This document shows positions 1 through 64,000 of a stretch of 64,000 nucleotides of DNA, in pieces. The notes below the pieces were generated by a model. It was given only the letters and a program-made list of their open reading frames with translations. It ran no database searches and was not told the DNA's origin. The DNA is from Pseudomonadota bacterium (GTDB taxonomy: Bacteria > Desulfobacterota > Binatia > Binatales > Binataceae). The DNA is taken from contig JAJPKA010000002.1 in NCBI GenBank assembly GCA_021323945.1, positions 248,001 through 312,000 of the forward strand, in the 5' to 3' direction. The first letter of the stretch is position 1; each line of letters opens with the position of its first letter. The position numbers were made by a program, and so were the translations under genes.

Positions 1-1
1 G

Positions 2-769
2 CGAAAAATTGTTCTCGGCATCATCGCTCAACGCCGGAGAGAAGGCCGCGATTACGGGGATCTGTTGTCGATGCTGCTCGAGGCTCGTGACGAAAGCGGC
101 GAAGGCATGAGCGATGAACAATTGCGCGATGAGGTTCTGACTCTGATTCTCGCAGGACATGAAACAACGGCGACCGCGCTTTCCTGGACCTGGTATTTAC
201 TTTCACAGAACCCGGAGGCCGAACATAAGTTGCATCGCGAAGTTGATGAAGTTCTGGGCGGACGCGAGCCCTCGATTTCCGACTTGCCGAATCTCAAGTA
301 CACAGCGATGGTAATCGATGAGGCTATGCGCTTATATCCGCCGGTGTGGGCTATTGGACGGGCTGCCGTTGGCCACGACGAGGTGATGGGTTACCGCATA
401 CGAAAAGGGACCAACCTGCTGCTGAGCCAATGGCTCGTTCACCGGCACCCTAGTTTCTGGGATGAACCTGACCGGTTTAAGCCTGAGCGTTTCGCCGAAG
501 GAGGTGATTCCAAGCGGCCGCGTTACGCCTTCTTTCCATTTGGCGGTGGACCTCGTTTGTGCATCGGCAACCTGTTCGCGCTGACCGAAGCCCAAATTGT
601 GCTCGCGACGGTCGCACAAAAATACCGCTTACGAGTAGTTGCCGGTCACCCAGTTGAGCCGCAACCGTTGGTCACTTTGCGGCCGCGTTACGGTATCAAA
701 GTGACTCTGGAGCCGCGAACCAGGATAGGCGGTTCTCATTTTAATGCCAGCTGGTACAGCCGGCATTAA
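2..769 (+). CDS. Cytochrome P450, C-terminal part (5' end outside window)
   Basis: The reading frame is open from base 2, so the gene begins upstream and about 255 C-terminal residues are visible. The P450 signatures appear in order: the I-helix oxygen-activation motif AGHETT (about bases 152-169), the K-helix ExxR in DEAMRLYPP, and the heme-binding loop [12 protein letters not shown], whose axial Cys codon is at 560-562. It is a heme monooxygenase that needs an electron-transfer partner, and none is encoded nearby. Substrate is unknown. The neighbouring CoA-transferases suggest catabolism of hydrophobic or organic acid compounds, but this is inference. Confidence 0.95.
743..767 (+). other. 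Stem-loop overlapping the P450 stop codon
   Basis: An 11-bp inverted repeat (AATGCCAGCTG / CAGCCGGCATT, one A-C mismatch, 3-nt loop) ends inside the stop codon. No T-run follows, so it is not a clear intrinsic terminator. It could protect the 3' end or assist termination. Confidence 0.4.
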
Positions 770-801
770 GGCTCCTCGGCGGTGTCGATCAAATCAGAAA
801 C

Positions 802-1251
802 CTATGCAGGAGCGGCAGCCTTGGGCACCTTCGCACGGTTTTTAGCATGACGCGTGCGGGGCGTGATTTTGAGTCGTATGCGGGACGCCGAGCAGGCGCG
901 GCGCTCGGCAGAGACCGCGTGTTTCCACTCGATGATGCGGCGGCGTAGCAAATCGGCATTGATCCCCAGAGCGTCACACACGGTAACGAAACTAAAGCCA
1001 CCGGAGTTCGTCTGGTCAGCGAGAATCCAACGCTCTGCATCGACAAACAAGCGCCGAGGACGGCTTGATTTTGACAGCGCCCCCTTCTGATAAACGTTCA
1101 GTGCGTCGGTAAGTAAGGCAAGCATCAGTCGCTGTTCGCCCGATAATCCGTAGCCACTCGAAATGTCACAGTATTGGCAGGGAAGGATAAAGTCCGACTC
1201 GGTTCCAGAGGTAACCGGTGCGCGTGAAACGGCGCAAAGTCTAGAACTCAT
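802..1251 (-). CDS. Conserved protein of unknown function (149 aa)
   Basis: The central part (about residues 38-112) reads like a small helical family that I associate with Deltaproteobacteria-like genomes: SGEQRLMLALLTDAL, then an LFVDAERWI segment, then SFVTVCDALGINADLLRRRI. The last segment resembles a helix-turn-helix-like helical pair. The C-terminus (about 115-149) is very basic (many Arg/Lys and a KAAAPA tail), which would suit nucleic-acid binding. ATG at 1251 follows GGGGGA. The gene faces the P450 tail-to-tail. I cannot assign a function; a DNA-binding regulator is a guess. Confidence 0.65.
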   Translation of the reverse strand: MSSRLCAVSRAPVTSGTESDFILPCQYCDISSGYGLSGEQRLMLALLTDALNVYQKGALSKSSRPRRLFVDAERWILADQTNSGGFSFVTVCDALGINADLLRRRIIEWKHAVSAERRACSASRIRLKITPRTRHAKNRAKVPKAAAPA

Positions 1252-1518
1252 ATGTCCCCCAGTGAGGCCAACCTGACGCGTCGCTATCCGGCACGGTCAG
1301 GCCGAACTTAAAACAATCGGCAATAGGAATTGGTTCCCTTCCAGATCGAAAGGGCCAGCTGTGCATTAGCGTCGCGGTCAAGCCTCCCGCGAGGAGTGAC
1401 CCGCTCGAAAACACGTCTCTCTAAGCAGGTCTCTCACGGGCCGGACCTCGGCGGGTCGCTAGGATCGTGTCCGAAGATGGTCGGCCACTGGCAGACTAAC
1501 GGCGGTAGTTCTCCAAAA

Positions 1519-2745
1519 TCACCGGGGTTCGCTGTGCAACACACCCTCCCGTTCGAGACGACTTATGCGCTCGGAATCATAACCGAGGTAGTCACGCAGT
1601 ATCTTCGTATTATGTTCGCCGAGGAGGGGTGCCTCCAGTTCAAGCCGTTTTGGAAAGGCGGAAAAGCGCAAGGGAAAACCTGGTATCTCAAAATCGCCCA
1701 GCAGCCGGTCATGAACTTTCTGAACCGTCTCTCGCTCCCGGAGATGGGGGTGATTCATTGCTTGTTCGACACTCAGAATTGGAGCCGAAGGAATGCGGGC
1801 TTGCCGCAGGATCTCCACTGCGGTCTGATTATTTGGTAGCTGATTTAACCAACTCTCGATGATCTCGATTACTTGGGGTCTGTTCCGCAGCCGGGATGCA
1901 TTGTCGGCGAAGCGAGGATCCGTACCCAGTTCAGGCTTTCCGATAATCTCACAGAATTTGATCCAGTGGTGGTCGAGCCAGGCAAAGACGAACAGATAGC
2001 CGTCGCGCCCCTTGAAAATGCCTGCCGGGCACAAGGCAGCGTAATGCTGGCCGGTCCGCTGGGGCCGCATGGTACCACCGCTGGCACTCACCATCTCGAC
2101 GTTCAAATCGTGGTAATGGAAATAAGCGTCCAGCAGCGAGATGTCGAGGTACTGTCCCTGGCCAGTACGAGTCCGATGGAGCAGCGCGCAGGCTATTGCC
2201 GCCAGAGCATGCACCCCGGTGGAAACGTCACCCACAGCCAACATCGGAGGGTAATGGGGACCGCCCTCTTCACCGCTGAGCCAAGTCACGCCCGCATACG
2301 CCTGGCCGATGTAGTCGTAGCCGGGATCATTCGCCAAGGGTCCGCTTTGGCCAAAGGTCGACACTGAGCACATGATAATGCTGGGATTGAGCTCCCGCAC
2401 TTTGTCATAGCTGAAACCCAGCCGTCCGATTACACCGGGGGCGAAGTTTTCGACGAGGACGTCCACGCGGGTCACCAATTCGCGCAAAATCGCTTTGGCT
2501 GGCTCTGCGCGCACGTCGAGGCAGAGACTCATTTTGCCGCGGTTCTGCTGAACAAAGTATCCGCTGCGTCCGTTCTTCACGAAGGGGACCCCTCGACAAC
2601 GGTCGCCATCGGGCGCAAATTCCACCTTGATTACCTCAGCCCCCATCTCCGCCATCAGCTTGCTTACCGTGGGTCCCGCGACGAACTGCGTAAAATCGAG
2701 CACCTTGAAACCGTCGAGGACGTGTCGGGGCTGACCCTGCATCAT
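1519..2745 (-). CDS. CaiB/BaiF family CoA-transferase (copy 1)
   Basis: Class III CoA-transferase of 408 aa, the usual length. These enzymes move CoA between carboxylic acids through an aspartyl-CoA intermediate. The N-terminal family block VLDFTQFVAGPT (about residues 15-26), VENFAPGVIGRLGFSY and the GDVSTGVHA block are clear; the Asp of GDVSTG matches the position of the catalytic Asp of formyl-CoA transferase. ATG at 2745 has GGAGG about 10 nt upstream. It most resembles copy 5 (44599-45819), sharing the NGRSGYFVQQNRGK-type segment. The acid it activates cannot be read from sequence. Confidence 0.93.
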   Translation of the reverse strand: MMQGQPRHVLDGFKVLDFTQFVAGPTVSKLMAEMGAEVIKVEFAPDGDRCRGVPFVKNGRSGYFVQQNRGKMSLCLDVRAEPAKAILRELVTRVDVLVENFAPGVIGRLGFSYDKVRELNPSIIMCSVSTFGQSGPLANDPGYDYIGQAYAGVTWLSGEEGGPHYPPMLAVGDVSTGVHALAAIACALLHRTRTGQGQYLDISLLDAYFHYHDLNVEMVSASGGTMRPQRTGQHYAALCPAGIFKGRDGYLFVFAWLDHHWIKFCEIIGKPELGTDPRFADNASRLRNRPQVIEIIESWLNQLPNNQTAVEILRQARIPSAPILSVEQAMNHPHLRERETVQKVHDRLLGDFEIPGFPLRFSAFPKRLELEAPLLGEHNTKILRDYLGYDSERISRLEREGVLHSEPR

Positions 2746-2954
2746 CAGAATGAACCTCCCGCAGCTAAGCAGAACTTTTCAGTTGTCTTTGTTCGGTAAT
2801 ACTCCTGTAGCAATCGAACCGCCCAGGCTGCAAATTGTCCGGGTTCTTAAGCCAACGTGACCTGGGATTCAACCCCCAGAGCCCGCGGTCACAACACGGC
2901 TCTGCCGCGCGCCCGGTATAATCAGCGATCGGTGCCCGATGCAGGCCGGTCAGT

Positions 2955-3860
2955 TCAGAGCGAATATGTCGCTCGCTCAAGCCCGAGACGATACCGCGCT
3001 GCGTCGATCAGGTTTTGCATCAATGCCACAACCGTTGCCGGTCCGGTACCTCCCGGATTCGGGGTAATCCACCCAGCCACGTGCTGGACGGCTGCGAAGT
3101 CGACATCACCGACGAATCTGCCATCAGCCAAGCGTCGGAACCCGACGTCAACCACGCAAGCACCAGGCTTTACCATCGCGGTCGTAATCAGGTACTCATG
3201 GCCGGCGGGGACGGATCCCGCGCACGAGATGAGGATATCAGCGCGCCGGCAAACCTTGGGGAGCTCGCGTGTATGGCGATGACAACAGGTGACAGTCGCG
3301 TTCCGCAGCTGGCTGTTAAGGATTAGTGATAGTGGTTTGCCGGCGATATCACTGCGCCCGATAACCACCACTTCGGAGCCGTCCACAGGCACCCGGTAAT
3401 GGTCGAGAAGAGCCAACACACCGCGTGGCGTGCATGGGATAAACCGTGCCGTTCCACGACGGTAAATATCTGCAATGTTGGCCGCGCCCACTGCGTCTAC
3501 ATCCTTTTCGGGCGCGATCACGTCAAAAAGTTCGAGCGCATCAACGTTCTGAGGCAGCGGAAGTTGAATCAAAATACCGGTGACCCTTGGGTCCGCATTC
3601 AACTGACGGATCTCCTCGACCAAACGCTCGGTCGTGGCCTCTTGCGGTGTGAGCGTGAGCAGGGTGGTGTGAAAGCCGAGTTCCTGGGCGAAGCGTCGCT
3701 TATTGCGCACGTATTGGCGTGAGGCCGGATCATCGCCAACCTGTACAGCGGCCAAGGTCGGCTGATAATGGTATTTTTCCCGCAATTCATCCGCGTAACG
3801 ACGCAATTCCGGCCTTAGGTGATCGCTCAACTTTCGGCCATCCATAATTATTGCTGACAT
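2955..3860 (-). CDS. folD: Bifunctional methylenetetrahydrofolate dehydrogenase / cyclohydrolase
   Basis: FolD interconverts 5,10-methylene- and 10-formyl-tetrahydrofolate with NADP(H) in the cytosol. The protein is 301 aa from ATG 3860; the frame stays open 19 codons further but that stretch does not match the family. Visible motifs are Y50 and K54 (substrate Tyr and catalytic Lys region), GILIQLPLP, PCTPRGV, the nucleotide loop VVVIGRSDIAGKPLS and the C-terminal TPNPGGTGPAT (Asn in place of the more usual Val). It is divergent from gcvT, so both one-carbon genes flank a common 240-bp promoter region. Confidence 0.96.
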   Translation of the reverse strand: MSAIIMDGRKLSDHLRPELRRYADELREKYHYQPTLAAVQVGDDPASRQYVRNKRRFAQELGFHTTLLTLTPQEATTERLVEEIRQLNADPRVTGILIQLPLPQNVDALELFDVIAPEKDVDAVGAANIADIYRRGTARFIPCTPRGVLALLDHYRVPVDGSEVVVIGRSDIAGKPLSLILNSQLRNATVTCCHRHTRELPKVCRRADILISCAGSVPAGHEYLITTAMVKPGACVVDVGFRRLADGRFVGDVDFAAVQHVAGWITPNPGGTGPATVVALMQNLIDAARYRLGLERATYSL

Positions 3861-4101
3861 GCAATTTCGACGCTCTTTCAACGCTAGTGATGCTGGTCCG
3901 AGCTTACACCACGACAACGCATTGCGCCGGCGCTAGCAGTTGCGGGATGTCAGCCCCATTTGCAGATCTTTAGCCGGATTGGCCCTGCCGCTTGAAGCTT
4001 CCCCCAAGTAGATTGTAGACGCAAAACGCGCCCGACTGTATCAAGCACCAGTTTCGGCCCGCGGTTTCGCCGATGTGTGGTGGCTCGCTAAACTAGGCAG
4101 C
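3861..4101. promoter_or_regulatory. Divergent intergenic region between folD and gcvT
   Basis: About 240 bp between two divergent genes must hold both promoters. I looked for a glycine or other folate-related riboswitch fold ahead of gcvT and found no recognisable conserved core. No clear -35/-10 pair stands out. Confidence 0.3.
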
Positions 4102-5205
4102 GTGTCAAAAAGGGTCAAGCGTACTCCGCTCTATGCGTTGCACCGTGCGTTGGGCGCCAGGATGACTGAATTCGGCGGCTTCGAAATGCCACTCAGCTAC
4201 AGTGGCATAATCGAGGAACATCGCGCGGTGCGGCAAGCCGCCGGAATTTTCGACCTCAGTCATATGGGAGAACTCGAGTTGCGAGGAGATGCGGCTCTGG
4301 GTGTCCTTGAATATACGCTGACTAATTCGGCGAGACGTCTCGCCGATGGCCAAGCGCAATATACGCTTCTTTGTGCGGACGACGGTGGCACGCTGGACGA
4401 CCTAATCCTGTACAGGCTGGGACGGGACCGCTATCTGCTCTGTGTTAACGCTGACAATATAGCGATCGACCGCGAATGGCTTTTGCCATACTGTCGCCGC
4501 TTCGGTGTTGAACTCGTCGACCTTAGCGAGGAGCTTGGTTTGGTTGCTATCCAGGGTCCCAAAGCGGCAACGATCCTGTCCAGGCTATCGCCGATCAGGC
4601 CGGGTGAAATCGGCCGGTTCCATGCTCAGAGTTGCCAGCTCGCCGGATATTCCTGCATCGCTGCGCGCACCGGTTATACAGGCGAAGACGGCTTTGAGAT
4701 CTTCGTGGCAGCCACACACTCAGCGACAATATTTGATGCGTTGCTACAGGCCGGTCGGGATGAAGGGCTGCTACCATGTGGACTGGGCGCACGCGATACA
4801 TTGCGACTGGAAGCCGGACTGCCACTTTACGGTCACGAACTGAGCCGCGCCATTTCACCGCTTGAAGCCGGTTTGGGGGCGTTCGTTAAATTCGGGCGCG
4901 GATTTATCGGCGAGTCCGCCCTCGCCGCGCAAAGAGACCACGGTCCAAGTCGGCGCCTGATCGGGCTCGAGACCGCTGATGGCAGAACGATCCCGCGTCA
5001 GGGGTATCGCATCTTTCAAGACGATAGTGAGGTTGGCGTCATAACCAGCGGCAGCTTCGCTCCAAGTTTCAATCGGCCGCTGGCAATGGGCCTGGTCCAG
5101 AGTCGCGCAAACACTGAATCGGGCGCGCCAATCTCGGTCGAGGTCCGGCGGCGGATGGCTCCGGCGAAGATTGTTCCTCTGCCCTTCTATCGGCGGTCGC
5201 ACTGA
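4102..5205 (+). CDS. gcvT: Aminomethyltransferase (glycine cleavage T protein)
   Basis: GcvT transfers the aminomethyl carbon of glycine to tetrahydrofolate, releasing ammonia. The start is placed at GTG 4102, giving 367 aa (E. coli 364) and the family N-terminus KRTPLYALHRALGARM; a GTG nine codons upstream is possible. Family blocks include EFGGFEMPLSYSGI, EHRAVRQAAGIFDLSHMGE, AIQGPKA, ARTGYTGEDGFEIF, GARDTLRLEAGLPLYGHEL and the C-terminal barrel. The rest of the glycine cleavage system (gcvH, gcvP) is not in this window, and the next gene is on the other strand. Confidence 0.95.
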   Translation: MSKRVKRTPLYALHRALGARMTEFGGFEMPLSYSGIIEEHRAVRQAAGIFDLSHMGELELRGDAALGVLEYTLTNSARRLADGQAQYTLLCADDGGTLDDLILYRLGRDRYLLCVNADNIAIDREWLLPYCRRFGVELVDLSEELGLVAIQGPKAATILSRLSPIRPGEIGRFHAQSCQLAGYSCIAARTGYTGEDGFEIFVAATHSATIFDALLQAGRDEGLLPCGLGARDTLRLEAGLPLYGHELSRAISPLEAGLGAFVKFGRGFIGESALAAQRDHGPSRRLIGLETADGRTIPRQGYRIFQDDSEVGVITSGSFAPSFNRPLAMGLVQSRANTESGAPISVEVRRRMAPAKIVPLPFYRRSH

Positions 5206-5270
5206 CTGCTAAAGGCCGTGCCCGTAGGCTGACTGCTATAGCTAATTGTGTTCGGAGTGACATGGCCGGC

Positions 5271-6029
5271 TCATTGCAGATTGGCGGTCAGCGTGCCTTC
5301 CCCCTTCCATTGTGCGGGATCGTGGCCGAAGATTAGCTGTACGCCACTCCTTTCCATGCTCCGAAAGCGTTCGATAACCCGCCGCATTGAATCAAAATCA
5401 TGGGCGAAGGGTGGCAGTATCATCTCTTCGAGCACTTTGCGCATATAGCACGAGTCCGCGGTCAGCAGCAGTTCGCGATCGGCGAGCCGCACTCGCAACG
5501 ATTGATGGCCCGCTGTGTGACCGTACGTCGGAATACACACAATCGACCCATCGCCGAACAGATCGTACTCACCATCGATCAACTGCAGCTGATGACCCAG
5601 GTCAAAATCTGCCCGGTTGTAGCCGTTGCGCTGAGCGATCTCAGGATCCCGGGCAGCCTCCCATTCCCGTCGCTGTAAAATCAATTTCGCATTTGGCAGT
5701 TCGATATTTCCGCCGACGTGATCGAAATGGAGATGAGAGTTGATCACGAAGTCGATCCGTTCGGGATCGATCTGATGAGAACGCAAGCGAGCCCCCAACT
5801 CCTGGCCGGGCAGATAGTGCACCTGAAAAAACTTGGCGAGCTCTCCGATCCGGGTTGGGCTGGTTTGTAGTTCTCGATGTAGTCCCGTGTCAAAGATCAC
5901 CCGTCCCTTGGGATGCTCGATTAGAAAGCTCGGTATCGGTATCTTAATCCGCCCGGGTTGCTTGGCGAGTAAGGAACGTAGCTCGGTCTCGAGCCATCCA
6001 CAGACCATCGGCATTATTCGGACTGTCAT
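5271..6029 (-). CDS. Metallo-beta-lactamase fold hydrolase, N-acyl homoserine lactonase-like
   Basis: 252 aa, the size of AiiA/AttM-type lactonases. The dinuclear metal motif HLHFDH is at residues 99-104, with further likely metal ligands H171 (PTYGHTAGH), D192 (LLTADSCY) and H236 (IFGHDPA). The N-terminus lacks a signal peptide, so the enzyme is cytosolic. It lies between gcvT and a CoA-transferase. Family members hydrolyse acyl-homoserine lactones or other lactones. Given the catabolic neighbours, an aliphatic or aromatic lactone is as likely a substrate as a quorum signal. Confidence 0.82.
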   Translation of the reverse strand: MTVRIMPMVCGWLETELRSLLAKQPGRIKIPIPSFLIEHPKGRVIFDTGLHRELQTSPTRIGELAKFFQVHYLPGQELGARLRSHQIDPERIDFVINSHLHFDHVGGNIELPNAKLILQRREWEAARDPEIAQRNGYNRADFDLGHQLQLIDGEYDLFGDGSIVCIPTYGHTAGHQSLRVRLADRELLLTADSCYMRKVLEEMILPPFAHDFDSMRRVIERFRSMERSGVQLIFGHDPAQWKGEGTLTANLQ

Positions 6030-6101
6030 GCTTTCCTCGTCGGTCTTTGCGTGGCCTACCGGCCACCCTTGCCTCTGCTGTCGTTGACCGGCTGTTAAGC
6101 A

Positions 6102-7364
6102 CTAGTTCTCAACAGGGTTCGGCCCCAGGGTCGGGTCGCGCACCAGGACACCGTTGCGATAGAGTTCGCGAATCTCGCTGTCACTCAGATTCAGGTAGTC
6201 GCGCAGCACTCGTTCGTTGTCCTCACCCAGTCGCGCGGCGCGCAATTCCATACGATCAGGCCAGGCCGAAAACTTGACCGGAATCCCAGGGATCGCCAGA
6301 CGCCCGAGCAGAGGATCCTCGACCCATCTGACAGTCTTCCGCTCGATGAGGTGCGGATGAGCCATCGCCTCATTAACCGTAAGCACTGGAGCGCACGGTA
6401 CACGTTCGCGGTCCAAGGCGGCCAGCGCGTCATCGCGAGTAGGGAAAGTGGCCAACCATTCCTCAATGATTTTGGTCAGTTCGCGGTAATTGGCTGCGCG
6501 AGCGCGGGGCTTGGCGAACCGTGGATCGTCGGCGAGGTCCGGGCGATCCATTGCCCGCAAGACTTGCGGCCATTGGTGAGGGGTGGTCAGGATCGTTATG
6601 TACTGGTTGTCGCGATATCGGTAGATGCCCAAGGGCCCGACGGCCTTCGGTTGGCCGCCTTCACGAGTTGGCCGCACCTTGTCGCCTGCCAGCGCGATCT
6701 TCGGCACATGCTGATCGTGCATGTGAAAGTACGTATCCAGCAATGAACTCTCGAGATACTGACCTTCCCCGGTGCGCTCGCGATGCAACAACGCTGCGCA
6801 AATTCCCATGGCGGCTGCCACGCCGGTTGAAACATCGCCGATCGCCATCGTCGCCATCGCGGGGCCCCGGTCCGGTTCACCCAATCCGTCGGTGATCCCG
6901 GCATATGACTGGCCGATATGGTCGTAGCCGGCCTTGCTCGACAGCGGTCCGGTTTGTCCGGCCATGGAGATCGAGCACATGATGATCCGAGGATTGACCT
7001 TTCGCACGCTTTCATAAGAGAAGCCGAGGCGACCGATCACTCCGGGGGCAAAATTTTCGACCAGCACATCGAACTTTGGTAACATGGCGGTGACCAACTC
7101 GCGGGCGCGGGGTTTCTTCAGATCGATCGCGAAGCTCAACTTGCTATGATTGTGCTGAAAGTAATAGGTGCTTTGGCTGCTATGTTTATAGTCGGGATGG
7201 AGCGGCTTGAAGCCGCCGTCCCTCACGCGATCGCCTTCAGGAGCTAGTTCGAGCTTTACGACTTCGGCACCCATCTCCGCCAGCAGCCGGCCGCAGGTGG
7301 GCCCGGCCACGAATTGGCCGAAATCCAGCACTCGGTAACCTTCGAGCATCCTCGGGCCATTCAT
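6102..7364 (-). CDS. CaiB/BaiF family CoA-transferase (copy 2)
   Basis: 420 aa. Same fold and motifs as copy 1: VLDFGQFVAGPTCGRLLAEMGAEVVK near the N-terminus, VENFAPGVIGRLGFSY, and AIGDVSTGVAA carrying the likely catalytic Asp. ATG 7364 is preceded by GGAGGAA. The STYYFQHNHSKLS segment is shared with copy 3 (34020-35261) rather than with copies 1 and 5, so at least two subtypes exist here. It follows, in the same direction, the 114-aa unknown protein gene (7565-7909) after about 200 bp. Confidence 0.93.
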   Translation of the reverse strand: MNGPRMLEGYRVLDFGQFVAGPTCGRLLAEMGAEVVKLELAPEGDRVRDGGFKPLHPDYKHSSQSTYYFQHNHSKLSFAIDLKKPRARELVTAMLPKFDVLVENFAPGVIGRLGFSYESVRKVNPRIIMCSISMAGQTGPLSSKAGYDHIGQSYAGITDGLGEPDRGPAMATMAIGDVSTGVAAAMGICAALLHRERTGEGQYLESSLLDTYFHMHDQHVPKIALAGDKVRPTREGGQPKAVGPLGIYRYRDNQYITILTTPHQWPQVLRAMDRPDLADDPRFAKPRARAANYRELTKIIEEWLATFPTRDDALAALDRERVPCAPVLTVNEAMAHPHLIERKTVRWVEDPLLGRLAIPGIPVKFSAWPDRMELRAARLGEDNERVLRDYLNLSDSEIRELYRNGVLVRDPTLGPNPVEN

Positions 7365-7564
7365 CAGGAAAATTCCTCCGCCTCAATTTGGGACCGGAAA
7401 GAACCTACAGGATTGCAGTGTTCATCGTCCATGGTCCGAGTTCACTATTCTGGCGGCCAATAGCTGGCGGGGTGAGGTCAGGGTAGGCGAAAGCCGCACT
7501 AAAATGTCCCCAACCCCGCTTCGATTCAGTTTCGTCGCCAGCTCTAAAAGGACCGCATCCGCCG

Positions 7565-7909
7565 CTAGGGGCGCAGCAACCATTCGCTCAGATCAAGCGA
7601 CATGGCTTCCCCGTCGGTCAGGATTAACGACTTGGGCGATCGCCGAAGTTGAACCTTCGAGACTTCCAGATGTCGCGGCAGCACGTAAATCAAGTCGCCC
7701 GCACTGAGCGAGATAATGCGTACGCGCTCGTCGCCATGACGTTCGGCACCTGATATCTCGTAGGGGCTTAGGTGAAACGGGATACCGCGAACTCGAATCG
7801 TGCCCTCGTCGTATTCCTCGATAACTCCGACGAAAAGTCTCGTGTTGTCGTCCTTGAAAAGCTTGCGATCAATTATCAGCACTCGGTCACTGTCGCGCAG
7901 GGCCGGCAT
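7565..7909 (-). CDS. Small conserved protein of unknown function (114 aa)
   Basis: A strong ribosome-binding site (GGAGGAGG) precedes ATG 7909. The protein is rich in beta-strand-like segments (VLIIDRKLF, TRLFVGVIEEYDEGTIRVRG, RVRIISLSAGDLIYVLP), suggesting a small beta-barrel such as an SH3-like or Sm-like fold; that fold is inferred only from the pattern. No signal peptide or membrane segment. Downstream on the same strand is a CoA-transferase. I do not recognise the family. Confidence 0.6.
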   Translation of the reverse strand: MPALRDSDRVLIIDRKLFKDDNTRLFVGVIEEYDEGTIRVRGIPFHLSPYEISGAERHGDERVRIISLSAGDLIYVLPRHLEVSKVQLRRSPKSLILTDGEAMSLDLSEWLLRP

Positions 7910-8125
7910 GGTCCTCCTCCGAGCGCCATGGCGGCGTTCGAGTGACTACGATTGTACGCGGGCGCCGAACCGAAATCGACGTCAGGAGGCAATCGCGTGG
8001 GGACGTCGAGCGGGAATAGCCGCCGCGCGACCTTGCGCCGTCCGGTCGGCTTTACCTTCCGCCCCAAAGCGCCACCCGGTACATTATTTGGTATCGGTCT
8101 TTGATGCAAAGTTGCCCACAGTCAC

Positions 8126-10108
8126 GTGCTTACGCTCGACAACATTTCGAAGTCATTCGGTGGCCGAATCATTTTTGACCATGTGACGTGGACCGTCGCG
8201 GATGATGCCCGCGTCGGCCTGGTTGGACTTAACGGTGCCGGCAAGTCGACTTTGCTCAAACTTATTGCCGGCAAACTCGAACCCGACTCAGGACGGATTA
8301 CCAAGCCGCAGCGCAGCCAGATAGGTTACCTTGAGCAGGACGCTCCCGAGATGGGAGGGCGCTCGGTTCTTGACGAGACCTTGGCCGCGCTGGCTGACAT
8401 GCGCCAACTCGATCAGCGCAGGCTCGAACTGGAAGACATTCTAAGCCGTGAACATTCGGGGCCGCGCCATGACGCCGCTCTGCACGAGTACGGGGAAGTG
8501 CTGCACGAGCTCGAGCGCCACGAATTCTATACGGCCGAGAGTCGCGCTATTTCCGTCCTCTTCGGTCTTGGCTTCAAACAAGCAGATCTCGGACGCGACG
8601 TCGCTGAGTTCTCCGGCGGCATTCGGATGCGCATAGCTCTGGCCAAAGTGCTTCTGCAAAGGCCTGAATTTTTGCTGCTTGACGAACCAACCAACCATTT
8701 GGACATCGAGGCTCGCAATTGGCTCGAAGACTATCTTGACAGCTACTCAGGTGGCATCATCGTCGTTTCACATGATCACTACTTCCTCGACCGCGTGACT
8801 CGCCTGACCGTTGAGGTTGCCCGCGGAAGCTTGACTGAATATCCCGGCAACTATTCCTTCTACCTGGCCGAACGCGAGCGACGCTTTGCAATCGAACTGA
8901 GTGCTTATCAGAAACAGCGCGAAGAGATCGAACGCATCGAGGCCTTTATCGGCCGTTTCCGCTATCAGGCGAGCAAAGCGAAGCTGGTCCAGAGCCGCAT
9001 CAAACAGCTCGAAAAGATCGAGCGGCTTCAACCGCCAGCGGGCATCGAACGGCCGCCCGCGATCAAATTCCCCGCCTGCGAGCGCAGCGCCCGGCGCGTC
9101 ATAGAATTGCACAATGTGGTTAAGCGCTTCGGTGCGCTCACCGTGTACGACGGCGTAAGCCTCGCGATCGAACGAGGTGCGCGAATCGCTCTGGTCGGTC
9201 CCAACGGCGCAGGTAAATCGACGATGATGAGGATCCTCGCAGGCGTCGAGCAGCTCACCGCCGGTGAGCGCGTGGTGGGCGACCGCGTCCGAATCGGCTA
9301 CTTTGCGCAAAACCTATCCGAAGCTCTGAACTACTCCAACACGGTTTTTGCCGAACTCGCCAATCATGCCGAGGGGATGACTACCACCGAAATTCGCAAT
9401 CTGCTTGGGGCGATGCTGTTTTCTGGTGATGACGTCAACAAACGCATCGCTGTTCTCTCGGGCGGTGAGCGAGGACGCCTGGCCTTGGCCAAAGTGCTGG
9501 CCCATCCCAACAACTGTCTACTGCTCGATGAGCCCACCAATAACCTTGATATCGTCGCCAAGGAGGTCCTGCTCAAGGCCCTCAAGGAATTCCCCGGCAC
9601 GGTCGTGCTGGTCAGTCACGACCGCCACATCCTTAACCAGCTGGTTAATGAGGTGATCGAAGTCGGCCACGGCCGCGCCCTTCGCTATTTAGGCAATTAT
9701 GATGACTACCTGGACAAGAAGATGACCGAGCAGGCAGCGATCGATTTCCAGGCCGTGAATCAGACAAGTCCTAATCTTCCGCCGATGAAGCAGATTCGGC
9801 GCGCCAAGATCGCCGATGACGTGGTAAACCCAAGCGCCGCCGGACGTGAGCGTAACCACAAGCCCGGACTACTTCAACGCCAGCTTCAGCGCGAACGCGC
9901 CAAGCTGCTAAAGGCGCGGGCCGAACTTGAAGCCAGAATTGAACAAAAGGAGTCGGAACTCGCCGCCCTCTCGTCCGAGATGAACGATCCGAACTTTTAC
10001 CTCGCGCGCCGGGATGCCGACGCCATTATCTCCCGGTATGAGAAACTGGGTCGCGAAATCGAGGGGTTATACGAACGACTCGCCTCGTTTGAAGATAGCG
10101 GAGAGTAG
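8126..10108 (+). CDS. ABC-F family ATPase (Uup / YheS type)
   Basis: 660 aa with two ATP-binding cassettes and no membrane domain, the layout of ribosome-associated ABC-F factors. Cassette 1: Walker A GLNGAGKST at about 34-42, signature FSGG, Walker B LLLDEPTNHLD. The charged helical linker (about 240-300) includes YQASKAKLVQSRIKQLEK. Cassette 2: GPNGAGKST near 357-365, LSGGERGRLALAKVL and LLLDEPTNNLD. The C-terminal 90 residues form a Glu/Lys/Arg-rich coiled coil as in Uup. The GTG start at 8126 is chosen because MLTLDNISKSF is the family N-terminus and no in-frame ATG lies upstream. Confidence 0.94.
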   Translation: MLTLDNISKSFGGRIIFDHVTWTVADDARVGLVGLNGAGKSTLLKLIAGKLEPDSGRITKPQRSQIGYLEQDAPEMGGRSVLDETLAALADMRQLDQRRLELEDILSREHSGPRHDAALHEYGEVLHELERHEFYTAESRAISVLFGLGFKQADLGRDVAEFSGGIRMRIALAKVLLQRPEFLLLDEPTNHLDIEARNWLEDYLDSYSGGIIVVSHDHYFLDRVTRLTVEVARGSLTEYPGNYSFYLAERERRFAIELSAYQKQREEIERIEAFIGRFRYQASKAKLVQSRIKQLEKIERLQPPAGIERPPAIKFPACERSARRVIELHNVVKRFGALTVYDGVSLAIERGARIALVGPNGAGKSTMMRILAGVEQLTAGERVVGDRVRIGYFAQNLSEALNYSNTVFAELANHAEGMTTTEIRNLLGAMLFSGDDVNKRIAVLSGGERGRLALAKVLAHPNNCLLLDEPTNNLDIVAKEVLLKALKEFPGTVVLVSHDRHILNQLVNEVIEVGHGRALRYLGNYDDYLDKKMTEQAAIDFQAVNQTSPNLPPMKQIRRAKIADDVVNPSAAGRERNHKPGLLQRQLQRERAKLLKARAELEARIEQKESELAALSSEMNDPNFYLARRDADAIISRYEKLGREIEGLYERLASFEDSGE

Positions 10109-10147
10109 CTGCGTTTCCAGTCGAACCCCGGGTCGCTGCTGCGCCGA

Positions 10148-11110
10148 TTAGTCCACACTTTTGTGCGCGCGTCTGGGTGCGAGTATGCCCAACAACTGCG
10201 ACAAAGTCGCGCGCATTCGATGACGCGGCACGATCGCGTCCAGCATGCCGTGACGAAGTAAAAACTCCGCCGTCTGAAACCCGTCCGGCAGCTGCTGATT
10301 AGTCGTCTGTTCGATAACCCGACGCCCGGCGAAGCCAATTATCGCGCCCGGTTCGGCAATGTTTAGATCGCCCAGGCTGGCGAAGGAAGCGGCAACGCCT
10401 CCGGTAGTCGGATCGCACAAGACCGACAGATAGGGGATGCGAGCGTCGCGCAGGCGCCCCAATGCGGCTGAAACCTTCGCCATTTGCATTAGTGACAGCG
10501 CGCCTTCCTGCATGCGAGCTCCGCCGGAGGAGCTGAAAACGACCACCGGCAGGCGCCGCGCCCGAGCATGGTCGATCAGTCGAGCGAGTTTCTCGCCAAC
10601 GACAATTCCCATGCTACCCCCCATAAAGTTGAAATCCATCACGGCGAGCGCCGTAACCCGCCGGTCGATTTTCGCAATACCCGTCACGATCGCATCATTG
10701 CGACCGCTTGCTCGCCTTGCCGTCTCAAGCCGCTCGGAGTAGGGGCGAGAATCGACAAAAGACAATGGATTCCCCACCGCCAGGTCAGCGAACAACTCGC
10801 GCCAACTGCCACGGTCGACCGTGATTGCCAGTCGCTGTTCAACAGTGAGGCGCAGGTGATACCCGCATTTCAGGCAGACATTTAGATTGCGCTCAACCTC
10901 CTTGCGAAAGGCGATCTCTTTGCAGCCCGGGCACTTGACCCAGATGTCGGCTTGCACGTCCTGGCCAACGTTGCCGCGGTCCGGAGCTGATGGCGTCTCG
11001 TTCAGAGCATCCGGTGACGGCTGCCGGGCGGAACCTGGCGCAGCTCCAGGGGCAGGACGCGCGAGCTTTGCTGTAGTTCGCGGTTGCTCAGAGTTAGCTT
11101 CTTCGCGCAT
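10148..11110 (-). CDS. accD: Acetyl-CoA carboxylase carboxyltransferase subunit beta
   Basis: Carboxyltransferase beta subunit, first committed step of fatty acid synthesis. The Cys4 zinc ribbon is at C60, C63, C79, C82 (CPGCKE ... CLKCGYH). The crotonase-like core carries the blocks GGSMGIVVGEK, SSGGARMQEG, PTTGGVAASFA and GFAGRRVIEQT. Compared with E. coli AccD there is an extra, Pro/Ala-rich N-terminal extension of about 50 residues. It starts 4 nt after the trpA stop and is clearly the last gene of the trp operon. Confidence 0.96.
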   Translation of the reverse strand: MREEANSEQPRTTAKLARPAPGAAPGSARQPSPDALNETPSAPDRGNVGQDVQADIWVKCPGCKEIAFRKEVERNLNVCLKCGYHLRLTVEQRLAITVDRGSWRELFADLAVGNPLSFVDSRPYSERLETARRASGRNDAIVTGIAKIDRRVTALAVMDFNFMGGSMGIVVGEKLARLIDHARARRLPVVVFSSSGGARMQEGALSLMQMAKVSAALGRLRDARIPYLSVLCDPTTGGVAASFASLGDLNIAEPGAIIGFAGRRVIEQTTNQQLPDGFQTAEFLLRHGMLDAIVPRHRMRATLSQLLGILAPRRAHKSVD

Positions 11111-11114
11111 TTAG

Positions 11115-11966
11115 CTATTCCTGTTTTGGGGTGCGGGCGCCGACAATCGCCTGCTTGAGTGCGGCGGCGAATTCCCCCACCATTGTCACGAGTCTTTCTG
11201 AGGCGGCATTTGCCTCTATGAGTTGCGAGAAGGCGCTGCCCACTACTACCGCATCAGCGAAGCGAGCTACGGCACCGGCCTGATCTGGGTTCGAGATGCC
11301 GAAGCCCACCCCAATAGGTATTTGCGTGATCTTTTTCAGAGCCTTCACGTTCTGCTCGAGATCGGATGGAAGCGTGTGGCGCGCTCCAGTTACCCCGGTC
11401 ACCGACACATAGTAAAGAAAGCCGGTCGCCGACTCTGCGATCACCTTGCTGCGATGCGGCGGAGTGGTGGGCGCCAGAAGATAAATCAGATCGAGACCCT
11501 CGGCCCGTGCCGGTGCGGCAAGTTCAGCAGCCTCTTCCGGTGGCAGGTCCACTGCCAGCAAGCCATCGACACCTGCGCGTTTGGCGTCTACACATAACCG
11601 TTCGCACCCATAGCGAAAAATCGGGTTGAAGTAGCCGAACAGAATTATGGGTATCTGAGTATGCCTTCGCAGCTCTGTCACCGTCGCGAGGATCCGGGGA
11701 AGGGTCGCACCAGCGGCAAGTCCGCGCGCGCAAGCTCGCTGGTTAGCGGGGCCGTCGGCCATAGGATCGGAAAAAGGTACTCCTAACTCGATCAGGTCCG
11801 CACCACGGGCTTCCAGTTCAAGCACCAATTTTTGAGTATGCTCAAGGTCCGGATCGCCCGCCACGATGAAAGGAATCAGCGTGCTTTGATTGCGGTCCGC
11901 CGCCGCGGCGAACTTCTGGTAGATGCGGCCCTCCCGCCCACGCTGGTCGGTGGCTTCGTCGCTCAT
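11115..11966 (-). CDS. trpA: Tryptophan synthase alpha chain
   Basis: Cleaves indole-3-glycerol phosphate to indole, which passes to TrpB. The catalytic pair is visible in ELGVPFSDPMADGP (the Glu and the second Asp correspond to E. coli Glu49 and Asp60). The start is either ATG 11966, which overlaps the trpB stop by one base (TGATG), or a GTG one codon earlier; both imply translational coupling to trpB. About 283 aa, slightly longer than E. coli (268). Confidence 0.97.
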   Translation of the reverse strand: MSDEATDQRGREGRIYQKFAAAADRNQSTLIPFIVAGDPDLEHTQKLVLELEARGADLIELGVPFSDPMADGPANQRACARGLAAGATLPRILATVTELRRHTQIPIILFGYFNPIFRYGCERLCVDAKRAGVDGLLAVDLPPEEAAELAAPARAEGLDLIYLLAPTTPPHRSKVIAESATGFLYYVSVTGVTGARHTLPSDLEQNVKALKKITQIPIGVGFGISNPDQAGAVARFADAVVVGSAFSQLIEANAASERLVTMVGEFAAALKQAIVGARTPKQE

Positions 11967-13159
11967 CACAGGCTGACACCCTCGGCGCGCGCAACCGTTT
12001 GCATATCCTTGTCGCCCCTGCCGGAGAGATTGACGATCATCAAATGATCACGTGGGAGTGTGGGTGCCAACTTGGCCGCATAAGCAACCGCGTGCGCGCT
12101 CTCCAACGCCGGGATGATTCCCTCGGTCTCCGCCAAAAGCTTTAATCCCTCGAGTGCCTCGGCATCGGTGACCGAGGTGTATTCGGCGCGGCGCGTATCA
12201 TGGAGCCACGCCAATTCCGGCCCGACGCCGGGATAATCCAACCCGGCCGCGATCGAATGAGTCTCGCGGATCTGACCCATCTCATCCTGTAATAGGTAAG
12301 TGCGATTACCATGCAGCACTCCCACCACACCGGCAGAGATCGTTGCTGCATGCTGTGATCCGCCGAGTCCGAGGCCAGCTGCCTCAACCCCGATCATTCT
12401 GACACCCGCGTCCTTGAGAAAGGGGTAAAACAGACCAATGGCATTTGAGCCGCCGTTAACGCACGCGACGAGGACGTCGGGCAAGCGTCCTTCGCGCCGC
12501 ATTATCTGCACGCGGGCCTCGCGCCCGATGACCGACTGGAAATCGCGCACCATCATGGGATACGGATGTGGTCCGGCGGCCGTTCCAATCAGGTAATAGG
12601 TATTACGGACGCTCGCGATCCAATCGCGCAGAGCCTCATTCAGCGCGTCTTTGAGGCTCTTGCTGCCTGAATCCACTGGCGTGACCTTTGCCCCCAGCAA
12701 TTTCATCCGAAAGACGTTCAACGACTGCCGCTCGACGTCCACACTCCCCATAAAAACTTCGCATTCCCGCTTGAACAGCGCAGCCATGGTTGCGGTCGCG
12801 ACTCCATGCTGGCCCGCACCCGTCTCGGCGATGATCCGCGACTTGTTCATGCGTACCGCCAACAGCGCCTGCCCTAGTGTGTTGTTGACCTTATGGGCGC
12901 CGGTATGGCAGAGGTCTTCGCGCTTGAGATAAATCTTGGCCCCTCCCAGTCGAGCGCTGAGGTTCGCACAATAGAACAGAGGAGTGGGGCGCCCGATGTA
13001 TTCGCGGGCGTAGGTGCGCAGCTCCCGGCGGAACTTGGGATCGCGCCGCGCTTCCTTGTAAGCTTGCTCCAGCTCGATCAACGCCGGCATGAGCGTTTCG
13101 GCCACATATCGTCCTCCGTAAGGACCGAAATGTCCTCGGCTATCCGGCAGATTTTGCAT
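11966..13159 (-). CDS. trpB: Tryptophan synthase beta chain
   Basis: PLP enzyme that condenses indole with serine. 397 aa, normal length. The Schiff-base Lys is K90 in [13 protein letters not shown]; the phosphate-binding loop [10 protein letters not shown] and the C-terminal SGRGDKD are present. It belongs to the standard TrpB1 type that pairs with TrpA. Its start overlaps the end of trpF by 20 nt. Confidence 0.97.
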
Positions 13160-13751
13160 TAAGAATGAAACTCCTCAGTTTGGCTGGATCTTTCAGTCCC
13201 GGGGCTGATTCAACACCGCTGGCCACGTCAACTGCGTACGGACGCAAAGCCACCGCCTCGGCCACGTTGTCCGCGTTCAGACCCCCAGCCAGAAACACCC
13301 GATCAAGCGCGAGCCCATTTAACTCCCGCAGCGGGCGAGCCTGACCAGTACCCCCGAATAAATTTGGATGCCAGGTGTCAAACAACAGGAAATCCGCATG
13401 CGGGCACTCGATAGGCTGGCTTGCTACGATATGGTTTCGTCGAATGGCACGGATTACCTTAACCGGCCATCCGCGCAGCGCATCATCCTCCTCATCACCA
13501 TGAAATTGAAGATAATCCAGCGCCAGTGCCCGCCTCCTTTCTTCGACGTAGTCGCGGGTGGCATTGACAAAGACACCAGCGACCTCGCACCGGTTACCGA
13601 GAGCCCGACGAATTCGGCGCGCCTGTTCCAGCGTAACGAAACGGGGACTAGCGGGAAAGAAATTGAGCCCGACAATATCGGCTCCCAGGCCGATGGCCAG
13701 CTCAGCGTCCTCTACACGCGTAACCCCGCAGATTTTAATGCGCACTGTCAT
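13140..13751 (-). CDS. trpF: Phosphoribosylanthranilate isomerase
   Basis: 203-aa TIM barrel. The catalytic Cys lies in [11 protein letters not shown] near the N-terminus and the general acid Asp in FLLFDTW; the phosphate-binding [10 protein letters not shown] and VDVASGVES loops are intact. It stands between trpC and trpB, with 32 nt to trpC and a 20-nt overlap with trpB, consistent with one polycistronic mRNA. Confidence 0.96.
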
Positions 13752-13783
13752 CCGGTAAGCACATAATTAACCAGTAGTTCAGC

Positions 13784-14593
13784 CTAATGCGCCTTTGACC
13801 CAGGCTGGGAGCCGTCAAAACAGCCAATCAGGGTGGCTAGTTTGGCGCGCGGCTGGCCTCCGCGCAAAAGACTCTCGCCAATGAGAAAAGCGCGCGCACC
13901 GTCCGCATAGAGCCGCCGAATATGCTCAGGAGTTTCGATTCCACTTTCCGCCACAATGAGAGCGTCGCCCTGATACTCACAAAGCAGCCTGGAGGTCGTG
14001 GCAAGATCGGTGCGGAACGTGTGCAGGTCGCGATTGTTGATGCCAATAAGTCGTGCGCCAAGTCGGCGCGCGCGCGCAAACTCTTCCTGATTATGCACTT
14101 CGATCAGCACCGCCAGACCCAGCTCGTCGGCTAGTCCAGATAACTCCGCCAGCTGTTCAGCTGCGAGCATCGCCGCTATCAACAGGACACAGTCGGCGCC
14201 CGCCGCCCGACTTTCATACAACTGGTAGGCATCAAAGATGAAGTCCTTGCGCAGGAGAGGGAGCTCGACGGCACGCCTGACCTCGGTTAAATCCGCGAGC
14301 GAACCTTTGAAATGGCGATCGGTTAATACCGACACGGCCGCCGCCCCCGCCGCTTCATAGTCGCACGCCACACTTGCCGGATGGAGTTCCGGCAAAATGT
14401 CCCCTTTGCTCGGTGACGCCCGCTTGACTTCGGCGATGATAGCGGGCTTGTGACGCCGCAATGCCTGGATGAAGTCTCGCGGCCGTGCACTATTAAGCGC
14501 TGCAGCCTTGATCTCTGCGAGCGGCACCCGTGCGCGCTCAAGCGCCAGCTCCGCGCGCTTCGCCGTGAAGATCTGTTCGAGTATCGATGTCAT
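13784..14593 (-). CDS. trpC: Indole-3-glycerol phosphate synthase
   Basis: TIM-barrel enzyme closing the indole ring. 269 aa from ATG 14593; a TTG six codons earlier overlaps the trpD stop and is less likely as start. Motifs: IIAEVKRASPSKG (substrate Lys and Glu), LRKDFIFDAYQLYESRAAGADCVLLI, IGINNRDL and VAESGI. Monofunctional here, unlike the TrpCF fusion of enterobacteria. Confidence 0.96.
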   Translation of the reverse strand: MTSILEQIFTAKRAELALERARVPLAEIKAAALNSARPRDFIQALRRHKPAIIAEVKRASPSKGDILPELHPASVACDYEAAGAAAVSVLTDRHFKGSLADLTEVRRAVELPLLRKDFIFDAYQLYESRAAGADCVLLIAAMLAAEQLAELSGLADELGLAVLIEVHNQEEFARARRLGARLIGINNRDLHTFRTDLATTSRLLCEYQGDALIVAESGIETPEHIRRLYADGARAFLIGESLLRGGQPRAKLATLIGCFDGSQPGSKAH

Positions 14594-14607
14594 TGATAGA
14601 GGTCCAT

Positions 14608-15645
14608 TCAAGGCGCTTTCGATTGCAAGCTGACGTCGCGCATTGCTTCGAGTACCGAGAGTGCACTGCCCGACGCCAGAATCTCTCTGGCACGCTTTAC
14701 TCCATCTGGCAGAGTCGCTGCGCCCTGTCCGATGTAGATTGCGGCGCCGGCATTGAGGGCCAGCACATCGGCAGCTGGGCCTGGGTCACCTGCCAGAGTC
14801 GCTTCAAGCAGCTCGGCGGCACTGCGCGTATCGGCTGTGAGAAATTGTGCTGTTCCAGCCGGCGAGAGACCAAAGTTGCCTGGCGATATCTGGTATTCCT
14901 GGAGTTCATGGTCGCGCACCTCGATGACGCGCGTTGCGGTAGCTAGCGAAATCTCATCAAGTCCATCGTGACCATGCACTACCATTGCGCGCTCGACGCC
15001 CAAAGCCGCCAGCGCCATTGCCATTGGCCGCATCAGCCGCTCATCCGCGACGCCCAGGAGCTGGTAGCGCGGGCGAGCCGCGTTGGCCAGAGGCGCCATC
15101 AAGTTGAAAATGGTGCGAACGGCAAGAGTGCGCCGCAACACCGCCAACCGAGCTAGTGCGGGGTGATAGGCTGGCGCGAAAACGAAGCATATCCCCGCCT
15201 TTTCGAGACAGTTGCGCAGTCCTGCCGGATCTAAATCTATCCGCACGCCGAAGTACTCGAGCACGTCGGCGGCGCCCACATGTCCGCTGACCGCGCGATT
15301 GCCGTGTTTCGCCACGCGTATCCCTGCGGCCGCCGCCACGAGCGCCGCACCTGTGGAGATATTGAACGTGCACGCCCCGTCGCCGCCAGTCCCCGCCGTG
15401 TCGAGCAAGGGGCTGTTGCCAAGGTCCAGCGGGCGTGCACGTTGGCGCATGGCCCGGGTGCCGCCAGTCAGCTCGAGGGCGGTTTCGCCTTTCATCTTAA
15501 GGGCGACCAAAAGGCCGGCCACCAATACATCCGGCACCACGTCGTCTAGAATCTCGCCGATTACCGTTTCCGCTTCGTCAGCGCTCAGGGAACGACCTCG
15601 AAGCACCGCTTCAAATGCCTGGCGAGCCGTATCCATCCGCGTCAT
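14608..15645 (-). CDS. trpD: Anthranilate phosphoribosyltransferase
   Basis: Transfers phosphoribose from PRPP to anthranilate. 345 aa with the PRPP-binding block GTGGDGACTFNIST, the KHGNRAVSG anthranilate/PRPP region and the metal-site segment VVHGHDGLDEIS. A separate gene from trpG, unlike the TrpGD fusion of E. coli. 34 nt downstream of trpG. Confidence 0.96.
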   Translation of the reverse strand: MTRMDTARQAFEAVLRGRSLSADEAETVIGEILDDVVPDVLVAGLLVALKMKGETALELTGGTRAMRQRARPLDLGNSPLLDTAGTGGDGACTFNISTGAALVAAAAGIRVAKHGNRAVSGHVGAADVLEYFGVRIDLDPAGLRNCLEKAGICFVFAPAYHPALARLAVLRRTLAVRTIFNLMAPLANAARPRYQLLGVADERLMRPMAMALAALGVERAMVVHGHDGLDEISLATATRVIEVRDHELQEYQISPGNFGLSPAGTAQFLTADTRSAAELLEATLAGDPGPAADVLALNAGAAIYIGQGAATLPDGVKRAREILASGSALSVLEAMRDVSLQSKAP

Positions 15646-15679
15646 AGCTTGTTATCCGCCTGGTGCAGACCGGGCCGCC

Positions 15680-16273
15680 TTATGCCTTTCTGTGGGCCTC
15701 CACGAGGCTCAAAAAATTCCCTAGCAAGTTCTTTCCCTCCTGTGTGCCAATCGACTCCGGATGAAACTGAACGCCTTCAACCAGATGCTGACGATGACGC
15801 AAGCCCATAATCTCGCCCTCGGCGGTTCTGGCGCTGACCTCGAGAGCCGGCGACAGGCTATCCGGCTCGACCAGTAGCGAATGGTAACGCATTGCCTCGA
15901 AGGGGTTCGAGAGTCCGGCAAAAATCGTCCTTCCGTCGTGCCTAACCGGCGAGGTCTTGCCATGCATCAGGCGAGACGCGCGAACTATCCTCCCCCCAAA
16001 CGCCGCTGCGATGCACTGATGGCCGAGGCAAACGCCCAGGATGGGATAGTGGCCCGAAAGCTCTTGCAGGAGGGATACGGAAACGCCGGCGTCAGCGGGG
16101 GTGCCCGGTCCCGGCGAAATCACGATCGCGTCGGGCGCCAGCATGCGCGCGCCGGCGACATCCAAGGCATCGTTGCGGCGCACGATTACTTCTGCTCCCA
16201 ATTCACCGAGATACTGAACGAGGTTGTAGGTGAACGAGTCATAATTGTCGATCATCAGCAGCTTGAGTCTCAC
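15680..16273 (-). CDS. trpG: Anthranilate synthase glutamine amidotransferase component
   Basis: Class I glutamine amidotransferase of 197 aa that supplies ammonia to TrpE (and possibly to aminodeoxychorismate synthase). The nucleophile Cys sits in GVCLGHQ and the His/Glu pair in QFHPESIGT. The frame is open 19 codons further up, but GTG 16273 is chosen because AGGAGAAGGA lies 8 nt upstream and [13 protein letters not shown] is the family N-terminus. Confidence 0.95.
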
Positions 16274-16377
16274 GGCGATCCTTCTCCTGAATTCCTGCCG
16301 AGCACACAGATTTTGTTGGGCAAGAGCCATCGCGCAGACTGGGCTCGGTGCGCCTTCGACGATAGCGAGAAGCTCTG

Positions 16378-17982
16378 TTAATGCTCTCCACCGCTCAACT
16401 CATTGGCTGCTATTGGGCAGGAAGTTTCGAACTGCCGGGCCGCGCTCAGCGCGCGAATCATAGCGCGTGCTTTGTTGCATGATTCCTCATACTCTGCGTC
16501 AGGATCCGAATCAGCCACGACGCCGCCACCCGCCTGAATATAGACACGATCGCCCTTGATCAGCAGTGTGCGCAGTGCAATCGCCGTATCGGTATTCCCG
16601 GTAAAGCTAAAATAACCTACCGCTCCGGCGTAGACGCCGCGTCGAACTGGCTCGAGCTCGTCGATGATTTCCATCGCACGAATCTTAGGAGCACCTGAGA
16701 CGGTACCCTGCGGGAAGGTAGCGCGAAAGGCATCGAATGCATCCATGCCGTCGCTGAGCTCGCCCACCACGTTCGAGACGATGTGCATTACGTGCGAGTA
16801 GCGTTCGACGGTCATGAGCTCAGTCACCTTAACCGAGCCGATCTTCGCCACTCGGCCCACATCGTTGCGTCCCAGATCGACCAGCATGATGTGCTCGGCC
16901 AGCTCCTTGGGGTCAGTGAGCAACTCATGCTCCCGTTCGTGGTCTTCGTGCTCATCAGCTCCACGTGGACGGGTCCCGGCTATCGGGCGCAGAGTTATCT
17001 CCCGACCCTCGACCCGCACCATGGTTTCGGGCGAGGCGCCGACCAATGTGAAATCGCCAAGCCGTAAATAGAACATATAAGGCGAGGGATTGATCGTCCG
17101 GAGGCTCCGATAAAGATTAAACGGATGGGCCGTCAGAGGAGCCTCGAAGCGCTGCGACGGAACGACCTGGATAATGTCCCCGGCTGCAATGTACGCCTTG
17201 GCTGCGCGGACCATCGACACATAGTCCTCGCGGGTCATGTTGGAGCTGATTGCTATGTCCTCAAAATGGTCCGGCCGCGAATGAGAAGCTACCTGGAAGC
17301 CCGCATGGTTTTGATTCGGCAAAACCGATGCTAACGCTGGTTGAGAGGGGCTGCTGCGCAGCCGTTCGCGCATCTGCTCAATTTTTTGGTTGGCGAACGT
17401 GTAAGCCGCCACCACGCTGTTGAAATGATCGAGCGCAATATTAGCGATGATTTTCAGCGTCTGACGTACGTTGTCAAAGACCAAAACGGTGTCGGTAAAC
17501 ATCAGGTAGAGCTCCGGAACGCCCAAGTCGTCGCGCACGCTGTTTGGAATCCTGGGCTCGAACAACCGGACCAAATCGTAGGCGAGAAAGCCGACCGCTC
17601 CGCCGAAAAAGCGTGGTAATCCGGCCAGCTCCGGAGCGCGAAATTTTTTAAGCTCCGCCCGCAAGGCCTCGAAACAGTTATCCACCGCGTGCGACTCGAT
17701 GCTGCCCACCCCTTCGGGCCCGACGACAGAGGGCCGAATGAGATCCATTTGCCCGTCTCGCGCCCGCAATACCATAGAGGGCTCTGTGCCGAGAAATGTA
17801 TAGCGTCCCCATTTCTCGCCCCCGCGGACACTTTCGAGCAAAAATGAGTAATCTCCGCGTGCGACTTTCAAAAATGCCGAGACCGGAGTTTCGAGGTCTG
17901 CGGCAACCTCGAGCGCAACCGGGATCAGGTTGAAACCGCGATGAGCCAGCATTTCGCATTCAGCCAAGCTGGGCGTGAGCAT
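16378..17982 (-). CDS. trpE: Anthranilate synthase component I
   Basis: Chorismate to anthranilate, first step of Trp synthesis. 534 aa. The N-terminal LLES segment of the Trp feedback site is present ([20 protein letters not shown]), followed by the chorismate-binding domain with [37 protein letters not shown] and [15 protein letters not shown] 17982 has an excellent Shine-Dalgarno (GGAGGTGA, 5 nt spacing). It is the first structural gene behind the leader and attenuator at 18065-18196. Confidence 0.96.
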
Positions 17983-18064
17983 TGTTCACCTCCGGGTCCG
18001 GCCCAATCTTAATCGTCATCGTACGGCTCTTGGTCAAAGCCGAAACAGCAAGCGAAAATAAAAA

Positions 18065-18090
18065 GGCCGCAGGTTGCATCGCCTGCGGCC
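18065..18090 (-). terminator. Intrinsic terminator of the trp attenuator
   Basis: A perfect 9-bp stem (GGCCGCAGG / CCTGCGGCC, 8-nt loop) is followed on the minus strand by TTTTTATTTT. It lies about 80 nt before trpE and after the leader peptide, so in the minus-strand transcript it would stop RNA polymerase ahead of the operon. On the plus strand the same hairpin is followed by TTTTTT, so it could also work in the other direction. Confidence 0.88.
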
Positions 18091-18115
18091 TGTTTTTTCG
18101 GTTCTGTTAAACGAC

Positions 18116-18196
18116 TTACAAAACCCGAGCGCAGGCGACGACGCCAATCGACGAGCGCCAATCCGCCCAAACGTTACGGGTAGTATAGCCGTGCAT
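18116..18196 (-). CDS. trpL: trp leader peptide (26 aa, two Trp codons)
   Basis: ATG 18196 to TAA 18116 encodes 26 residues with Trp at positions 10 and 13 (VWADW). Its last third overlaps the antiterminator-forming segment. The ribosome-binding site is weak (AAGTGA). The peptide itself probably has no function other than sensing charged tRNA-Trp. Too short for usual gene finders. Confidence 0.78.
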   Translation of the reverse strand: MHGYTTRNVWADWRSSIGVVACARVL

Positions 18197-18204
18197 CGAA
18201 TTTC

Positions 18205-18233
18205 ACTTAGCTGCTACGGGATAGTCTTGTCAA
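18205..18233 (-). promoter_or_regulatory. Possible trp operon promoter
   Basis: A consensus -35 hexamer TTGACA (18228-18233) is followed after 17 nt by CTAAGT (18205-18210), a poor -10. Transcription from here would begin almost at the leader peptide start codon. The -35 match is exact but the -10 is weak, so this is tentative. Confidence 0.35.
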
Positions 18234-18388
18234 CCACCGAGGGAGATCGCGCCGAAGCTCAAAAATGCTCGTCGGGTGCGATCAAGGCTCATGACGCGCA
18301 AACTGGGAAGTGCCTGTTCGTGGTAAATTATACCTGTCGAAATGGCGTTGAACTGCGAAGCGCACCTTTGGCGTGTCGAGGGGACGTA

Positions 18389-19081
18389 ATGGGAGCCGTC
18401 CAATTAATCGCGCTGTTGGCTACCCTGTTTATTGGAGGTCACTTCGTTCTTTCTTCGGTGCCAGTACGTGCAGCGATGGTTGGCGCAATTGGCGAGCGGC
18501 TGTTTCGCGGCCTCTATTCGCTGATAGCACTAGCGACATTCATTCCGCTGGTCGTGGTCTTTGCGCGCCATAAACATGCGGGGGCGATGCTTTGGAACCT
18601 GCGCACTGTCGCCCCGGTGCGATGGTTGGTCTGGCTGATGATGTTAGCGGCAATAGTGATTTTTGTCGCATCTTTCATTACGCCCAATCCTGCCACTATT
18701 GGCGTGCCGGCCGGTGACGGTACACCACGCGGCATCCTAAAGCTGACGCGACATCCAGCGTTCGTCGCTTTCAGCCTCTTTGGGTTCGCCCACATGCTGA
18801 TGAATGGCTGGATCGGTGACATCGCTTTTTTTGCCACGTTTCCCTTGCTGGGTCTTGTCGGCGCATGGCATCAGGATCGCCGCAAGCTACGCGAGGGAGG
18901 CGAGCGCTATTGCCGTTTCTTCGACCAAACCTCTTTGATGCCGGGTGTGGCGTTGCTCAGTGGCCGCCAACGGCTGAGTGCGGGGGATTTTCCATGGTTG
19001 ACAACAGCAATCGGTATTGCCGCCTTCCTCGCACTGGTTGCACTTCACCATCGCCTTTTCGGTGGCTACCCCTTGGGCTAG
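18389..19081 (+). CDS. NnrU family integral membrane protein
   Basis: 230 aa from ATG 18389, which has GGGGACGTA just upstream; the frame is open further up but that stretch runs through the trp leader and is not protein-like. Several hydrophobic helices (about six) and the family features LTRHPAF, GFAHMLMNG and GAWHQDRRK are visible. NnrU proteins were named from denitrifiers and are related to methyltransferase-like isoprenylcysteine/NnrU membrane domains. No denitrification genes are nearby, so the role is open. Confidence 0.8.
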   Translation: MGAVQLIALLATLFIGGHFVLSSVPVRAAMVGAIGERLFRGLYSLIALATFIPLVVVFARHKHAGAMLWNLRTVAPVRWLVWLMMLAAIVIFVASFITPNPATIGVPAGDGTPRGILKLTRHPAFVAFSLFGFAHMLMNGWIGDIAFFATFPLLGLVGAWHQDRRKLREGGERYCRFFDQTSLMPGVALLSGRQRLSAGDFPWLTTAIGIAAFLALVALHHRLFGGYPLG

Positions 19082-19167
19082 GTTCTTTCTGAAGCGGGGT
19101 TTTTCAAAGGCAAATGCGATAAAGCTTCTGCGCAGAAGTTGGGCGAGTTTCGCGATACTAACGGCAG

Positions 19168-19236
19168 CATTCAACGTCGACCGCGGGGCGTCGCTCTGCG
19201 GTCATCGGTCCGAGCGGTTCAGGCAAAATAGTTGTG
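19168..19236 (+). pseudogene. Remnant of an ABC transporter ATPase (Walker A region)
   Basis: One frame gives AAFNVDRGASL and, after a shift of frame, the next gives AVIGPSGSGK (bases about 19198-19227), which together match the start of an ABC ATPase up to Walker A. No intact ORF continues on either side. The decayed fragment sits directly beside the detached CRISPR repeat. Confidence 0.4.
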
Positions 19237-19295
19237 TGTTCCGGGAGCTGTTCGGCGCATCGGAGCAGCCGCCGCAGTGCCCTGATAAGGCCTCG

Positions 19296-19323
19296 GGCCT
19301 ATCCCCGCGGGCGCGGGGCAACC
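19296..19323 (-). CRISPR. Detached CRISPR repeat, leader-distal
   Basis: A full 28-bp copy of the repeat, identical to the G-type repeats of the main array, stands alone 638 bp from the first repeat of the array. It would be the oldest end of the locus. Either the spacers between were lost or the intervening DNA was inserted. Confidence 0.85.
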
Positions 19324-19518
19324 TGGGGGCTAAATGATCATGCCCGGGACGCATTCAGCTAAGCATTCTCGGGATATCTGCAGAGCTTGAGTATTACAAC
19401 ACTAATCCTACACCCGACCAGTTTGACTTTTCCTTACACATCCCCGGGCGAGATTTTACCACGTGAATAATCTAATCGTCGGTTTTTGCTTGACTTCCGT
19501 GCGGACGGGAAGGGCAAC

Positions 19519-19653
19519 ATGACGATCGTTGAAACGGATTCAAGTGCAGCTACGGTAGTAGAGAAATATGATGAGGACGAGGGTCAAGAGCGCAGCGAAA
19601 TAAGAGCCAGCGGTATAAGCTCCTGGAGGCCATTGTTTTCGCTCATCGACTAG
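19519..19653 (+). CDS. Possible small acidic protein (44 aa)
   Basis: ATG 19519 has a good GGAAGGG site 6-10 nt upstream and encodes an acidic peptide with EKYDEDEGQERSEIRAS and a C-terminal SSWRPLFSLID. Beyond the TAG stop the same frame goes on AR-TAG-AYREIYR-TAG before a TAA, which reads like further helix. It could be a decayed longer gene, a small protein, or chance. I do not recognise a family. Confidence 0.35.
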   Translation: MTIVETDSSAATVVEKYDEDEGQERSEIRASGISSWRPLFSLID

Positions 19654-19673
19654 GCCCGCTAGGCCTATCGTGA

Positions 19674-19809
19674 GATATATCGCTAGGAATAAGAGGAATG
19701 GGTGATTCATCCTTTAGCCTATCCGTAATTCCAGCCGCATCGATATATCGCTAGGAATAAGAGGAATGGGTGATTCATCCTTTAGCCTATCCGTAATTCC
19801 AGCCGCATC
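19674..19809. repeat. 68-bp tandem duplication (2 copies)
   Basis: Bases 19674-19741 are repeated without visible change at 19742-19809. The unit begins GATATATCGCTAGG. Perfect identity means a recent slippage or recombination event. The unit contains TAGCCTATCC, resembling 8 nt of the CRISPR repeat edge, which may be coincidence. Confidence 0.92.
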
Positions 19810-19961
19810 AATTAGCATAGTCGCGAGACCTATAATTACAAGTAAGAATGCACAGAACTACACGAACATCGCACGAAGGATGTCAATCCACGTTCTATCG
19901 GAATCACTGAAGACTACTAGGCCTTTAAATAGCGGATAACGACTGCGGAGCTTAAGGGTCG

Positions 19962-22900
19962 GGCCTATCCCCGCGGGCGCGGGGCAACCTAAAACTCCAC
20001 ATCAGACGCACCCGGCGTATGCGGCCTATCCCCGCGGGCGCGGGGCAACCTTGCCCGACACCGACTGAACGGTCATCTCCTCGGGCCTATCCCCGCGGGC
20101 GCGGGGCAACCTCCTTCCTCCGTTCCTCATGTATTCGCTCCAAGGGCCTATCCCCGCGGGCGCGGGGCAACCGCTGGTGGATTCCGCGGAGGTATCACTG
20201 GTTGCGGCCTATCCCCGCGGGCGCGGGGCAACCGCTTCGGTCTTCCACTAAAGGCTCCCAGTATTGGGCCTATCCCCGCGGGCGCGGGGCAACCCGGGTA
20301 CTCGCCGCGGTCAAACTCCCGGATGAAGGCCTATCCCCGCGGGCGCGGGGCAACCGTGCCTACATGGTCACGCGCGTTACGTTCTAAAGGCCTATCCCCG
20401 CAGGCGCGGGGCAACCCGTAACGCCCAGCTCTTTTCGCCGGGAGCGTAGGGCCTATCCCCGCAGGCGCGGGGCAACCTGGTCTGCACTCCGGGCGGGGAT
20501 TCCACGGCGGGGCCTATCCCCGCAGGCGCGGGGCAACCGTTTATGGAGACGGCGGCGTCATGCACGTCCGGGGCCTATCCCCGCAGGCGCGGGGCAACCT
20601 TCATTCCAGACATTGCCCGCCTGAAACAGCAGGGCCTATCCCCGCAGGCGCGGGGCAACCCGTGCACCTCGCGACCGCACTCCTGACTCGCGGGGCCTAT
20701 CCCCGCAGGCGCGGGGCAACCTCGTCGGGCATATCGACAAGCTCGATACGCCAAGGCCTATCCCCGCAGGCGCGGGGCAACCCGGTCTTTTTTCAGTTCG
20801 TCGTGAATGCGGAAGGGCCTATCCCCGCAGGCGCGGGGCAACCCGAAAAAGGAGGAGGAATCGATGGCGACACAAGGGCCTATCCCCGCAGGCGCGGGGC
20901 AACCCCAGTTCCTCCGGAGACTGAAAAGAGTCTAAAAGGCCTATCCCCGCAGGCGCGGGGCAACCGGAACTAATATCTGGGGCCCCGGCTCTGGAACAGG
21001 CCTATCCCCGCAGGCGCGGGGCAACCGCTGGCGTGCCTGTGAGTTCTCCGACCTCAGCGGGCCTATCCCCGCAGGCGCGGGGCAACCTACACGACTTCGA
21101 CGACGGTAAATATCCCGAGCGGCCTATCCCCGCAGGCGCGGGGCAACCTCCATCAGATCCGGGTATTTACCCGAATCGAACGGCCTATCCCCGCAGGCGC
21201 GGGGCAACCAGAAGGCTGCGCAGCCAGCGTCTGCACTATATCGGCCTATCCCCGCAGGCGCGGGGCAACCGTCGCGAAACTGACATACCTCGGAGGTATG
21301 CAGGGCCTATCCCCGCAGGCGCGGGGCAACCCCAGGCTTCCCAGAGGATACCCAGCAGCCGAAGGGCCTATCCCCGCAGGCGCGGGGCAACCCAGTTTCG
21401 CGAACTAACCGACGCTCAGGTCGAAGGCCTATCCCCGCAGGCGCGGGGCAACCCAGTTTCGCGAACTAACCGACGCTCAGGTCGAAGGCCTATCCCCGCA
21501 GGCGCGGGGCAACCTGGGAGACTTGATCCAACCAGCTTTTAACCAGCGGCCTATCCCCGCAGGCGCGGGGCAACCCATCCATCGCTATTCCTCCGAAAAA
21601 AAAGCTGGGGCCTATCCCCGCAGGCGCGGGGCAACCATGCAGGTCGCCGCAGAGACGCTTACGGCTGCGGGCCTATCCCCGCAGGCGCGGGGCAACCGCT
21701 GATACGGATCGATCTCCAGGAACAGATAGGGGCCTATCCCCGCAGGCGCGGGGCAACCGCTCGATCGTTATAGAACCGAGCCCACTAAAGGGGCCTATCC
21801 CCGCAGGCGCGGGGCAACCTGTGCCCACCCCCGCATCGAGCACTGGCGCGGGGGCCTATCCCCGCAGGCGCGGGGCAACCCAAGTGCCAGCCGATTAGCA
21901 CTACGCCGATCACGGCCTATCCCCGCAGGCGCGGGGCAACCCAAGGCCGTCAAGGCGGCCGGAATTTGGAGAGAGGCCTATCCCCGCAGGCGCGGGGCAA
22001 CCGTGGTTTGGAAACCAATCCTCACGATTTCATGCGGCCTATCCCCGCAGGCGCGGGGCAACCCCACGAATACCGCCGCCCTCAAAGACAAAAACAGGCC
22101 TATCCCCGCAGGCGCGGGGCAACCCTCCCCAGTGTGTCTCTCGGAAACTCGACGACGGGCCTATCCCCGCAGGCGCGGGGCAACCCCCCATTCTGGTTGG
22201 CTTCAGCCGTTCGAGCCAGGCCTATCCCCGCAGGCGCGGGGCAACCCCACACTCAGAGAAAGGTTAGCGCCAGCAGGAAGGCCTATCCCCGCAGGCGCGG
22301 GGCAACCGGTCAGCCCGGGTGGCCCGCACATACTCCTGAAGGCCTATCCCCGCAGGCGCGGGGCAACCCGTTCCCGTCCTGCTCGATACCGTTCCCGTTC
22401 CGGCCTATCCCCGCAGGCGCGGGGCAACCCGTAACCGGCTTTACGGCAAAGAAGCTGCCGAAGGCCTATCCCCGCAGGCGCGGGGCAACCCTGCGCTGCA
22501 GCTGCGGTCGTGAGGCGATCCGCGGCCTATCCCCGCGGGCGCGGGGCAACCCGGGACGTAGCGGGCGCCGGCGATCCGCACACCGGCCTATCCCCGCGGG
22601 CGCGGGGCAACCCGATAGATGAGTTTGTCATTGCCATCCGATGAGGGCCTATCCCCGCGGGCGCGGGGCAACCGGCGAGCGGCAGCAGATCCTTCAGCGT
22701 CATCCAGGCCTATCCCCGCGGGCGCGGGGCAACCCGATTCTTCGGACTCGATCCGACCTTCCAGTGGGGCCTATCCCCGCGGGCGCGGGGCAACCGCGCG
22801 CGATCACAGACACGATTTGGACCGACCGGGCCTATCCCCGCGGGCGCGGGGCAACCGCGCTAGGCAAGACGCGCTTGACGCCAAGCTCAGGCCTATCCCC

Positions 22901-24199
22901 GCGGGCGCGGGGCAACCCACGCAAGGCTCATGCCAGGGTAGTGCGGCGGGGGCCTATCCCCGCGGGCGCGGGGCAACCGTTTGAGCCAGCGGAGAAGCCC
23001 TACATCGAAAGGGCCTATCCCCGCGGGCGCGGGGCAACCCGCGAGTCGGCGTTTTGGGCTGCACGCGACCGGGGCCTATCCCCGCGGGCGCGGGGCAACC
23101 CGTGCCAGTTTCATGATCATCGAACGCCTCTACGGCCTATCCCCGCGGGCGCGGGGCAACCCTACCGCCATGCGTGGCAAAACATACCCTAACAGGCCTA
23201 TCCCCGCGGGCGCGGGGCAACCTTGTCGAGGACCTTCAACAGATACGTCGCACAGGGCCTATCCCCGCGGGCGCGGGGCAACCTATCAGTCTCTATTCGG
23301 CGCTACTGGTGGTTAAGGCCTATCCCCGCGGGCGCGGGGCAACCCCACGGCGTCGCAGCACAATAACGGCGCGACGGGGCCTATCCCCGCGGGCGCGGGG
23401 CAACCTGGAAGAGCGCTCGCTGGCGGTATGGAACGCGGGGCCTATCCCCGCGGGCGCGGGGCAACCGGCTCCTATCCCGAGACTGCGCCAGGCCAGCCAG
23501 GCCTATCCCCGCGGGCGCGGGGCAACCCTGTTCTCGAAGGTCGCGGTGAAAACCGTGTTGGGCCTATCCCCGCGGGCGCGGGGCAACCGCGGATGATTCC
23601 GCGCGCGCGCATATGTTTGCGGGCCTATCCCCGCGGGCGCGGGGCAACCCGGTTGGCTAGGAACCCCTTGATGCCGGCGCGCGGCCTATCCCCGCGGGCG
23701 CGGGGCAACCCCAATATCAGTTGTCCGGCGGATGCAACTATGGGGCCTATCCCCGCGGGCGCGGGGCAACCCGCTGTATCCGCATACACTCCAATGGCAA
23801 AGACGGCCTATCCCCGCGGGCGCGGGGCAACCTATCACCGAATGACGGTTGCGCGCCCTGCAAAGGGCCTATCCCCGCGGGCGCGGGGCAACCCGTGCCA
23901 GTTTCATGATCATCGAACGCCTCTACGGCCTATCCCCGCGGGCGCGGGGCAACCGCGTTGTTGCTCGATGGCATGATAAACGAATAGGGCCTATCCCCGC
24001 GGGCGCGGGGCAACCGATATCGCCCGCCGCTGTTTTCAGCCGCGAGCGGGCCTATCCCCGCGGGCGCGGGGCAACCCCGGTTGATTGCTCGGTCGCCAGC
24101 CCACCGAAGGGCCTATCCCCGCGGGCGCGGGGCAACCCAAGTCAATGACCCGCCGACGCTGTTTCAAGCCGGGCCTATCCCCGCGGGCGCGGGGCAACC
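19962..24199 (-). CRISPR. Type I-E CRISPR array, 70 repeats / 69 spacers
   Basis: A 28-bp repeat recurs every 61 bp (33-nt spacers; the last interval at 24138-24171 is one longer). On the minus strand the repeat begins GGTTGCCCCGCG and ends GCGGGGATAGGCC, with the palindromic core expected for Cas6e. Orientation is set by this match to type I-E repeats and by the leader lying next to cas2, so the newest spacers are at about 24.17 kb. Two repeat variants differ by one base in the hairpin loop: repeats 1-7 and 43-70 (counted from 19962) read GCGGGCGCGG on the plus strand, repeats 8-42 (20389-22490) read GCAGGCGCGG. Two spacers occur twice. Confidence 0.98.
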
Positions 24200-24304
24200 T
24201 CTTGCGAGCGCTTCGCGTGTACAAACGTATAAGAGCAACTCTTAACTTGTCAAAGAGCGACCTCAAACCATCGCTGACCGAAACCCGTTATTCGGTCAGG
24301 AGCC
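24200..24304 (-). promoter_or_regulatory. CRISPR leader with promoter
   Basis: About 105 bp between cas2 and the first repeat. On the minus strand TTGACA (24248-24253) is followed after 16 nt by TATACG (24226-24231), placing the transcript start roughly 20 nt before the first repeat. A 9-bp inverted repeat (CTGACCGAA / TTCGGTCAG, 24274-24299) just after the cas2 stop may end the cas transcript, though no T-run follows. Confidence 0.65.
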
Positions 24305-24610
24305 TTAATCTTCGGACCTCAGATCACGCTTGCGAGCTAAAAAGACGTCATTGCACTCATAGAGTTCGTATGGCGTTGAACCCAGTACAGCTATCTGTTG
24401 CCCTCCCGGGGCGAGCGGCTCGAGCCAAGTCATGACAATGCTACCGCCACCAAGCTCCGCGAACCATTCCTCAAGTACAGACCATACCCGCTCTCGCACC
24501 GCCCGGTTCATTTTTGGTGCTGTGTAGACTCCTGGCGCGATCTCGAGCATGCAAGAGGCGAGGAAGCCTCGAAACCGTCCGGCTACGTCACGCGTCACCA
24601 CCACGGTCAT
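24305..24610 (-). CDS. cas2: CRISPR-associated endonuclease Cas2e
   Basis: 101 aa from ATG 24610 (TVVVTRDVAGRFRGFLASCMLEI is the Cas2e N-terminus). Partner of Cas1 in the spacer integration complex. Cas2e proteins bear the short C-terminal tail seen here. It overlaps the cas1 end by 23 nt and is last in the cas operon, immediately before the leader. The GVYTAP segment is family-typical. Confidence 0.95.
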   Translation of the reverse strand: MTVVVTRDVAGRFRGFLASCMLEIAPGVYTAPKMNRAVRERVWSVLEEWFAELGGGSIVMTWLEPLAPGGQQIAVLGSTPYELYECNDVFLARKRDLRSED

Positions 24611-25475
24611 CCGAGAAGAGCTCCTTAATCCTGTCAATCATCGATGCGACTAGGTGTTGCTTGCGAAAAGTCCGACCGGCAAGTTTGCGGGTGATGGCTT
24701 CGAGCGTCATCAGGGGCGGTGGCGGCTGGCGCTCGAAATCGCGCACCGCAGCGAACGCTACCGGCAAAGTTACCGAATCACGATAGAGATCTGCGATGTC
24801 AAGGCAAAAAGAAATTCCCGAAGCCTCATGAATAAAACCGATCTGCGGTATTGCTCCGGCGACGGCGGTTGCAACCATCGCGGCCGCCTCGACCGCCGTG
24901 GCGGCGTGGTTAATCGCCTGATTGGGTAGATCGTCATTTTGGGGATTGGAGCGGTCGTAGCGGCGGCCCTCCCACTTGACGCCAAACCGGCGCGTTAGCA
25001 AGCGATAAGTTTCACGCATTCGAGCCCCCTCGATTCCACGCAGAGTATCGAGATCGGCGTCGGGCAGCACCTCGCCCAGTCGCCACGCGTACATGCGGCG
25101 GACGCAGAGCATCCGTGCTTCTGGGTTAGCCCAGCAGGCGATCTGGCGGCGAGCAAGCGCGGAATCATCCGGGCCAAACGGCATGCTGGCGTAAAGACGC
25201 ACCCCTCCCTCGCCGGTAAAAAGAATCCCGGTTCCATGACGTGCGGCGAGGCGCATTGCATCGTGGCTTACGGTTACGCCGGGTCCGAGCACGAAGCACG
25301 ACACCGTCTGGAATGGGATCAGATACTCTCCCGGAGGGAGCGAATCGTCGCCGGCAGCGACAAACCGCAGCGTCCCGTCTTCGACCAGGAGGTTACCGCG
25401 GCCAAGCCACATCAGACCGTGCCGATCAATGTGGGGAATCCGCGCAGTCTCGAGACCCAAACGACCCTTGAGCAT
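24588..25475 (-). CDS. cas1: CRISPR-associated integrase Cas1e
   Basis: 295 aa. Metal-binding catalytic residues of Cas1 are visible: Glu in RGIEGARMRE, His in GFIHEASG and Asp in CLDIADLYRD. The N-terminal beta domain begins GRLGLETARIPHIDRHGLMWL, as in type I-E. It integrates new spacers at the leader-repeat junction together with Cas2. No sign of truncation, so adaptation should be functional. Confidence 0.96.
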   Translation of the reverse strand: MLKGRLGLETARIPHIDRHGLMWLGRGNLLVEDGTLRFVAAGDDSLPPGEYLIPFQTVSCFVLGPGVTVSHDAMRLAARHGTGILFTGEGGVRLYASMPFGPDDSALARRQIACWANPEARMLCVRRMYAWRLGEVLPDADLDTLRGIEGARMRETYRLLTRRFGVKWEGRRYDRSNPQNDDLPNQAINHAATAVEAAAMVATAVAGAIPQIGFIHEASGISFCLDIADLYRDSVTLPVAFAAVRDFERQPPPPLMTLEAITRKLAGRTFRKQHLVASMIDRIKELFSDDRGGDA

Positions 25476-25502
25476 TTGGTCGGTCCTTTCTCTTCGGTTT
25501 GG

Positions 25503-26240
25503 TTAATTGCGCAGCAACAGCATGCCAAAACCGAAAGCCCGGTGACGGCCGAGACCGCGCCGAATCAGAGCGAGAAACGCTCCTGGCGCCTCGACTTCAA
25601 GCACTCCCCTGAACGTAACGTCGGGTCGCTGGCACCGTCGCAGGTGAGCCTCGTTCGCGGCGTGCGCGCGCCGCCACAGGCGCTGGAGTTGAAAGCGAGC
25701 GAGCTGGGCGTCGAGCGTGCGCGCGGCGCCGTCGCGGCCGAGTTCGCGCTCAAGCCATTCCCGATAAATCGCCTCTCGATTGAGCCGGATGTCGGCCCCC
25801 ACCTGCAGACAGCGGTGGATAAACGCGTCAACCTCGCGCGGATCCTCGCCACGGGCGCGGCCGCTAATTCGGACGACCGGGCAGACCCGCGTTTCGAAGC
25901 GGTAAATCGCGCCCGTGCGCCATCGGGAGGGCATTGGCTTCGAACACATCGACGCGAGGTCGAGCGTCGCAACGGCCAAAGGATCAGCGAGCGCAAGGGC
26001 GCGGTCAGCGAGATCGCGGTGATCATGTCCTGCATAGGCAAGTAGAGTGAGGCGATGGCCACGGCCCCGTTGTGTGATGAAAGGCTTCGGTGCGCTCTCA
26101 CCAAAGAGTGCCTTTAATGCCGCGTGTACGACATAACTGTCGTCCAGAGTACGTAGAGATAGATGGGTACGCTCGGCGAAGCGCAGCAGCGCGACCTGAT
26201 CCAACTCCGCGCGAACCATGAACAATTGCTCTTCAAACAT
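25503..26240 (-). CDS. cas6e: CRISPR RNA endoribonuclease Cas6e
   Basis: 245 aa from ATG 26240 (MFEEQLFMVRAELD). Cuts pre-crRNA at the base of the repeat hairpin. Two ferredoxin-like halves are implied; the N-terminal half carries a His-rich HLSLRTLDDSYVVH segment (a candidate catalytic His) and the C-terminus has the Gly-rich loop GLGRHRAFGFGMLLL. Its start overlaps the cas5e end by 8 nt. Confidence 0.93.
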   Translation of the reverse strand: MFEEQLFMVRAELDQVALLRFAERTHLSLRTLDDSYVVHAALKALFGESAPKPFITQRGRGHRLTLLAYAGHDHRDLADRALALADPLAVATLDLASMCSKPMPSRWRTGAIYRFETRVCPVVRISGRARGEDPREVDAFIHRCLQVGADIRLNREAIYREWLERELGRDGAARTLDAQLARFQLQRLWRRAHAANEAHLRRCQRPDVTFRGVLEVEAPGAFLALIRRGLGRHRAFGFGMLLLRN

Positions 26241-26937
26241 CGATGAATTCCTCAGTAAGGAAACGCCGCCCGACATGGATTTGATTAGCCCAATCGCGGT
26301 CGTCAGTGACTGGCGTTGCGCCGCGCGACAAAGGCCCCTCAGCCGGAAACCAGGCGCGGAGCTTTCTACATCGGGCTCGCGACGAAAGTGGTGCGGTCAG
26401 CAGCGCAGCACGCAGACTATCCGCTCTCGCGCGGCCGACCAAAATTGGCTCTGCAGGAAGGCAGGGCTTGCGTCCAATGAAAAGCGGGCGGGCGGGACTT
26501 TGAAGCGCAGCGGCCAGCTTTGCGGTATCCGGTTCAGCTTCAGGAGGTTCCAGCGTAAGCGCTACCGTGTAAACCGCGTCAGCGAGGTAATCGCGCAGGC
26601 GGATGTGTGTTCCTGTGCGCGTGGCTACCTCGCCCGCACGCGCTTGAGCCGCTCCCCGCGTTGTCCAGCCCAGGGCGAGGAAGGGCTGCGATAAATCGAC
26701 GGTTTGGTAATCGCGCACCAGCTCGCCGGTTCGGTCACACCGAACGGCGTATTGAATCCGTTGCTGCAAGCTCTGAAGCGCCGCAAAGTCGCGGTGCTCA
26801 TAGCCGAGAGCATTGGCCAGCAGCCCCGTGAGCATTGAGCGCGCCGGAAAGCTGCGGGTTACCCCGTTATTATCAATGACGACCCCGCCGAACGAGATGA
26901 GCGGAGCGTCGAAGCGCAGGATGATGACGTCGATCAT
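26233..26937 (-). CDS. cas5e: Cascade subunit Cas5e
   Basis: 234 aa; binds the 5' handle of the crRNA in Cascade. N-terminus VIILRFDAPLISFGG and the SFPARSMLTGLLANALG block fit the family, as does the HIRLRDYLADAVYTVAL segment. Its start overlaps the cas7e end by 4 nt, so translation is coupled. Confidence 0.93.
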   Translation of the reverse strand: MIDVIILRFDAPLISFGGVVIDNNGVTRSFPARSMLTGLLANALGYEHRDFAALQSLQQRIQYAVRCDRTGELVRDYQTVDLSQPFLALGWTTRGAAQARAGEVATRTGTHIRLRDYLADAVYTVALTLEPPEAEPDTAKLAAALQSPARPLFIGRKPCLPAEPILVGRARADSLRAALLTAPLSSRARCRKLRAWFPAEGPLSRGATPVTDDRDWANQIHVGRRFLTEEFIDV

Positions 26938-28151
26938 GCGGTCGCCTCCACGTGTTTAGCAGTCCATGTGGCGAGTTCGACGAGGGAGGGCGCAAATTCG
27001 CCCTCTGGGATTGCGGATCTCAGTGCGTCAGCGGGGCCTATGGCGATCACCCGGCGTTGGTTTGGTCGTCCGTAGACTTTGCCTACTTCCGCCAGATGGG
27101 TGGCGAAGGCTTCGTAAGCGTTGCGAAGCAGATCGGGCTGGGGTGGCACGGGTGTCAGGAAGGCGTTGGCAAGCGTTCGGGGCTGGGCGTCGGATGCCTC
27201 GATCATCATCAAATGGGCATACGAGTGCGGAGCGGTCGAGCCCAGCTTGGCGCCCGGCGAGACGGTGGCGATCAGGCTCACCATCCGCCGTGTCAGTTCG
27301 GCCGCGAGCTTGTGGTCGTCACTGAGATTCCGGATCAGGCCGGGAAGATCGATCACAACGTAGCCGTAATACAGGCCGCTGGTAAGCTCGGCAGAATTAA
27401 TGTGACCGCTGCCGAGGTCATTCTCGGGACTATCTTGCGAGAGGTCGTCGACCGCGGTGAAATAATCGCTTTCTGTTTGTTCAGCGTGGACCGTGAAGGC
27501 GTGCGCGACATGGATCGCCGCGTCGACGCGCGCCAGAATGTCGCCGGTGACCATGCGGCCGAACATCGCCGCGTCCAGCCCCGCACCCATCTTGAGGGCT
27601 TGCAGGTTTTCTTTGAGCTTTTCTTTTCCTTTACCATTGAAATGCTTGTCGAGCGCCTCCTCTACTGCCTCTACGCCGCGGGCCGAGGCGCAGATCTTAC
27701 TTGCTTCTTTGCAGAGAAAGTCGAGCTCCGGACGCCCGAGGACGGTCACCTGGTTGGTCCGCAGCGGATAGTTCGAAGCATCATCGTTCTCTGACTGGCG
27801 CTTCTTCCCGGCCTTGCGGCGCTTGCTCTCACCAAGCACGAGCTCCATCAGCTTTTCGGTTGCCGCTTTAGCGATTGCCGGGTCGACGTTATGCTCGTCA
27901 ACCAAGGGACGATAGACGAAGCGCTCGAAGCTCCATCGCGAGCGAATGGAGCCCTCGCCGTCAGGGCAGCTTTTAAGTGCGTCGGGATGGTCGACTGTGC
28001 GCCAATGACGTTTAAGGCACTGCGATGATATGCGCGTGCGCACAGCGCCACCAAAGGGGATCCTTTTGGCTAAACCGGCGTCGTCGCGGTTGAGCAACAC
28101 TGCTGGGTATGAGGTGAGAGTGTGAATTTGGATGAAGCGACTCGATGGCAT
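26934..28151 (-). CDS. cas7e: Cascade backbone subunit Cas7e
   Basis: 405 aa; six copies form the crRNA-binding backbone of Cascade. The N-terminus FIQIHTLTSYPAVLLNRDD, followed by GLAKRIPFGGAVRTRISSQ and CLKRHWR, is characteristic. ATG 28151 overlaps the cse2 stop by one base (TAATG). Somewhat longer than E. coli CasC (363). Confidence 0.95.
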   Translation of the reverse strand: MPSSRFIQIHTLTSYPAVLLNRDDAGLAKRIPFGGAVRTRISSQCLKRHWRTVDHPDALKSCPDGEGSIRSRWSFERFVYRPLVDEHNVDPAIAKAATEKLMELVLGESKRRKAGKKRQSENDDASNYPLRTNQVTVLGRPELDFLCKEASKICASARGVEAVEEALDKHFNGKGKEKLKENLQALKMGAGLDAAMFGRMVTGDILARVDAAIHVAHAFTVHAEQTESDYFTAVDDLSQDSPENDLGSGHINSAELTSGLYYGYVVIDLPGLIRNLSDDHKLAAELTRRMVSLIATVSPGAKLGSTAPHSYAHLMMIEASDAQPRTLANAFLTPVPPQPDLLRNAYEAFATHLAEVGKVYGRPNQRRVIAIGPADALRSAIPEGEFAPSLVELATWTAKHVEATA

Positions 28152-28681
28152 TAATTGCCCTCCTTCTCCTGCTGCCTATAAAGCTGGCGGTAGTAATCGT
28201 TGGCGATCCTCTGGCGGACGCTCAGTTCATCACTGCGGCCGTCACTGAGTATGAGTCTTGCCAGGTCGGTTGCGTCGACTGCTGCGCCGCGTGAGACAAG
28301 TTGTCGGGTTATTCGGCGAACCTCGTCGAACAAGGCCTCACCGCTGGCGCGCAGCAGACGGTTCAGACGAAGCTCAGAGACTTGGGCTTCGGCCATCGAG
28401 CTCCCGAGCCGATGGCGTGGGTCATGGAGATCGCCGAGTTCGGCGAGCGCGCGCAAAATTATTGCCCACTGACGCAGCGCGCTCGCGCGCGCTGGTTCGT
28501 CGCTGAGTAACTCTGGATCGAGGCGGGTGATGACGACGCGCCAAAACGCCGAACCGCCATAGTCGTCGGGGGTGAGCCGGCGGAGCTCGGCGAGTTCGCC
28601 CGTCGACGCCTCGGCAAGGTCGGCGGCTATCCGTCCGACCAGCGACGAGAGTGATTGGTGCTCAACTGATTGTTCGTCCAT
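28151..28681 (-). CDS. cse2: Cascade small subunit Cse2
   Basis: 176 aa from ATG 28681, which has GGAGAGAAGG just upstream; a longer open frame exists but lies within cas8e. Helical protein typical of CasB/Cse2, with AFWRVVITRLDPELL and RLNRLLRASGEAL. Present in two copies in Cascade, where it stabilises the R-loop. Overlaps the cas8e end by 20 nt. Confidence 0.92.
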   Translation of the reverse strand: MDEQSVEHQSLSSLVGRIAADLAEASTGELAELRRLTPDDYGGSAFWRVVITRLDPELLSDEPARASALRQWAIILRALAELGDLHDPRHRLGSSMAEAQVSELRLNRLLRASGEALFDEVRRITRQLVSRGAAVDATDLARLILSDGRSDELSVRQRIANDYYRQLYRQQEKEGN

Positions 28682-30215
28682 CCTTCTCTCCTTCGCCAAG
28701 GAATTCGCCCGCGGCCTTGCGCAACGAATATTCGTGGCAGTCGAAGACACGATCGGCGGCAGCACGAGCGCGAAATAGCCGCGCCGATGGAATGGGCGCC
28801 GACTCCTTGGCCATCTCGAGTGTTCTGCGTGCGATGTTGAGCAGTTGGCGCAGCCATTTGCGGCGCGCTACGTCGGATTCAAGCTCGAGGTCGGCGAACA
28901 GTTCGGCGAAGAAGATGTGGTCGACCTCGTCATCGAATGATTTGATGAAGGGCGAGATTAAGTTATTAGTGGATTTGCTTTCTCCGTCTCCGCCACCCCG
29001 CAACAGCGCATTCACCGCCTGCCTAAGTGCTTGCGCAACCTTTTCGATCTCAGCAAGGCGCTTTTTCGAAAGTTCCCCTAGTTCACGGCGACCCTGTTCG
29101 GTGGCCAGGCGCAAACGCGCCTTCGGCGGAATAGGAATAAGTCGCTCGTGATAGCCATCCGTCTTACCTTGGTCACGCGCAAACAGCTGGCAAAACAACA
29201 AGGGTTCGTTGCCGTCGCCCGGACGGGGGATGCTGGCGCGGCTCGGTTTGAAATCGCCATCGAACAGGACCCTTTGAAGAAGCTCATAGTCGAGGCGGCG
29301 GGTTGTGAGCGCGGCGCTATCGTCGACCTTTACCGGGACCCAGGGATCGCCCAGATTGCCCTTAAACTCCGCGGCCGCGAGACGTTGCCTTTTGCTGGTA
29401 GTCCAGCGGGCAACGATGCGACCCTCATCGTAAAATAATCGCACACGACGGCAGATCTCGATGAAGAACGGATCGAGTTCCTTGATGTCGAGCTGTTGTA
29501 CCCCATCCCAAGGCTGCAACCAGACAAAAGCGAGCCCGGTTTCAAAGTCAAAACTCTGCTCGCGTGCGATTTCGTCCCGAGCTTCGAGCAATAGGTCGAC
29601 GTCGCGTCGAAAGCGGGTGGGCCATGAAAGATCGGCGCAGGTCGCGAAACCTGGACGACTGCCGTAGCCTCCATTCATGCGCGCGATGCCGTAGTTCTCT
29701 TTGCCGCCATAACCCTCCATGGTTTGCAAAGCGACCAGCGCAAAAATCCAATGCTCGGGACGCGGCACGGCGATCCGTTCCATCTTGACATCATGGTTCT
29801 TCGCCGTTTGCAGAAGATCGATCGCATCTGGTGTGACAGTTGAATTCTTCCAGGTGTCCACGGAGCCTTCCGGGACCGGCGGCTGCATGAAAGCTGGGGC
29901 AGCCAAGTCTGGTACAACCAGCGTCCAGGGGCTGTCGTCACCACTCGAAGCTTCGCGAATGGCCTCCTGCCACTGAGTTGATTCGAGCATATCGGCGAGA
30001 CCCGCGCCGCGCTGATGCAAAACGATGGCAGCCAGCTGAACCAGAAAAGCGTGCCATGCGTGCGATTGATGTGGTTGCAACGCGGCGAACTCGAACGGCT
30101 CGTCTTGGCCGAGAGCGGCAAGAACCTGGGGTAGAGAAAGAGTTTGTGCAGGGCGGCCGTACGGTGTGACAGTTATCAGCGGATCGATTAGCAAATTGTA
30201 AAGTTTGTCAGGCAT
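28662..30215 (-). CDS. cas8e: Cascade large subunit Cas8e (Cse1)
   Basis: 517 aa, similar to E. coli CasA (502). Recognises the PAM and recruits Cas3. The N-terminus PDKLYNLLIDPLITVTPYG and the block ENYGIARMNGGYGSRPGFA are family features. It begins within the last codons of cas3 (8-nt overlap). Confidence 0.95.
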   Translation of the reverse strand: MPDKLYNLLIDPLITVTPYGRPAQTLSLPQVLAALGQDEPFEFAALQPHQSHAWHAFLVQLAAIVLHQRGAGLADMLESTQWQEAIREASSGDDSPWTLVVPDLAAPAFMQPPVPEGSVDTWKNSTVTPDAIDLLQTAKNHDVKMERIAVPRPEHWIFALVALQTMEGYGGKENYGIARMNGGYGSRPGFATCADLSWPTRFRRDVDLLLEARDEIAREQSFDFETGLAFVWLQPWDGVQQLDIKELDPFFIEICRRVRLFYDEGRIVARWTTSKRQRLAAAEFKGNLGDPWVPVKVDDSAALTTRRLDYELLQRVLFDGDFKPSRASIPRPGDGNEPLLFCQLFARDQGKTDGYHERLIPIPPKARLRLATEQGRRELGELSKKRLAEIEKVAQALRQAVNALLRGGGDGESKSTNNLISPFIKSFDDEVDHIFFAELFADLELESDVARRKWLRQLLNIARRTLEMAKESAPIPSARLFRARAAADRVFDCHEYSLRKAAGEFLGEGEKDGRTIS

Positions 30216-32865
30216 CAGCTATATCCTCCTCTGAGGCGGACAAGGATTTAGCGAGGCGCAATCCCAGACGGTCGTAGACGAAGGTACGTTGAGCAAAGTC
30301 GAAGCTGATCGCCTGAGGCTGGACGTTCAAGTCCCTTACTTCAACATTGTCGGCGGCTTGCCGCACGAACCATCCGGGTATCGTTAGGCAGTCGATCAGA
30401 TTGCCGAAGGGTCCGCGCAGCGCTTTACCAAACTCCACGAGGCGGTCGTCCTCCCCAAGCCGCGCGCGGATGCGGGCGTCTAGCGACGATGGAAAGCGAC
30501 ACCAGATGAAAGGTTGATCGCGATCGACCACGTTGAGTCTTGCCAGCCTCCGCTCAGCGATCGCAATCCCGTCGCAGTGTGTAGCATGGGCTCGCCAGCG
30601 CTCCCCTAATCGATTCACCACTTCTTTCAAGGCATCGGCATGCGTGGCCGATTCGACCAGTCGGCGATTCATCGCAGGGATCTGAAGGATTGAGGTTTGC
30701 TCCAAGACGCACCACGTTGCTTCGAGGATGCGTAAGTCGGCATACACGGTGCCGAGGCCATGCTCACCGAGAGCGGAACCGTCGGGCTTGATGAGTGGTG
30801 TGAGGTCGCGTGACGCGGGCGTGAGCACGATTGCACTCGGCTCGCGAAATTTCTCAGGGCGATCGCGCGGATGACGATGGAGGCGGCCAATGCGCTGCAG
30901 CAATACGTCCATCGGGCAGAGGTCGGAAACAAGCAGGTCGGTGTCTATATCAAGGCTTTGCTGAACGGTCTGAGTCGCGGCCAGTACCAGGGGCGTGGCG
31001 GAATCCTTGCCAAAGCACGATTCCAGTCGGCGGTCGAGCAACTCACGATCGATGCGAGCAAACCGCGCATGATGCGGCGCAGAAATCCCATTGACGCAAA
31101 AGAGGCTTGCAGTGAGGTTGCCCGTTGCAGCCAAGCACTCCAGGGCAACCTGTGTGGCAACGCAATCGCGGACCGTGTTGCGGACAACCAGCACGCGGGC
31201 GCCGTGTCGCACGGCATCGAGGGCCAGGCTTGCGACGGCCCGGAAGTCATCGGCTATCGGCATGATCTTTATGGTGATTTCGCGACCGGGCGATGCTCGC
31301 CTTAGCTCCTCAAGCGGCATCACGTGTTCGGTCGGAAATATGGTGGTCAACGCAGGATAGGGAACTTTGACGGCATCGGCCAGGGAAGGCCGGTGCGATT
31401 GGGCGCTTCTGATAGAGTTGAATTGGTCCGTAGCGCGTGAACCGAGTGTTGCTGACAACAGCAGGGCATGACCGCCGGCCGCGAGATGGAAGCGCAGAAC
31501 CTCCAGGAGAATCGAGGTCATGTAAGCATCTGAGGCGTGGACTTCGTCGACCACCAGGAACTGACGCAGCAATGAAGTGGCGCGCAAGTGCGAATGCGAG
31601 ACCGCAAGCGCTGAGAGCAGCGCCTGATCGATCGTGCCCACGCTGATCGCCCCAGCCAGGTAGCGCTTGGGATGCTCTGCCGCCCAGCGACGGAAGCGCC
31701 AGCGTGCAACTTCGTCGTCTGGCCACAGCACATCGGGCGGGGCCAGAAGATTGGGTGAGGGCTGGGCGTCGAACGGTAAGTAACCGGGAACCGCCAGGAT
31801 CACGGGTGGTCGCGTCGATTCATCCGGGAAAGCGGTCATGACTACCCTTGCAATCCGCTGATGCATCTGGAGGGCGGCAGTGCGAGTCGGCAAGGCGAAA
31901 TACATTCCGTCGACCAGGCCAGCCTCAAAGAGCCGGAAAAATCGCGTCAACGCGGCTTCGGTCTTGCCTGATCCAGTTTCATTCTCGAGCAAGGTAAGAC
32001 TGCCACCATGAACTGCTGGAAGCTCGGTGAGTTGGCGTTGCGCACGATTTGGCGCGAAGCCAAAGATCCGTTCGAACCCGAAGGGCTGATTCTGAAGTCC
32101 AGTGCGTACCGCGGTTACGTCGAGTCCTATACTGCGCAACACCGAGGTTGCGCGTTCGCGTGCGAAAGCGATTCGCTCGGAGTCGCTCTCTTCAGCAAAG
32201 CGAAAGACGGAACGATCCGAGCCAATCCAGTCTGCAAGCGTCACCAGCCCACAGAAAGCATGTTGGAATTGTGGCTTCGAGGGCAGCGGTCGGTTAGCAC
32301 TGAACGCGGCCGGAAACCATTCTCGCACCTTGTGGCAAAGTCGTCGGATCCCTTCGAAGGGATCCAGGCCATTGGGTCCCGGGTGCCAGATGTCGCGCCT
32401 AGGTCCGGAACCGCCACCTACCTCTACCGGGCGTCCGTGATGGGCGATGGCAGCGCACAACAGTTCGAGCCCCGAGTCATCTTCAGCCCATGCCTCAATC
32501 TCTTCCAGAGGCATGCTTTTCAATAACTTGACGTGCTCAGGACTGTCGCTGTGACCAATGACCGCCAGGATCGGCTCAACGTGACCGGCGGCATTGCGTG
32601 TATCCGGATGCGCCTTGCTTTGAAAGCCACGGTTGAACTTGCCGGCATCATGCAGTGCGGCCAGCACGGCGAGTCGCTGAATGTCGGCGTCATTCAATTG
32701 TTCGCGCCCGCCAAGCTGGGCGAGGCGTTCACGGACCAAAGTGCGCTGTAACAATGCCTGGCAGACGGCAGCGACGTCGGCGCAATGATCGATTAAGGGA
32801 TGCCACTCAAAATCGGAGCCAGTGTGTACAAGCTTCCCCCAGAAATCTGTGGGAACCCCCTTCAA
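30208..32865 (-). CDS. cas3: CRISPR-associated helicase/nuclease Cas3
   Basis: 885 aa, HD nuclease fused to a DExH helicase, the usual type I-E Cas3. HD motifs: HPLIDHCADVA and ALHDAGKF near the N-terminus. Helicase motifs: ETGSGKTEAAL (Walker A), VVDEVHASDAY (DEVH box), LLLSATLG, and QRIGRLHRH in the C-terminal RecA domain. The start is a TTG at 32865, the only start codon before an upstream stop and preceded by GGGTGA; this is the least certain point. First gene of the cas operon. Confidence 0.96.
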   Translation of the reverse strand: MKGVPTDFWGKLVHTGSDFEWHPLIDHCADVAAVCQALLQRTLVRERLAQLGGREQLNDADIQRLAVLAALHDAGKFNRGFQSKAHPDTRNAAGHVEPILAVIGHSDSPEHVKLLKSMPLEEIEAWAEDDSGLELLCAAIAHHGRPVEVGGGSGPRRDIWHPGPNGLDPFEGIRRLCHKVREWFPAAFSANRPLPSKPQFQHAFCGLVTLADWIGSDRSVFRFAEESDSERIAFARERATSVLRSIGLDVTAVRTGLQNQPFGFERIFGFAPNRAQRQLTELPAVHGGSLTLLENETGSGKTEAALTRFFRLFEAGLVDGMYFALPTRTAALQMHQRIARVVMTAFPDESTRPPVILAVPGYLPFDAQPSPNLLAPPDVLWPDDEVARWRFRRWAAEHPKRYLAGAISVGTIDQALLSALAVSHSHLRATSLLRQFLVVDEVHASDAYMTSILLEVLRFHLAAGGHALLLSATLGSRATDQFNSIRSAQSHRPSLADAVKVPYPALTTIFPTEHVMPLEELRRASPGREITIKIMPIADDFRAVASLALDAVRHGARVLVVRNTVRDCVATQVALECLAATGNLTASLFCVNGISAPHHARFARIDRELLDRRLESCFGKDSATPLVLAATQTVQQSLDIDTDLLVSDLCPMDVLLQRIGRLHRHPRDRPEKFREPSAIVLTPASRDLTPLIKPDGSALGEHGLGTVYADLRILEATWCVLEQTSILQIPAMNRRLVESATHADALKEVVNRLGERWRAHATHCDGIAIAERRLARLNVVDRDQPFIWCRFPSSLDARIRARLGEDDRLVEFGKALRGPFGNLIDCLTIPGWFVRQAADNVEVRDLNVQPQAISFDFAQRTFVYDRLGLRLAKSLSASEEDIADA

Positions 32866-33075
32866 CTCTTCACCCTTTCAACCGCTATGATGGCACGAGC
32901 AGGACCATACGACTGCTACGATTGGCAATCGAACTACAAACTGCTTTTAGCAGTATATTATTAGACAAGAAAGGCGATAAAGGGTGATTTCTCCGTTAAA
33001 ATGACTCCCATCGCCAATAATCGAATATGGCTCAATACTTAGAGCGAATAATTCTTGTCTGTGCTGATAAGATCG
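32866..33075 (-). promoter_or_regulatory. AT-rich region upstream of cas3 (cas promoter region)
   Basis: About 210 bp, noticeably AT-richer than neighbouring genes. A 9-bp inverted repeat, AGACAAGAA (32963-32971) and TTCTTGTCT (33052-33060), is spaced about 80 bp apart, and a short hairpin CTGCT-TTT-AGCAG lies at 32941-32953. A possible -10 TATACT lies between them on the minus strand. This is a plausible control region of the cas operon; no regulator was seen. Confidence 0.45.
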
Positions 33076-33825
33076 TCAGCCGGATAGCACGAGCTCGTGG
33101 CGTACCGCCCGAGCATCGACTTCAAGATCGAGACCCTCGACCGGCGGCCGCGCGTGAAACCAAGTGATACCTGCGTGTGAAGCGGCACCCAGTACCGGCA
33201 CCAGCAGGCTTCGAAGGAGAGGATAAACGTTATAGACGGTGTAAATACTTATCGCCGTTGCCATTTCCCACTGAAGCTCCATCTCAGAAAGAAGACTGCC
33301 CAGCACCCGCAGGATACAGTCAAGTTTCTGCCGCAACCCCTCGGGCGAGGTATCTCCTCGCGCCACAATCTGTCTACCGCCTTCGCGAGACGCGATTTCC
33401 GCGGCACCAGACAGCACAAAAGAAGCGCCATGGGCGCGCGTCGGCGAAGTATAGTAACAACCGGCGAGCATAGGCTCCTGAACGGGCTCAGCTTCGAACA
33501 CAACGTTCGTGCGCGCAACGGGATTGGTTCCGTCCAACCCGAGCCCCCACGAACGCAGCTGCTCGACATATGGGCGATTGAATTCATCGAATCCTCGGCT
33601 GGATAGAACCTTTGGAATCCGCAGCTCCATGCCGCATAGTGCGCTGAGAGGCCTTTGCACTTCGTGCAAGTGCCGCTCGACTCGAACATAACCCTTGTTG
33701 AGGGGCAGTAACGGCAGGAAACGCACGTGCACGATTTCGAATCCTGATTCTGCCGTAACCGCCGCGGAGAAGGGTCCTGGGCCAGGGATAAACGAGTAGT
33801 TACCTTTGCTATTCGTCTGGAGCAT
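33076..33825 (-). CDS. RidA-like (YjgF/UK114-type) protein, tentative
   Basis: 249 aa from ATG 33825 (SD GAGGGGAG). The first half (NYSFIPGPGPFSAAV, GFEIVHVRF, CGMELRIPKVLS, ENPVARTNV-like GTNPVARTNV) resembles a family of RidA-related proteins about 240 residues long; the Arg of NPVART would match the carboxylate-binding Arg. No membrane or signal segment. It is upstream of and parallel to cas3 across an AT-rich gap, and divergent from a CoA-transferase. The specific reaction is unknown. Confidence 0.55.
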   Translation of the reverse strand: MLQTNSKGNYSFIPGPGPFSAAVTAESGFEIVHVRFLPLLPLNKGYVRVERHLHEVQRPLSALCGMELRIPKVLSSRGFDEFNRPYVEQLRSWGLGLDGTNPVARTNVVFEAEPVQEPMLAGCYYTSPTRAHGASFVLSGAAEIASREGGRQIVARGDTSPEGLRQKLDCILRVLGSLLSEMELQWEMATAISIYTVYNVYPLLRSLLVPVLGAASHAGITWFHARPPVEGLDLEVDARAVRHELVLSG

Positions 33826-33972
33826 CACTCCCCTCTTTTGCGGATTGCGCGTGCCTCAGCCGTAACGGCTTCCAAAACCGTACTGAACCAGCGTTTGCGC
33901 GCGGCGTGGACACTTAGCCTAGGACCTTAGTATCATGCCGAAATGACAAGCAAATAAGTGGCGGAAACCCAG

Positions 33973-33995
33973 ATTCCGTGACGTCGTCACGGAAT
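33973..33995. promoter_or_regulatory. Perfect 23-bp palindrome upstream of CoA-transferase copy 3
   Basis: ATTCCGTGACG-T-CGTCACGGAAT: two perfect 11-bp arms around one base, ending 24 nt before the start codon at 34020. Such a site is typical of an operator for a dimeric repressor (TetR or GntR type). In RNA it would also form a strong hairpin in the 5' UTR. Confidence 0.65.
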
Positions 33996-34019
33996 GGCCG
34001 CCCTGCGCTGGGAGTGAGA

Positions 34020-35261
34020 ATGGAACAACAAGCTCCGATGCTCAAGGGATATCGAGTATTAGACTTTACACATTTCGTTGCAGGACCGACCTGTACCCGG
34101 ATTTTGGCGGAACTCGGCGCAGACGTTATCAAAATCGAGCGCTCGCTTGCTGGCGACCATGTGCGCGGCCTGGGCCTGCGATCTCCGGACGGAATGAGTA
34201 CCTATTATTTCCAGCACTCGCATTCCAAGCGCAGCCTCGCCCTCGATCTGCGCAAGCCCCAGGCAAAAGAAATCATTCTACGAATGATTCCAAAAATCGA
34301 TGTGGTGGTCGAAAATTTTGCGCCGGGCACTATTGGCGAGCTCGGCTTCGGCTATGAGGTTCTAAGCAAAATCAACCCCAGGCTTGTCATGTGCTCTTGC
34401 TCGACCACGGGTCAGACTGGACCGCTAAGCAAGCGGCCGGGCTATGATTTTATCGGCGCCTCATTTGCCGGTGTAACCGGTCTGCTCGGAGAACCTGACC
34501 GACCACCGATCTGTCCGACTCTGGCAATAGGTGATGTCTCGACGGGCGTTGCGGCCGCGATGGGAATTGGCTTTGCCCTGCTCAACGCCGAGCGCACGGG
34601 CAAAGGGCAATACCTCGACGCCTCGCTGCTCGACACCTACTTTCATATGCATGAGATGGCGGTGCCGGTGATTTCAATTCGCAAGGAGAAGTTCACGATT
34701 CAACGTAACGGCTCGCAGCATCCCTACGGCAGCCCCTCGGGAGTGTTCAAGTGTCCGGGTGGGTACATCATGTTGCTGGTTCAGGAACATGAATTTCCTC
34801 GTTTGGCCAACGCAATGGGGCGCCCGGAACTCGCTGCCGATCCCAGGTTTAAGACCAACAGTCGCCGAGTCAAAAACAACGAGGCCCTCAAACAGATAAT
34901 TGAGGATTGGTTTGCAACCTTTCCTGATCGCGACAGCGTTGTCGCAGCGTTGGACAAGTTTCGAGTGCCGTGTGCTCCGGTTTGGTCACTGGAGGAGGCG
35001 ATGGCTCATCCGCATCTGCGCCAGCGCAAAACCATCCGACAGGTTTACGATCCGGCCCTGGGCCAGTTCGAGATCCCAGGCTTTCCGGTTAAATTCTCCG
35101 ACTGGGCACCCCCGGATGATTTGAAGGCTTCCCGGGTTGGCCAAGACAATGAGGCGGTACTCGGCGAGCTCTTGGGTTTATCGACACGAGAAATCGAAGC
35201 GCTGTACGCCGAAGGAGTGTTGCTGAAGGCACAGCCGGCAGCGCCGGAGGTTGTGTCATAA
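34020..35261 (+). CDS. CaiB/BaiF family CoA-transferase (copy 3)
   Basis: 413 aa from ATG 34020 (SD GGAG). Motifs: VLDFTHFVAGPTCTRILAEL, VENFAPGTIGELGFGY, LAIGDVSTGVAAAMGIGFALL with the likely catalytic Asp. Close in pattern to copy 2 (shared STYYFQHSHSKRS block). First gene of a likely operon with an alpha/beta hydrolase and two flavin oxidoreductases, behind a palindromic operator candidate, so it probably activates the acid that this pathway handles. Confidence 0.93.
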   Translation: MEQQAPMLKGYRVLDFTHFVAGPTCTRILAELGADVIKIERSLAGDHVRGLGLRSPDGMSTYYFQHSHSKRSLALDLRKPQAKEIILRMIPKIDVVVENFAPGTIGELGFGYEVLSKINPRLVMCSCSTTGQTGPLSKRPGYDFIGASFAGVTGLLGEPDRPPICPTLAIGDVSTGVAAAMGIGFALLNAERTGKGQYLDASLLDTYFHMHEMAVPVISIRKEKFTIQRNGSQHPYGSPSGVFKCPGGYIMLLVQEHEFPRLANAMGRPELAADPRFKTNSRRVKNNEALKQIIEDWFATFPDRDSVVAALDKFRVPCAPVWSLEEAMAHPHLRQRKTIRQVYDPALGQFEIPGFPVKFSDWAPPDDLKASRVGQDNEAVLGELLGLSTREIEALYAEGVLLKAQPAAPEVVS

Positions 35262-35335
35262 CGAACTCGGTCGGCGGATGTGACCGAATGCAGGGCACTT
35301 ACCGCCGGTGCGAAAAATGGAGGACATAGAAACAG

Positions 35336-36127
35336 ATGGCAGACTGGACTGAGGAAGTCACCCAAGTCGCGGGGAGCAACCTCGCAATCATCAAGGGCGG
35401 CACCGGCAAGCCGATTCTGGTGCTTCACGAGGAATTGGGCCATCCCGGCTGGCTCAACTGGCATGCTGCCCTGGCGCGCGAACACACCCTGCTGATTCCC
35501 ATTCAACCCGCGCTAGGCAAATCCGCTAAGATCGACTGGCTGCGCAACATCCACGATCTGGCGCTGTGGTATTCGTGGGCGTTCCGCGAAAAAGATTGGT
35601 TTCCAATCGATGTTATCGGCTTCTCCATCGGCGGGTGGATTGCGGCGGAGATGGCGACCATAAATGCGCGACAATTCCGGCGAATGGTGCTGGTCGCGCC
35701 CATGGGAATCAAGCCCCCCGAGGGTGAGATCATGGATATCTTTTCCATCACCGCCCGCACTGCACTTTCTCATAGCGTTTACGATCACGATGCCACGCCG
35801 GAGTATGCAAAGCTCTATGGCGGTGAGCGAACACCTGAGCAGTTCGAGGCGTTCGAGGATGCGCGCACTGAAAACACCCGGTTGGCATGGGAGCCGATTC
35901 TGCACAATCCAGCGCTGCCTCACTTCCTGGAAGGAGTTACGGGGCTTCCAACCCACATCATCTGGGGACGGCAAGACGCAATCGTGCCTGTAAGTGCCGC
36001 GGAGGCTTACCGACAGGCGCTGCGGAACACCGAGGTGAAGGTCACGATCTTTGACCATTGCGGCCATCGTCCCGAAATCGAGAAATCAAACGAGTTCATC
36101 AAGTTGGTACGCGAGTTTTTCGCCTAA
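35336..36127 (+). CDS. Alpha/beta hydrolase
   Basis: 263 aa, cytosolic. Nucleophile elbow GFSIGGW, acid Asp in WGRQDAIVP and His in DHCGHRPEIE complete the triad. The oxyanion region VLHEELGHPGW replaces the usual HG dipeptide. It could hydrolyse a ring-cleavage product or ester/thioester in the same pathway as the flanking CoA-transferase and monooxygenases. 74 nt after copy 3. Confidence 0.88.
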   Translation: MADWTEEVTQVAGSNLAIIKGGTGKPILVLHEELGHPGWLNWHAALAREHTLLIPIQPALGKSAKIDWLRNIHDLALWYSWAFREKDWFPIDVIGFSIGGWIAAEMATINARQFRRMVLVAPMGIKPPEGEIMDIFSITARTALSHSVYDHDATPEYAKLYGGERTPEQFEAFEDARTENTRLAWEPILHNPALPHFLEGVTGLPTHIIWGRQDAIVPVSAAEAYRQALRNTEVKVTIFDHCGHRPEIEKSNEFIKLVREFFA

Positions 36128-36224
36128 GCCGCGAGAGCGAAATCGTGCCGATTACAAACCAAGTTTTCCCAGCACGGTGCGCATTTGCTCGGTCCGGCTG
36201 CGCGCGCCCTTAAGGAGAAAAACT

Positions 36225-37622
36225 ATGCACATGATGTATTTTACCGAACGTCCTTATCGTGACGTTCCCGAGGACGAAGTAATCCGCAACCGAAGTTTCT
36301 TCGGCGTGCCCAATAGCTTTTACGACCCTGAGGTGGGCGCCCGCTATTACAATGAATATATCGACGAAGCGATCTATGCCGAGGAGCTCGGCTTCGACGG
36401 TATCATGCTCAACGAGCACCATGGGACGCCCTTTTGCATGGGCGCGGTGATGAATGTCGAAGCCGCGATTCTGGCGCGGGTGACCAAGAAAGCACGCATC
36501 GTCCTGCTTGGCAATCCTCTGCCGGTGCTGAAGCACCCGCTGCGGATGGCCGAAGAGCTGGCGATGATTGATCTGATCTCCAAGGGGCGACTGGTGCCCG
36601 GCTGGGTCCGTGGCGCGGGCAGCGAGCAGATCTTCAACAACGCCAACCCCGCTTACAACCGCGAATATTTCAATGAGGCCCACGACGTCGTGATTGCGGC
36701 ATGGACTCGCCCTGGTCCGTTTCGGTGGGAGGGCAAACATTTCCACTACCGCTACATCAATCCGTGGGTGCTGCCCTATCAAAAGCCGCATCCCCCGATT
36801 TGGATTCCAGGGGTTATCAGCCCCGAGACGGTAATCTGGTGCGCCGAACATCGATATCCCTATATCGGGCTGGGGACCGCACTGCATTCGACCGTTGAGC
36901 TGTGGAACCTATATCAGCAGACGGCGGCGCGTGAGGGCTACGTGGCAGGCTCGGAGAACTTCGGCTATTTGCAGCAAATCCATGTTTCGGATACCGAGGA
37001 AAAGGCCCAGGAAGAAGGCAAGGCCGCATTGTTCGGTGGCGGTGCCGCCAACTTCTCGCGTCCTGAATGGACGCTTCCCCCCGGCTACAACTCCAAAGAG
37101 GCTACTCGCCGCCTTGCACGCCAGGCCACGGAATACGGGTTCCTCGGCGTTACTTCAGAGAAGTTGGCCGAATCGCAACAGGGCGAGCGGCGCGACCCTA
37201 ACGAGGCCAAGGGTCGCACTCGCGAGCGGTTGATGCGCGGTGAGGTCAGTATCGAAGAAGCCAAGCGCAAAATTTATGCTCAGTACCAGAAAGCGCAGGA
37301 TGGCTTGCAGATCATTATCGGAACACCCAAAACGGTGATTCCCAAGCTTAAATTGATTCTCGAGGTGCTCCGTCCTGGGGTTCTTGGGCTGTTCCAGGCG
37401 CAGGGCCCTCTTTCCAGGGAACAGCGAATGAACAGCATCCGCCTGATGGGTCAGGAGGTGGTCCCCGCGTTGCGGGAGATTGCCAAAGGACTCGGCATTG
37501 TCGACCCGTTTGAGCGGGCACCTGGTTCTCGCCAGTACATCGCGGGGACTCAACTCGAGCCGCTGGTCGACCTCGATGCACTCAAGCGTGCCCCCAAGCG
37601 CGACGAGAGCGTCAGAGTCTAG
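36225..37622 (+). CDS. LLM-class flavin-dependent oxidoreductase, paralogue 1
   Basis: 465 aa from ATG 36225, with AAGGAG 8 nt upstream; the frame is open well into the preceding gene but that part is not homologous to its twin. Bacterial luciferase-like TIM barrel: MMYFTERPY, YAEELGFDGIMLNEHHGTPF, ARIVLLGNPLP, GWVRGAGSEQ and the C-terminal helical region. Uses reduced flavin to monooxygenate or reduce a substrate. A near copy follows 68 nt downstream. Confidence 0.9.
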   Translation: MHMMYFTERPYRDVPEDEVIRNRSFFGVPNSFYDPEVGARYYNEYIDEAIYAEELGFDGIMLNEHHGTPFCMGAVMNVEAAILARVTKKARIVLLGNPLPVLKHPLRMAEELAMIDLISKGRLVPGWVRGAGSEQIFNNANPAYNREYFNEAHDVVIAAWTRPGPFRWEGKHFHYRYINPWVLPYQKPHPPIWIPGVISPETVIWCAEHRYPYIGLGTALHSTVELWNLYQQTAAREGYVAGSENFGYLQQIHVSDTEEKAQEEGKAALFGGGAANFSRPEWTLPPGYNSKEATRRLARQATEYGFLGVTSEKLAESQQGERRDPNEAKGRTRERLMRGEVSIEEAKRKIYAQYQKAQDGLQIIIGTPKTVIPKLKLILEVLRPGVLGLFQAQGPLSREQRMNSIRLMGQEVVPALREIAKGLGIVDPFERAPGSRQYIAGTQLEPLVDLDALKRAPKRDESVRV

Positions 37623-37690
37623 TAATTCGGGGAACCTGCGGGAGAAGCCCGAGCTTTGAGCCGAGACGGTCGGATCCAAGGAGATTACAG

Positions 37691-39067
37691 ATGAACCTGA
37701 TGTATTTTACCGAACGGCCTTATCGCTACGTTCCGGAAGACGAGTTGATAAAGAACCGCGCCTATTTTGGCCTGCCCAATACATTTTTCGATCGCGAAAA
37801 AGGTTCGCAGCTTTATAACGAGTATCTCGACGAAATGGTCTATGCCGAAGAGGTTGGCTTCGACGCGATCATGCTCAACGAGCATCATGGCACACCCTTC
37901 TGCATGGGCGCGGTGATGAACGTCGAGGCGGCAATTCTTGCCAGGATCACTAAAAAGGCGCGAATCATCCTCCTGGGTAATCCGCTCCCTACCTTCAAGA
38001 ACCCCCTGCGGGTCGCCGAGGAGCTGGCCACCATCGACTGCATCTCACATGGCCGGCTGGTGCCTGGATGGGTCCGCGGCGCAGGAAGCGAGCAGATCTT
38101 CAATAACGCCAATCCGGCCTATAACCGCGAGATGTTTAATGAGGCACACGATCTGATTCTGGCTGCCTGGACAAGGCCTGGTCCGTTTCGATGGGAAGGT
38201 AAACACTTTCACTATCGTTTCATCAACCCGTGGGTGCGGCCGTATCAAAAGCCACATCCGCCGATCATGATTCCAGGCGTTCTAAGCCCGGAGACCGTCG
38301 TTTGGTGCGCTGAGCGTCGCTATCCGTACCTGGGTCTTGGGACTGCGCTGCCAGCGACTGCCGAGCTGTGGAACTTGTACGGGGAGGTAGCCGCGAAGCA
38401 AGGCTATGAAGCCGGGTCTGAGAACTTCGGCTACCTCCAGCACGTGGTGGTGGCCGAGACTGAAGCAAAGGCCGAGGAACTTGGCAAAGCCCATCTCTTC
38501 GGCGGGGGCCAAGGCGCATTCTCGCGTCCCGAGCATACCTTGCCACCCGGTTACAACTCGAAAGAGGCTACCAAACGGTTAGCGCGAACCATGACAGCCG
38601 GCTCAGGGGGCTTTCTCGGAGTTAGCTCCGAGCAACTCGGCCGCGCCCAAGGAGCCGGAGAGCCGGAAAATCTCCAGCGTGTTGCAGACAGCACACGCCG
38701 TCGTATGGCACGCGGCGAGGTTACGATTGAGGAGGCCAAGCAGGCAATCTACCGAGCCTACCCGAAGGCCGTCGCAGGGCTGCAAATAATTGCCGGTACG
38801 CCCAAGTCAGTGATTCCCAAGCTGCGGACTATTCTCGAAGTCCTACGTCCTGGCACGTTAGGATTTTTCCAAAGTCAGGGTCCGGTGAGCTTCGAGGATC
38901 GGATGACGAGTATCAGGTTGCTCGGTCAGGAAGTGCTTCCTGCGGTGCGCGAGATCGCTAAAGAGCTCGGTCTGGTGGATCCCTTTGAGCGTCAGCCCGG
39001 TCAACGTCCGTATACGCCGGGTACGGCGCGTACGCAGTTGGTCTCTCTGGAGGCCTTGCGAGCCTAG
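37691..39067 (+). CDS. LLM-class flavin-dependent oxidoreductase, paralogue 2
   Basis: 458 aa, ATG 37691 with AAGGAG. Most of the sequence is alignable by eye with paralogue 1 (EHHGTPFCMGAVMNVEAAIL, GWVRGAGSEQIFNNANPAYN, LPPGYNSKEAT), so a tandem duplication that has since diverged; the C-terminal third differs more. They may form a heterodimer as luciferase LuxAB does, or act on successive substrates. Ends at a strong terminator. Confidence 0.9.
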   Translation: MNLMYFTERPYRYVPEDELIKNRAYFGLPNTFFDREKGSQLYNEYLDEMVYAEEVGFDAIMLNEHHGTPFCMGAVMNVEAAILARITKKARIILLGNPLPTFKNPLRVAEELATIDCISHGRLVPGWVRGAGSEQIFNNANPAYNREMFNEAHDLILAAWTRPGPFRWEGKHFHYRFINPWVRPYQKPHPPIMIPGVLSPETVVWCAERRYPYLGLGTALPATAELWNLYGEVAAKQGYEAGSENFGYLQHVVVAETEAKAEELGKAHLFGGGQGAFSRPEHTLPPGYNSKEATKRLARTMTAGSGGFLGVSSEQLGRAQGAGEPENLQRVADSTRRRMARGEVTIEEAKQAIYRAYPKAVAGLQIIAGTPKSVIPKLRTILEVLRPGTLGFFQSQGPVSFEDRMTSIRLLGQEVLPAVREIAKELGLVDPFERQPGQRPYTPGTARTQLVSLEALRA

Positions 39068-39104
39068 CACAGGGACCGCTCACAGCTTTCGAACCAACGA
39101 TAGA

Positions 39105-39140
39105 GCGAACGGCGCCTCGAAGGACCGAGGCGCCGTTCGC
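39105..39140 (+). terminator. Strong intrinsic terminator after the twin oxidoreductases
   Basis: Perfect 15-bp stem (GCGAACGGCGCCTCG / CGAGGCGCCGTTCGC) with a 6-nt loop, then TTTG. It closes the 34.0-39.1 kb transcription unit. The T-run is short, but the stem is very stable. Confidence 0.8.
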
Positions 39141-39203
39141 TTTGATGGCAGCTTTACCGGCTCATCTCACCAGTGACGACTAATCATGTGAGTGATAATT
39201 AAA

Positions 39204-39255
39204 AGCTCACCGTCGTTCGACAGCGATCCAATTCGTCGGTAATCGGCGGTGAGCT
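39204..39255 (+). promoter_or_regulatory. Hairpin masking the pagL-like ribosome-binding site
   Basis: AGCTCACCG (39204-39212) is the exact complement of CGGTGAGCT (39247-39255), which contains the Shine-Dalgarno sequence and abuts the ATG at 39256. An inner CGAC / GTCG pairing could extend the fold. In the mRNA this would block ribosome binding until it opens, as in RNA thermometers or other riboregulators. Function is inferred. Confidence 0.6.
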
Positions 39256-39939
39256 ATGCGGTTTCTGCCCCTCATCACGAGCATCTGGCAACTGGCTCAG
39301 CTTCTATTGGTACTAACCATGCTGAGTGACCGCTCTGCATTTGCCTCCGAGCCGTCGGTCACGCTTGATACCTACCGATGGGAAATTTCAGGGGAGGGTA
39401 CAGTGGCGCACTTTGGTTCAAGGCTTAACGACCGTGCCATACAGGCATGGAGTCTATCCGCCCGCCTTTCACTTTTGCCCTTCGGCGTCAGGCGCTGGCG
39501 TCGCTTCAGCGGAGTGTTTGATGGAGCTTTCGAAGCCGGGTTGGAGCCGACATTCGAGCGTTTCGCCGTCAGGCATCGAGCGGCTAGCGGATCCAAAGGC
39601 GGCTTTGCCAACTATGAAGGTGTCGGCCTCGTGTTGCGCTACTATTTTGTCCATTTTCAGCTGGGGCCGGTAGTGCCTTGGATCGAAGCTGGGATCGCTC
39701 CGGGAGGTAGCGATTTGAAAATTGGCCGGGAGCGAAACCAAACGCTACTAACCGGCCCGTTCATGAACCGCATCAAGGGCGGCATTGGCGTTGCTTACTT
39801 CATTTCGGAGAATGTGGCTACCTACATCGGGCTACAGGCGCAACACCTTTCCAATGCCGGCTTGAACGGCCCCAATCGCAACTACTCCCTGAATACACCC
39901 GTTAGCTTCACAATTGGCGGCTCTTGGTTCTTCCGCTGA
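39256..39939 (+). CDS. Lipid A 3-O-deacylase / acyloxyacyl hydrolase (PagL-like)
   Basis: 227 aa. An N-terminal signal peptide (LLLVLTMLSDRSAFA) precedes a beta-barrel-like sequence ending in an aromatic residue region (GGSWFFR, near C-terminal Phe-Arg). The active-site block QHLSNAGL matches the His-x-Ser-Asn of PagL. PagL removes the 3-O acyl chain of lipid A in the outer membrane, modifying LPS. Stands alone between the terminator and a CoA-transferase, with its own structured leader. Confidence 0.85.
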   Translation: MRFLPLITSIWQLAQLLLVLTMLSDRSAFASEPSVTLDTYRWEISGEGTVAHFGSRLNDRAIQAWSLSARLSLLPFGVRRWRRFSGVFDGAFEAGLEPTFERFAVRHRAASGSKGGFANYEGVGLVLRYYFVHFQLGPVVPWIEAGIAPGGSDLKIGRERNQTLLTGPFMNRIKGGIGVAYFISENVATYIGLQAQHLSNAGLNGPNRNYSLNTPVSFTIGGSWFFR

Positions 39940-40076
39940 CCTGTACCAGGCGGTTGAGGGGCCGTTCAGGGGGCAGTAACTTGTGGAAGACCGTTCCTCG
40001 GCGTCAAATTGGAATCCGCAGTACGCGGAATAAATTAATTTGTAGGGGCAGGCTCGTAACTTGATCGGAGATCACC

Positions 40077-41276
40077 ATGGAGAAGGCATTGGCTGGGGTA
40101 ACCGTTCTCGATCTGACTCAGTATGAAGCGGGCACTTCGTGCACCGAGCTGCTCGCCTGGTTGGGGGCCGATGTAATCAAAGTCGAAGAGCCGAAAATGG
40201 GTGAGCAGGGACGCTGGCGGGTGACCGAGCAGCCTGGGGTCGATTCCTACTACTTCATGCTGCTCAATGCCAACAAACGCAGCATCACGCTCAACTTGAA
40301 GTCGGATCGGGGTAAGGAGCTTTTTATCGCCCTGGCGAAGCAGGCCGATATTGTGAGTGAAAACTACACCCTCGGCACCATGGAAAGCCTCGGTCTCGGA
40401 TATGACCGTTTGCGTCAGATCAATCCGCGCCTGATTTATCTGACGGTCAAGGGCTTCGGTACTTTCGGTCCATACAGTCGATACAAAAGCTTCGACATGA
40501 TCGCGCAGGCCGCAGGAGGCGCAATGGCGTTAACCGGATTCCCTGGCTCCCCGCCTCTGAAACCTGGCCCCACGATCGGCGATACCGGGACGGGTGTACA
40601 CGCCGCTTGCGGAATACTCGCCGCACTCTATCAGCGCGAACGCACGGGCAAAGGGCAAAAAGTCGAAGTCGCGATGCAGGAGGCGGTCTTGAACTTTTGC
40701 CGGGTTCCGATGATGGGGACCTATTTGACCAACAAGCCAACTCCGCGGGTCGGTAACCGCCTGGGTGCAGGCCCGATCGGCGACATCTTCAAATGCGCAC
40801 CAGGCGGTCCGAATGACTACGTGTATCTGTATTGTGCCAACGTCGAGATGTGGCGCGCGTTATGGCAAACCATCGGTCGGCCCGATATTGCTGAAGATCA
40901 ACGTTTGCTTGATCGCAGAGAGCGCCGCCAGCGCATGGAAGAGTTAACCCAGCTTATCGAGAATTGGACCTGTCAACACACTAAACAAGAGGTCATGAAA
41001 ATCCTGGGGGAAGCAGGCGTTCCCTGTGGGGCCGTGTTGGATAGCGTTGAATTGCTCAACGACCCGCATTTGCGCGAACGAGGAATGATCGCGACGGTGA
41101 ACCATCCAGTCCGCGGTGAATTCACCATGCCCGGCTGCCCGGTGCGGCTCGAAGACTCCCCGGTGGAGGTAAAGAGCGCTCCGTTACTGGGCGAACACAA
41201 CGCCGAAGTTTATGGTCGCATGTTGAATCTGAGTGAAGCCGAGCTGCTTGAACTCAAAAACGCCGGGGTCATTTAG
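40077..41276 (+). CDS. CaiB/BaiF family CoA-transferase (copy 4, divergent)
   Basis: 399 aa, SD GGAG before ATG 40077. Motifs differ from the other copies: VLDLTQYEAGTSCTELLAWLGADVIKVE, ENYTLGTMESLGLGY and TIGDTGTGVHAA with the probable catalytic Asp. This subtype looks closer to formyl-CoA/oxalate-type or related transferases. It precedes the Rieske dioxygenase genes by about 150 bp on the same strand. Confidence 0.92.
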   Translation: MEKALAGVTVLDLTQYEAGTSCTELLAWLGADVIKVEEPKMGEQGRWRVTEQPGVDSYYFMLLNANKRSITLNLKSDRGKELFIALAKQADIVSENYTLGTMESLGLGYDRLRQINPRLIYLTVKGFGTFGPYSRYKSFDMIAQAAGGAMALTGFPGSPPLKPGPTIGDTGTGVHAACGILAALYQRERTGKGQKVEVAMQEAVLNFCRVPMMGTYLTNKPTPRVGNRLGAGPIGDIFKCAPGGPNDYVYLYCANVEMWRALWQTIGRPDIAEDQRLLDRRERRQRMEELTQLIENWTCQHTKQEVMKILGEAGVPCGAVLDSVELLNDPHLRERGMIATVNHPVRGEFTMPGCPVRLEDSPVEVKSAPLLGEHNAEVYGRMLNLSEAELLELKNAGVI

Positions 41277-41428
41277 GTCGGCCGCTTCCGTCTACGGCGA
41301 AGGGCAGTAAGCCCGATCGAAGTCTACGAGCCGGCGCAGGGGCGCTATGACCTCAAGTCGGGATTTCTCTGCAGCGCCTGAAAGTTCTAAGATCTAATGG
41401 GATTCAACTTGCGCTCTGGAGAACCGCT

Positions 41429-42703
41429 TTGATCGCAGACTATGCAGAAGTAATTCACGATGACCGAGTCCACGGCAGCCTCTACTCCGATCCGGAAGTG
41501 TTTGACCACGAAATGGATCGAATCTTTAGGCGGGGATGGGTCTTCGTCGGTCACGAATCGGAGGTACCGCAACCAGGTGATTGGGTGACACGGCTCATCG
41601 GCTTGGAACCCGTAATCATGGTGCGCGGCACCGATCGCACCGTACGGGTGCTGAGCAATCGGTGTGCACACCGCGGTACCGCGCTATGTTGGAGGGAGAA
41701 GGGCAACAGCCGTGTCTTCCAGTGCAACTATCACGGCTGGACCTTCGGTCTGGACGGCAGCTTGCGCGGTGTGCCCCACAAGGCTGGTTTTGAGCGTGAG
41801 CGTGCGGAGCTTGGTCTGGACAGGCCACGCGCGGTCGAGCTTTACAGGGGTTTTGTCTTCGCCAATATCTCGGGAGATGCGGGGCCGCTATCCGACCATC
41901 TTGGAGCGGGTGGGCGAGAGTTGATAGATCGGCTCTGTGACCTCTCGCCCACGGGCAATATAAGGCTGGACGCAGGCTGGATTGGACATCGTATCCAATC
42001 AAACTGGAAGATGTGGCCCGAAAGCGACGAGGATGGATATCATGTCGATTTCGTCCATATCTCGATGCTGCGAACCACGCAGAGCTACTATCAGGACACC
42101 ATCGTGGGTGGAGAAGCCAGCAACAACTCGCGCGCTGTGGATCACGGTGGTGGACATTCTGAGCTGGACATGAGGCCGGGTTACAAATCGCAGCTCTCCT
42201 GGCTAGGCGTGACGCGCGAGAAGGTGACTGAGTATTGCAATGCGATGGTTCGTCGTTATGGTGAGGCGCGCGCGAATCGGTTGTTATGGGAGGGTCCGCC
42301 CCACGCTTTCATCTTTCCCAATCTGTTTCTCGCCGAACTGAATCTCGCCCGTGTGGAGCCTTTGGGAGTAAATTTGACGGTTCATTATCATACCGCTGTC
42401 CAGTTCGAGGGGGTCGACGACCAGTTTAATCGACGTTTGCTGCGTCAGTCGGAAGCAGCACTCGGCCCAGGTAGCTTCATCGTGGCAGATGACGCGGTGA
42501 CTGCCGAGAGAATGCAAACGGCATTTGCCGGTGCCGCAGTCGGCAGGAGCTCCAATGGCTTCGGCGCGGCTTGGATCGACCTGAGCCGTGGTCAGAAGCG
42601 GGAACGAGTTGACGAGCAGGGCCGGCGGATTGGCCACGTTAGTGATGAGGTCACCAATCGCGCCTTCTGGCGCCGGTATCGCCAAATGATGAGAGCGAAA
42701 TGA
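41429..42703 (+). CDS. Aromatic ring-hydroxylating dioxygenase, alpha subunit (Rieske)
   Basis: 424 aa from TTG 41429 (GGAG 8 nt upstream). The Rieske [2Fe-2S] ligands are in CAHRG and CNYHGW; the mononuclear iron ligands lie in the EDGYHVDFVH segment with a later Asp. It adds O2 to an aromatic ring to give a cis-diol. Paired with a beta subunit that overlaps by 4 nt. No ferredoxin or reductase gene is adjacent, so electrons must come from elsewhere. Confidence 0.94.
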   Translation: MIADYAEVIHDDRVHGSLYSDPEVFDHEMDRIFRRGWVFVGHESEVPQPGDWVTRLIGLEPVIMVRGTDRTVRVLSNRCAHRGTALCWREKGNSRVFQCNYHGWTFGLDGSLRGVPHKAGFERERAELGLDRPRAVELYRGFVFANISGDAGPLSDHLGAGGRELIDRLCDLSPTGNIRLDAGWIGHRIQSNWKMWPESDEDGYHVDFVHISMLRTTQSYYQDTIVGGEASNNSRAVDHGGGHSELDMRPGYKSQLSWLGVTREKVTEYCNAMVRRYGEARANRLLWEGPPHAFIFPNLFLAELNLARVEPLGVNLTVHYHTAVQFEGVDDQFNRRLLRQSEAALGPGSFIVADDAVTAERMQTAFAGAAVGRSSNGFGAAWIDLSRGQKRERVDEQGRRIGHVSDEVTNRAFWRRYRQMMRAK

Positions 42704-43227
42704 GTGTCGACCAACCGTCGCCCAGTGCAGTCATTGTCGCCGACGTCACACGTCGCGAAATCGAGGCGTTTCTCTATCTCGAGGCGCGGCTCGCCGACGA
42801 ATCTCGCTATGCTGAATGGGAAGCGCTCGTCACCGATGACATGCACTATTGGGTGCCCAAAGGCGCAGCGGATTACGATCCGGCCACTCGCCTTTCGTAT
42901 ATCAACGACAACCGAGCCCGACTAGCCACCCGCATCCGCCAGCTTCGAACAGGCTTGCGTCATGCCCAGACACCGCCCTCGCCGATGCGGCGGATCATTT
43001 CGAATATCGAGATTCTCGAGGCTGATGATGCTGCTGGCCGGTTCGTTGTGGCCTCTAACTTTGTGCTGTACGAAGTAGCCGCACAGGCGACTAACGAACT
43101 GCGCATTTGGCCCGGTCGGGTGACTCACCATCTGCGGCGCGTCGAAGGGCGGCTGCGGATGTCAAAAAAGATCGTGGAACTGGTAACCAGCGAGCTGCCG
43201 CAACCTAATATGGCCTTTTTGCTCTAG
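42700..43227 (+). CDS. Aromatic ring-hydroxylating dioxygenase, beta subunit
   Basis: 175 aa NTF2-like fold. EIEAFLYLEARLADESRYAEWEALVTDDMHYWVP is the family N-terminus, and RISNIEI-like MRRIISNIEI and SNFVLY follow. Structural partner of the alpha subunit in an alpha3beta3 enzyme. ATG overlaps the alpha stop (ATGA), so the two are co-translated. Confidence 0.92.
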   Translation: MSVDQPSPSAVIVADVTRREIEAFLYLEARLADESRYAEWEALVTDDMHYWVPKGAADYDPATRLSYINDNRARLATRIRQLRTGLRHAQTPPSPMRRIISNIEILEADDAAGRFVVASNFVLYEVAAQATNELRIWPGRVTHHLRRVEGRLRMSKKIVELVTSELPQPNMAFLL

Positions 43228-43411
43228 AAGCAATTGCGCGCCGGTGCAGCTGAGATTACCGACCAGTTGAATCGATCCTGCGGCCGAGATCCGTTTTGGA
43301 AATGAGGTCGTCGCGCACAACACGGGCAATGCCCCGGACCCCCTCAAATCACTTCCGAGCACGCACACACAACCGGCACAACAAAGACATCAACCTCGAT
43401 TAGTCGTTTGC

Positions 43412-44518
43412 TCATCGGTTGCGATGGTCGCGTGCCAGTCCCGGTTGCTTGGGATGCGGGTAAGGATGAGGGGTGGGGACCATTTCGCGGCGGAAAGCCT
43501 GTGCGCGTCGCATAGCCTCGCGATAGATTTCCGCGAGCTGATCTTCAGCTGCATAATCGAATGGGTCTTGCAGACGCTGCTCAATCTCACCACCACGCTC
43601 TGGTTGGTGCTCCAGATACCATCGAGTGGTGCGGCGCAGTGCTTCGTCCGGCGGAGTCGGATCACTGTAACCCAGCTGGCGCTTGATTTTGTGGCAGTCC
43701 ATCAGTTTGTGATGGGGTGTTATCTCAAGGCTTACTCCGCGAGCCGGAAACGCCGCCTCGGCGGGTAAGCTGATGACCTCGAATTTGTGGTTCATCTCGT
43801 CGGCAATGATCTCGACGATCTGACGGATTGTGAACTGGACGTCATCGCCACAGTTGTAGATTTGGCCGGCAGCGGCGTCCGGGTGGTCGACCGCGAGGAG
43901 CACGGCATGGGCCAAATTGCCCGCGTATCCATGGGTCATCAGCCCCAGGCCGCCTTCCGCAAGAATTATGAAAGGCCGTTTATCCAGGGCGCGACGAATT
44001 ATGCACCATTCGCGCGGCAACAACTGATAGGGACCATAGACATAGGGATAGCGGTAAACCACGCCGTTGGGATGGGCTGCAAGGACTGCGCGTTCGGTGC
44101 TCGCGATGAGATAGGAAAATCGATTTTCTCCCTCCTCTTGTTGCACCGTTGGAGCGGTCTCCGGAACCGGGATAGGCAACCCCGGCGGGAAATTCACCGT
44201 CGGATTGAAGTAGCCTCGATAAGCCGGCACGCCACCGATGGCGATAAACTGGCGCGTTTTGCCCGCCAAGGCCTCAGCCAGGATGCGGATCCGGCCGTAG
44301 GTCGCGATCACTACATCAAAGCTTCGGCCGTTGAGAGCTGCATCAATCGTCTCGCGGAAATGCGGATCGCCATGGATATGTTCAACATCATCGGGAATTT
44401 CGGGGATTTCGTGAGTTCCGCGATGAAAGATCGCGACGTCGTAGCCGCGATCTCGCAACCCATTGACCAGGAAGGGTCCGCTAGGACCGGTGCCCCCCAC
44501 AACCAGCGCTGTTTTCAT
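43412..44518 (-). CDS. NAD-dependent epimerase/dehydratase family protein
   Basis: 368 aa with an N-terminal Rossmann loop VVGGTGPSGPFL (residues about 6-17), a short-chain dehydrogenase-like core and an YPYVYGPYQLLP block. The classic YxxxK is not evident, so catalysis may differ from sugar epimerases. The C-terminal part (EALRRTTRWYLEHQPE) is family-like. Faces the dioxygenase genes tail-to-tail and precedes CoA-transferase copy 5 downstream on the same strand. A dehydrogenase role on a catabolic intermediate is a guess. Confidence 0.78.
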   Translation of the reverse strand: MKTALVVGGTGPSGPFLVNGLRDRGYDVAIFHRGTHEIPEIPDDVEHIHGDPHFRETIDAALNGRSFDVVIATYGRIRILAEALAGKTRQFIAIGGVPAYRGYFNPTVNFPPGLPIPVPETAPTVQQEEGENRFSYLIASTERAVLAAHPNGVVYRYPYVYGPYQLLPREWCIIRRALDKRPFIILAEGGLGLMTHGYAGNLAHAVLLAVDHPDAAAGQIYNCGDDVQFTIRQIVEIIADEMNHKFEVISLPAEAAFPARGVSLEITPHHKLMDCHKIKRQLGYSDPTPPDEALRRTTRWYLEHQPERGGEIEQRLQDPFDYAAEDQLAEIYREAMRRAQAFRREMVPTPHPYPHPKQPGLARDHRNR

Positions 44519-44598
44519 TATCCTCTCAAGAGCCTCTCAGGTTCCTCTGTTAAAAAACGTGATCTCGCACCCGGATCGATAATGTCATAGGGTGAAGC

Positions 44599-45819
44599 TT
44601 AACGAGCTCCTCGATAGAGTACCCCTTCGCGTTCCAAGGCATCGATGCGCTCCGGCGCATATCCAAGGTACTCACTCAAGACAATCCGATTATGCTCACC
44701 CAGAATTGGCGCTTCGAGCGCGGGATGCCGTTGATATTGGGAGAATCGCAGGGGAAAACCCGGTACCTCGAATTCGCCCAAGAAGCGGTCTCTAACCGTT
44801 CGTACAATCTCATTTTCCCGCAGATGTGGATGCGCCATCGCTTGTTCCACATTGAGAACCGGCGCGTACGGCACGCGATACTCGTCCAACAGGCGAAAGA
44901 TTTCATCATCGCTCGGCATCGAATCGAACCATCGCTGGATGATGCCTGTGAGCTCTTCGAGATTGGCCATCCGATCAGCGTTGGTCCTGAAGCGCGGATC
45001 GTCTGACAGTTCGGGCTTCCCCATTGCCTGGCACAGATAAGCGAATTGATGCTGAATGCCGGCGATGATGAGAATCGGACAACTCTTGCCTTGAAAAACT
45101 CCAAGTGGTGCCATGCCGAAGTGATGTGAGCCGCTGCGCCGGGCCAGTCTGGCACCACGGCTAAGACTGGTCATGTGAACGGTCATATCATTGTAGCTAA
45201 AGTAGCAATCGAGCAGAGAGGTTTCGACGAATTGTCCCTCGCCGGTGCGTTCGCGGTGCAGCAAGGCAGCAAGGATGGCCGCCAGCCCGTGCACGCCGGT
45301 GCTGATGTCCCCGACTCCCACCTGAGGCAGTACCGGAAGTCCCTCAGGCTCACCAATCATGCTGAGGACGCCGGAATATGCCGAGCCGATAAAATCATAG
45401 CCGGGCCGAGTGGCCAGCGGTCCTTTTTGGCCGAAGGTCGAAATCGAACACATTATGATCTTTGGATTGAGTTCTTTTACCACCTCATAACTGAATCCCA
45501 TGCGCCCGATCACGCCGGGAGCGAAATTTTCTATCAGTACGTCGAATTTCGGGATAAGCTCCTTGAGGATGGCAACGGCAGCCGGATGCTTGACATCGAG
45601 GCAGAGGCTCTTTTTGCCGCGATTCTGCTGCACGTAATAACCGCTGCGGCCGTCGTGTATGTACGGTACTTGGCGCGATATGTCGCCGCTCGGCGCAATC
45701 TCCACTTTCACTACCTCGGCACCCAGTTCTGCCATGTAGCGAGACGTCGTTGGTCCCGCCAGGACCTGTGTGAAGTCGAGGACCTTATAACCCTCCAGCA
45801 TTGGCTTTCCCGTGGGCAT
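44599..45819 (-). CDS. CaiB/BaiF family CoA-transferase (copy 5)
   Basis: 406 aa from ATG 45819, with GGAGG 9 nt upstream; the frame is open to 45963 but that extension is not family-like. Motifs: VLDFTQVLAGPTTSRYMAEL, NRGKKSLCLDVKHP, VENFAPGVIGRMGFSY and VGVGDISTGVHGLAA. Resembles copy 1. Divergent from the pterin dehydratase gene. Confidence 0.93.
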   Translation of the reverse strand: MPTGKPMLEGYKVLDFTQVLAGPTTSRYMAELGAEVVKVEIAPSGDISRQVPYIHDGRSGYYVQQNRGKKSLCLDVKHPAAVAILKELIPKFDVLIENFAPGVIGRMGFSYEVVKELNPKIIMCSISTFGQKGPLATRPGYDFIGSAYSGVLSMIGEPEGLPVLPQVGVGDISTGVHGLAAILAALLHRERTGEGQFVETSLLDCYFSYNDMTVHMTSLSRGARLARRSGSHHFGMAPLGVFQGKSCPILIIAGIQHQFAYLCQAMGKPELSDDPRFRTNADRMANLEELTGIIQRWFDSMPSDDEIFRLLDEYRVPYAPVLNVEQAMAHPHLRENEIVRTVRDRFLGEFEVPGFPLRFSQYQRHPALEAPILGEHNRIVLSEYLGYAPERIDALEREGVLYRGAR

Positions 45820-45968
45820 CGATGGCGCCTCCTTCGCGCCGCAACAAATTGCATTGCTGGTCCGAGAACGCAAGCGGAGCGACGAACTTTGTAAGGGTAC
45901 CCTTTCGAGCAAGCATGTTTTAAGATGAGTTCGCCAATAGGAGTTGGCAATGCTGCAGGACAACTAAA

Positions 45969-46325
45969 ATGACTGCGTTAACCAGTGAAAAATGCACCGC
46001 CTGCCGCCGCGACTCTCCGCGAGTAACGGAGGCCGAGGTCCAGGAGCTAAAGCCGCAAATTCCCGAATGGACCCTCACTGAGGTGAACGGGGTCCCGCGC
46101 CTGGAAAGGGTTTTCCGCTTCAGCAATTTCGAACAGGCTTTGAAGTTCACCAATCTGGTGGGTGAGCTGGCCGAGCAGGAGGGCCATCATCCTGCAATCC
46201 TCACGGAATGGGGCAAAGTGACCATTTCGCTTTGGACGCACAAGATCCGAGGCTTGCATCGAAACGACTTCGTAATGGCGGCAAAAATCGATGCTCTGGC
46301 TCGCTCGGAATCGAGTTCGCGATAG
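45969..46325 (+). CDS. phhB: Pterin-4a-carbinolamine dehydratase
   Basis: 118 aa, normal size. The active-site signature EQEGHHPAI (x-x-x-H-H-P) and the C-terminal [21 protein letters not shown] are present. It dehydrates 4a-hydroxytetrahydropterin formed by aromatic amino acid hydroxylases; no phhA is adjacent. Pterin dehydratases are also known as orphan proteins needed for molybdopterin-type or folate-related functions, and in Rhodothermus marinus a pcd gene lies in the complex I operon. Here the complex I cluster begins about 1.2 kb away on the other strand. Confidence 0.93.
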
Positions 46326-46398
46326 TCCTTGCGCGGGAGTTGATTGGCTGGAGTTATGGCTAACAGCGGGAGGCCGTCGATTTTGGCGGAGTCAGACC

Positions 46399-47334
46399 GT
46401 GGCGCTTGATCCACAGATGAAGTCAGTACTTGATGCAATGGCAGCCGCAAATAACCCTGCATTCCACACTCTGACACCAGCGGAAGCGCGGCGCATTGCC
46501 GCGGCTCGGCCTCAGCCAGCCCAGCCTGAGCCCGTGGCCAAAGTTGAAGACCGCAACATTCCATCGTCTGACACGGAGATCCCTGTTCGCTTATACACGC
46601 CCGCGGGCGTTGCGCCGTTCGGCGCGCTCGTCTACTTTCACGGTGGCGGCTGGGTATTGGGCGATATCCAGATGACCGACCAGCCATGTCGACTACTGGC
46701 CAATGCGTCGGGCTGCATGGTGATCTCGGTCGGCTATCGGCTGGCACCGGAACACAAATTTCCTGCCGCGCCGGAAGATTGTTATGCGGCGACTAAATGG
46801 GTCTACGACAACGCGGCATCGCTTGACATCGATCCGATGCGGATTGCTGTTGGCGGCACCAGCGCGGGGGCGACACTGGCCGCGGCGGTAACACTCATGG
46901 CGCGCGACCGAGGAGGGCCGTCTATCGCCTACCAATTGTTGATTTATCCTGCAACTACTTCAGAGTTGACTACTGCGTCCCATACTCAGTTCGCCAAAGA
47001 TGGTTACTACATTCTGTCGCGTGCTGATATGGAATGGTTCTGGAACCACTACTTGGCCAAAGCTGAAGACCGGACCAACCCTTATGCGTGTCCGGCCTAC
47101 GCCAAAAGCTTGGCCGGGTTGCCACCCGCCTTCGTGATTACAGCCGAATACGATCCGCTCCGCGATGAGGGCGAAGCCTATGCTGCCCGTTTAAGCACCG
47201 AAGGCGTGTCCACTATCCTGAAGCGTTACGAGGGGGTTACTCATGGATTCTTCGGTATGCCCGGTCTCTTGGAGAAGGCCAAGGTGGCGATTCAGGACGC
47301 GGCTATGGCCTTGCGCAGCGCTATAGGGACGTGA
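46399..47334 (+). CDS. Alpha/beta hydrolase of the hormone-sensitive lipase family (esterase)
   Basis: 311 aa from GTG 46399 (GGAG 9 nt upstream; ALDPQMKSVLDAM is the family start). Oxyanion motif YFHGGGWVLGD, nucleophile GGTSAGATLAAA (GTSAG instead of GDSAG), acid Asp in YDPLRDEGEAYA and His in VTHGFFGM. Carboxylesterase on short or medium acyl esters. Follows phhB by 73 nt. Confidence 0.92.
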   Translation: MALDPQMKSVLDAMAAANNPAFHTLTPAEARRIAAARPQPAQPEPVAKVEDRNIPSSDTEIPVRLYTPAGVAPFGALVYFHGGGWVLGDIQMTDQPCRLLANASGCMVISVGYRLAPEHKFPAAPEDCYAATKWVYDNAASLDIDPMRIAVGGTSAGATLAAAVTLMARDRGGPSIAYQLLIYPATTSELTTASHTQFAKDGYYILSRADMEWFWNHYLAKAEDRTNPYACPAYAKSLAGLPPAFVITAEYDPLRDEGEAYAARLSTEGVSTILKRYEGVTHGFFGMPGLLEKAKVAIQDAAMALRSAIGT

Positions 47335-47542
47335 GTCAGGCCTACAGGGTGTGCAACCGAAGGTCTTCGTCCGCATGCGACGGCAGTAGGATCAAGTTGC
47401 CGCGGCGGAGGATTGCCTCGCCCAAGAGTCAAGTCGACTGAACTGACTACCAGCGGAACCAGAATTCCACTTGGGGGCGCAGCCCAGGCGATTGAGTCGC
47501 CAGCCAGCATGACCGGGCTGCACGGACGAATTTGGGAGGGGT

Positions 47543-47971
47543 TTAGGATTCGGCCTTGCTTAGGCGGCGAGCAGATTCATCCTGAACATAACCGCCCAGG
47601 TCGCGCCAATCCTGCGGCGTCGAGACTGAGTGATAACGTCCAGTGACGGGATGGGGCAGGTGGTGATCATCGACCACCATCGTGCGTGCGTCGATCGCTT
47701 TGGCGGCCTCGAGGAGTTGCGAATCGGGTCGCCATTGTTCGTCAGCGTTGTTGCGTACCATCGTCGCGATGAAATCATAACGATGCCAGTACACCGAGCG
47801 GCTGGAAGCTCCAGCTGGATCGTTCGACAGGCCCTCATATAGCCACTTTTCATTATACCGGATGCCGAATTCTTCGCGTTCTACCGGATCATTCAAGCTG
47901 CCTTCCACGGCGTGCGGTGTACCCAGCAGGGCAACAATACTATTACGGGTCACAGGTTGTTGAGCGCTCAA
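47543..47971 (-). CDS. Conserved hypothetical protein (142 aa), last gene of the nuo-type cluster
   Basis: Starts at TTG 47971, just after the nuoEF stop (47982), with GAGG 9 nt upstream; the longer open frame inside nuoEF is out-of-frame antisense-like and rejected. It begins with QPVTRNSIVALLGTPHAVEG, reminiscent of BamE/SmpA-type domains (short helix, LLG-P), followed by YNEKWLYEGL, WHRYDFIATMV and DDHHLPHPVTG. No signal peptide. Unknown function; position suggests co-transcription with nuoEF. Confidence 0.6.
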   Translation of the reverse strand: MSAQQPVTRNSIVALLGTPHAVEGSLNDPVEREEFGIRYNEKWLYEGLSNDPAGASSRSVYWHRYDFIATMVRNNADEQWRPDSQLLEAAKAIDARTMVVDDHHLPHPVTGRYHSVSTPQDWRDLGGYVQDESARRLSKAES

Positions 47972-47981
47972 GTTGCCAGCC

Positions 47982-49772
47982 TCACACCTCAAAGCTTTCC
48001 GGGAACGGACATTTGCCAGCCGCGATGTGGGCCTCGAAATCATCGCGGAACTGAGTGAGAAACGCACGCGCCGACCAGGAAGCGCCGTCGGCCAATGCGC
48101 AGATGCATTTGCCGTCCATAAAATTGCAGCAATCAGCCAGGACTTCCAAATCGCGCGCAACTCCCTCGCCGGCCTCAATTCGTCGCAGCGTGTGGTAGAT
48201 CCAACCCGTTCCTTCGCGACATTGCGTGCATTGACCACAGGATTCGTGGTCAAAGAAACGCGCGGCGACAAGTGCGACGCGAACAATACATGTGCGATCG
48301 TCCATCACGATTGCACCGGCAGTGCCGAGCAAGGAGTTGACAGAGCGCAGCGATTCATGGTCAACGGCCACGTCGATCTGATCGCCGCGGATGACCGGCA
48401 TCGAAATGCCGCCGGGAATCACCGCCTTGACGGTGCGACCCTCCTCGAGGCCGCCAGCATATTTATAGATGAGGTCACGGAGGCTGACGCCGAGCCGTAG
48501 TTCAAAAATCCCCGGGCGCTTGACATGGCCACTGACGCCGAACAAGGCGTGGCCGGAGCTGTTTTTTGCACCTTCGGCTTTGAACCAGTCTGCGCCGTTC
48601 AAGATGATCGAGGGCACGTGCGATACGGTTTCACAATTGTCGACCGTGGTCGGCCGATTCCACAAGCCGCGGGTGGCAGGGAAGGGTGGGCGCTTGCGAG
48701 GTTGGCCCTTCTTACCTTCCATCGACTCGAGCATGCCGCTCTCTTCGCCGCAAATGTAAGCGCCGGCGCCGCGCTGAATATGGATGTCGAAGCGGCGATT
48801 GAATCCGAGTGCTCTCTCTCCCAGTATACCTGCTTCGTAGCATTCCTCGATTGCCTTGCGTACCAACTCATAGGCTTCGACGTATTCGCCGCGGATATAG
48901 ATGAAGGCCGCCGACGCTTCAATCGCCATTGAGCTGATCATGATCCCTTCAAGGAAGAGATGCGGATTGCGCTCCATGATTTGGCGATCCTTGAAGGTGC
49001 CGGGTTCGCTCTCATCGGCATTAACCGCCAGATAGCGAGGACCACCGTCGGGCGGCGGCATGAAGCTCCATTTCATGCCTGTGACAAAGCCGGCGCCGCC
49101 CCGTCCGCGTAGGCCCGAATCGCGCACCAGCGCCACGATCTCTTTGGGCGACATCTGACTTGCCTTGACAATGGCTTGATAACCACCGTTGCGCTTGTAG
49201 TCTTCGAGCGTAAGCCATTTCTCGCCGTCGGGGGGAAGTAGATAGCCGTTGACCCCGGGCGGCACCGTCGAGATCATCGGCCCTGGCCGCCGAGCCGAGA
49301 GGGCTTTTTCGGGCGTATCCAGAATGGTGGCAAGATAATCGGTCGTTACATTCTCGAGATATGGATTGAGATTAACCTGAACGACCGGGGCTGTTGCACA
49401 TGAGCCGAGGCATTCCACCTCTTGAATGGCAAAGCGCCCATCTGAGGTCGCAGTGCCAGCTTTGATGCCAAGGCGCCGCTCCAAGTCGCGAACGATGGCG
49501 CGCGCGCCGCGGAGACAGCAGGGCAGGTTGGTGCAGACTTGAAAGATCGCCCGAGCTCGCGGTTGATTGAATAGCGAATAAAACGATGCCACCTCGGCCA
49601 CTTCGCCGGAGCGCATCCCGAAGAACTGGCCGATTTCCGCAAAGGTTTCGCGGTCGAAGCGTCCTCGTTCTCGGAGCGCGAGATGAAGCGCCCCCAGCAG
49701 TGCGCCTCGAGCCTGAGGAAAATACGAAATTTCTTTGCGGATTTGCTCGTGTGTATCAGCAGACAAAATCAT
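47982..49772 (-). CDS. nuoEF: NADH-quinone oxidoreductase subunits E and F, fused
   Basis: 596 aa. Residues 1-~155 are NuoE: [2Fe-2S] N1a ligands in CTNLPCC and CLGSC. Residues ~160-596 are NuoF: FMN/NADH site GRGGAGFVTG, NADESEPGTFKDR, GAGAYICGEES, and the N3 [4Fe-4S] ligands SCGQCTQC with a later Cys in GKCICALADG. E and F are normally separate genes; here one uninterrupted frame links them. ATG 49772 is chosen over a TTG further up. This is the NADH-oxidising module. Confidence 0.95.
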   Translation of the reverse strand: MILSADTHEQIRKEISYFPQARGALLGALHLALRERGRFDRETFAEIGQFFGMRSGEVAEVASFYSLFNQPRARAIFQVCTNLPCCLRGARAIVRDLERRLGIKAGTATSDGRFAIQEVECLGSCATAPVVQVNLNPYLENVTTDYLATILDTPEKALSARRPGPMISTVPPGVNGYLLPPDGEKWLTLEDYKRNGGYQAIVKASQMSPKEIVALVRDSGLRGRGGAGFVTGMKWSFMPPPDGGPRYLAVNADESEPGTFKDRQIMERNPHLFLEGIMISSMAIEASAAFIYIRGEYVEAYELVRKAIEECYEAGILGERALGFNRRFDIHIQRGAGAYICGEESGMLESMEGKKGQPRKRPPFPATRGLWNRPTTVDNCETVSHVPSIILNGADWFKAEGAKNSSGHALFGVSGHVKRPGIFELRLGVSLRDLIYKYAGGLEEGRTVKAVIPGGISMPVIRGDQIDVAVDHESLRSVNSLLGTAGAIVMDDRTCIVRVALVAARFFDHESCGQCTQCREGTGWIYHTLRRIEAGEGVARDLEVLADCCNFMDGKCICALADGASWSARAFLTQFRDDFEAHIAAGKCPFPESFEV

Positions 49773-49904
49773 ACCGCTGGCAGTCCTCTTTGTTCCTCTC
49801 AAACAAGGTCCGTCTGCGCTGATCAAAAGATCAGCAGTTTCGAGTCCCAGATCGGGCTCGACGGGCCCGGCAGGCTGGCGGGTTCTCCAAGATACTGCGA
49901 TCTA

Positions 49905-51152
49905 CTATCGGTCAGTCTCACCGCCAATCATGTTAATCATGCCAAAGGTCGGTACAACGTCGGCGAGCTGACCACCTTTCAGCATCAAGTTCATGGGAGA
50001 AATGTTGGAAAAGCTGGGCGAGCGGCAGCGACACTTCCATGGTCTACCGCTGCCGTCGCTCACCAAATAGAAGCCTAACTCTCCGTTAGCTGCTTCGACC
50101 GCTTGATAAATCTCCCCTGGTGGGGGATATCCGCCTTCGGTGACCAGTTTGAACTGATCAATGAGCTCTTCCATTTGGGTGTACACACGGCGCTTCGCTG
50201 GCCACCGAACTCGCGGGTCATCCGAATCCACGGGCCCGTCCGGCATTCGTTCAAGACATTGAAGAATCAGGCGGCGGCTCTGGCGGATTTCCTCCAGCCG
50301 CACCAGATATCGATCAAAGTTGTCACTGTGCTCACCGACTGGAACGTCGAAATCAAGGTCCCCGTATACGAGATAGGGCTGCACACGCCGCACGTCATAG
50401 GGTATGCCCCCGGCACGAAGAATCGGCCCTGTGACACCCCAGGCGATCAAGTCCTGCGCTGGCAGGCGTCCTGTACCTTCCATCCGCTCGCGAAAAATCG
50501 GGTTTTCAGTCAGGAGCTTGTCCGCATCTTCTACCAGTTTAAGTGCACGATCGAGCCGGGGAATCGCGAACTCCTTGAATCCTTCGGGCATGTCCGCGCA
50601 TAGACCGCCGATGCGTGTAAAATTTGTGGTTACCCGCGCTCCGCACAGCGCGTCGGTCAGATCGAGTAGCAGTTCTCGCCCCTCCAGCAAGTATAGCATC
50701 GGGGTAAAAGCCGCCAGCTCCATCGCGGAAGAGCCAATCGCCAGCATGTGATCGACCATCCGGGAGATCTCGCCACCGACTACCCGTAGAAACTGGCATC
50801 GCGGTGGGGTTTGAATATCAAAAAGCTTTTCCACCGCGAGGCAGTATCCCACGTTATTCAGCATTGGGGAGCTATAGTTCAGCCGGTCGGTATAGGGGAT
50901 ATTTTGATAGTAAAGCCCCGTCTCGCACTCTTTCTCGAAACCCCGATGCAGATATCCAACCTGCACGTCAGCGTCAACAATCCGCTCACCATCGAGGTCA
51001 AGCACAATCCGCACGGTCCCGTGCGTAGCGGGATGTGACGGACCGAACTGGATCCGCATCGGTTCGGTGTGAAGATCGCCCTCGAAACCGTGCAGCCGCC
51101 GGTTAGCGCCATCAATGGGGGCGACGAGGTTCTTTAGCTCCTGGTCCGACAT
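49905..51152 (-). CDS. nuoD: NADH-quinone oxidoreductase subunit D
   Basis: 415 aa from ATG 51152, overlapping the end of nuoC by 41 nt. The quinone-site His (FGPSHPATHG) and Tyr (DRLNYSSPM, usually DRLDY) are present, as is DRYLVRLEEIRQS. The C-terminus ends FGMINMIGGETDR where canonical NuoD has a SxDPxxGExDR-like end, a visible divergence in the part that meets the membrane arm and quinone cavity. Separate from NuoC. Confidence 0.95.
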   Translation of the reverse strand: MSDQELKNLVAPIDGANRRLHGFEGDLHTEPMRIQFGPSHPATHGTVRIVLDLDGERIVDADVQVGYLHRGFEKECETGLYYQNIPYTDRLNYSSPMLNNVGYCLAVEKLFDIQTPPRCQFLRVVGGEISRMVDHMLAIGSSAMELAAFTPMLYLLEGRELLLDLTDALCGARVTTNFTRIGGLCADMPEGFKEFAIPRLDRALKLVEDADKLLTENPIFRERMEGTGRLPAQDLIAWGVTGPILRAGGIPYDVRRVQPYLVYGDLDFDVPVGEHSDNFDRYLVRLEEIRQSRRLILQCLERMPDGPVDSDDPRVRWPAKRRVYTQMEELIDQFKLVTEGGYPPPGEIYQAVEAANGELGFYLVSDGSGRPWKCRCRSPSFSNISPMNLMLKGGQLADVVPTFGMINMIGGETDR

Positions 51153-51780
51153 AAGGCTGAATTGGTTGTTCGTCAAACTTTCCGTAGTCCTTGCGCAAAG
51201 GATGTCCAACGAATTCTTCGTTCAGATATATACGACGAAGATCAGGATGTCCGATGAACCGGATACCATATAAATCGTAGGTTTCTCGTTCGAGCCAATT
51301 GGCGCCAGGCCACACCGGTGTCAGACTCGCTATGGTCGGGTCGTCTTCGGGAACGCGACATTTGATGCGTAACCGATGGAAACGGGTGGTGGATGTCAGG
51401 TGATAAACAATCGCAAACCGCGGATGAGGGCCTCGCGGCGGCAATACCAGTTCATGGCGCCGAGCAGGATGACGGCGAAGCACTGGTCGCTCCTGGTCCC
51501 AGATTTCGCGCGGTCTCTCAAAATCGTCTGGCTGGCCCAGGTAATCGATGGCGGTAACGTCCAGCAGCAGGTCGAAAGCCAACTCAACATCGTCTCGTAG
51601 CTTCTGACAGACCTCGAGAATTCTCTCGCGCGCAACGTGAATCCGATCGTCACCTCGAAAACAACGGTGTTCCAGGATAAGCTCGCCGAGGACCTGACGC
51701 ACGCGCACCATCATTGGTGAAAGCGGCTGTCCGGACGATCGGTCCGCCTCTGAGGAGGCCTGGGATTTGTCAACGCTCAT
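51112..51780 (-). CDS. nuoC: NADH-quinone oxidoreductase subunit C
   Basis: 222 aa. The 30-kDa subunit signature ERETYDLYGIRFIGHPDLRRI and HPLRKDYGKF is intact. No cofactor. It overlaps nuoI by 11 nt upstream and nuoD by 41 nt downstream, so these three are translationally coupled. Confidence 0.95.
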   Translation of the reverse strand: MSVDKSQASSEADRSSGQPLSPMMVRVRQVLGELILEHRCFRGDDRIHVARERILEVCQKLRDDVELAFDLLLDVTAIDYLGQPDDFERPREIWDQERPVLRRHPARRHELVLPPRGPHPRFAIVYHLTSTTRFHRLRIKCRVPEDDPTIASLTPVWPGANWLERETYDLYGIRFIGHPDLRRIYLNEEFVGHPLRKDYGKFDEQPIQPYVGPGAKEPRRPH

Positions 51781-52306
51781 AATGGCTACGTAGATAGTCG
51801 ATGCGAGTTTTCAGTTGGCTGATTGGCACCAGCAGATCTTCCTTGTGCCACAGCGAGCCTTGCCGTGAGTAAGAGGAGATCTCAACCTGCCGGCTCATAA
51901 CGATGGCTTCTTCGGGGCAGGCTTCCTCGCAATAGCCGCAGAACATGCATCGTGACATATCAATGTCGAAAACTTCGGGATACCGCTCAACCTCGTTGTT
52001 GGTTTCTGCCGGAAAAATTGTGATGCAGGTAGTAGGACATGCCCATTCGCATAAACCACACGCCACGCACCGCTCCTTGCCATTTTCCATCTGTACAAGG
52101 ACCGGCATGCCGCGCAGTGCCGGTGGGTGGACGAAACGCTGCTCGGGGAAATGAACGGTAAAATCCTGCGAGCCCCGAAGAAACCGGCCAAGGTTAACGA
52201 AGAAGTGGCGGGTGGAAACCCAAAGGCCGACGACAACCGCCCACCAGGGACGCATGCTCGACCACGGTTGAGTTGGACGCTTTACCTTGACAATCCGAAC
52301 GGCCAT
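51770..52306 (-). CDS. nuoI: NADH-quinone oxidoreductase subunit I
   Basis: 178 aa with two [4Fe-4S] ferredoxin motifs, CVACGLCEWACP (N6a) and CMFCGYCEEACP (N6b). The N-terminal 45 residues include a Trp-rich segment WWAVVVGLWVSTRHFFVN that can lie on the membrane. In canonical complex I NuoI docks on NuoH; here the gene upstream is an MFS transporter. Confidence 0.95.
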   Translation of the reverse strand: MAVRIVKVKRPTQPWSSMRPWWAVVVGLWVSTRHFFVNLGRFLRGSQDFTVHFPEQRFVHPPALRGMPVLVQMENGKERCVACGLCEWACPTTCITIFPAETNNEVERYPEVFDIDMSRCMFCGYCEEACPEEAIVMSRQVEISSYSRQGSLWHKEDLLVPISQLKTRIDYLRSHYER

Positions 52307-52412
52307 GAACGTTCTAAGCTAAGCCAAACCCTGACACGCCAACGGCTTTGGGCTCCCAAAACCTGTCGGCAATGGCCCGCAACCCTATTCTTTCAAGTTT
52401 TTTCCTTCCTCG

Positions 52413-53858
52413 CTATCTACCCGCGGCGGCGCGTGCCGGTGCACCGTGAGCGGAACGCTGAGAGCTGGTGGCGGGTCTCCAAAAACCTCGCAAGGCAAAG
52501 AGCGAAAAGACAAACAGTAACGTGCCCGCGATTATTACCTCCATCCAGGTCGCCCAACCAATACTCCATGCGCGAAGGTCCGGTTTCGCCAAATGATGCG
52601 CGCTAGCTTCTGACAATGCATAATGCGCGGTGACGGCGGTGAGCACGGGTGCGGAGAACGCCACCCATGTGCGATAGATCAACTGAAAAAACGACCAGCC
52701 AGTGGCTTGCAGTGCCGGCGAAATATCCTCCACATATTCCGAATACAGTGCGGTCCACGGAATAAACGCGGCGGCAGTGATCGCACCCAACAGTAGGGTG
52801 ACCCACGTCAGCGCGCTTGCCGACAATGGAGGATAAAAATGCTGCGTCCACCACAGCAAAATGGCGAAAGTCAGTAAAGCCATCACAATGGATATCGGCT
52901 TGCGCACACCGAGCCAGTCGGAGAACATCCCGGCGGGCACCAGCATGACCCCGTTCAACAACCAGAAGTATGACGCCAGTCGGTCTGCTGTCGCGTGATC
53001 GTAACCGAACGCTTGCTCGAACATGAGTGGGCCGAAGGTTTGGACGGTTATAGCGACCGTAATAAACGCTACTACCCCGGTTACCATCAGCCAGATCTGC
53101 CATCGCCCTAGTAGCTGGCCGAATGCTGACATTGCACTGCCCGGACCTTCCGATGGCAGGTCTCCGGACTCGAATGCCTCGCCAGTGCGTTCGGTGCTAA
53201 GGACCATTAAGCGTAACTTTGGAGCTAAATCCTTCAACCACAAAACCACGGGTACGTAGAGGACCAAGGCCAAAAGACCCATTATCACCATTTGCTCACG
53301 CCAGGTCGGAAAGCTCCGCAAAGTTAGGCCTGGAACGAACACCCACAACCATTGGCAACCTACTGCGCCCACGGTCAGCAGGCCGAAAGCTGCCGCCCGG
53401 CTGACCCTTGGTGACATATCGCGCGTCAGTCCCCCCAGTGCGCCCCACATGAGTCCTGCGACAAGGTTCATGGAGCCGCGTATTGCCACGAACGACCAGA
53501 AGCCGGTCATCAACAAGTTGGCGAAAGTCAGCAAGATCATAATCGCGAGACAGACATCGATAACGACAACGCGGCCGTGCCGATCAGCCAAGGGACCTCC
53601 AGCCATGGCTGAAAATCCCGACAAAAAAACCGCGCCGGTGAGAAACCAGCTGAAATCCTTGATCGAGAAGTGCAGCGCGGGCATCCACAACGGCAGCATC
53701 GAGGAGAGCCCGAACTCATAGAACGAGACTATGGTGGCGAAGACGGTTAGAAGCAGCATCCACCAGCGGTACCAGCCGGTCGGGTAAGCCTCGAGCGTTC
53801 GATGCGTCGCGAAATAGCCTTTCAATCTCCCGGATTCGACTTGCAGAGCCGTTGCCAT
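52413..53858 (-). CDS. MFS transporter inside the nuo-type cluster
   Basis: 481 aa from ATG 53858 (SD GAGGGGAC). About 12 hydrophobic helices, with the MFS motif A loop GPLADRHGRVV after helix 2, and a polar central loop near residues 220-255. It lies between nuoG and nuoI on the same strand, with 215 and 106 bp gaps, exactly where nuoH lies in the standard order. Substrate unknown; metabolite:H+ symport is the general expectation. Whether it associates with the Nuo proteins is untested. Confidence 0.9.
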   Translation of the reverse strand: MATALQVESGRLKGYFATHRTLEAYPTGWYRWWMLLLTVFATIVSFYEFGLSSMLPLWMPALHFSIKDFSWFLTGAVFLSGFSAMAGGPLADRHGRVVVIDVCLAIMILLTFANLLMTGFWSFVAIRGSMNLVAGLMWGALGGLTRDMSPRVSRAAAFGLLTVGAVGCQWLWVFVPGLTLRSFPTWREQMVIMGLLALVLYVPVVLWLKDLAPKLRLMVLSTERTGEAFESGDLPSEGPGSAMSAFGQLLGRWQIWLMVTGVVAFITVAITVQTFGPLMFEQAFGYDHATADRLASYFWLLNGVMLVPAGMFSDWLGVRKPISIVMALLTFAILLWWTQHFYPPLSASALTWVTLLLGAITAAAFIPWTALYSEYVEDISPALQATGWSFFQLIYRTWVAFSAPVLTAVTAHYALSEASAHHLAKPDLRAWSIGWATWMEVIIAGTLLFVFSLFALRGFWRPATSSQRSAHGAPARAAAGR

Positions 53859-54073
53859 AGCTTGTGTCCCCTCAACTTTGCTCAGGCCTGGGTAACAATT
53901 CCTGATTGTCGCGAGCAACGTGACAAGACCTTGCACGATACATAATGCACGATCCTGATTTCGCTACTCCTTCCGCGCTATGGGCCGCCGTCGTTGAATT
54001 GTCAAGATACTTTAGGGGTCGGACTAGCAGCTCACTTCACTGGGAGCGCAGGCGGCCAGCAGCCAGGGCGCGC
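53859..54073 (-). promoter_or_regulatory. Gap between nuoG and the MFS gene, possible internal promoter
   Basis: 215 bp without a gene. On the minus strand a TTGACA is followed, 17 nt later, by CATAGC, a weak -10. It may give the MFS-nuoI-C-D-EF part its own promoter. No terminator-like hairpin with T-run was seen. Confidence 0.25.
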
Positions 54074-55687
54074 TCAGGCGAGGTTGTGTAACGGCGCACC
54101 ATCGGGATCGATCTCTTCAAATCGAACGTTTGCGAAGGCAGTACCATTTCGTGCCATCGACTGCCAGATGAAGGATAAGTCAAATTGTTCCTGGCGCGCC
54201 TCGATTTGATTCAAGAGTCGGGTGAAAACTTCACCCTCCGTAAGCCAGCCGGCGGGTAACTGCAGGGCTCTGCGAATGCGTTGTACCCGCCCCGCGTGGT
54301 TCGTGAAGGTGCCGTCCTTTTCAGCGAAAGTAGTAGCTGGAAAAATCACCGCAGCCCCGGTCAGCAGAGGATGCTGCTTGAGACTATGCACGATAAGCAG
54401 CTCCATGCTTCCCAAAATCGTGTTCAGCCGATCGGGATCAATTACATGAAAGATGTCTTCGGAGCAGAGATAGAGTCCCTTTATTTGACCGGCCTCGCAG
54501 GCTGCCAGCAGATCGTCGACGCCATCGTCATTTCCGGCAACCAAGCCAAGTTCGCGGACTCCACGAGCATTAGCGGCCTTTTCCGGCTTGATTAAGAAAT
54601 TGTCATATTTGCCGCGCACGACCGCCATCGCACAGCGCTCAACTCCGAGTGCGTGAATGAGTTCGCCGAAGCGGTAATTCTCCTCATTGGTCAGATGGGG
54701 TGAAATCACGGCACCGAGAGCTTTGCCTCCGTGGCGTGCTCTGAAGGCGTTGAGTTGAGCGGCTGCCTCCTGGACAGCAACCTCCCACGCGGTGTCGACC
54801 TGACCGTTCTGTTGGGCAATCCTGGGGGTCCGTAGGCGCTCCGGATCCATCACAAAACGATAGTTGAGCCGCCCGGAGTCGCACATCCAAGTGTCATTGA
54901 CAGCATCGTTACGTCGCGGCACCAGGCGCCAAATCCGGTTCTTATACGTGCACACCATGATGTTGCAGCCGTTCGAGCAACTCGGGCACACACTGGCGGT
55001 TTCCTCCAGGAACCAGACGCGAATTTTGTGGTGGAAGTCCTTGGTCTCCAGTGCTCCGACCGGACAAATATCAGCCGTACACATCGAATAATCGTTGTCC
55101 AGCCGCTGATCATAAATGTCGAGCACTGATCGGTCGCCGAGGTTAAATATATGGAGCTCGCCGGTCTTGCTGATCTCACGGCAAAACCGCACGCACCGAC
55201 GGCACAGAATGCATCGTTCCTGGTCGAGCAGCATCCGTTCACCGATGTCGATGCGCTTCTGTCTCTTACGGCGTGGATCGCGAGTGCGCGAAAACCGGCT
55301 CCCGAAGCGCATTGCATAATTCTGCAGCCAGCACTCCCCGGCCTTGTCACAGATCGGGCAATCCAAGGGATGATTCAGCAACAAAAGTTCCTCGACTCCG
55401 CGGCGCGCCAAGTGAACTTCGGGATCATCGACGTGTACCACCAAACCATCCCGGACCGGCGTGTTGCACGAAATCTGCAGCTTCGGAATCCCCTCGAGCT
55501 TTACCTGACAGAGGCGGCAGGAGCCGTCGATACTGAGCTTGGGATGATAACAGTAGTGGGGAATATCGAAACCGGCATTGAGTAGCGCCTGCAACAACGG
55601 TTCACCCTCTCGGGCCTCGATTGAGGTCCCGTCGACGGTGACATGGACGAGCTTGGGCGCGTCAGTCAATTTTGCGCCCGCTGCCAT
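54074..55687 (-). CDS. nuoG: NADH-quinone oxidoreductase subunit G
   Basis: 537 aa, shorter than most bacterial NuoG (E. coli 908, Thermus 783). N-terminal domain: N1b [2Fe-2S] in CYHPKLSIDGSCRLC..C, N5 ligands in HPLDCPICDKAGEC, N4 in RCILCRRCVRFC with CPVGAL, and the N7 motif CPSCSNGC plus Cys in WMCDSGR. The C-terminal molybdopterin-like domain is reduced to about 280 residues. Overlaps nuoB by 26 nt. Confidence 0.94.
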   Translation of the reverse strand: MAAGAKLTDAPKLVHVTVDGTSIEAREGEPLLQALLNAGFDIPHYCYHPKLSIDGSCRLCQVKLEGIPKLQISCNTPVRDGLVVHVDDPEVHLARRGVEELLLLNHPLDCPICDKAGECWLQNYAMRFGSRFSRTRDPRRKRQKRIDIGERMLLDQERCILCRRCVRFCREISKTGELHIFNLGDRSVLDIYDQRLDNDYSMCTADICPVGALETKDFHHKIRVWFLEETASVCPSCSNGCNIMVCTYKNRIWRLVPRRNDAVNDTWMCDSGRLNYRFVMDPERLRTPRIAQQNGQVDTAWEVAVQEAAAQLNAFRARHGGKALGAVISPHLTNEENYRFGELIHALGVERCAMAVVRGKYDNFLIKPEKAANARGVRELGLVAGNDDGVDDLLAACEAGQIKGLYLCSEDIFHVIDPDRLNTILGSMELLIVHSLKQHPLLTGAAVIFPATTFAEKDGTFTNHAGRVQRIRRALQLPAGWLTEGEVFTRLLNQIEARQEQFDLSFIWQSMARNGTAFANVRFEEIDPDGAPLHNLA

Positions 55688-56243
55688 GCAGTCGCAGGCC
55701 CTCCCACTTTGCGTCGGGGCGTTCGTGCTGAACTCGGTTTTGCAACTTTATCAGGCCGTCAAGTACTGCCTCCGGTCGCGGCGGACACCCTGGAATGTAA
55801 ATATGAACCGGTATGATACGATCAATTCCTTGCAACACAGCATAGTTGTCATAAGGACCGCCCGAACTGGTGCAAGCACCGAACGAAACCACCCATTTGG
55901 GCTCTGCCATCTGCTCATAGACGCGACGGAGAATCGGCGCCTGGCGTTGCGTTATGGTCCCGACAACCATCAGCAGGTCGGCCTGACGTGGGGTGAAGCG
56001 CGGCAGAGCTGCACCGAAACGGTCGATATCGTACCGCGGCCCCGAGACCGAAAAATATTCCATACCGCAGCATGCGGTAACGAACGGGTAGGGAAAGAAT
56101 GAATACTTTCGCGCCCAATTCACCGCATCTGTCAGCCGAGTTGTGACAAACGCATCGGGAAAGGCGTTGCCTTCATCGACCAGTGCCTGGCGGGTAGTCG
56201 TCCCGCTAAGCACGAAGCTCGCAAGTCTGCGGCGAAGCGCCAT
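55662..56243 (-). CDS. nuoB: NADH-quinone oxidoreductase subunit B
   Basis: 193 aa. Carries the terminal N2 [4Fe-4S] ligands: tandem Cys in TACCGMEYF, Cys in FGACTSSGGPY and Cys in IPGCPPRPE. All four N2 cysteines are intact, so electrons can reach the quinone site. First gene of the cluster; no nuoA precedes it in the 153 bp to thiD. Confidence 0.96.
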   Translation of the reverse strand: MALRRRLASFVLSGTTTRQALVDEGNAFPDAFVTTRLTDAVNWARKYSFFPYPFVTACCGMEYFSVSGPRYDIDRFGAALPRFTPRQADLLMVVGTITQRQAPILRRVYEQMAEPKWVVSFGACTSSGGPYDNYAVLQGIDRIIPVHIYIPGCPPRPEAVLDGLIKLQNRVQHERPDAKWEGLRLHGSGRKID

Positions 56244-56396
56244 TTCGCAATCGACTCCTGTTCACGTGTGTCTTTCAGGTTCCTTGGCGGATGTGCTCAG
56301 TCGACATTCCCTATAGTTCCGCGAATCGTCGCAGAGGGCAAGCTGCTGCCGCCAGCCAACCGCCTGAGGCAGCGGATTATTGATGTATACCCCTGC

Positions 56397-57206
56397 TTAA
56401 TTGATAACCTTATCCAAGTCGGGCCTGATCAGATGATTCAATGGAGTTGCACCGTGACCAACTCTCTCGGCGCCGAGCAACGCCCGAGTGACGTAATCCT
56501 TTGCGACTTCGACCGCCTTATCCAAGGGCATTCCAAGCGCCAAAGCCGCCGCGATTGCCGCGGACAGTGTACAACCCGTTCCATGAGGACGGTCAATTGG
56601 GACTCTCGGCGCTTTGAATTCACGAGCCTCGCCATTTTTGCCCAAAAGCACGTCGATCGAGGCCGCGCCACCAAGTCGGCCCCCTTTGACCAACACAGCT
56701 TGAGGACCTAATTCAAGAATGGCTTGTGCCGTTCGATGCATTCCCTCGAGATCGCGTACCACGGTGCCCGTTAACATCTCGGCCTCACGCACATTGGGTG
56801 TAACGACGGTAGCCAGCGGTAGCATTAGCTCGCGCAAAGCCTCGATCGCGTCAGGCGCTAAGAGAACGTCGCCGCTGGCCGCGACCATGACGGGATCAAC
56901 AACCAGGTTGCGGAGGCGGCGAGCGCCCAAATATGAGGCGACGACCTCTATAATTGCTCGTCGCGCCAGCATTCCGGTTTTGGCAGCAGCAATCGCGAAA
57001 TCCTCGCGTACGGCATCAAGTTGCGAGCGGATAAAGGCGGGCGAAACTTCGGCGACGGCACGCACTCCGTACGTATTCTGCGCAGTCAGGGCGGTAATCA
57101 CCGTAGTGCCGAACACCCCAAAGGCACCGAACGTTTTAAGGTCGGCTTGAATGCCAGCACCGCCCCCAGAATCGGACCCTGCAATGGTTAATGCAACACG
57201 GACCAT
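56397..57206 (-). CDS. thiD: Hydroxymethylpyrimidine/phosphomethylpyrimidine kinase
   Basis: 269 aa. Phosphorylates HMP and HMP-P in thiamine synthesis. N-terminal GSDSGGGAGIQADLKTF and C-terminal PHGTGCTLSAAIAAALALG (anion hole and catalytic Cys/Asp region) are typical. No TPP riboswitch core was seen upstream, and no other thi gene is adjacent. Confidence 0.95.
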   Translation of the reverse strand: MVRVALTIAGSDSGGGAGIQADLKTFGAFGVFGTTVITALTAQNTYGVRAVAEVSPAFIRSQLDAVREDFAIAAAKTGMLARRAIIEVVASYLGARRLRNLVVDPVMVAASGDVLLAPDAIEALRELMLPLATVVTPNVREAEMLTGTVVRDLEGMHRTAQAILELGPQAVLVKGGRLGGAASIDVLLGKNGEAREFKAPRVPIDRPHGTGCTLSAAIAAALALGMPLDKAVEVAKDYVTRALLGAERVGHGATPLNHLIRPDLDKVIN

Positions 57207-57278
57207 CTACTAAAGTTTACTGCCGAAGGGTGTATGCCCGACTCTGCTTCTTTCTGCACGGAGCGTTTAACTAACTGA

Positions 57279-57776
57279 TCAAGCCGAGCGCGAGCGCAAT
57301 CTCATGAGCAAGGAAACATAGCGTTCGCCTACGGCGGTGAATTCAATACGACGGCTGTTCGCTCCCGTGTAACTTATTTTAACTGATAAGCGATCGATTG
57401 CGGAGGCTTCCTGAAGCCGCTCGAACCACTCTACCGCGGCGATTGACTCTGAAAAGAGATATTCACGGAGGCCCAGATCGTCCAGTCCAACTCGGTCCAG
57501 GCGATAGAGATCGATGTGAAAAAGTGGCAGACGCCCGCGATGCTCCTGGATCATCGTGAAGGTGGGACTCAAAATGTCTTCTTCGCGCAGGTTCAGGCCA
57601 AGAGCGATACCCTTGATGAAGCACGTTTTGCCTACTCCCAATTCACCAATCAGCGCGAGCAGCTCGCCGCCTTCAAGTAACGAACCCAATCGACGGCCCC
57701 ACATCTTGGTCGCACGGCTCGAGCTGCTGTCAATGACGAATGACGTATTCGGGTGGGTGGACACTTCAGTTTCCAC
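57279..57776 (-). CDS. tsaE: tRNA threonylcarbamoyladenosine biosynthesis ATPase TsaE
   Basis: 165 aa from GTG 57776 (SD GAGGAGAAA). Walker A GELGVGKT, switch region SPTFTMIQEH and FHIDLYRLD are present. Works with TsaB and TsaD in t6A37 tRNA modification. 18 nt after the nnrD/E stop, so co-transcribed. Confidence 0.95.
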   Translation of the reverse strand: METEVSTHPNTSFVIDSSSSRATKMWGRRLGSLLEGGELLALIGELGVGKTCFIKGIALGLNLREEDILSPTFTMIQEHRGRLPLFHIDLYRLDRVGLDDLGLREYLFSESIAAVEWFERLQEASAIDRLSVKISYTGANSRRIEFTAVGERYVSLLMRLRSRSA

Positions 57777-57794
57777 GAATTTCTCCTCATATCT

Positions 57795-59342
57795 TTAACC
57801 CGCGAACGCGGACGGTAACTCATCGGCGAGCTCGCTGGCCAAGTAACCGAATGAGCCGATGCGGGTAGCTAAACGATCGGCGGCATGACCGTGAATGAAA
57901 ACCGCCAGCTTTAAAGCATCAGCGGGCCGCATCTTCTGCCCGACCAGCGCGCCGATAATACCGGACAGCACGTCGCCCATCCCGGGAGTTCCCATCCCGG
58001 GATTTCCACTGGAATTCACAGAGATGTCCTGCTCGGATGTGACAACGACACTGCGCGCACCCTTTAGAACAACCAGCGCTCCCGTGGTTTCGGCCAACTT
58101 GCGCGCAGATCCTATCCGATCAGCATTCACTTCCTGTGTGGTGACGTCGAGCAGTCTCGCCATTTCACCAGGATGCGGTGTCATAATAATTGGCCCACCC
58201 GCGACTTTGGCAATGTCACGCGGCGCTGGTGCCAGAACGTTGAGCGCGTCGGCATCGAGCACTAGTGGACAATCGGGGCTCGATGAACGAATCAGCCATT
58301 CGACGATGTGGTGGGTATCGGCACTCGTCCCCATCCCGGGACCAGCGATCAACGCGGTTTTATTAGGCACAAGCCGTTCAAGCAGTTTCACAGTTGCCGG
58401 ACCGTCGAAGTGACCCGCGCAATCTGGCATCGGTTCGGTCATCAATTCCATCTGACCGGCAGCTACAATGCTTGCAACTGACTCCGGAATCGCGGCCGTC
58501 ACCAGGCCTGCACCGGCCCGCAACGCCCCCCGCGCTGCGAGCAACGCAGCACCTGACTTGCCGCGACTGCCCGCAATAATCAGTGGATGCCCGTACGTAC
58601 CCTTGTGTGTATTATCGGCGCGTGGCCGCAGAAAGGATAGCACCTCGCTTCGTTCGAGGTACCGACCGCTCGGCGCGAGTTCCGAGATCGCCTGGGGCGC
58701 GAAACCAATATCAACAATTTCGAGACAGCCGCAAAGTTCGGCGCCGGGGTAGGAAACATGCCCATATTTGGCAAATCCGAACGTCACCGTGACGGTTGCG
58801 CGCACCGCCAAACCCATGATCCTGCCGGTATCAGCATTTACCCCGGAGGCAATGTCAACCGATATAACAGGAACCTCTCGTGAATTAATCTTTTCGATTG
58901 CTCGACGAGCTATCCCACGAATCTCCGCATTAAGACCGATTCCGAAGATGGCGTCGACTATTACGCCTAGTGGTTCAGCGGCCATGGCGGCATCCAGAGC
59001 ATTTTCGTCGACAACTTCAACGATAACGCTGCCGACCTCGGCAAGATCATGAAGTGCTCGGGCGGCATCGCCGCGTAACTCGCCTTTGCGCGCGAGCAGC
59101 AGGGTTCGGACCCGTTCACCCATCTGATGGAGGCGACGCGCCGCGACCAACCCGTCGCCACCGTTATTGCCCTTGCCTGCAACCACGAGCACCCCGCGTG
59201 CCATTGCTTCCGGCCACCGCCGCGCAATTGTTCGGGCTACTGCGTCACCGGCGTTGGTCATTAGTTCATATGAGGGGACGCCATATTTCTCCTGACTAAG
59301 GCGGTCGAGTTCCCTGCTCTGTTCTGCATTGAGAAGAATCAT
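57795..59342 (-). CDS. nnrD: Bifunctional NAD(P)H-hydrate epimerase / ADP-dependent dehydratase
   Basis: 515 aa, fused NnrE-NnrD. N-terminal YjeF-N domain with VVAGKGNNGGDGLVAARRL, and C-terminal kinase-like domain with AGPGMGTSADTH, LVLDADALNVL and GMGDVLSGIIGALVG. Repairs hydrated NAD(P)H. Together with tsaE, pdxJ and glmM it forms the delta-like housekeeping cluster; acpS, which often sits beside pdxJ, is absent here. Confidence 0.95.
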   Translation of the reverse strand: MILLNAEQSRELDRLSQEKYGVPSYELMTNAGDAVARTIARRWPEAMARGVLVVAGKGNNGGDGLVAARRLHQMGERVRTLLLARKGELRGDAARALHDLAEVGSVIVEVVDENALDAAMAAEPLGVIVDAIFGIGLNAEIRGIARRAIEKINSREVPVISVDIASGVNADTGRIMGLAVRATVTVTFGFAKYGHVSYPGAELCGCLEIVDIGFAPQAISELAPSGRYLERSEVLSFLRPRADNTHKGTYGHPLIIAGSRGKSGAALLAARGALRAGAGLVTAAIPESVASIVAAGQMELMTEPMPDCAGHFDGPATVKLLERLVPNKTALIAGPGMGTSADTHHIVEWLIRSSSPDCPLVLDADALNVLAPAPRDIAKVAGGPIIMTPHPGEMARLLDVTTQEVNADRIGSARKLAETTGALVVLKGARSVVVTSEQDISVNSSGNPGMGTPGMGDVLSGIIGALVGQKMRPADALKLAVFIHGHAADRLATRIGSFGYLASELADELPSAFAG

Positions 59343-59470
59343 TGGCGCTGCCTAAGGATCGAATCGGGGTTCCAATCGACGCTTGTAGCCAGCGAGACGT
59401 TGCTGCGTCCGTTCGCCTTGGAGCGTGCCACGGCGGTTGCGACTCATTTGGCTACGAGAGCCGGATAGCC

Positions 59471-60322
59471 TCATCGATCACGACTCGTTGACTTGCGAGG
59501 ATTGATCAATTTCAGCATTTCACGGACTGCGCGTTCGAACCCGGTGATTAAAGAACGAGCGACTATTGCATGCCCGATATGAAGCCAGACAATCCCTGGG
59601 ATAGCCGCTATCGGTGCGACATTTTCGTAATTCAAACCATGACCAGCATTGGGCTTAAGTTTCAACGAGCGCGCCAATTTGACGGCGGCGCGAATCTTTT
59701 GCAGCTCTAACTTTGTTTGCTCGCTGAACTCGAATGAAGCCGCAGCTTTCGAGTTTGCTATTGAAATGCGACCGTTGATTCGACCGCGTGGGCTTCGCCT
59801 TGAGGCCGAACGTTCGCGACCCTGTACAATGTCGGCATCAGCGAAACGGGCATACATTCCTGTATGGATCTCGACGAAATCCGCGCCAAGCATTGCTACC
59901 GCCTCGATCTGCCTCGGTTCCGGGTCGACGAACAGGCTCACTCCAATGTTTGCCGTCTTGAGGCGCTGTACGATCGGCTCCAACCGTTCCTTGAGGCCGG
60001 CAACATCCAGACCCCCTTCGGTGGTAAGCTCTTCGCGCCTTTCAGGTACCAGGCAGACTTCATCCGGCCGCAATTCCATAGCGATTTCCAGCATCTCTGC
60101 GGTCGGGGCCATCTCCTGATTGAGATGAATTTTTATCGCTTCATGAATACCGAACAGATCCGTGTCCTGGATATGGCGTCGGTCTTCACGTAGGTGCACA
60201 GTGATTGCGCCCGCCCCGGCCCGCTCTGCCGCCAGCGAAGCCTCCACCGGATCCGGATAGCGGGTTAAGCGCGCCTGCCTAACCGTGGCGACGTGATCCA
60301 CGTTAACGCCGAGTTTAATCAT
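59471..60322 (-). CDS. pdxJ: Pyridoxine 5'-phosphate synthase
   Basis: 283 aa versus about 240 in E. coli. Core motifs: LGVNVDHVATVRQAR, ITVHLREDRRHI, VCLVPERREELTTEGGLDV, ADFVEIHTGMYA, NAGHGLNYENV and IGHAIVARS. Between YARFADAD and KLELQKIRAAVKLA there is an insert of about 35 residues rich in Ser, Arg and Ala (near residues 160-195) with no counterpart in E. coli PdxJ. Catalysis should be unaffected, as all active-site blocks are kept. Confidence 0.94.
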   Translation of the reverse strand: MIKLGVNVDHVATVRQARLTRYPDPVEASLAAERAGAGAITVHLREDRRHIQDTDLFGIHEAIKIHLNQEMAPTAEMLEIAMELRPDEVCLVPERREELTTEGGLDVAGLKERLEPIVQRLKTANIGVSLFVDPEPRQIEAVAMLGADFVEIHTGMYARFADADIVQGRERSASRRSPRGRINGRISIANSKAAASFEFSEQTKLELQKIRAAVKLARSLKLKPNAGHGLNYENVAPIAAIPGIVWLHIGHAIVARSLITGFERAVREMLKLINPRKSTSRDR

Positions 60323-60380
60323 TCACCGTTTCTGAGCGATCTATTCCTTGGTTCACGCTGGAACTGACCTGCAGTTTGTT

Positions 60381-61799
60381 TCAGCCACACACTCCAAGCC
60401 GATGATCGATTGCCGCAGCGATCTCGCGGGCAATTTCGCTGATCTGGTTCGGGTCGTCACCCTCGACCATAACACGCGCCAGCATTTCCGTCCCCGAATA
60501 TCTCACTAAAAGGCGCCCACGCCCATTCAGCCGCTGTTGAGCGACTTGGATTGTGCGACTGACCTCGGGCAGCTCTTCGAGCGGGATACGCTGGCGCACG
60601 CGGACATTTTCCAAAACCTGAGGCACCCGCCGCATTGTGCGAAGCTCACTCAGGGGTTTGCTCGCTTCCACCATGCGCAAAAATATGAGCAACGCAGTGA
60701 TCAGGCCATCGCCGGTGGTTGAGTGGTCCATGAAGATTACGTGCCCTGACTGCTCTCCGCCTAAGTTGAAGCAGTTGGCCCGCATAGCGCGCACCACGTT
60801 AGGGTCCCCGACGTCGGTACGAAGCAACCGGACGCCGCAACCATTAAGGGCCAGTTCGAGACCGAAGTTGCTCATCACGGTGGCGACGACGGTGTTCTGC
60901 TTAAGTGTTCCCTGCTGATGCATGTGTTTACCAAGCAGCGCCATTACATCGTCACCATCGAAGAGCTCACCATTCTCGTCCACAAACAGGGCACGATCGC
61001 CATCACCATCGAGGGCGACCCCAACGTGGGCCCGCTTTTCGATCACCGCACGCCGCATCTGTTCAATATGGACTGCCCCACAGCCTGCATTGATGTTTAT
61101 CCCGTTGGGATCGACGCCAATCGGCACCACCTCAGCACCTAATTCTTCAAGTACTTCAGGGCCTACCCGGTAGCTTGCACCGTTGGCACAGTCGATTACT
61201 ATTTTGAGACCCTCGAGTGTGACCTCACGCGGCAAGCAGGATTTCAGAAAAACGAGGTAGCGCCCGATGGCATCGTCGATGCGCGTGGCCTTGCCGATGT
61301 CAGCGCCGGCCGCACGGAACCGGCTCAAGGCTCCATCGTCAAAGACCAACTGCTCGATGGCCCGCTCGATCTGATCGTCGAGTTTGTAACCTTCACTCGA
61401 GAAGAACTTTATACCGTTATCCTGAAACGGGTTGTGTGAGGCGGAAATTACGACTCCTGCGTCGACCCGCATGCTGCGAGTGAGGAAGGCGATTGCCGGG
61501 GTCGGCAGCGGCCCAACCAGCAGAACATCCACGCCCATCGAACAAATGCCGGATGCCATGGCGGTCTCCAGCATGTAACCCGAAAGCCGGGTGTCCTTGC
61601 CAATCAGGATCCGCCGATGACGCCGTCCGCTGTTTTTGAAGACGTGAGCCAGCGCGCGACCCAACCTTAATGCCGTTTCCGACGTGATCGGCTCAACGTT
61701 GGCGACTCCACGAATCCCGTCTGTACCAAAAAGTCTGGACGTCGGTGCGCTCAGCGGCGGGTATTGCGCCTGACCGTGATCCTCACCTTGTCTGGCCAT
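60381..61799 (-). CDS. glmM: Phosphoglucosamine mutase
   Basis: 472 aa. Phosphoserine loop ISASHNPFQDNGIKFF, metal loop LDGDGDRALFV, sugar-specificity GGEQSGHVI and C-terminal RYSGTE are all present. Makes glucosamine-1-P for peptidoglycan and LPS. ATG 61799 lies 49 nt inside the end of cdaR; a later start would still keep LFGTDGIRG. Confidence 0.96.
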   Translation of the reverse strand: MARQGEDHGQAQYPPLSAPTSRLFGTDGIRGVANVEPITSETALRLGRALAHVFKNSGRRHRRILIGKDTRLSGYMLETAMASGICSMGVDVLLVGPLPTPAIAFLTRSMRVDAGVVISASHNPFQDNGIKFFSSEGYKLDDQIERAIEQLVFDDGALSRFRAAGADIGKATRIDDAIGRYLVFLKSCLPREVTLEGLKIVIDCANGASYRVGPEVLEELGAEVVPIGVDPNGININAGCGAVHIEQMRRAVIEKRAHVGVALDGDGDRALFVDENGELFDGDDVMALLGKHMHQQGTLKQNTVVATVMSNFGLELALNGCGVRLLRTDVGDPNVVRAMRANCFNLGGEQSGHVIFMDHSTTGDGLITALLIFLRMVEASKPLSELRTMRRVPQVLENVRVRQRIPLEELPEVSRTIQVAQQRLNGRGRLLVRYSGTEMLARVMVEGDDPNQISEIAREIAAAIDHRLGVCG

Positions 61800-62767
61800 A
61801 GCCGAAGCAATTCCACTCCCTGCGGCAGCTGCACTTCTACCGGAGTATTGTAAGTTCCTGGCTCCAGTCCGTCACCATCGACGTATACGGCATTACTTAA
61901 ATCCAGTTTGTTCAGTTGAAGCTTGGCACCCCGGAGTTGCAGATTGATGCGCGACGGCTGAAGGGTTGATTGATAGGCGATGTCGCGGACTGTCACAGGC
62001 ACGCCGTGGAATTGTTTGGTCGCAATCACTGGAGCGATGTCGATTTTGATCATCACTTCCGAGGGCTCCAGCCGTACCATTCCGCCCGGGGTGGTGACTG
62101 CGGCGGCCCGTTGGGTATCAGCGGCCAAACCCCCGACGTCGACTGCCTCGGTATCAATCATCGCAAGGTTCGCAATTTGCCGGCTGGGGGCCCTGGCCTG
62201 AATCTGAGCGGGCGAAGCCTCGACTGAAGCCACCCGATATCCATCCGCTGGTGCTCCGACTGTCACGACATGCACCGGCAGGTAGCGGATGATGATCTTG
62301 TCGATATCGAGCACGATCTGCGAAGGGGAGATACTGGTAACTGCCGTTCCCCGCGGAACGTTGAAGCTGTCTAGTCCAATTTTAAACGAAGCCTGCCCGA
62401 CCCCTACGCCGCTCAGGTCGAGCTTTAACGTGAGCCGGCTGGGATCAACCAACGAAAGCAACGTCTGCGGTCCGGACAATTGGATTTTGACGAAATCAGG
62501 GTGCTCATTGGTGATGACGAATCCGGGCGGCAACCCGCGGTAGCTCACAGGAATATTGAACGACTCGACGGAACTGTGCTGGCCCGCGTTCACGAAAATC
62601 CACAAGCCGATAGCCAGGAGCAATGAGATTATCCGCAGGCCGAGATTCTGCTGGAGTTGGCGTCGGAGCGCGGCGAACGAGTAGCGCCGTTTCAGATCAG
62701 CGGCGCGGATCAATCTCAACCGGGCGATGGGTGGCCGGGTCGGTTTCTTCATCGCCGGCACTGCCAC
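61751..62767 (-). CDS. cdaR: YbbR-domain protein, CdaA regulator
   Basis: 338 aa. One N-terminal membrane helix (about residues 44-62) after a basic stretch, then three or four YbbR beta-repeats outside the membrane (e.g. NIPVSYRGLPPGFVI; VHVVTVGAPADGYRV). Modulates the diadenylate cyclase CdaA. GTG 62767 start; ends inside glmM. Confidence 0.9.
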   Translation of the reverse strand: MAVPAMKKPTRPPIARLRLIRAADLKRRYSFAALRRQLQQNLGLRIISLLLAIGLWIFVNAGQHSSVESFNIPVSYRGLPPGFVITNEHPDFVKIQLSGPQTLLSLVDPSRLTLKLDLSGVGVGQASFKIGLDSFNVPRGTAVTSISPSQIVLDIDKIIIRYLPVHVVTVGAPADGYRVASVEASPAQIQARAPSRQIANLAMIDTEAVDVGGLAADTQRAAAVTTPGGMVRLEPSEVMIKIDIAPVIATKQFHGVPVTVRDIAYQSTLQPSRINLQLRGAKLQLNKLDLSNAVYVDGDGLEPGTYNTPVEVQLPQGVELLRLWPDKVRITVRRNTRR

Positions 62768-62768
62768 T

Positions 62769-63548
62769 CTATGTCACTCCTCTCGTATCGGTGCCCAGAC
62801 TGTCGAGGTTCTGCAAGGCTACCAACAGTTCCTGTGGTTTAAGACCACGCATTAAGCGCCCTTGGCGAGCGATTGAAATTGTACCGTCTTGCTCGGAGAC
62901 AACGATCACACTCGCATCACTGTCTTCAGTTAGTCCGATCGCGGCCCGGTGACGCATTCCCAGGGTCAAACTTACATTTGGGTTTGTCGAAAGCGGCAAC
63001 TGGCAGGCCGCCGCCAACACCTGATCACCTTTTATAATTACCGCGCCGTCATGCATCGGTGAGCCGGGCATGAAAATCGTCTCGATCAATTCAGGCGAGG
63101 CACGGCCGTCGATCACACGCCCTGTATCTACTACATCTTGCAAGCCGACGTCATGTTCAATGACGATCAATCCGCCAATACGGCGAGCTGATAGCCACTC
63201 CGCGGCTTTAACCAGCTCCTCCGCGATGTCGCTTACGTTTGCTCGGGTGGTGAAAAATGACCGCGCACCGACGCCGGTCAGAGCGCGGCGAATGTCGGCC
63301 TGAAAGATCACCACCAAAATCACAATCAAAGAACCCAGAAAGTTGTTGAGCAGCCAATTCAAGGTGAATAGGCCGAGCATTTGCGAAACCACAAAAGCGA
63401 TGGCGAGAATTCCGAGACCGACCACCATCTGCATCGTGCGGGTCCCGCGTATCAGCAACGTAATACGATAAATTACATACGCGACGATGAGGACATCTAA
63501 TGCATCCTGCCAACGCAGCCGCGGGATTACGTGCATATACGTGTGCAT
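62769..63548 (-). CDS. cdaA: Diadenylate cyclase CdaA
   Basis: 259 aa, three N-terminal membrane helices, then a DisA_N cyclase domain with the signature DGA (SPMHDGAVII) and RHR (GMRHRAAIGL). Makes c-di-AMP from two ATP. Canonical folP-cdaA-cdaR-glmM order, so cell-wall synthesis and c-di-AMP are coordinated. Confidence 0.95.
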   Translation of the reverse strand: MHTYMHVIPRLRWQDALDVLIVAYVIYRITLLIRGTRTMQMVVGLGILAIAFVVSQMLGLFTLNWLLNNFLGSLIVILVVIFQADIRRALTGVGARSFFTTRANVSDIAEELVKAAEWLSARRIGGLIVIEHDVGLQDVVDTGRVIDGRASPELIETIFMPGSPMHDGAVIIKGDQVLAAACQLPLSTNPNVSLTLGMRHRAAIGLTEDSDASVIVVSEQDGTISIARQGRLMRGLKPQELLVALQNLDSLGTDTRGVT

Positions 63549-63558
63549 CGGTTAAGGC

Positions 63559-63999
63559 TTAAGTTTGCCGCGCTGAGCCAATTGCCGCGGCGATTCTCGC
63601 CGTTACAACCGCTGGCCTCGGATCGTGGACCCGGATGATCGCCACCCCCGCTGCGACCGCCACGGCATTGACCGCATTCGTCCCCAGGATAAGCTCTTCT
63701 TTTTGCTCGCCCGCGAGATTGCGAATGAAGCTCTTGCGCGAGGCACCGATTAGCAGCGGATAACCCAAGGCGCAAAAGCGGTCGAGGTTCGCCAGAATCG
63801 CGAAATTGTGTTGTGGCGTTTTTGCAAATCCCAGCCCTGGATCGAGAATGATTCGCGATCGATCAATTCCAGCGCGCTCGGCTGCCAGGGCGCGTTCGGC
63901 CAGAAACGTTAGTACTTCGTCGACTACGTTCGCGTAAGAGGCGAACCGGATGTGGTCTGTGGGTCCGCCTTTCATGTGCATCAACACGACGAAACATTG
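63559..63999 (-). CDS. folP: Dihydropteroate synthase, C-terminal part (5' end outside window)
   Basis: The frame runs off the right edge. Visible: VLMHMKGGP, IILDPGLGFAKTPQHNF, PLLIGASRKSFI and the terminal IRVHDPR, all DHPS blocks. Condenses pABA with the pterin pyrophosphate in folate synthesis. 10 nt before cdaA. Confidence 0.95.
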   Translation of the reverse strand, partial: QCFVVLMHMKGGPTDHIRFASYANVVDEVLTFLAERALAAERAGIDRSRIILDPGLGFAKTPQHNFAILANLDRFCALGYPLLIGASRKSFIRNLAGEQKEELILGTNAVNAVAVAAGVAIIRVHDPRPAVVTARIAAAIGSARQT

Positions 64000-64000
64000 A

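Follow-up and report, generated by a model that had tools for sequence, protein, structure and literature searches.

A probable ribosome-mediated attenuator of the trp operon in a Binataceae genome, its conservation across the family and comparable leaders elsewhere in the phylum

Organisation of the trp leader region

The stretch analysed here, referred to below as the window, is 64,000 nucleotides long and belongs to a genome of 3.74 Mb (G000) of the family Binataceae. On its minus strand it encodes a trpE gene that is preceded by a short leader reading frame, by a set of potential RNA helices and by a -35-like box (Table 1). The ORFs located after trpE look by eye like trpG, trpD, trpC, trpF and trpB, the profile match being for trpE alone. 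The leader ORF extends, on the minus strand, from an ATG at 18196 to a TAA stop codon at 18118-18116 and encodes the peptide MHGYTTRNVWADWRSSIGVVACARVL. The original prediction, made from the letters of the window, had described a leader of 26 codons with Trp at codons 10 and 13, an antiterminator (18130-18138 with 18079-18087) and a terminator (18082-18090 with 18065-18073), and all of these coordinates are right on the minus-strand reading. Indeed, (i) segment 2 (18138-18130) is perfectly complementary to positions 18087-18079 over 9 bases, (ii) an inner stem of 8 bp is formed by 18125-18118 and 18107-18100, and (iii) the terminator stem (18090-18082 with 18073-18065) is followed by five T (18064-18060). 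The antiterminator had been described as 9 nt long; these 9 bases do pair perfectly, but the antiterminator is longer, since its inner stem reaches the stop codon. Neither this inner stem nor the probable loss of a third Trp codon discussed below had been part of the original prediction. Whichever strand is read, the hairpin of the window is scored as a terminator, and the fold of the whole region is unremarkable (z -1.86; 7 of 200 shuffles equally low).

Table 1. Positions of the parts of the trp leader region in the window, and loci of comparable leaders in other classes
Feature	Position or locus	Strand	Basis
-35-like TTGACA	18228..18233	minus	sequence; box kept in family stretches
Leader ORF, 26 codons, Trp at codons 10 and 13	18116..18196	minus	ORF reading, family comparison
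Segment 1 (approximate), with Trp codons, able to pair with segment 2	18153..18176	minus	duplex prediction and swap test
Segment 2, antiterminator 5' strand, within leader ORF	18130..18138	minus	sequence, covariation
Inner stem 5' arm, last base is first base of stop codon	18118..18125	minus	covariation
Inner stem 3' arm	18100..18107	minus	covariation
Segment 3, antiterminator part (18087-18079) and terminator part (18090-18082)	18079..18090	minus	sequence, covariation
Terminator, segment 4 (18073-18065) and T-run (18064-18060)	18060..18073	minus	sequence, covariation, terminator scan
trpE, first gene past the leader	16378..17982	minus	NCBIfam trpE_most, 564 bits, cut-off 518
Leu-rich leaders ahead of leuA, other classes	L261, L264, L266, L274, L277, L278		R1 matches
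Phe/Tyr-rich leaders ahead of ADH or DAHP synthase, other classes	L263, L268, L271, L272, L279, L280		R1 matches

Conservation of the leader in the family

The family is represented by 41 genomes, 40 of which have a trpE match. The comparison is based on 40 trpE upstream stretches from 39 of these genomes: G002 is counted twice, as it has two trpE-like genes, and two genomes were excluded, G024 because it lacks a trpE match and G062 because its match begins only at residue 94. The leader start was picked by hand in stretches offering more than one start codon. A leader ORF of 24 to 28 codons with two to five Trp codons is present in all 40 stretches (two Trp codons in 6 stretches, three in 28, four in 5 and five in 1). 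Trp accounts for 121 of the 1032 leader codons, whereas its frequency in six proteins encoded by this operon is 0.25%, at which at least two Trp in 25 codons would occur by chance with a P of about 0.002. Most Trp codons (113 of 121) sit 12 to 17 codons ahead of the stop codon, so that a stalled ribosome would leave segment 2 free. That there are only two Trp codons, as originally pointed out, is true of the window but unusual in the family, in which 34 of the 40 leaders have at least three. The window has TCG at the position 12 codons ahead of the stop, where 36 of the 40 leaders, including that of G001 from the same genus (TGG), have a Trp codon, which suggests that a third Trp codon has probably been lost locally. 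The end of the peptide is conserved and often reads ACAPVL, and the N-terminal part is highly variable; the conservation of the end is explained by base pairing, its codons being segment 2 and the inner stem. The terminator starts 21-27 nt past the stop codon in 35 of 38 scored stretches.

Two divergent trpE-like genes, L133 (G002:C25) and L134 (G017:C235), which share 57% and 63% identity with the trpE of the window, are each preceded by a separate Trp leader and terminator; the one in G002 is a second copy.

Upstream of the leader, a TTGAC box is found at most 60 nt ahead of the start codon in 40 of 40 stretches and has the full form TTGACA in 36; TTGAC occurs in 193 of 8000 shuffled sequences of 40 nt. 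The best -10-like hexamer ends at a median distance of 10 nt (range 6-23) from the start codon. It is weak in the window, for which a consensus promoter scan reported no promoter. Pairing with the anti-Shine-Dalgarno sequence below -5 kcal/mol was predicted at 5 of 40 leader starts versus 34 of 40 trpE starts. The TTGACA box, the short spacing and the few Shine-Dalgarno pairings suggest that the leader ORF is probably leaderless or nearly leaderless.

Covariation of the helices

The 40 attenuator chassis were aligned, and each helix was scored jointly with the inner stem against 500 column shuffles, which ignore relatedness. The antiterminator helix is 85% paired, with a change on both sides in 5 of its 10 pairs; the seven-pair part of the inner stem is 79% paired (6 of 7 pairs changed on both sides) and its two outermost-loop pairs are 77.5% paired; the terminator helix is 96.1% paired over the 40 rows (3 of 9 pairs changed on both sides). 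Antiterminator and inner stem together have 43 cells changed on both sides versus 16.5 in the shuffles, and none of the 500 shuffles attained the observed value on any of the five measures. Terminator and inner stem together have 25 versus 8.7, with no shuffle of 500 reaching the observed value on four measures and 1 of 500 doing so on one. Six slid controls all gave much lower values than those observed. RNAalifold alone, run on the alignment, predicted the terminator and no other helix. Compensatory changes in relatives, which had been proposed as a check, are therefore present in the antiterminator, the inner stem and the terminator, and the covariation of both helices in the 40 stretches agrees with the earlier view that antiterminator and terminator are mutually exclusive.

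Folding model and proposed mechanism

The nascent RNA up to segment 4 was folded in silico with the front edge of the ribosome placed 12 nt past the codon being read (PMC4833913). With a ribosome on the first or last Trp codon, the core pairing between segments 2 and 3 (2:3) is predicted with P>0.5 in 37 of 40 stretches; once the ribosome has reached the stop codon, none of the 40 shows it. Without any ribosome it is predicted in 21 of 40, among them the window (P 1.0). Three of the 40 stretches, including that of G008, fold otherwise than expected. At equilibrium, the full RNA favours the terminator in 37 to 40 of the 40 stretches in every state; the switch must therefore be kinetic, with timing deciding the outcome. 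Segments 1 and 2 of the same leader bind better than swapped pairs (0 of 5000 permutations as low, relatedness being ignored), and 31 of the 40 leaders score better with their own pair than on average in swapped combinations. In the window RNA, the protector hairpin between segments 1 and 2 is predicted to be weak or absent, because 2:3 forms there even without a ribosome.

The locus is very probably a ribosome-mediated transcription attenuator of the trp operon, a reading already proposed and now borne out by codon content, covariation and modelling. The sequence parts, their conservation and covariation and the codon content of the leaders are its observed basis, from which we infer ribosome stalling and a response to Trp. 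In brief, the RNA would start at or just ahead of the leader ATG, so that the leader ORF would probably have little or no untranslated RNA in front of it. When Trp-tRNA is scarce, the ribosome would stall at codon 10 or 13, covering segment 1 and leaving segment 2 exposed. Segment 2 and the inner stem could then pair with segment 3 before segment 4 is transcribed; with 2:3 paired, no terminator would form and RNA polymerase would continue into trpE.

Other explanations have to be weighed against this one. The hairpin could be a mere bidirectional terminator with an ORF lying upstream by chance, as its scores on both strands and the many weak model matches in the family that resemble plain gene-end terminators would allow; however, a Trp-rich leader ORF preceded by a TTGAC box in 40 of 40 stretches and the covariation of segment 2 with segment 3 make this highly improbable. 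It is just as hard to believe that Trp is sensed by a T-box, a TRAP-like protein or a riboswitch and that the ORF is incidental, a proposal for which no supporting point was found. Indeed, an Rfam scan of the window and 17 related loci detected no family, T-box included, at the gathering score, while the E. coli Trp_leader used as a control was found with 93 bits; the window itself reaches 18.2 bits with the Trp_leader model (RF00513), below the gathering score of 41.

A further proposal, which would add to attenuation, is that the leader RNA or the peptide also acts in trans, like rnTrpL/peTrpL of Sinorhizobium meliloti. By analogy, the leaderless layout is that of S. meliloti, where the RNA starts at the ATG (PMC7298713), and the peptide end, often ACAPVL, is conserved. 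This end is, however, already explained by base pairing, and the N-terminal part of the peptide is variable; an action in trans is thus unlikely, if less so than the two explanations above. Attenuation by a ribosome reading the leader is retained as the preferred reading, and trp attenuation is thereby extended, with strong comparative support, to a whole little-studied family in which Rfam models miss it.

An Asn/Asp copy of the unit and other copies

A second unit is present in G023 (L089, positions 1380-1605 of G023:C280) and was found by a DNA search and by a model of the chassis, R1. It precedes a gene coding for an aspartate--tRNA(Asn) ligase, which scores 459 bits with NF003483 (cut-off 353) and falls under the cut-off of the related model TIGR00458 (308 versus 368). 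Its leader, MMLDHDNRNANGNRCRCTRACAPVS, contains four Asn, two Asp and zero Trp; the Asn count alone has a P of about 0.005, which is not overwhelming. A TTGACA box with a spacer of 17 and a distance of 8 nt to the ATG are in line with the trp units of the family, and segment 2, the inner stem and the terminator also match these units. The highest identity is shared with G002 (81% over 89 nt); the identity with G023's own trp unit is 74% over 87 nt, with ACAAAACAAAACCG in common. At E 1e-60, an aspartate--tRNA(Asn) ligase is found in 1 of 41 genomes of the family and in 1 of 148 genomes of the class. L089 lies on a contig of 5.3 kb, and the contamination given for G023 is 5%. Relatives that have the hairpin but no Trp codons had been named as evidence that would speak against attenuation, and one clear case, that of G023, exists; but its Asn/Asp codons stand ahead of a tRNA ligase gene, which is compatible with the mechanism.

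These observations suggest, tentatively and with somewhat less than even confidence, that the attenuator is a portable cassette in which the codon block can be swapped: in G023, a copy of the whole native trp unit, including the segment 2 that encodes Ala-Cys in frame, may have been re-aimed from Trp to Asn/Asp ahead of an acquired ligase, and the same chassis design may, perhaps through common descent, serve genes for Leu, Phe/Tyr and Trp throughout the phylum. Should the Asn/Asp copy prove functional, nature would have carried out the experiment of redirecting an attenuator by codon replacement; the evolution of such switches would become directly testable, and a ready chassis for sensing various aminoacyl-tRNAs would be at hand.

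Further re-aimed copies were looked for among additional matches of the model, which in the family were listed to E 0.05. Twenty of these candidates were inspected, 14 from the family itself and 6 from elsewhere in its class, and they resemble ordinary gene-end terminators, with the exception of one in G015. This one (L168, G015:C47:14478-14565) is chassis-like (E 8e-7), lies at the end of another reading frame and has no amino-acid leader; it is perhaps a relic or a captured terminator. A pattern of 21 bases searched with at most two mismatches retrieved the trp units, the G023 copy and 10 two-mismatch sites, and a control pattern retrieved 3.

Distribution beyond the family

Within the class, a leader with at least two Trp codons followed by a T-run hairpin was found in 16 of 16 trpE stretches examined in one other family (f2), and in 0 of 44 trpE stretches from 12 other families, one of these stretches being just 160 nt long. 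In this survey, all ORFs with at least two Trp codons were listed in addition to the use of a T-run-hairpin detector. Segment 3 prefers the end of the ORF over the spacer after the stop codon in 31 of 31 scorable units (37 tried), a comparison in which the ORF part was longer than the spacer in most units, which favours pairing with the ORF end. Among 80 named trpE loci, just the two that belong to the family pass the detector requiring a T-run hairpin. The same detector missed 3 of 3 Pseudomonas loci inspected, all of which have a Trp-rich leader ORF, so that negatives among the named loci carry little weight. In a quick tree built on trpE, with 8 rows from the family and 33 of the 80 named loci, the family is separate from the gammaproteobacterial rows.

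Furthermore, the model R1 was run on 395 genomes drawn evenly from the phylum. Of its 39 matches with E no higher than 1e-4, 31 come from genomes that do not belong to the family. Twenty of these 31 were fetched, and the next gene was read: it is leuA in 6 cases, ADH synthase in 5, DAHP synthase in 2 and trpE in 2; the rest include a transporter-like gene (under the model cut-off), an acetate-CoA-ligase-like gene and three cases in which nothing was recognised. The leuA leaders are Leu-rich and the leaders of aromatic genes mostly contain Phe and Tyr, L262 and L275 being unconvincing among the 15. R1 was built on trp units, but just 6 of the 121 Trp codons in the aligned stretches fall within its columns; the agreement between leader codons and genes is therefore largely independent support for these chassis as ribosome-read attenuators. 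The Leu and Phe/Tyr attenuators may either share ancestry with the trp chassis or have converged on its layout. An in-frame GCC-TGC was seen by eye in several leaders of leuA and ADH synthase and is missing in L263, L267, L277 and L280.

Comparison with known attenuators

In the trp operon of E. coli, segment 2 lies after the stop codon of the leader. The E. coli attenuator likewise has a leader ORF with Trp codons and mutually exclusive antiterminator and terminator structures ahead of trpE, but its leader has 14 codons versus 26 in the window, where segment 2 is within the ORF, the inner stem is at the stop codon and a Shine-Dalgarno sequence is probably absent. The location of the antiterminator strand inside the ORF had been presented as unlike E. 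coli; this holds for trp, whereas in thrL and ivbL of E. coli, which concern other amino acids and another lineage, the strand pairing with the 5' arm of the terminator is also in the ORF according to a rough duplex measure. By this measure, segment 2 is in the ORF in 38 of 38 scorable stretches of the family (G007 and G023 being unscorable) and, among seven E. coli leaders, the strand is in the ORF in thrL, ivbL, ilvL, leuL and trpL and after the stop codon in hisL and pheL, with the thrL and ivbL duplexes the strongest. The placement obtained for trpL contradicts the E. coli layout, so that the rough measure can misplace the strand. The idea that an in-ORF antiterminator strand is a new design was dropped, because thrL and ivbL seem to share it; it is probably not new.

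The trpL/trpE(G) region of S. meliloti also has a Trp leader ORF, on an RNA that begins with the ATG (PMC7298713), as proposed for the window. Its trpL has 14 codons, and the likeness noted is one of arrangement. Trp attenuation had been described as known mainly from Proteobacteria, a view that is too narrow, as it also occurs in Actinobacteria, where Corynebacterium glutamicum and Streptomyces venezuelae have been studied experimentally (PMC1262725). According to that source, the actinobacterial attenuators resemble that of the window in having two or three UGG codons, a GC-rich terminator and complementary triples common to both hairpins; they belong to a different lineage and were compared with the window by description, without alignment. 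As stated in a 2010 survey, leader-peptide systems had been shown, to its authors' knowledge, only in Proteobacteria and Actinobacteria, the atypical ermC aside, and the survey itself adds one such system in Firmicutes (PMC2965389). A literature search, whose coverage stopped short of the comparative studies Vitreschak 2004, Merino 2008 and Lopatovskaya 2010, recognised no report of a trp attenuator for this lineage.

CRISPR-like array beside the trp operon

A CRISPR-like array lies near the trp operon at positions 19957-24150 of the window, having been followed to 24150 through repeated translations. Its repeats are about 28 bases long, recur each 61 bases and switch from a form with GCGGGC to a form with GCAGGC near 20390. 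An outlying copy of the repeat is found at 19291, and a perfect tandem duplication of 68 bases (19674-19809) is located between this copy and the array.
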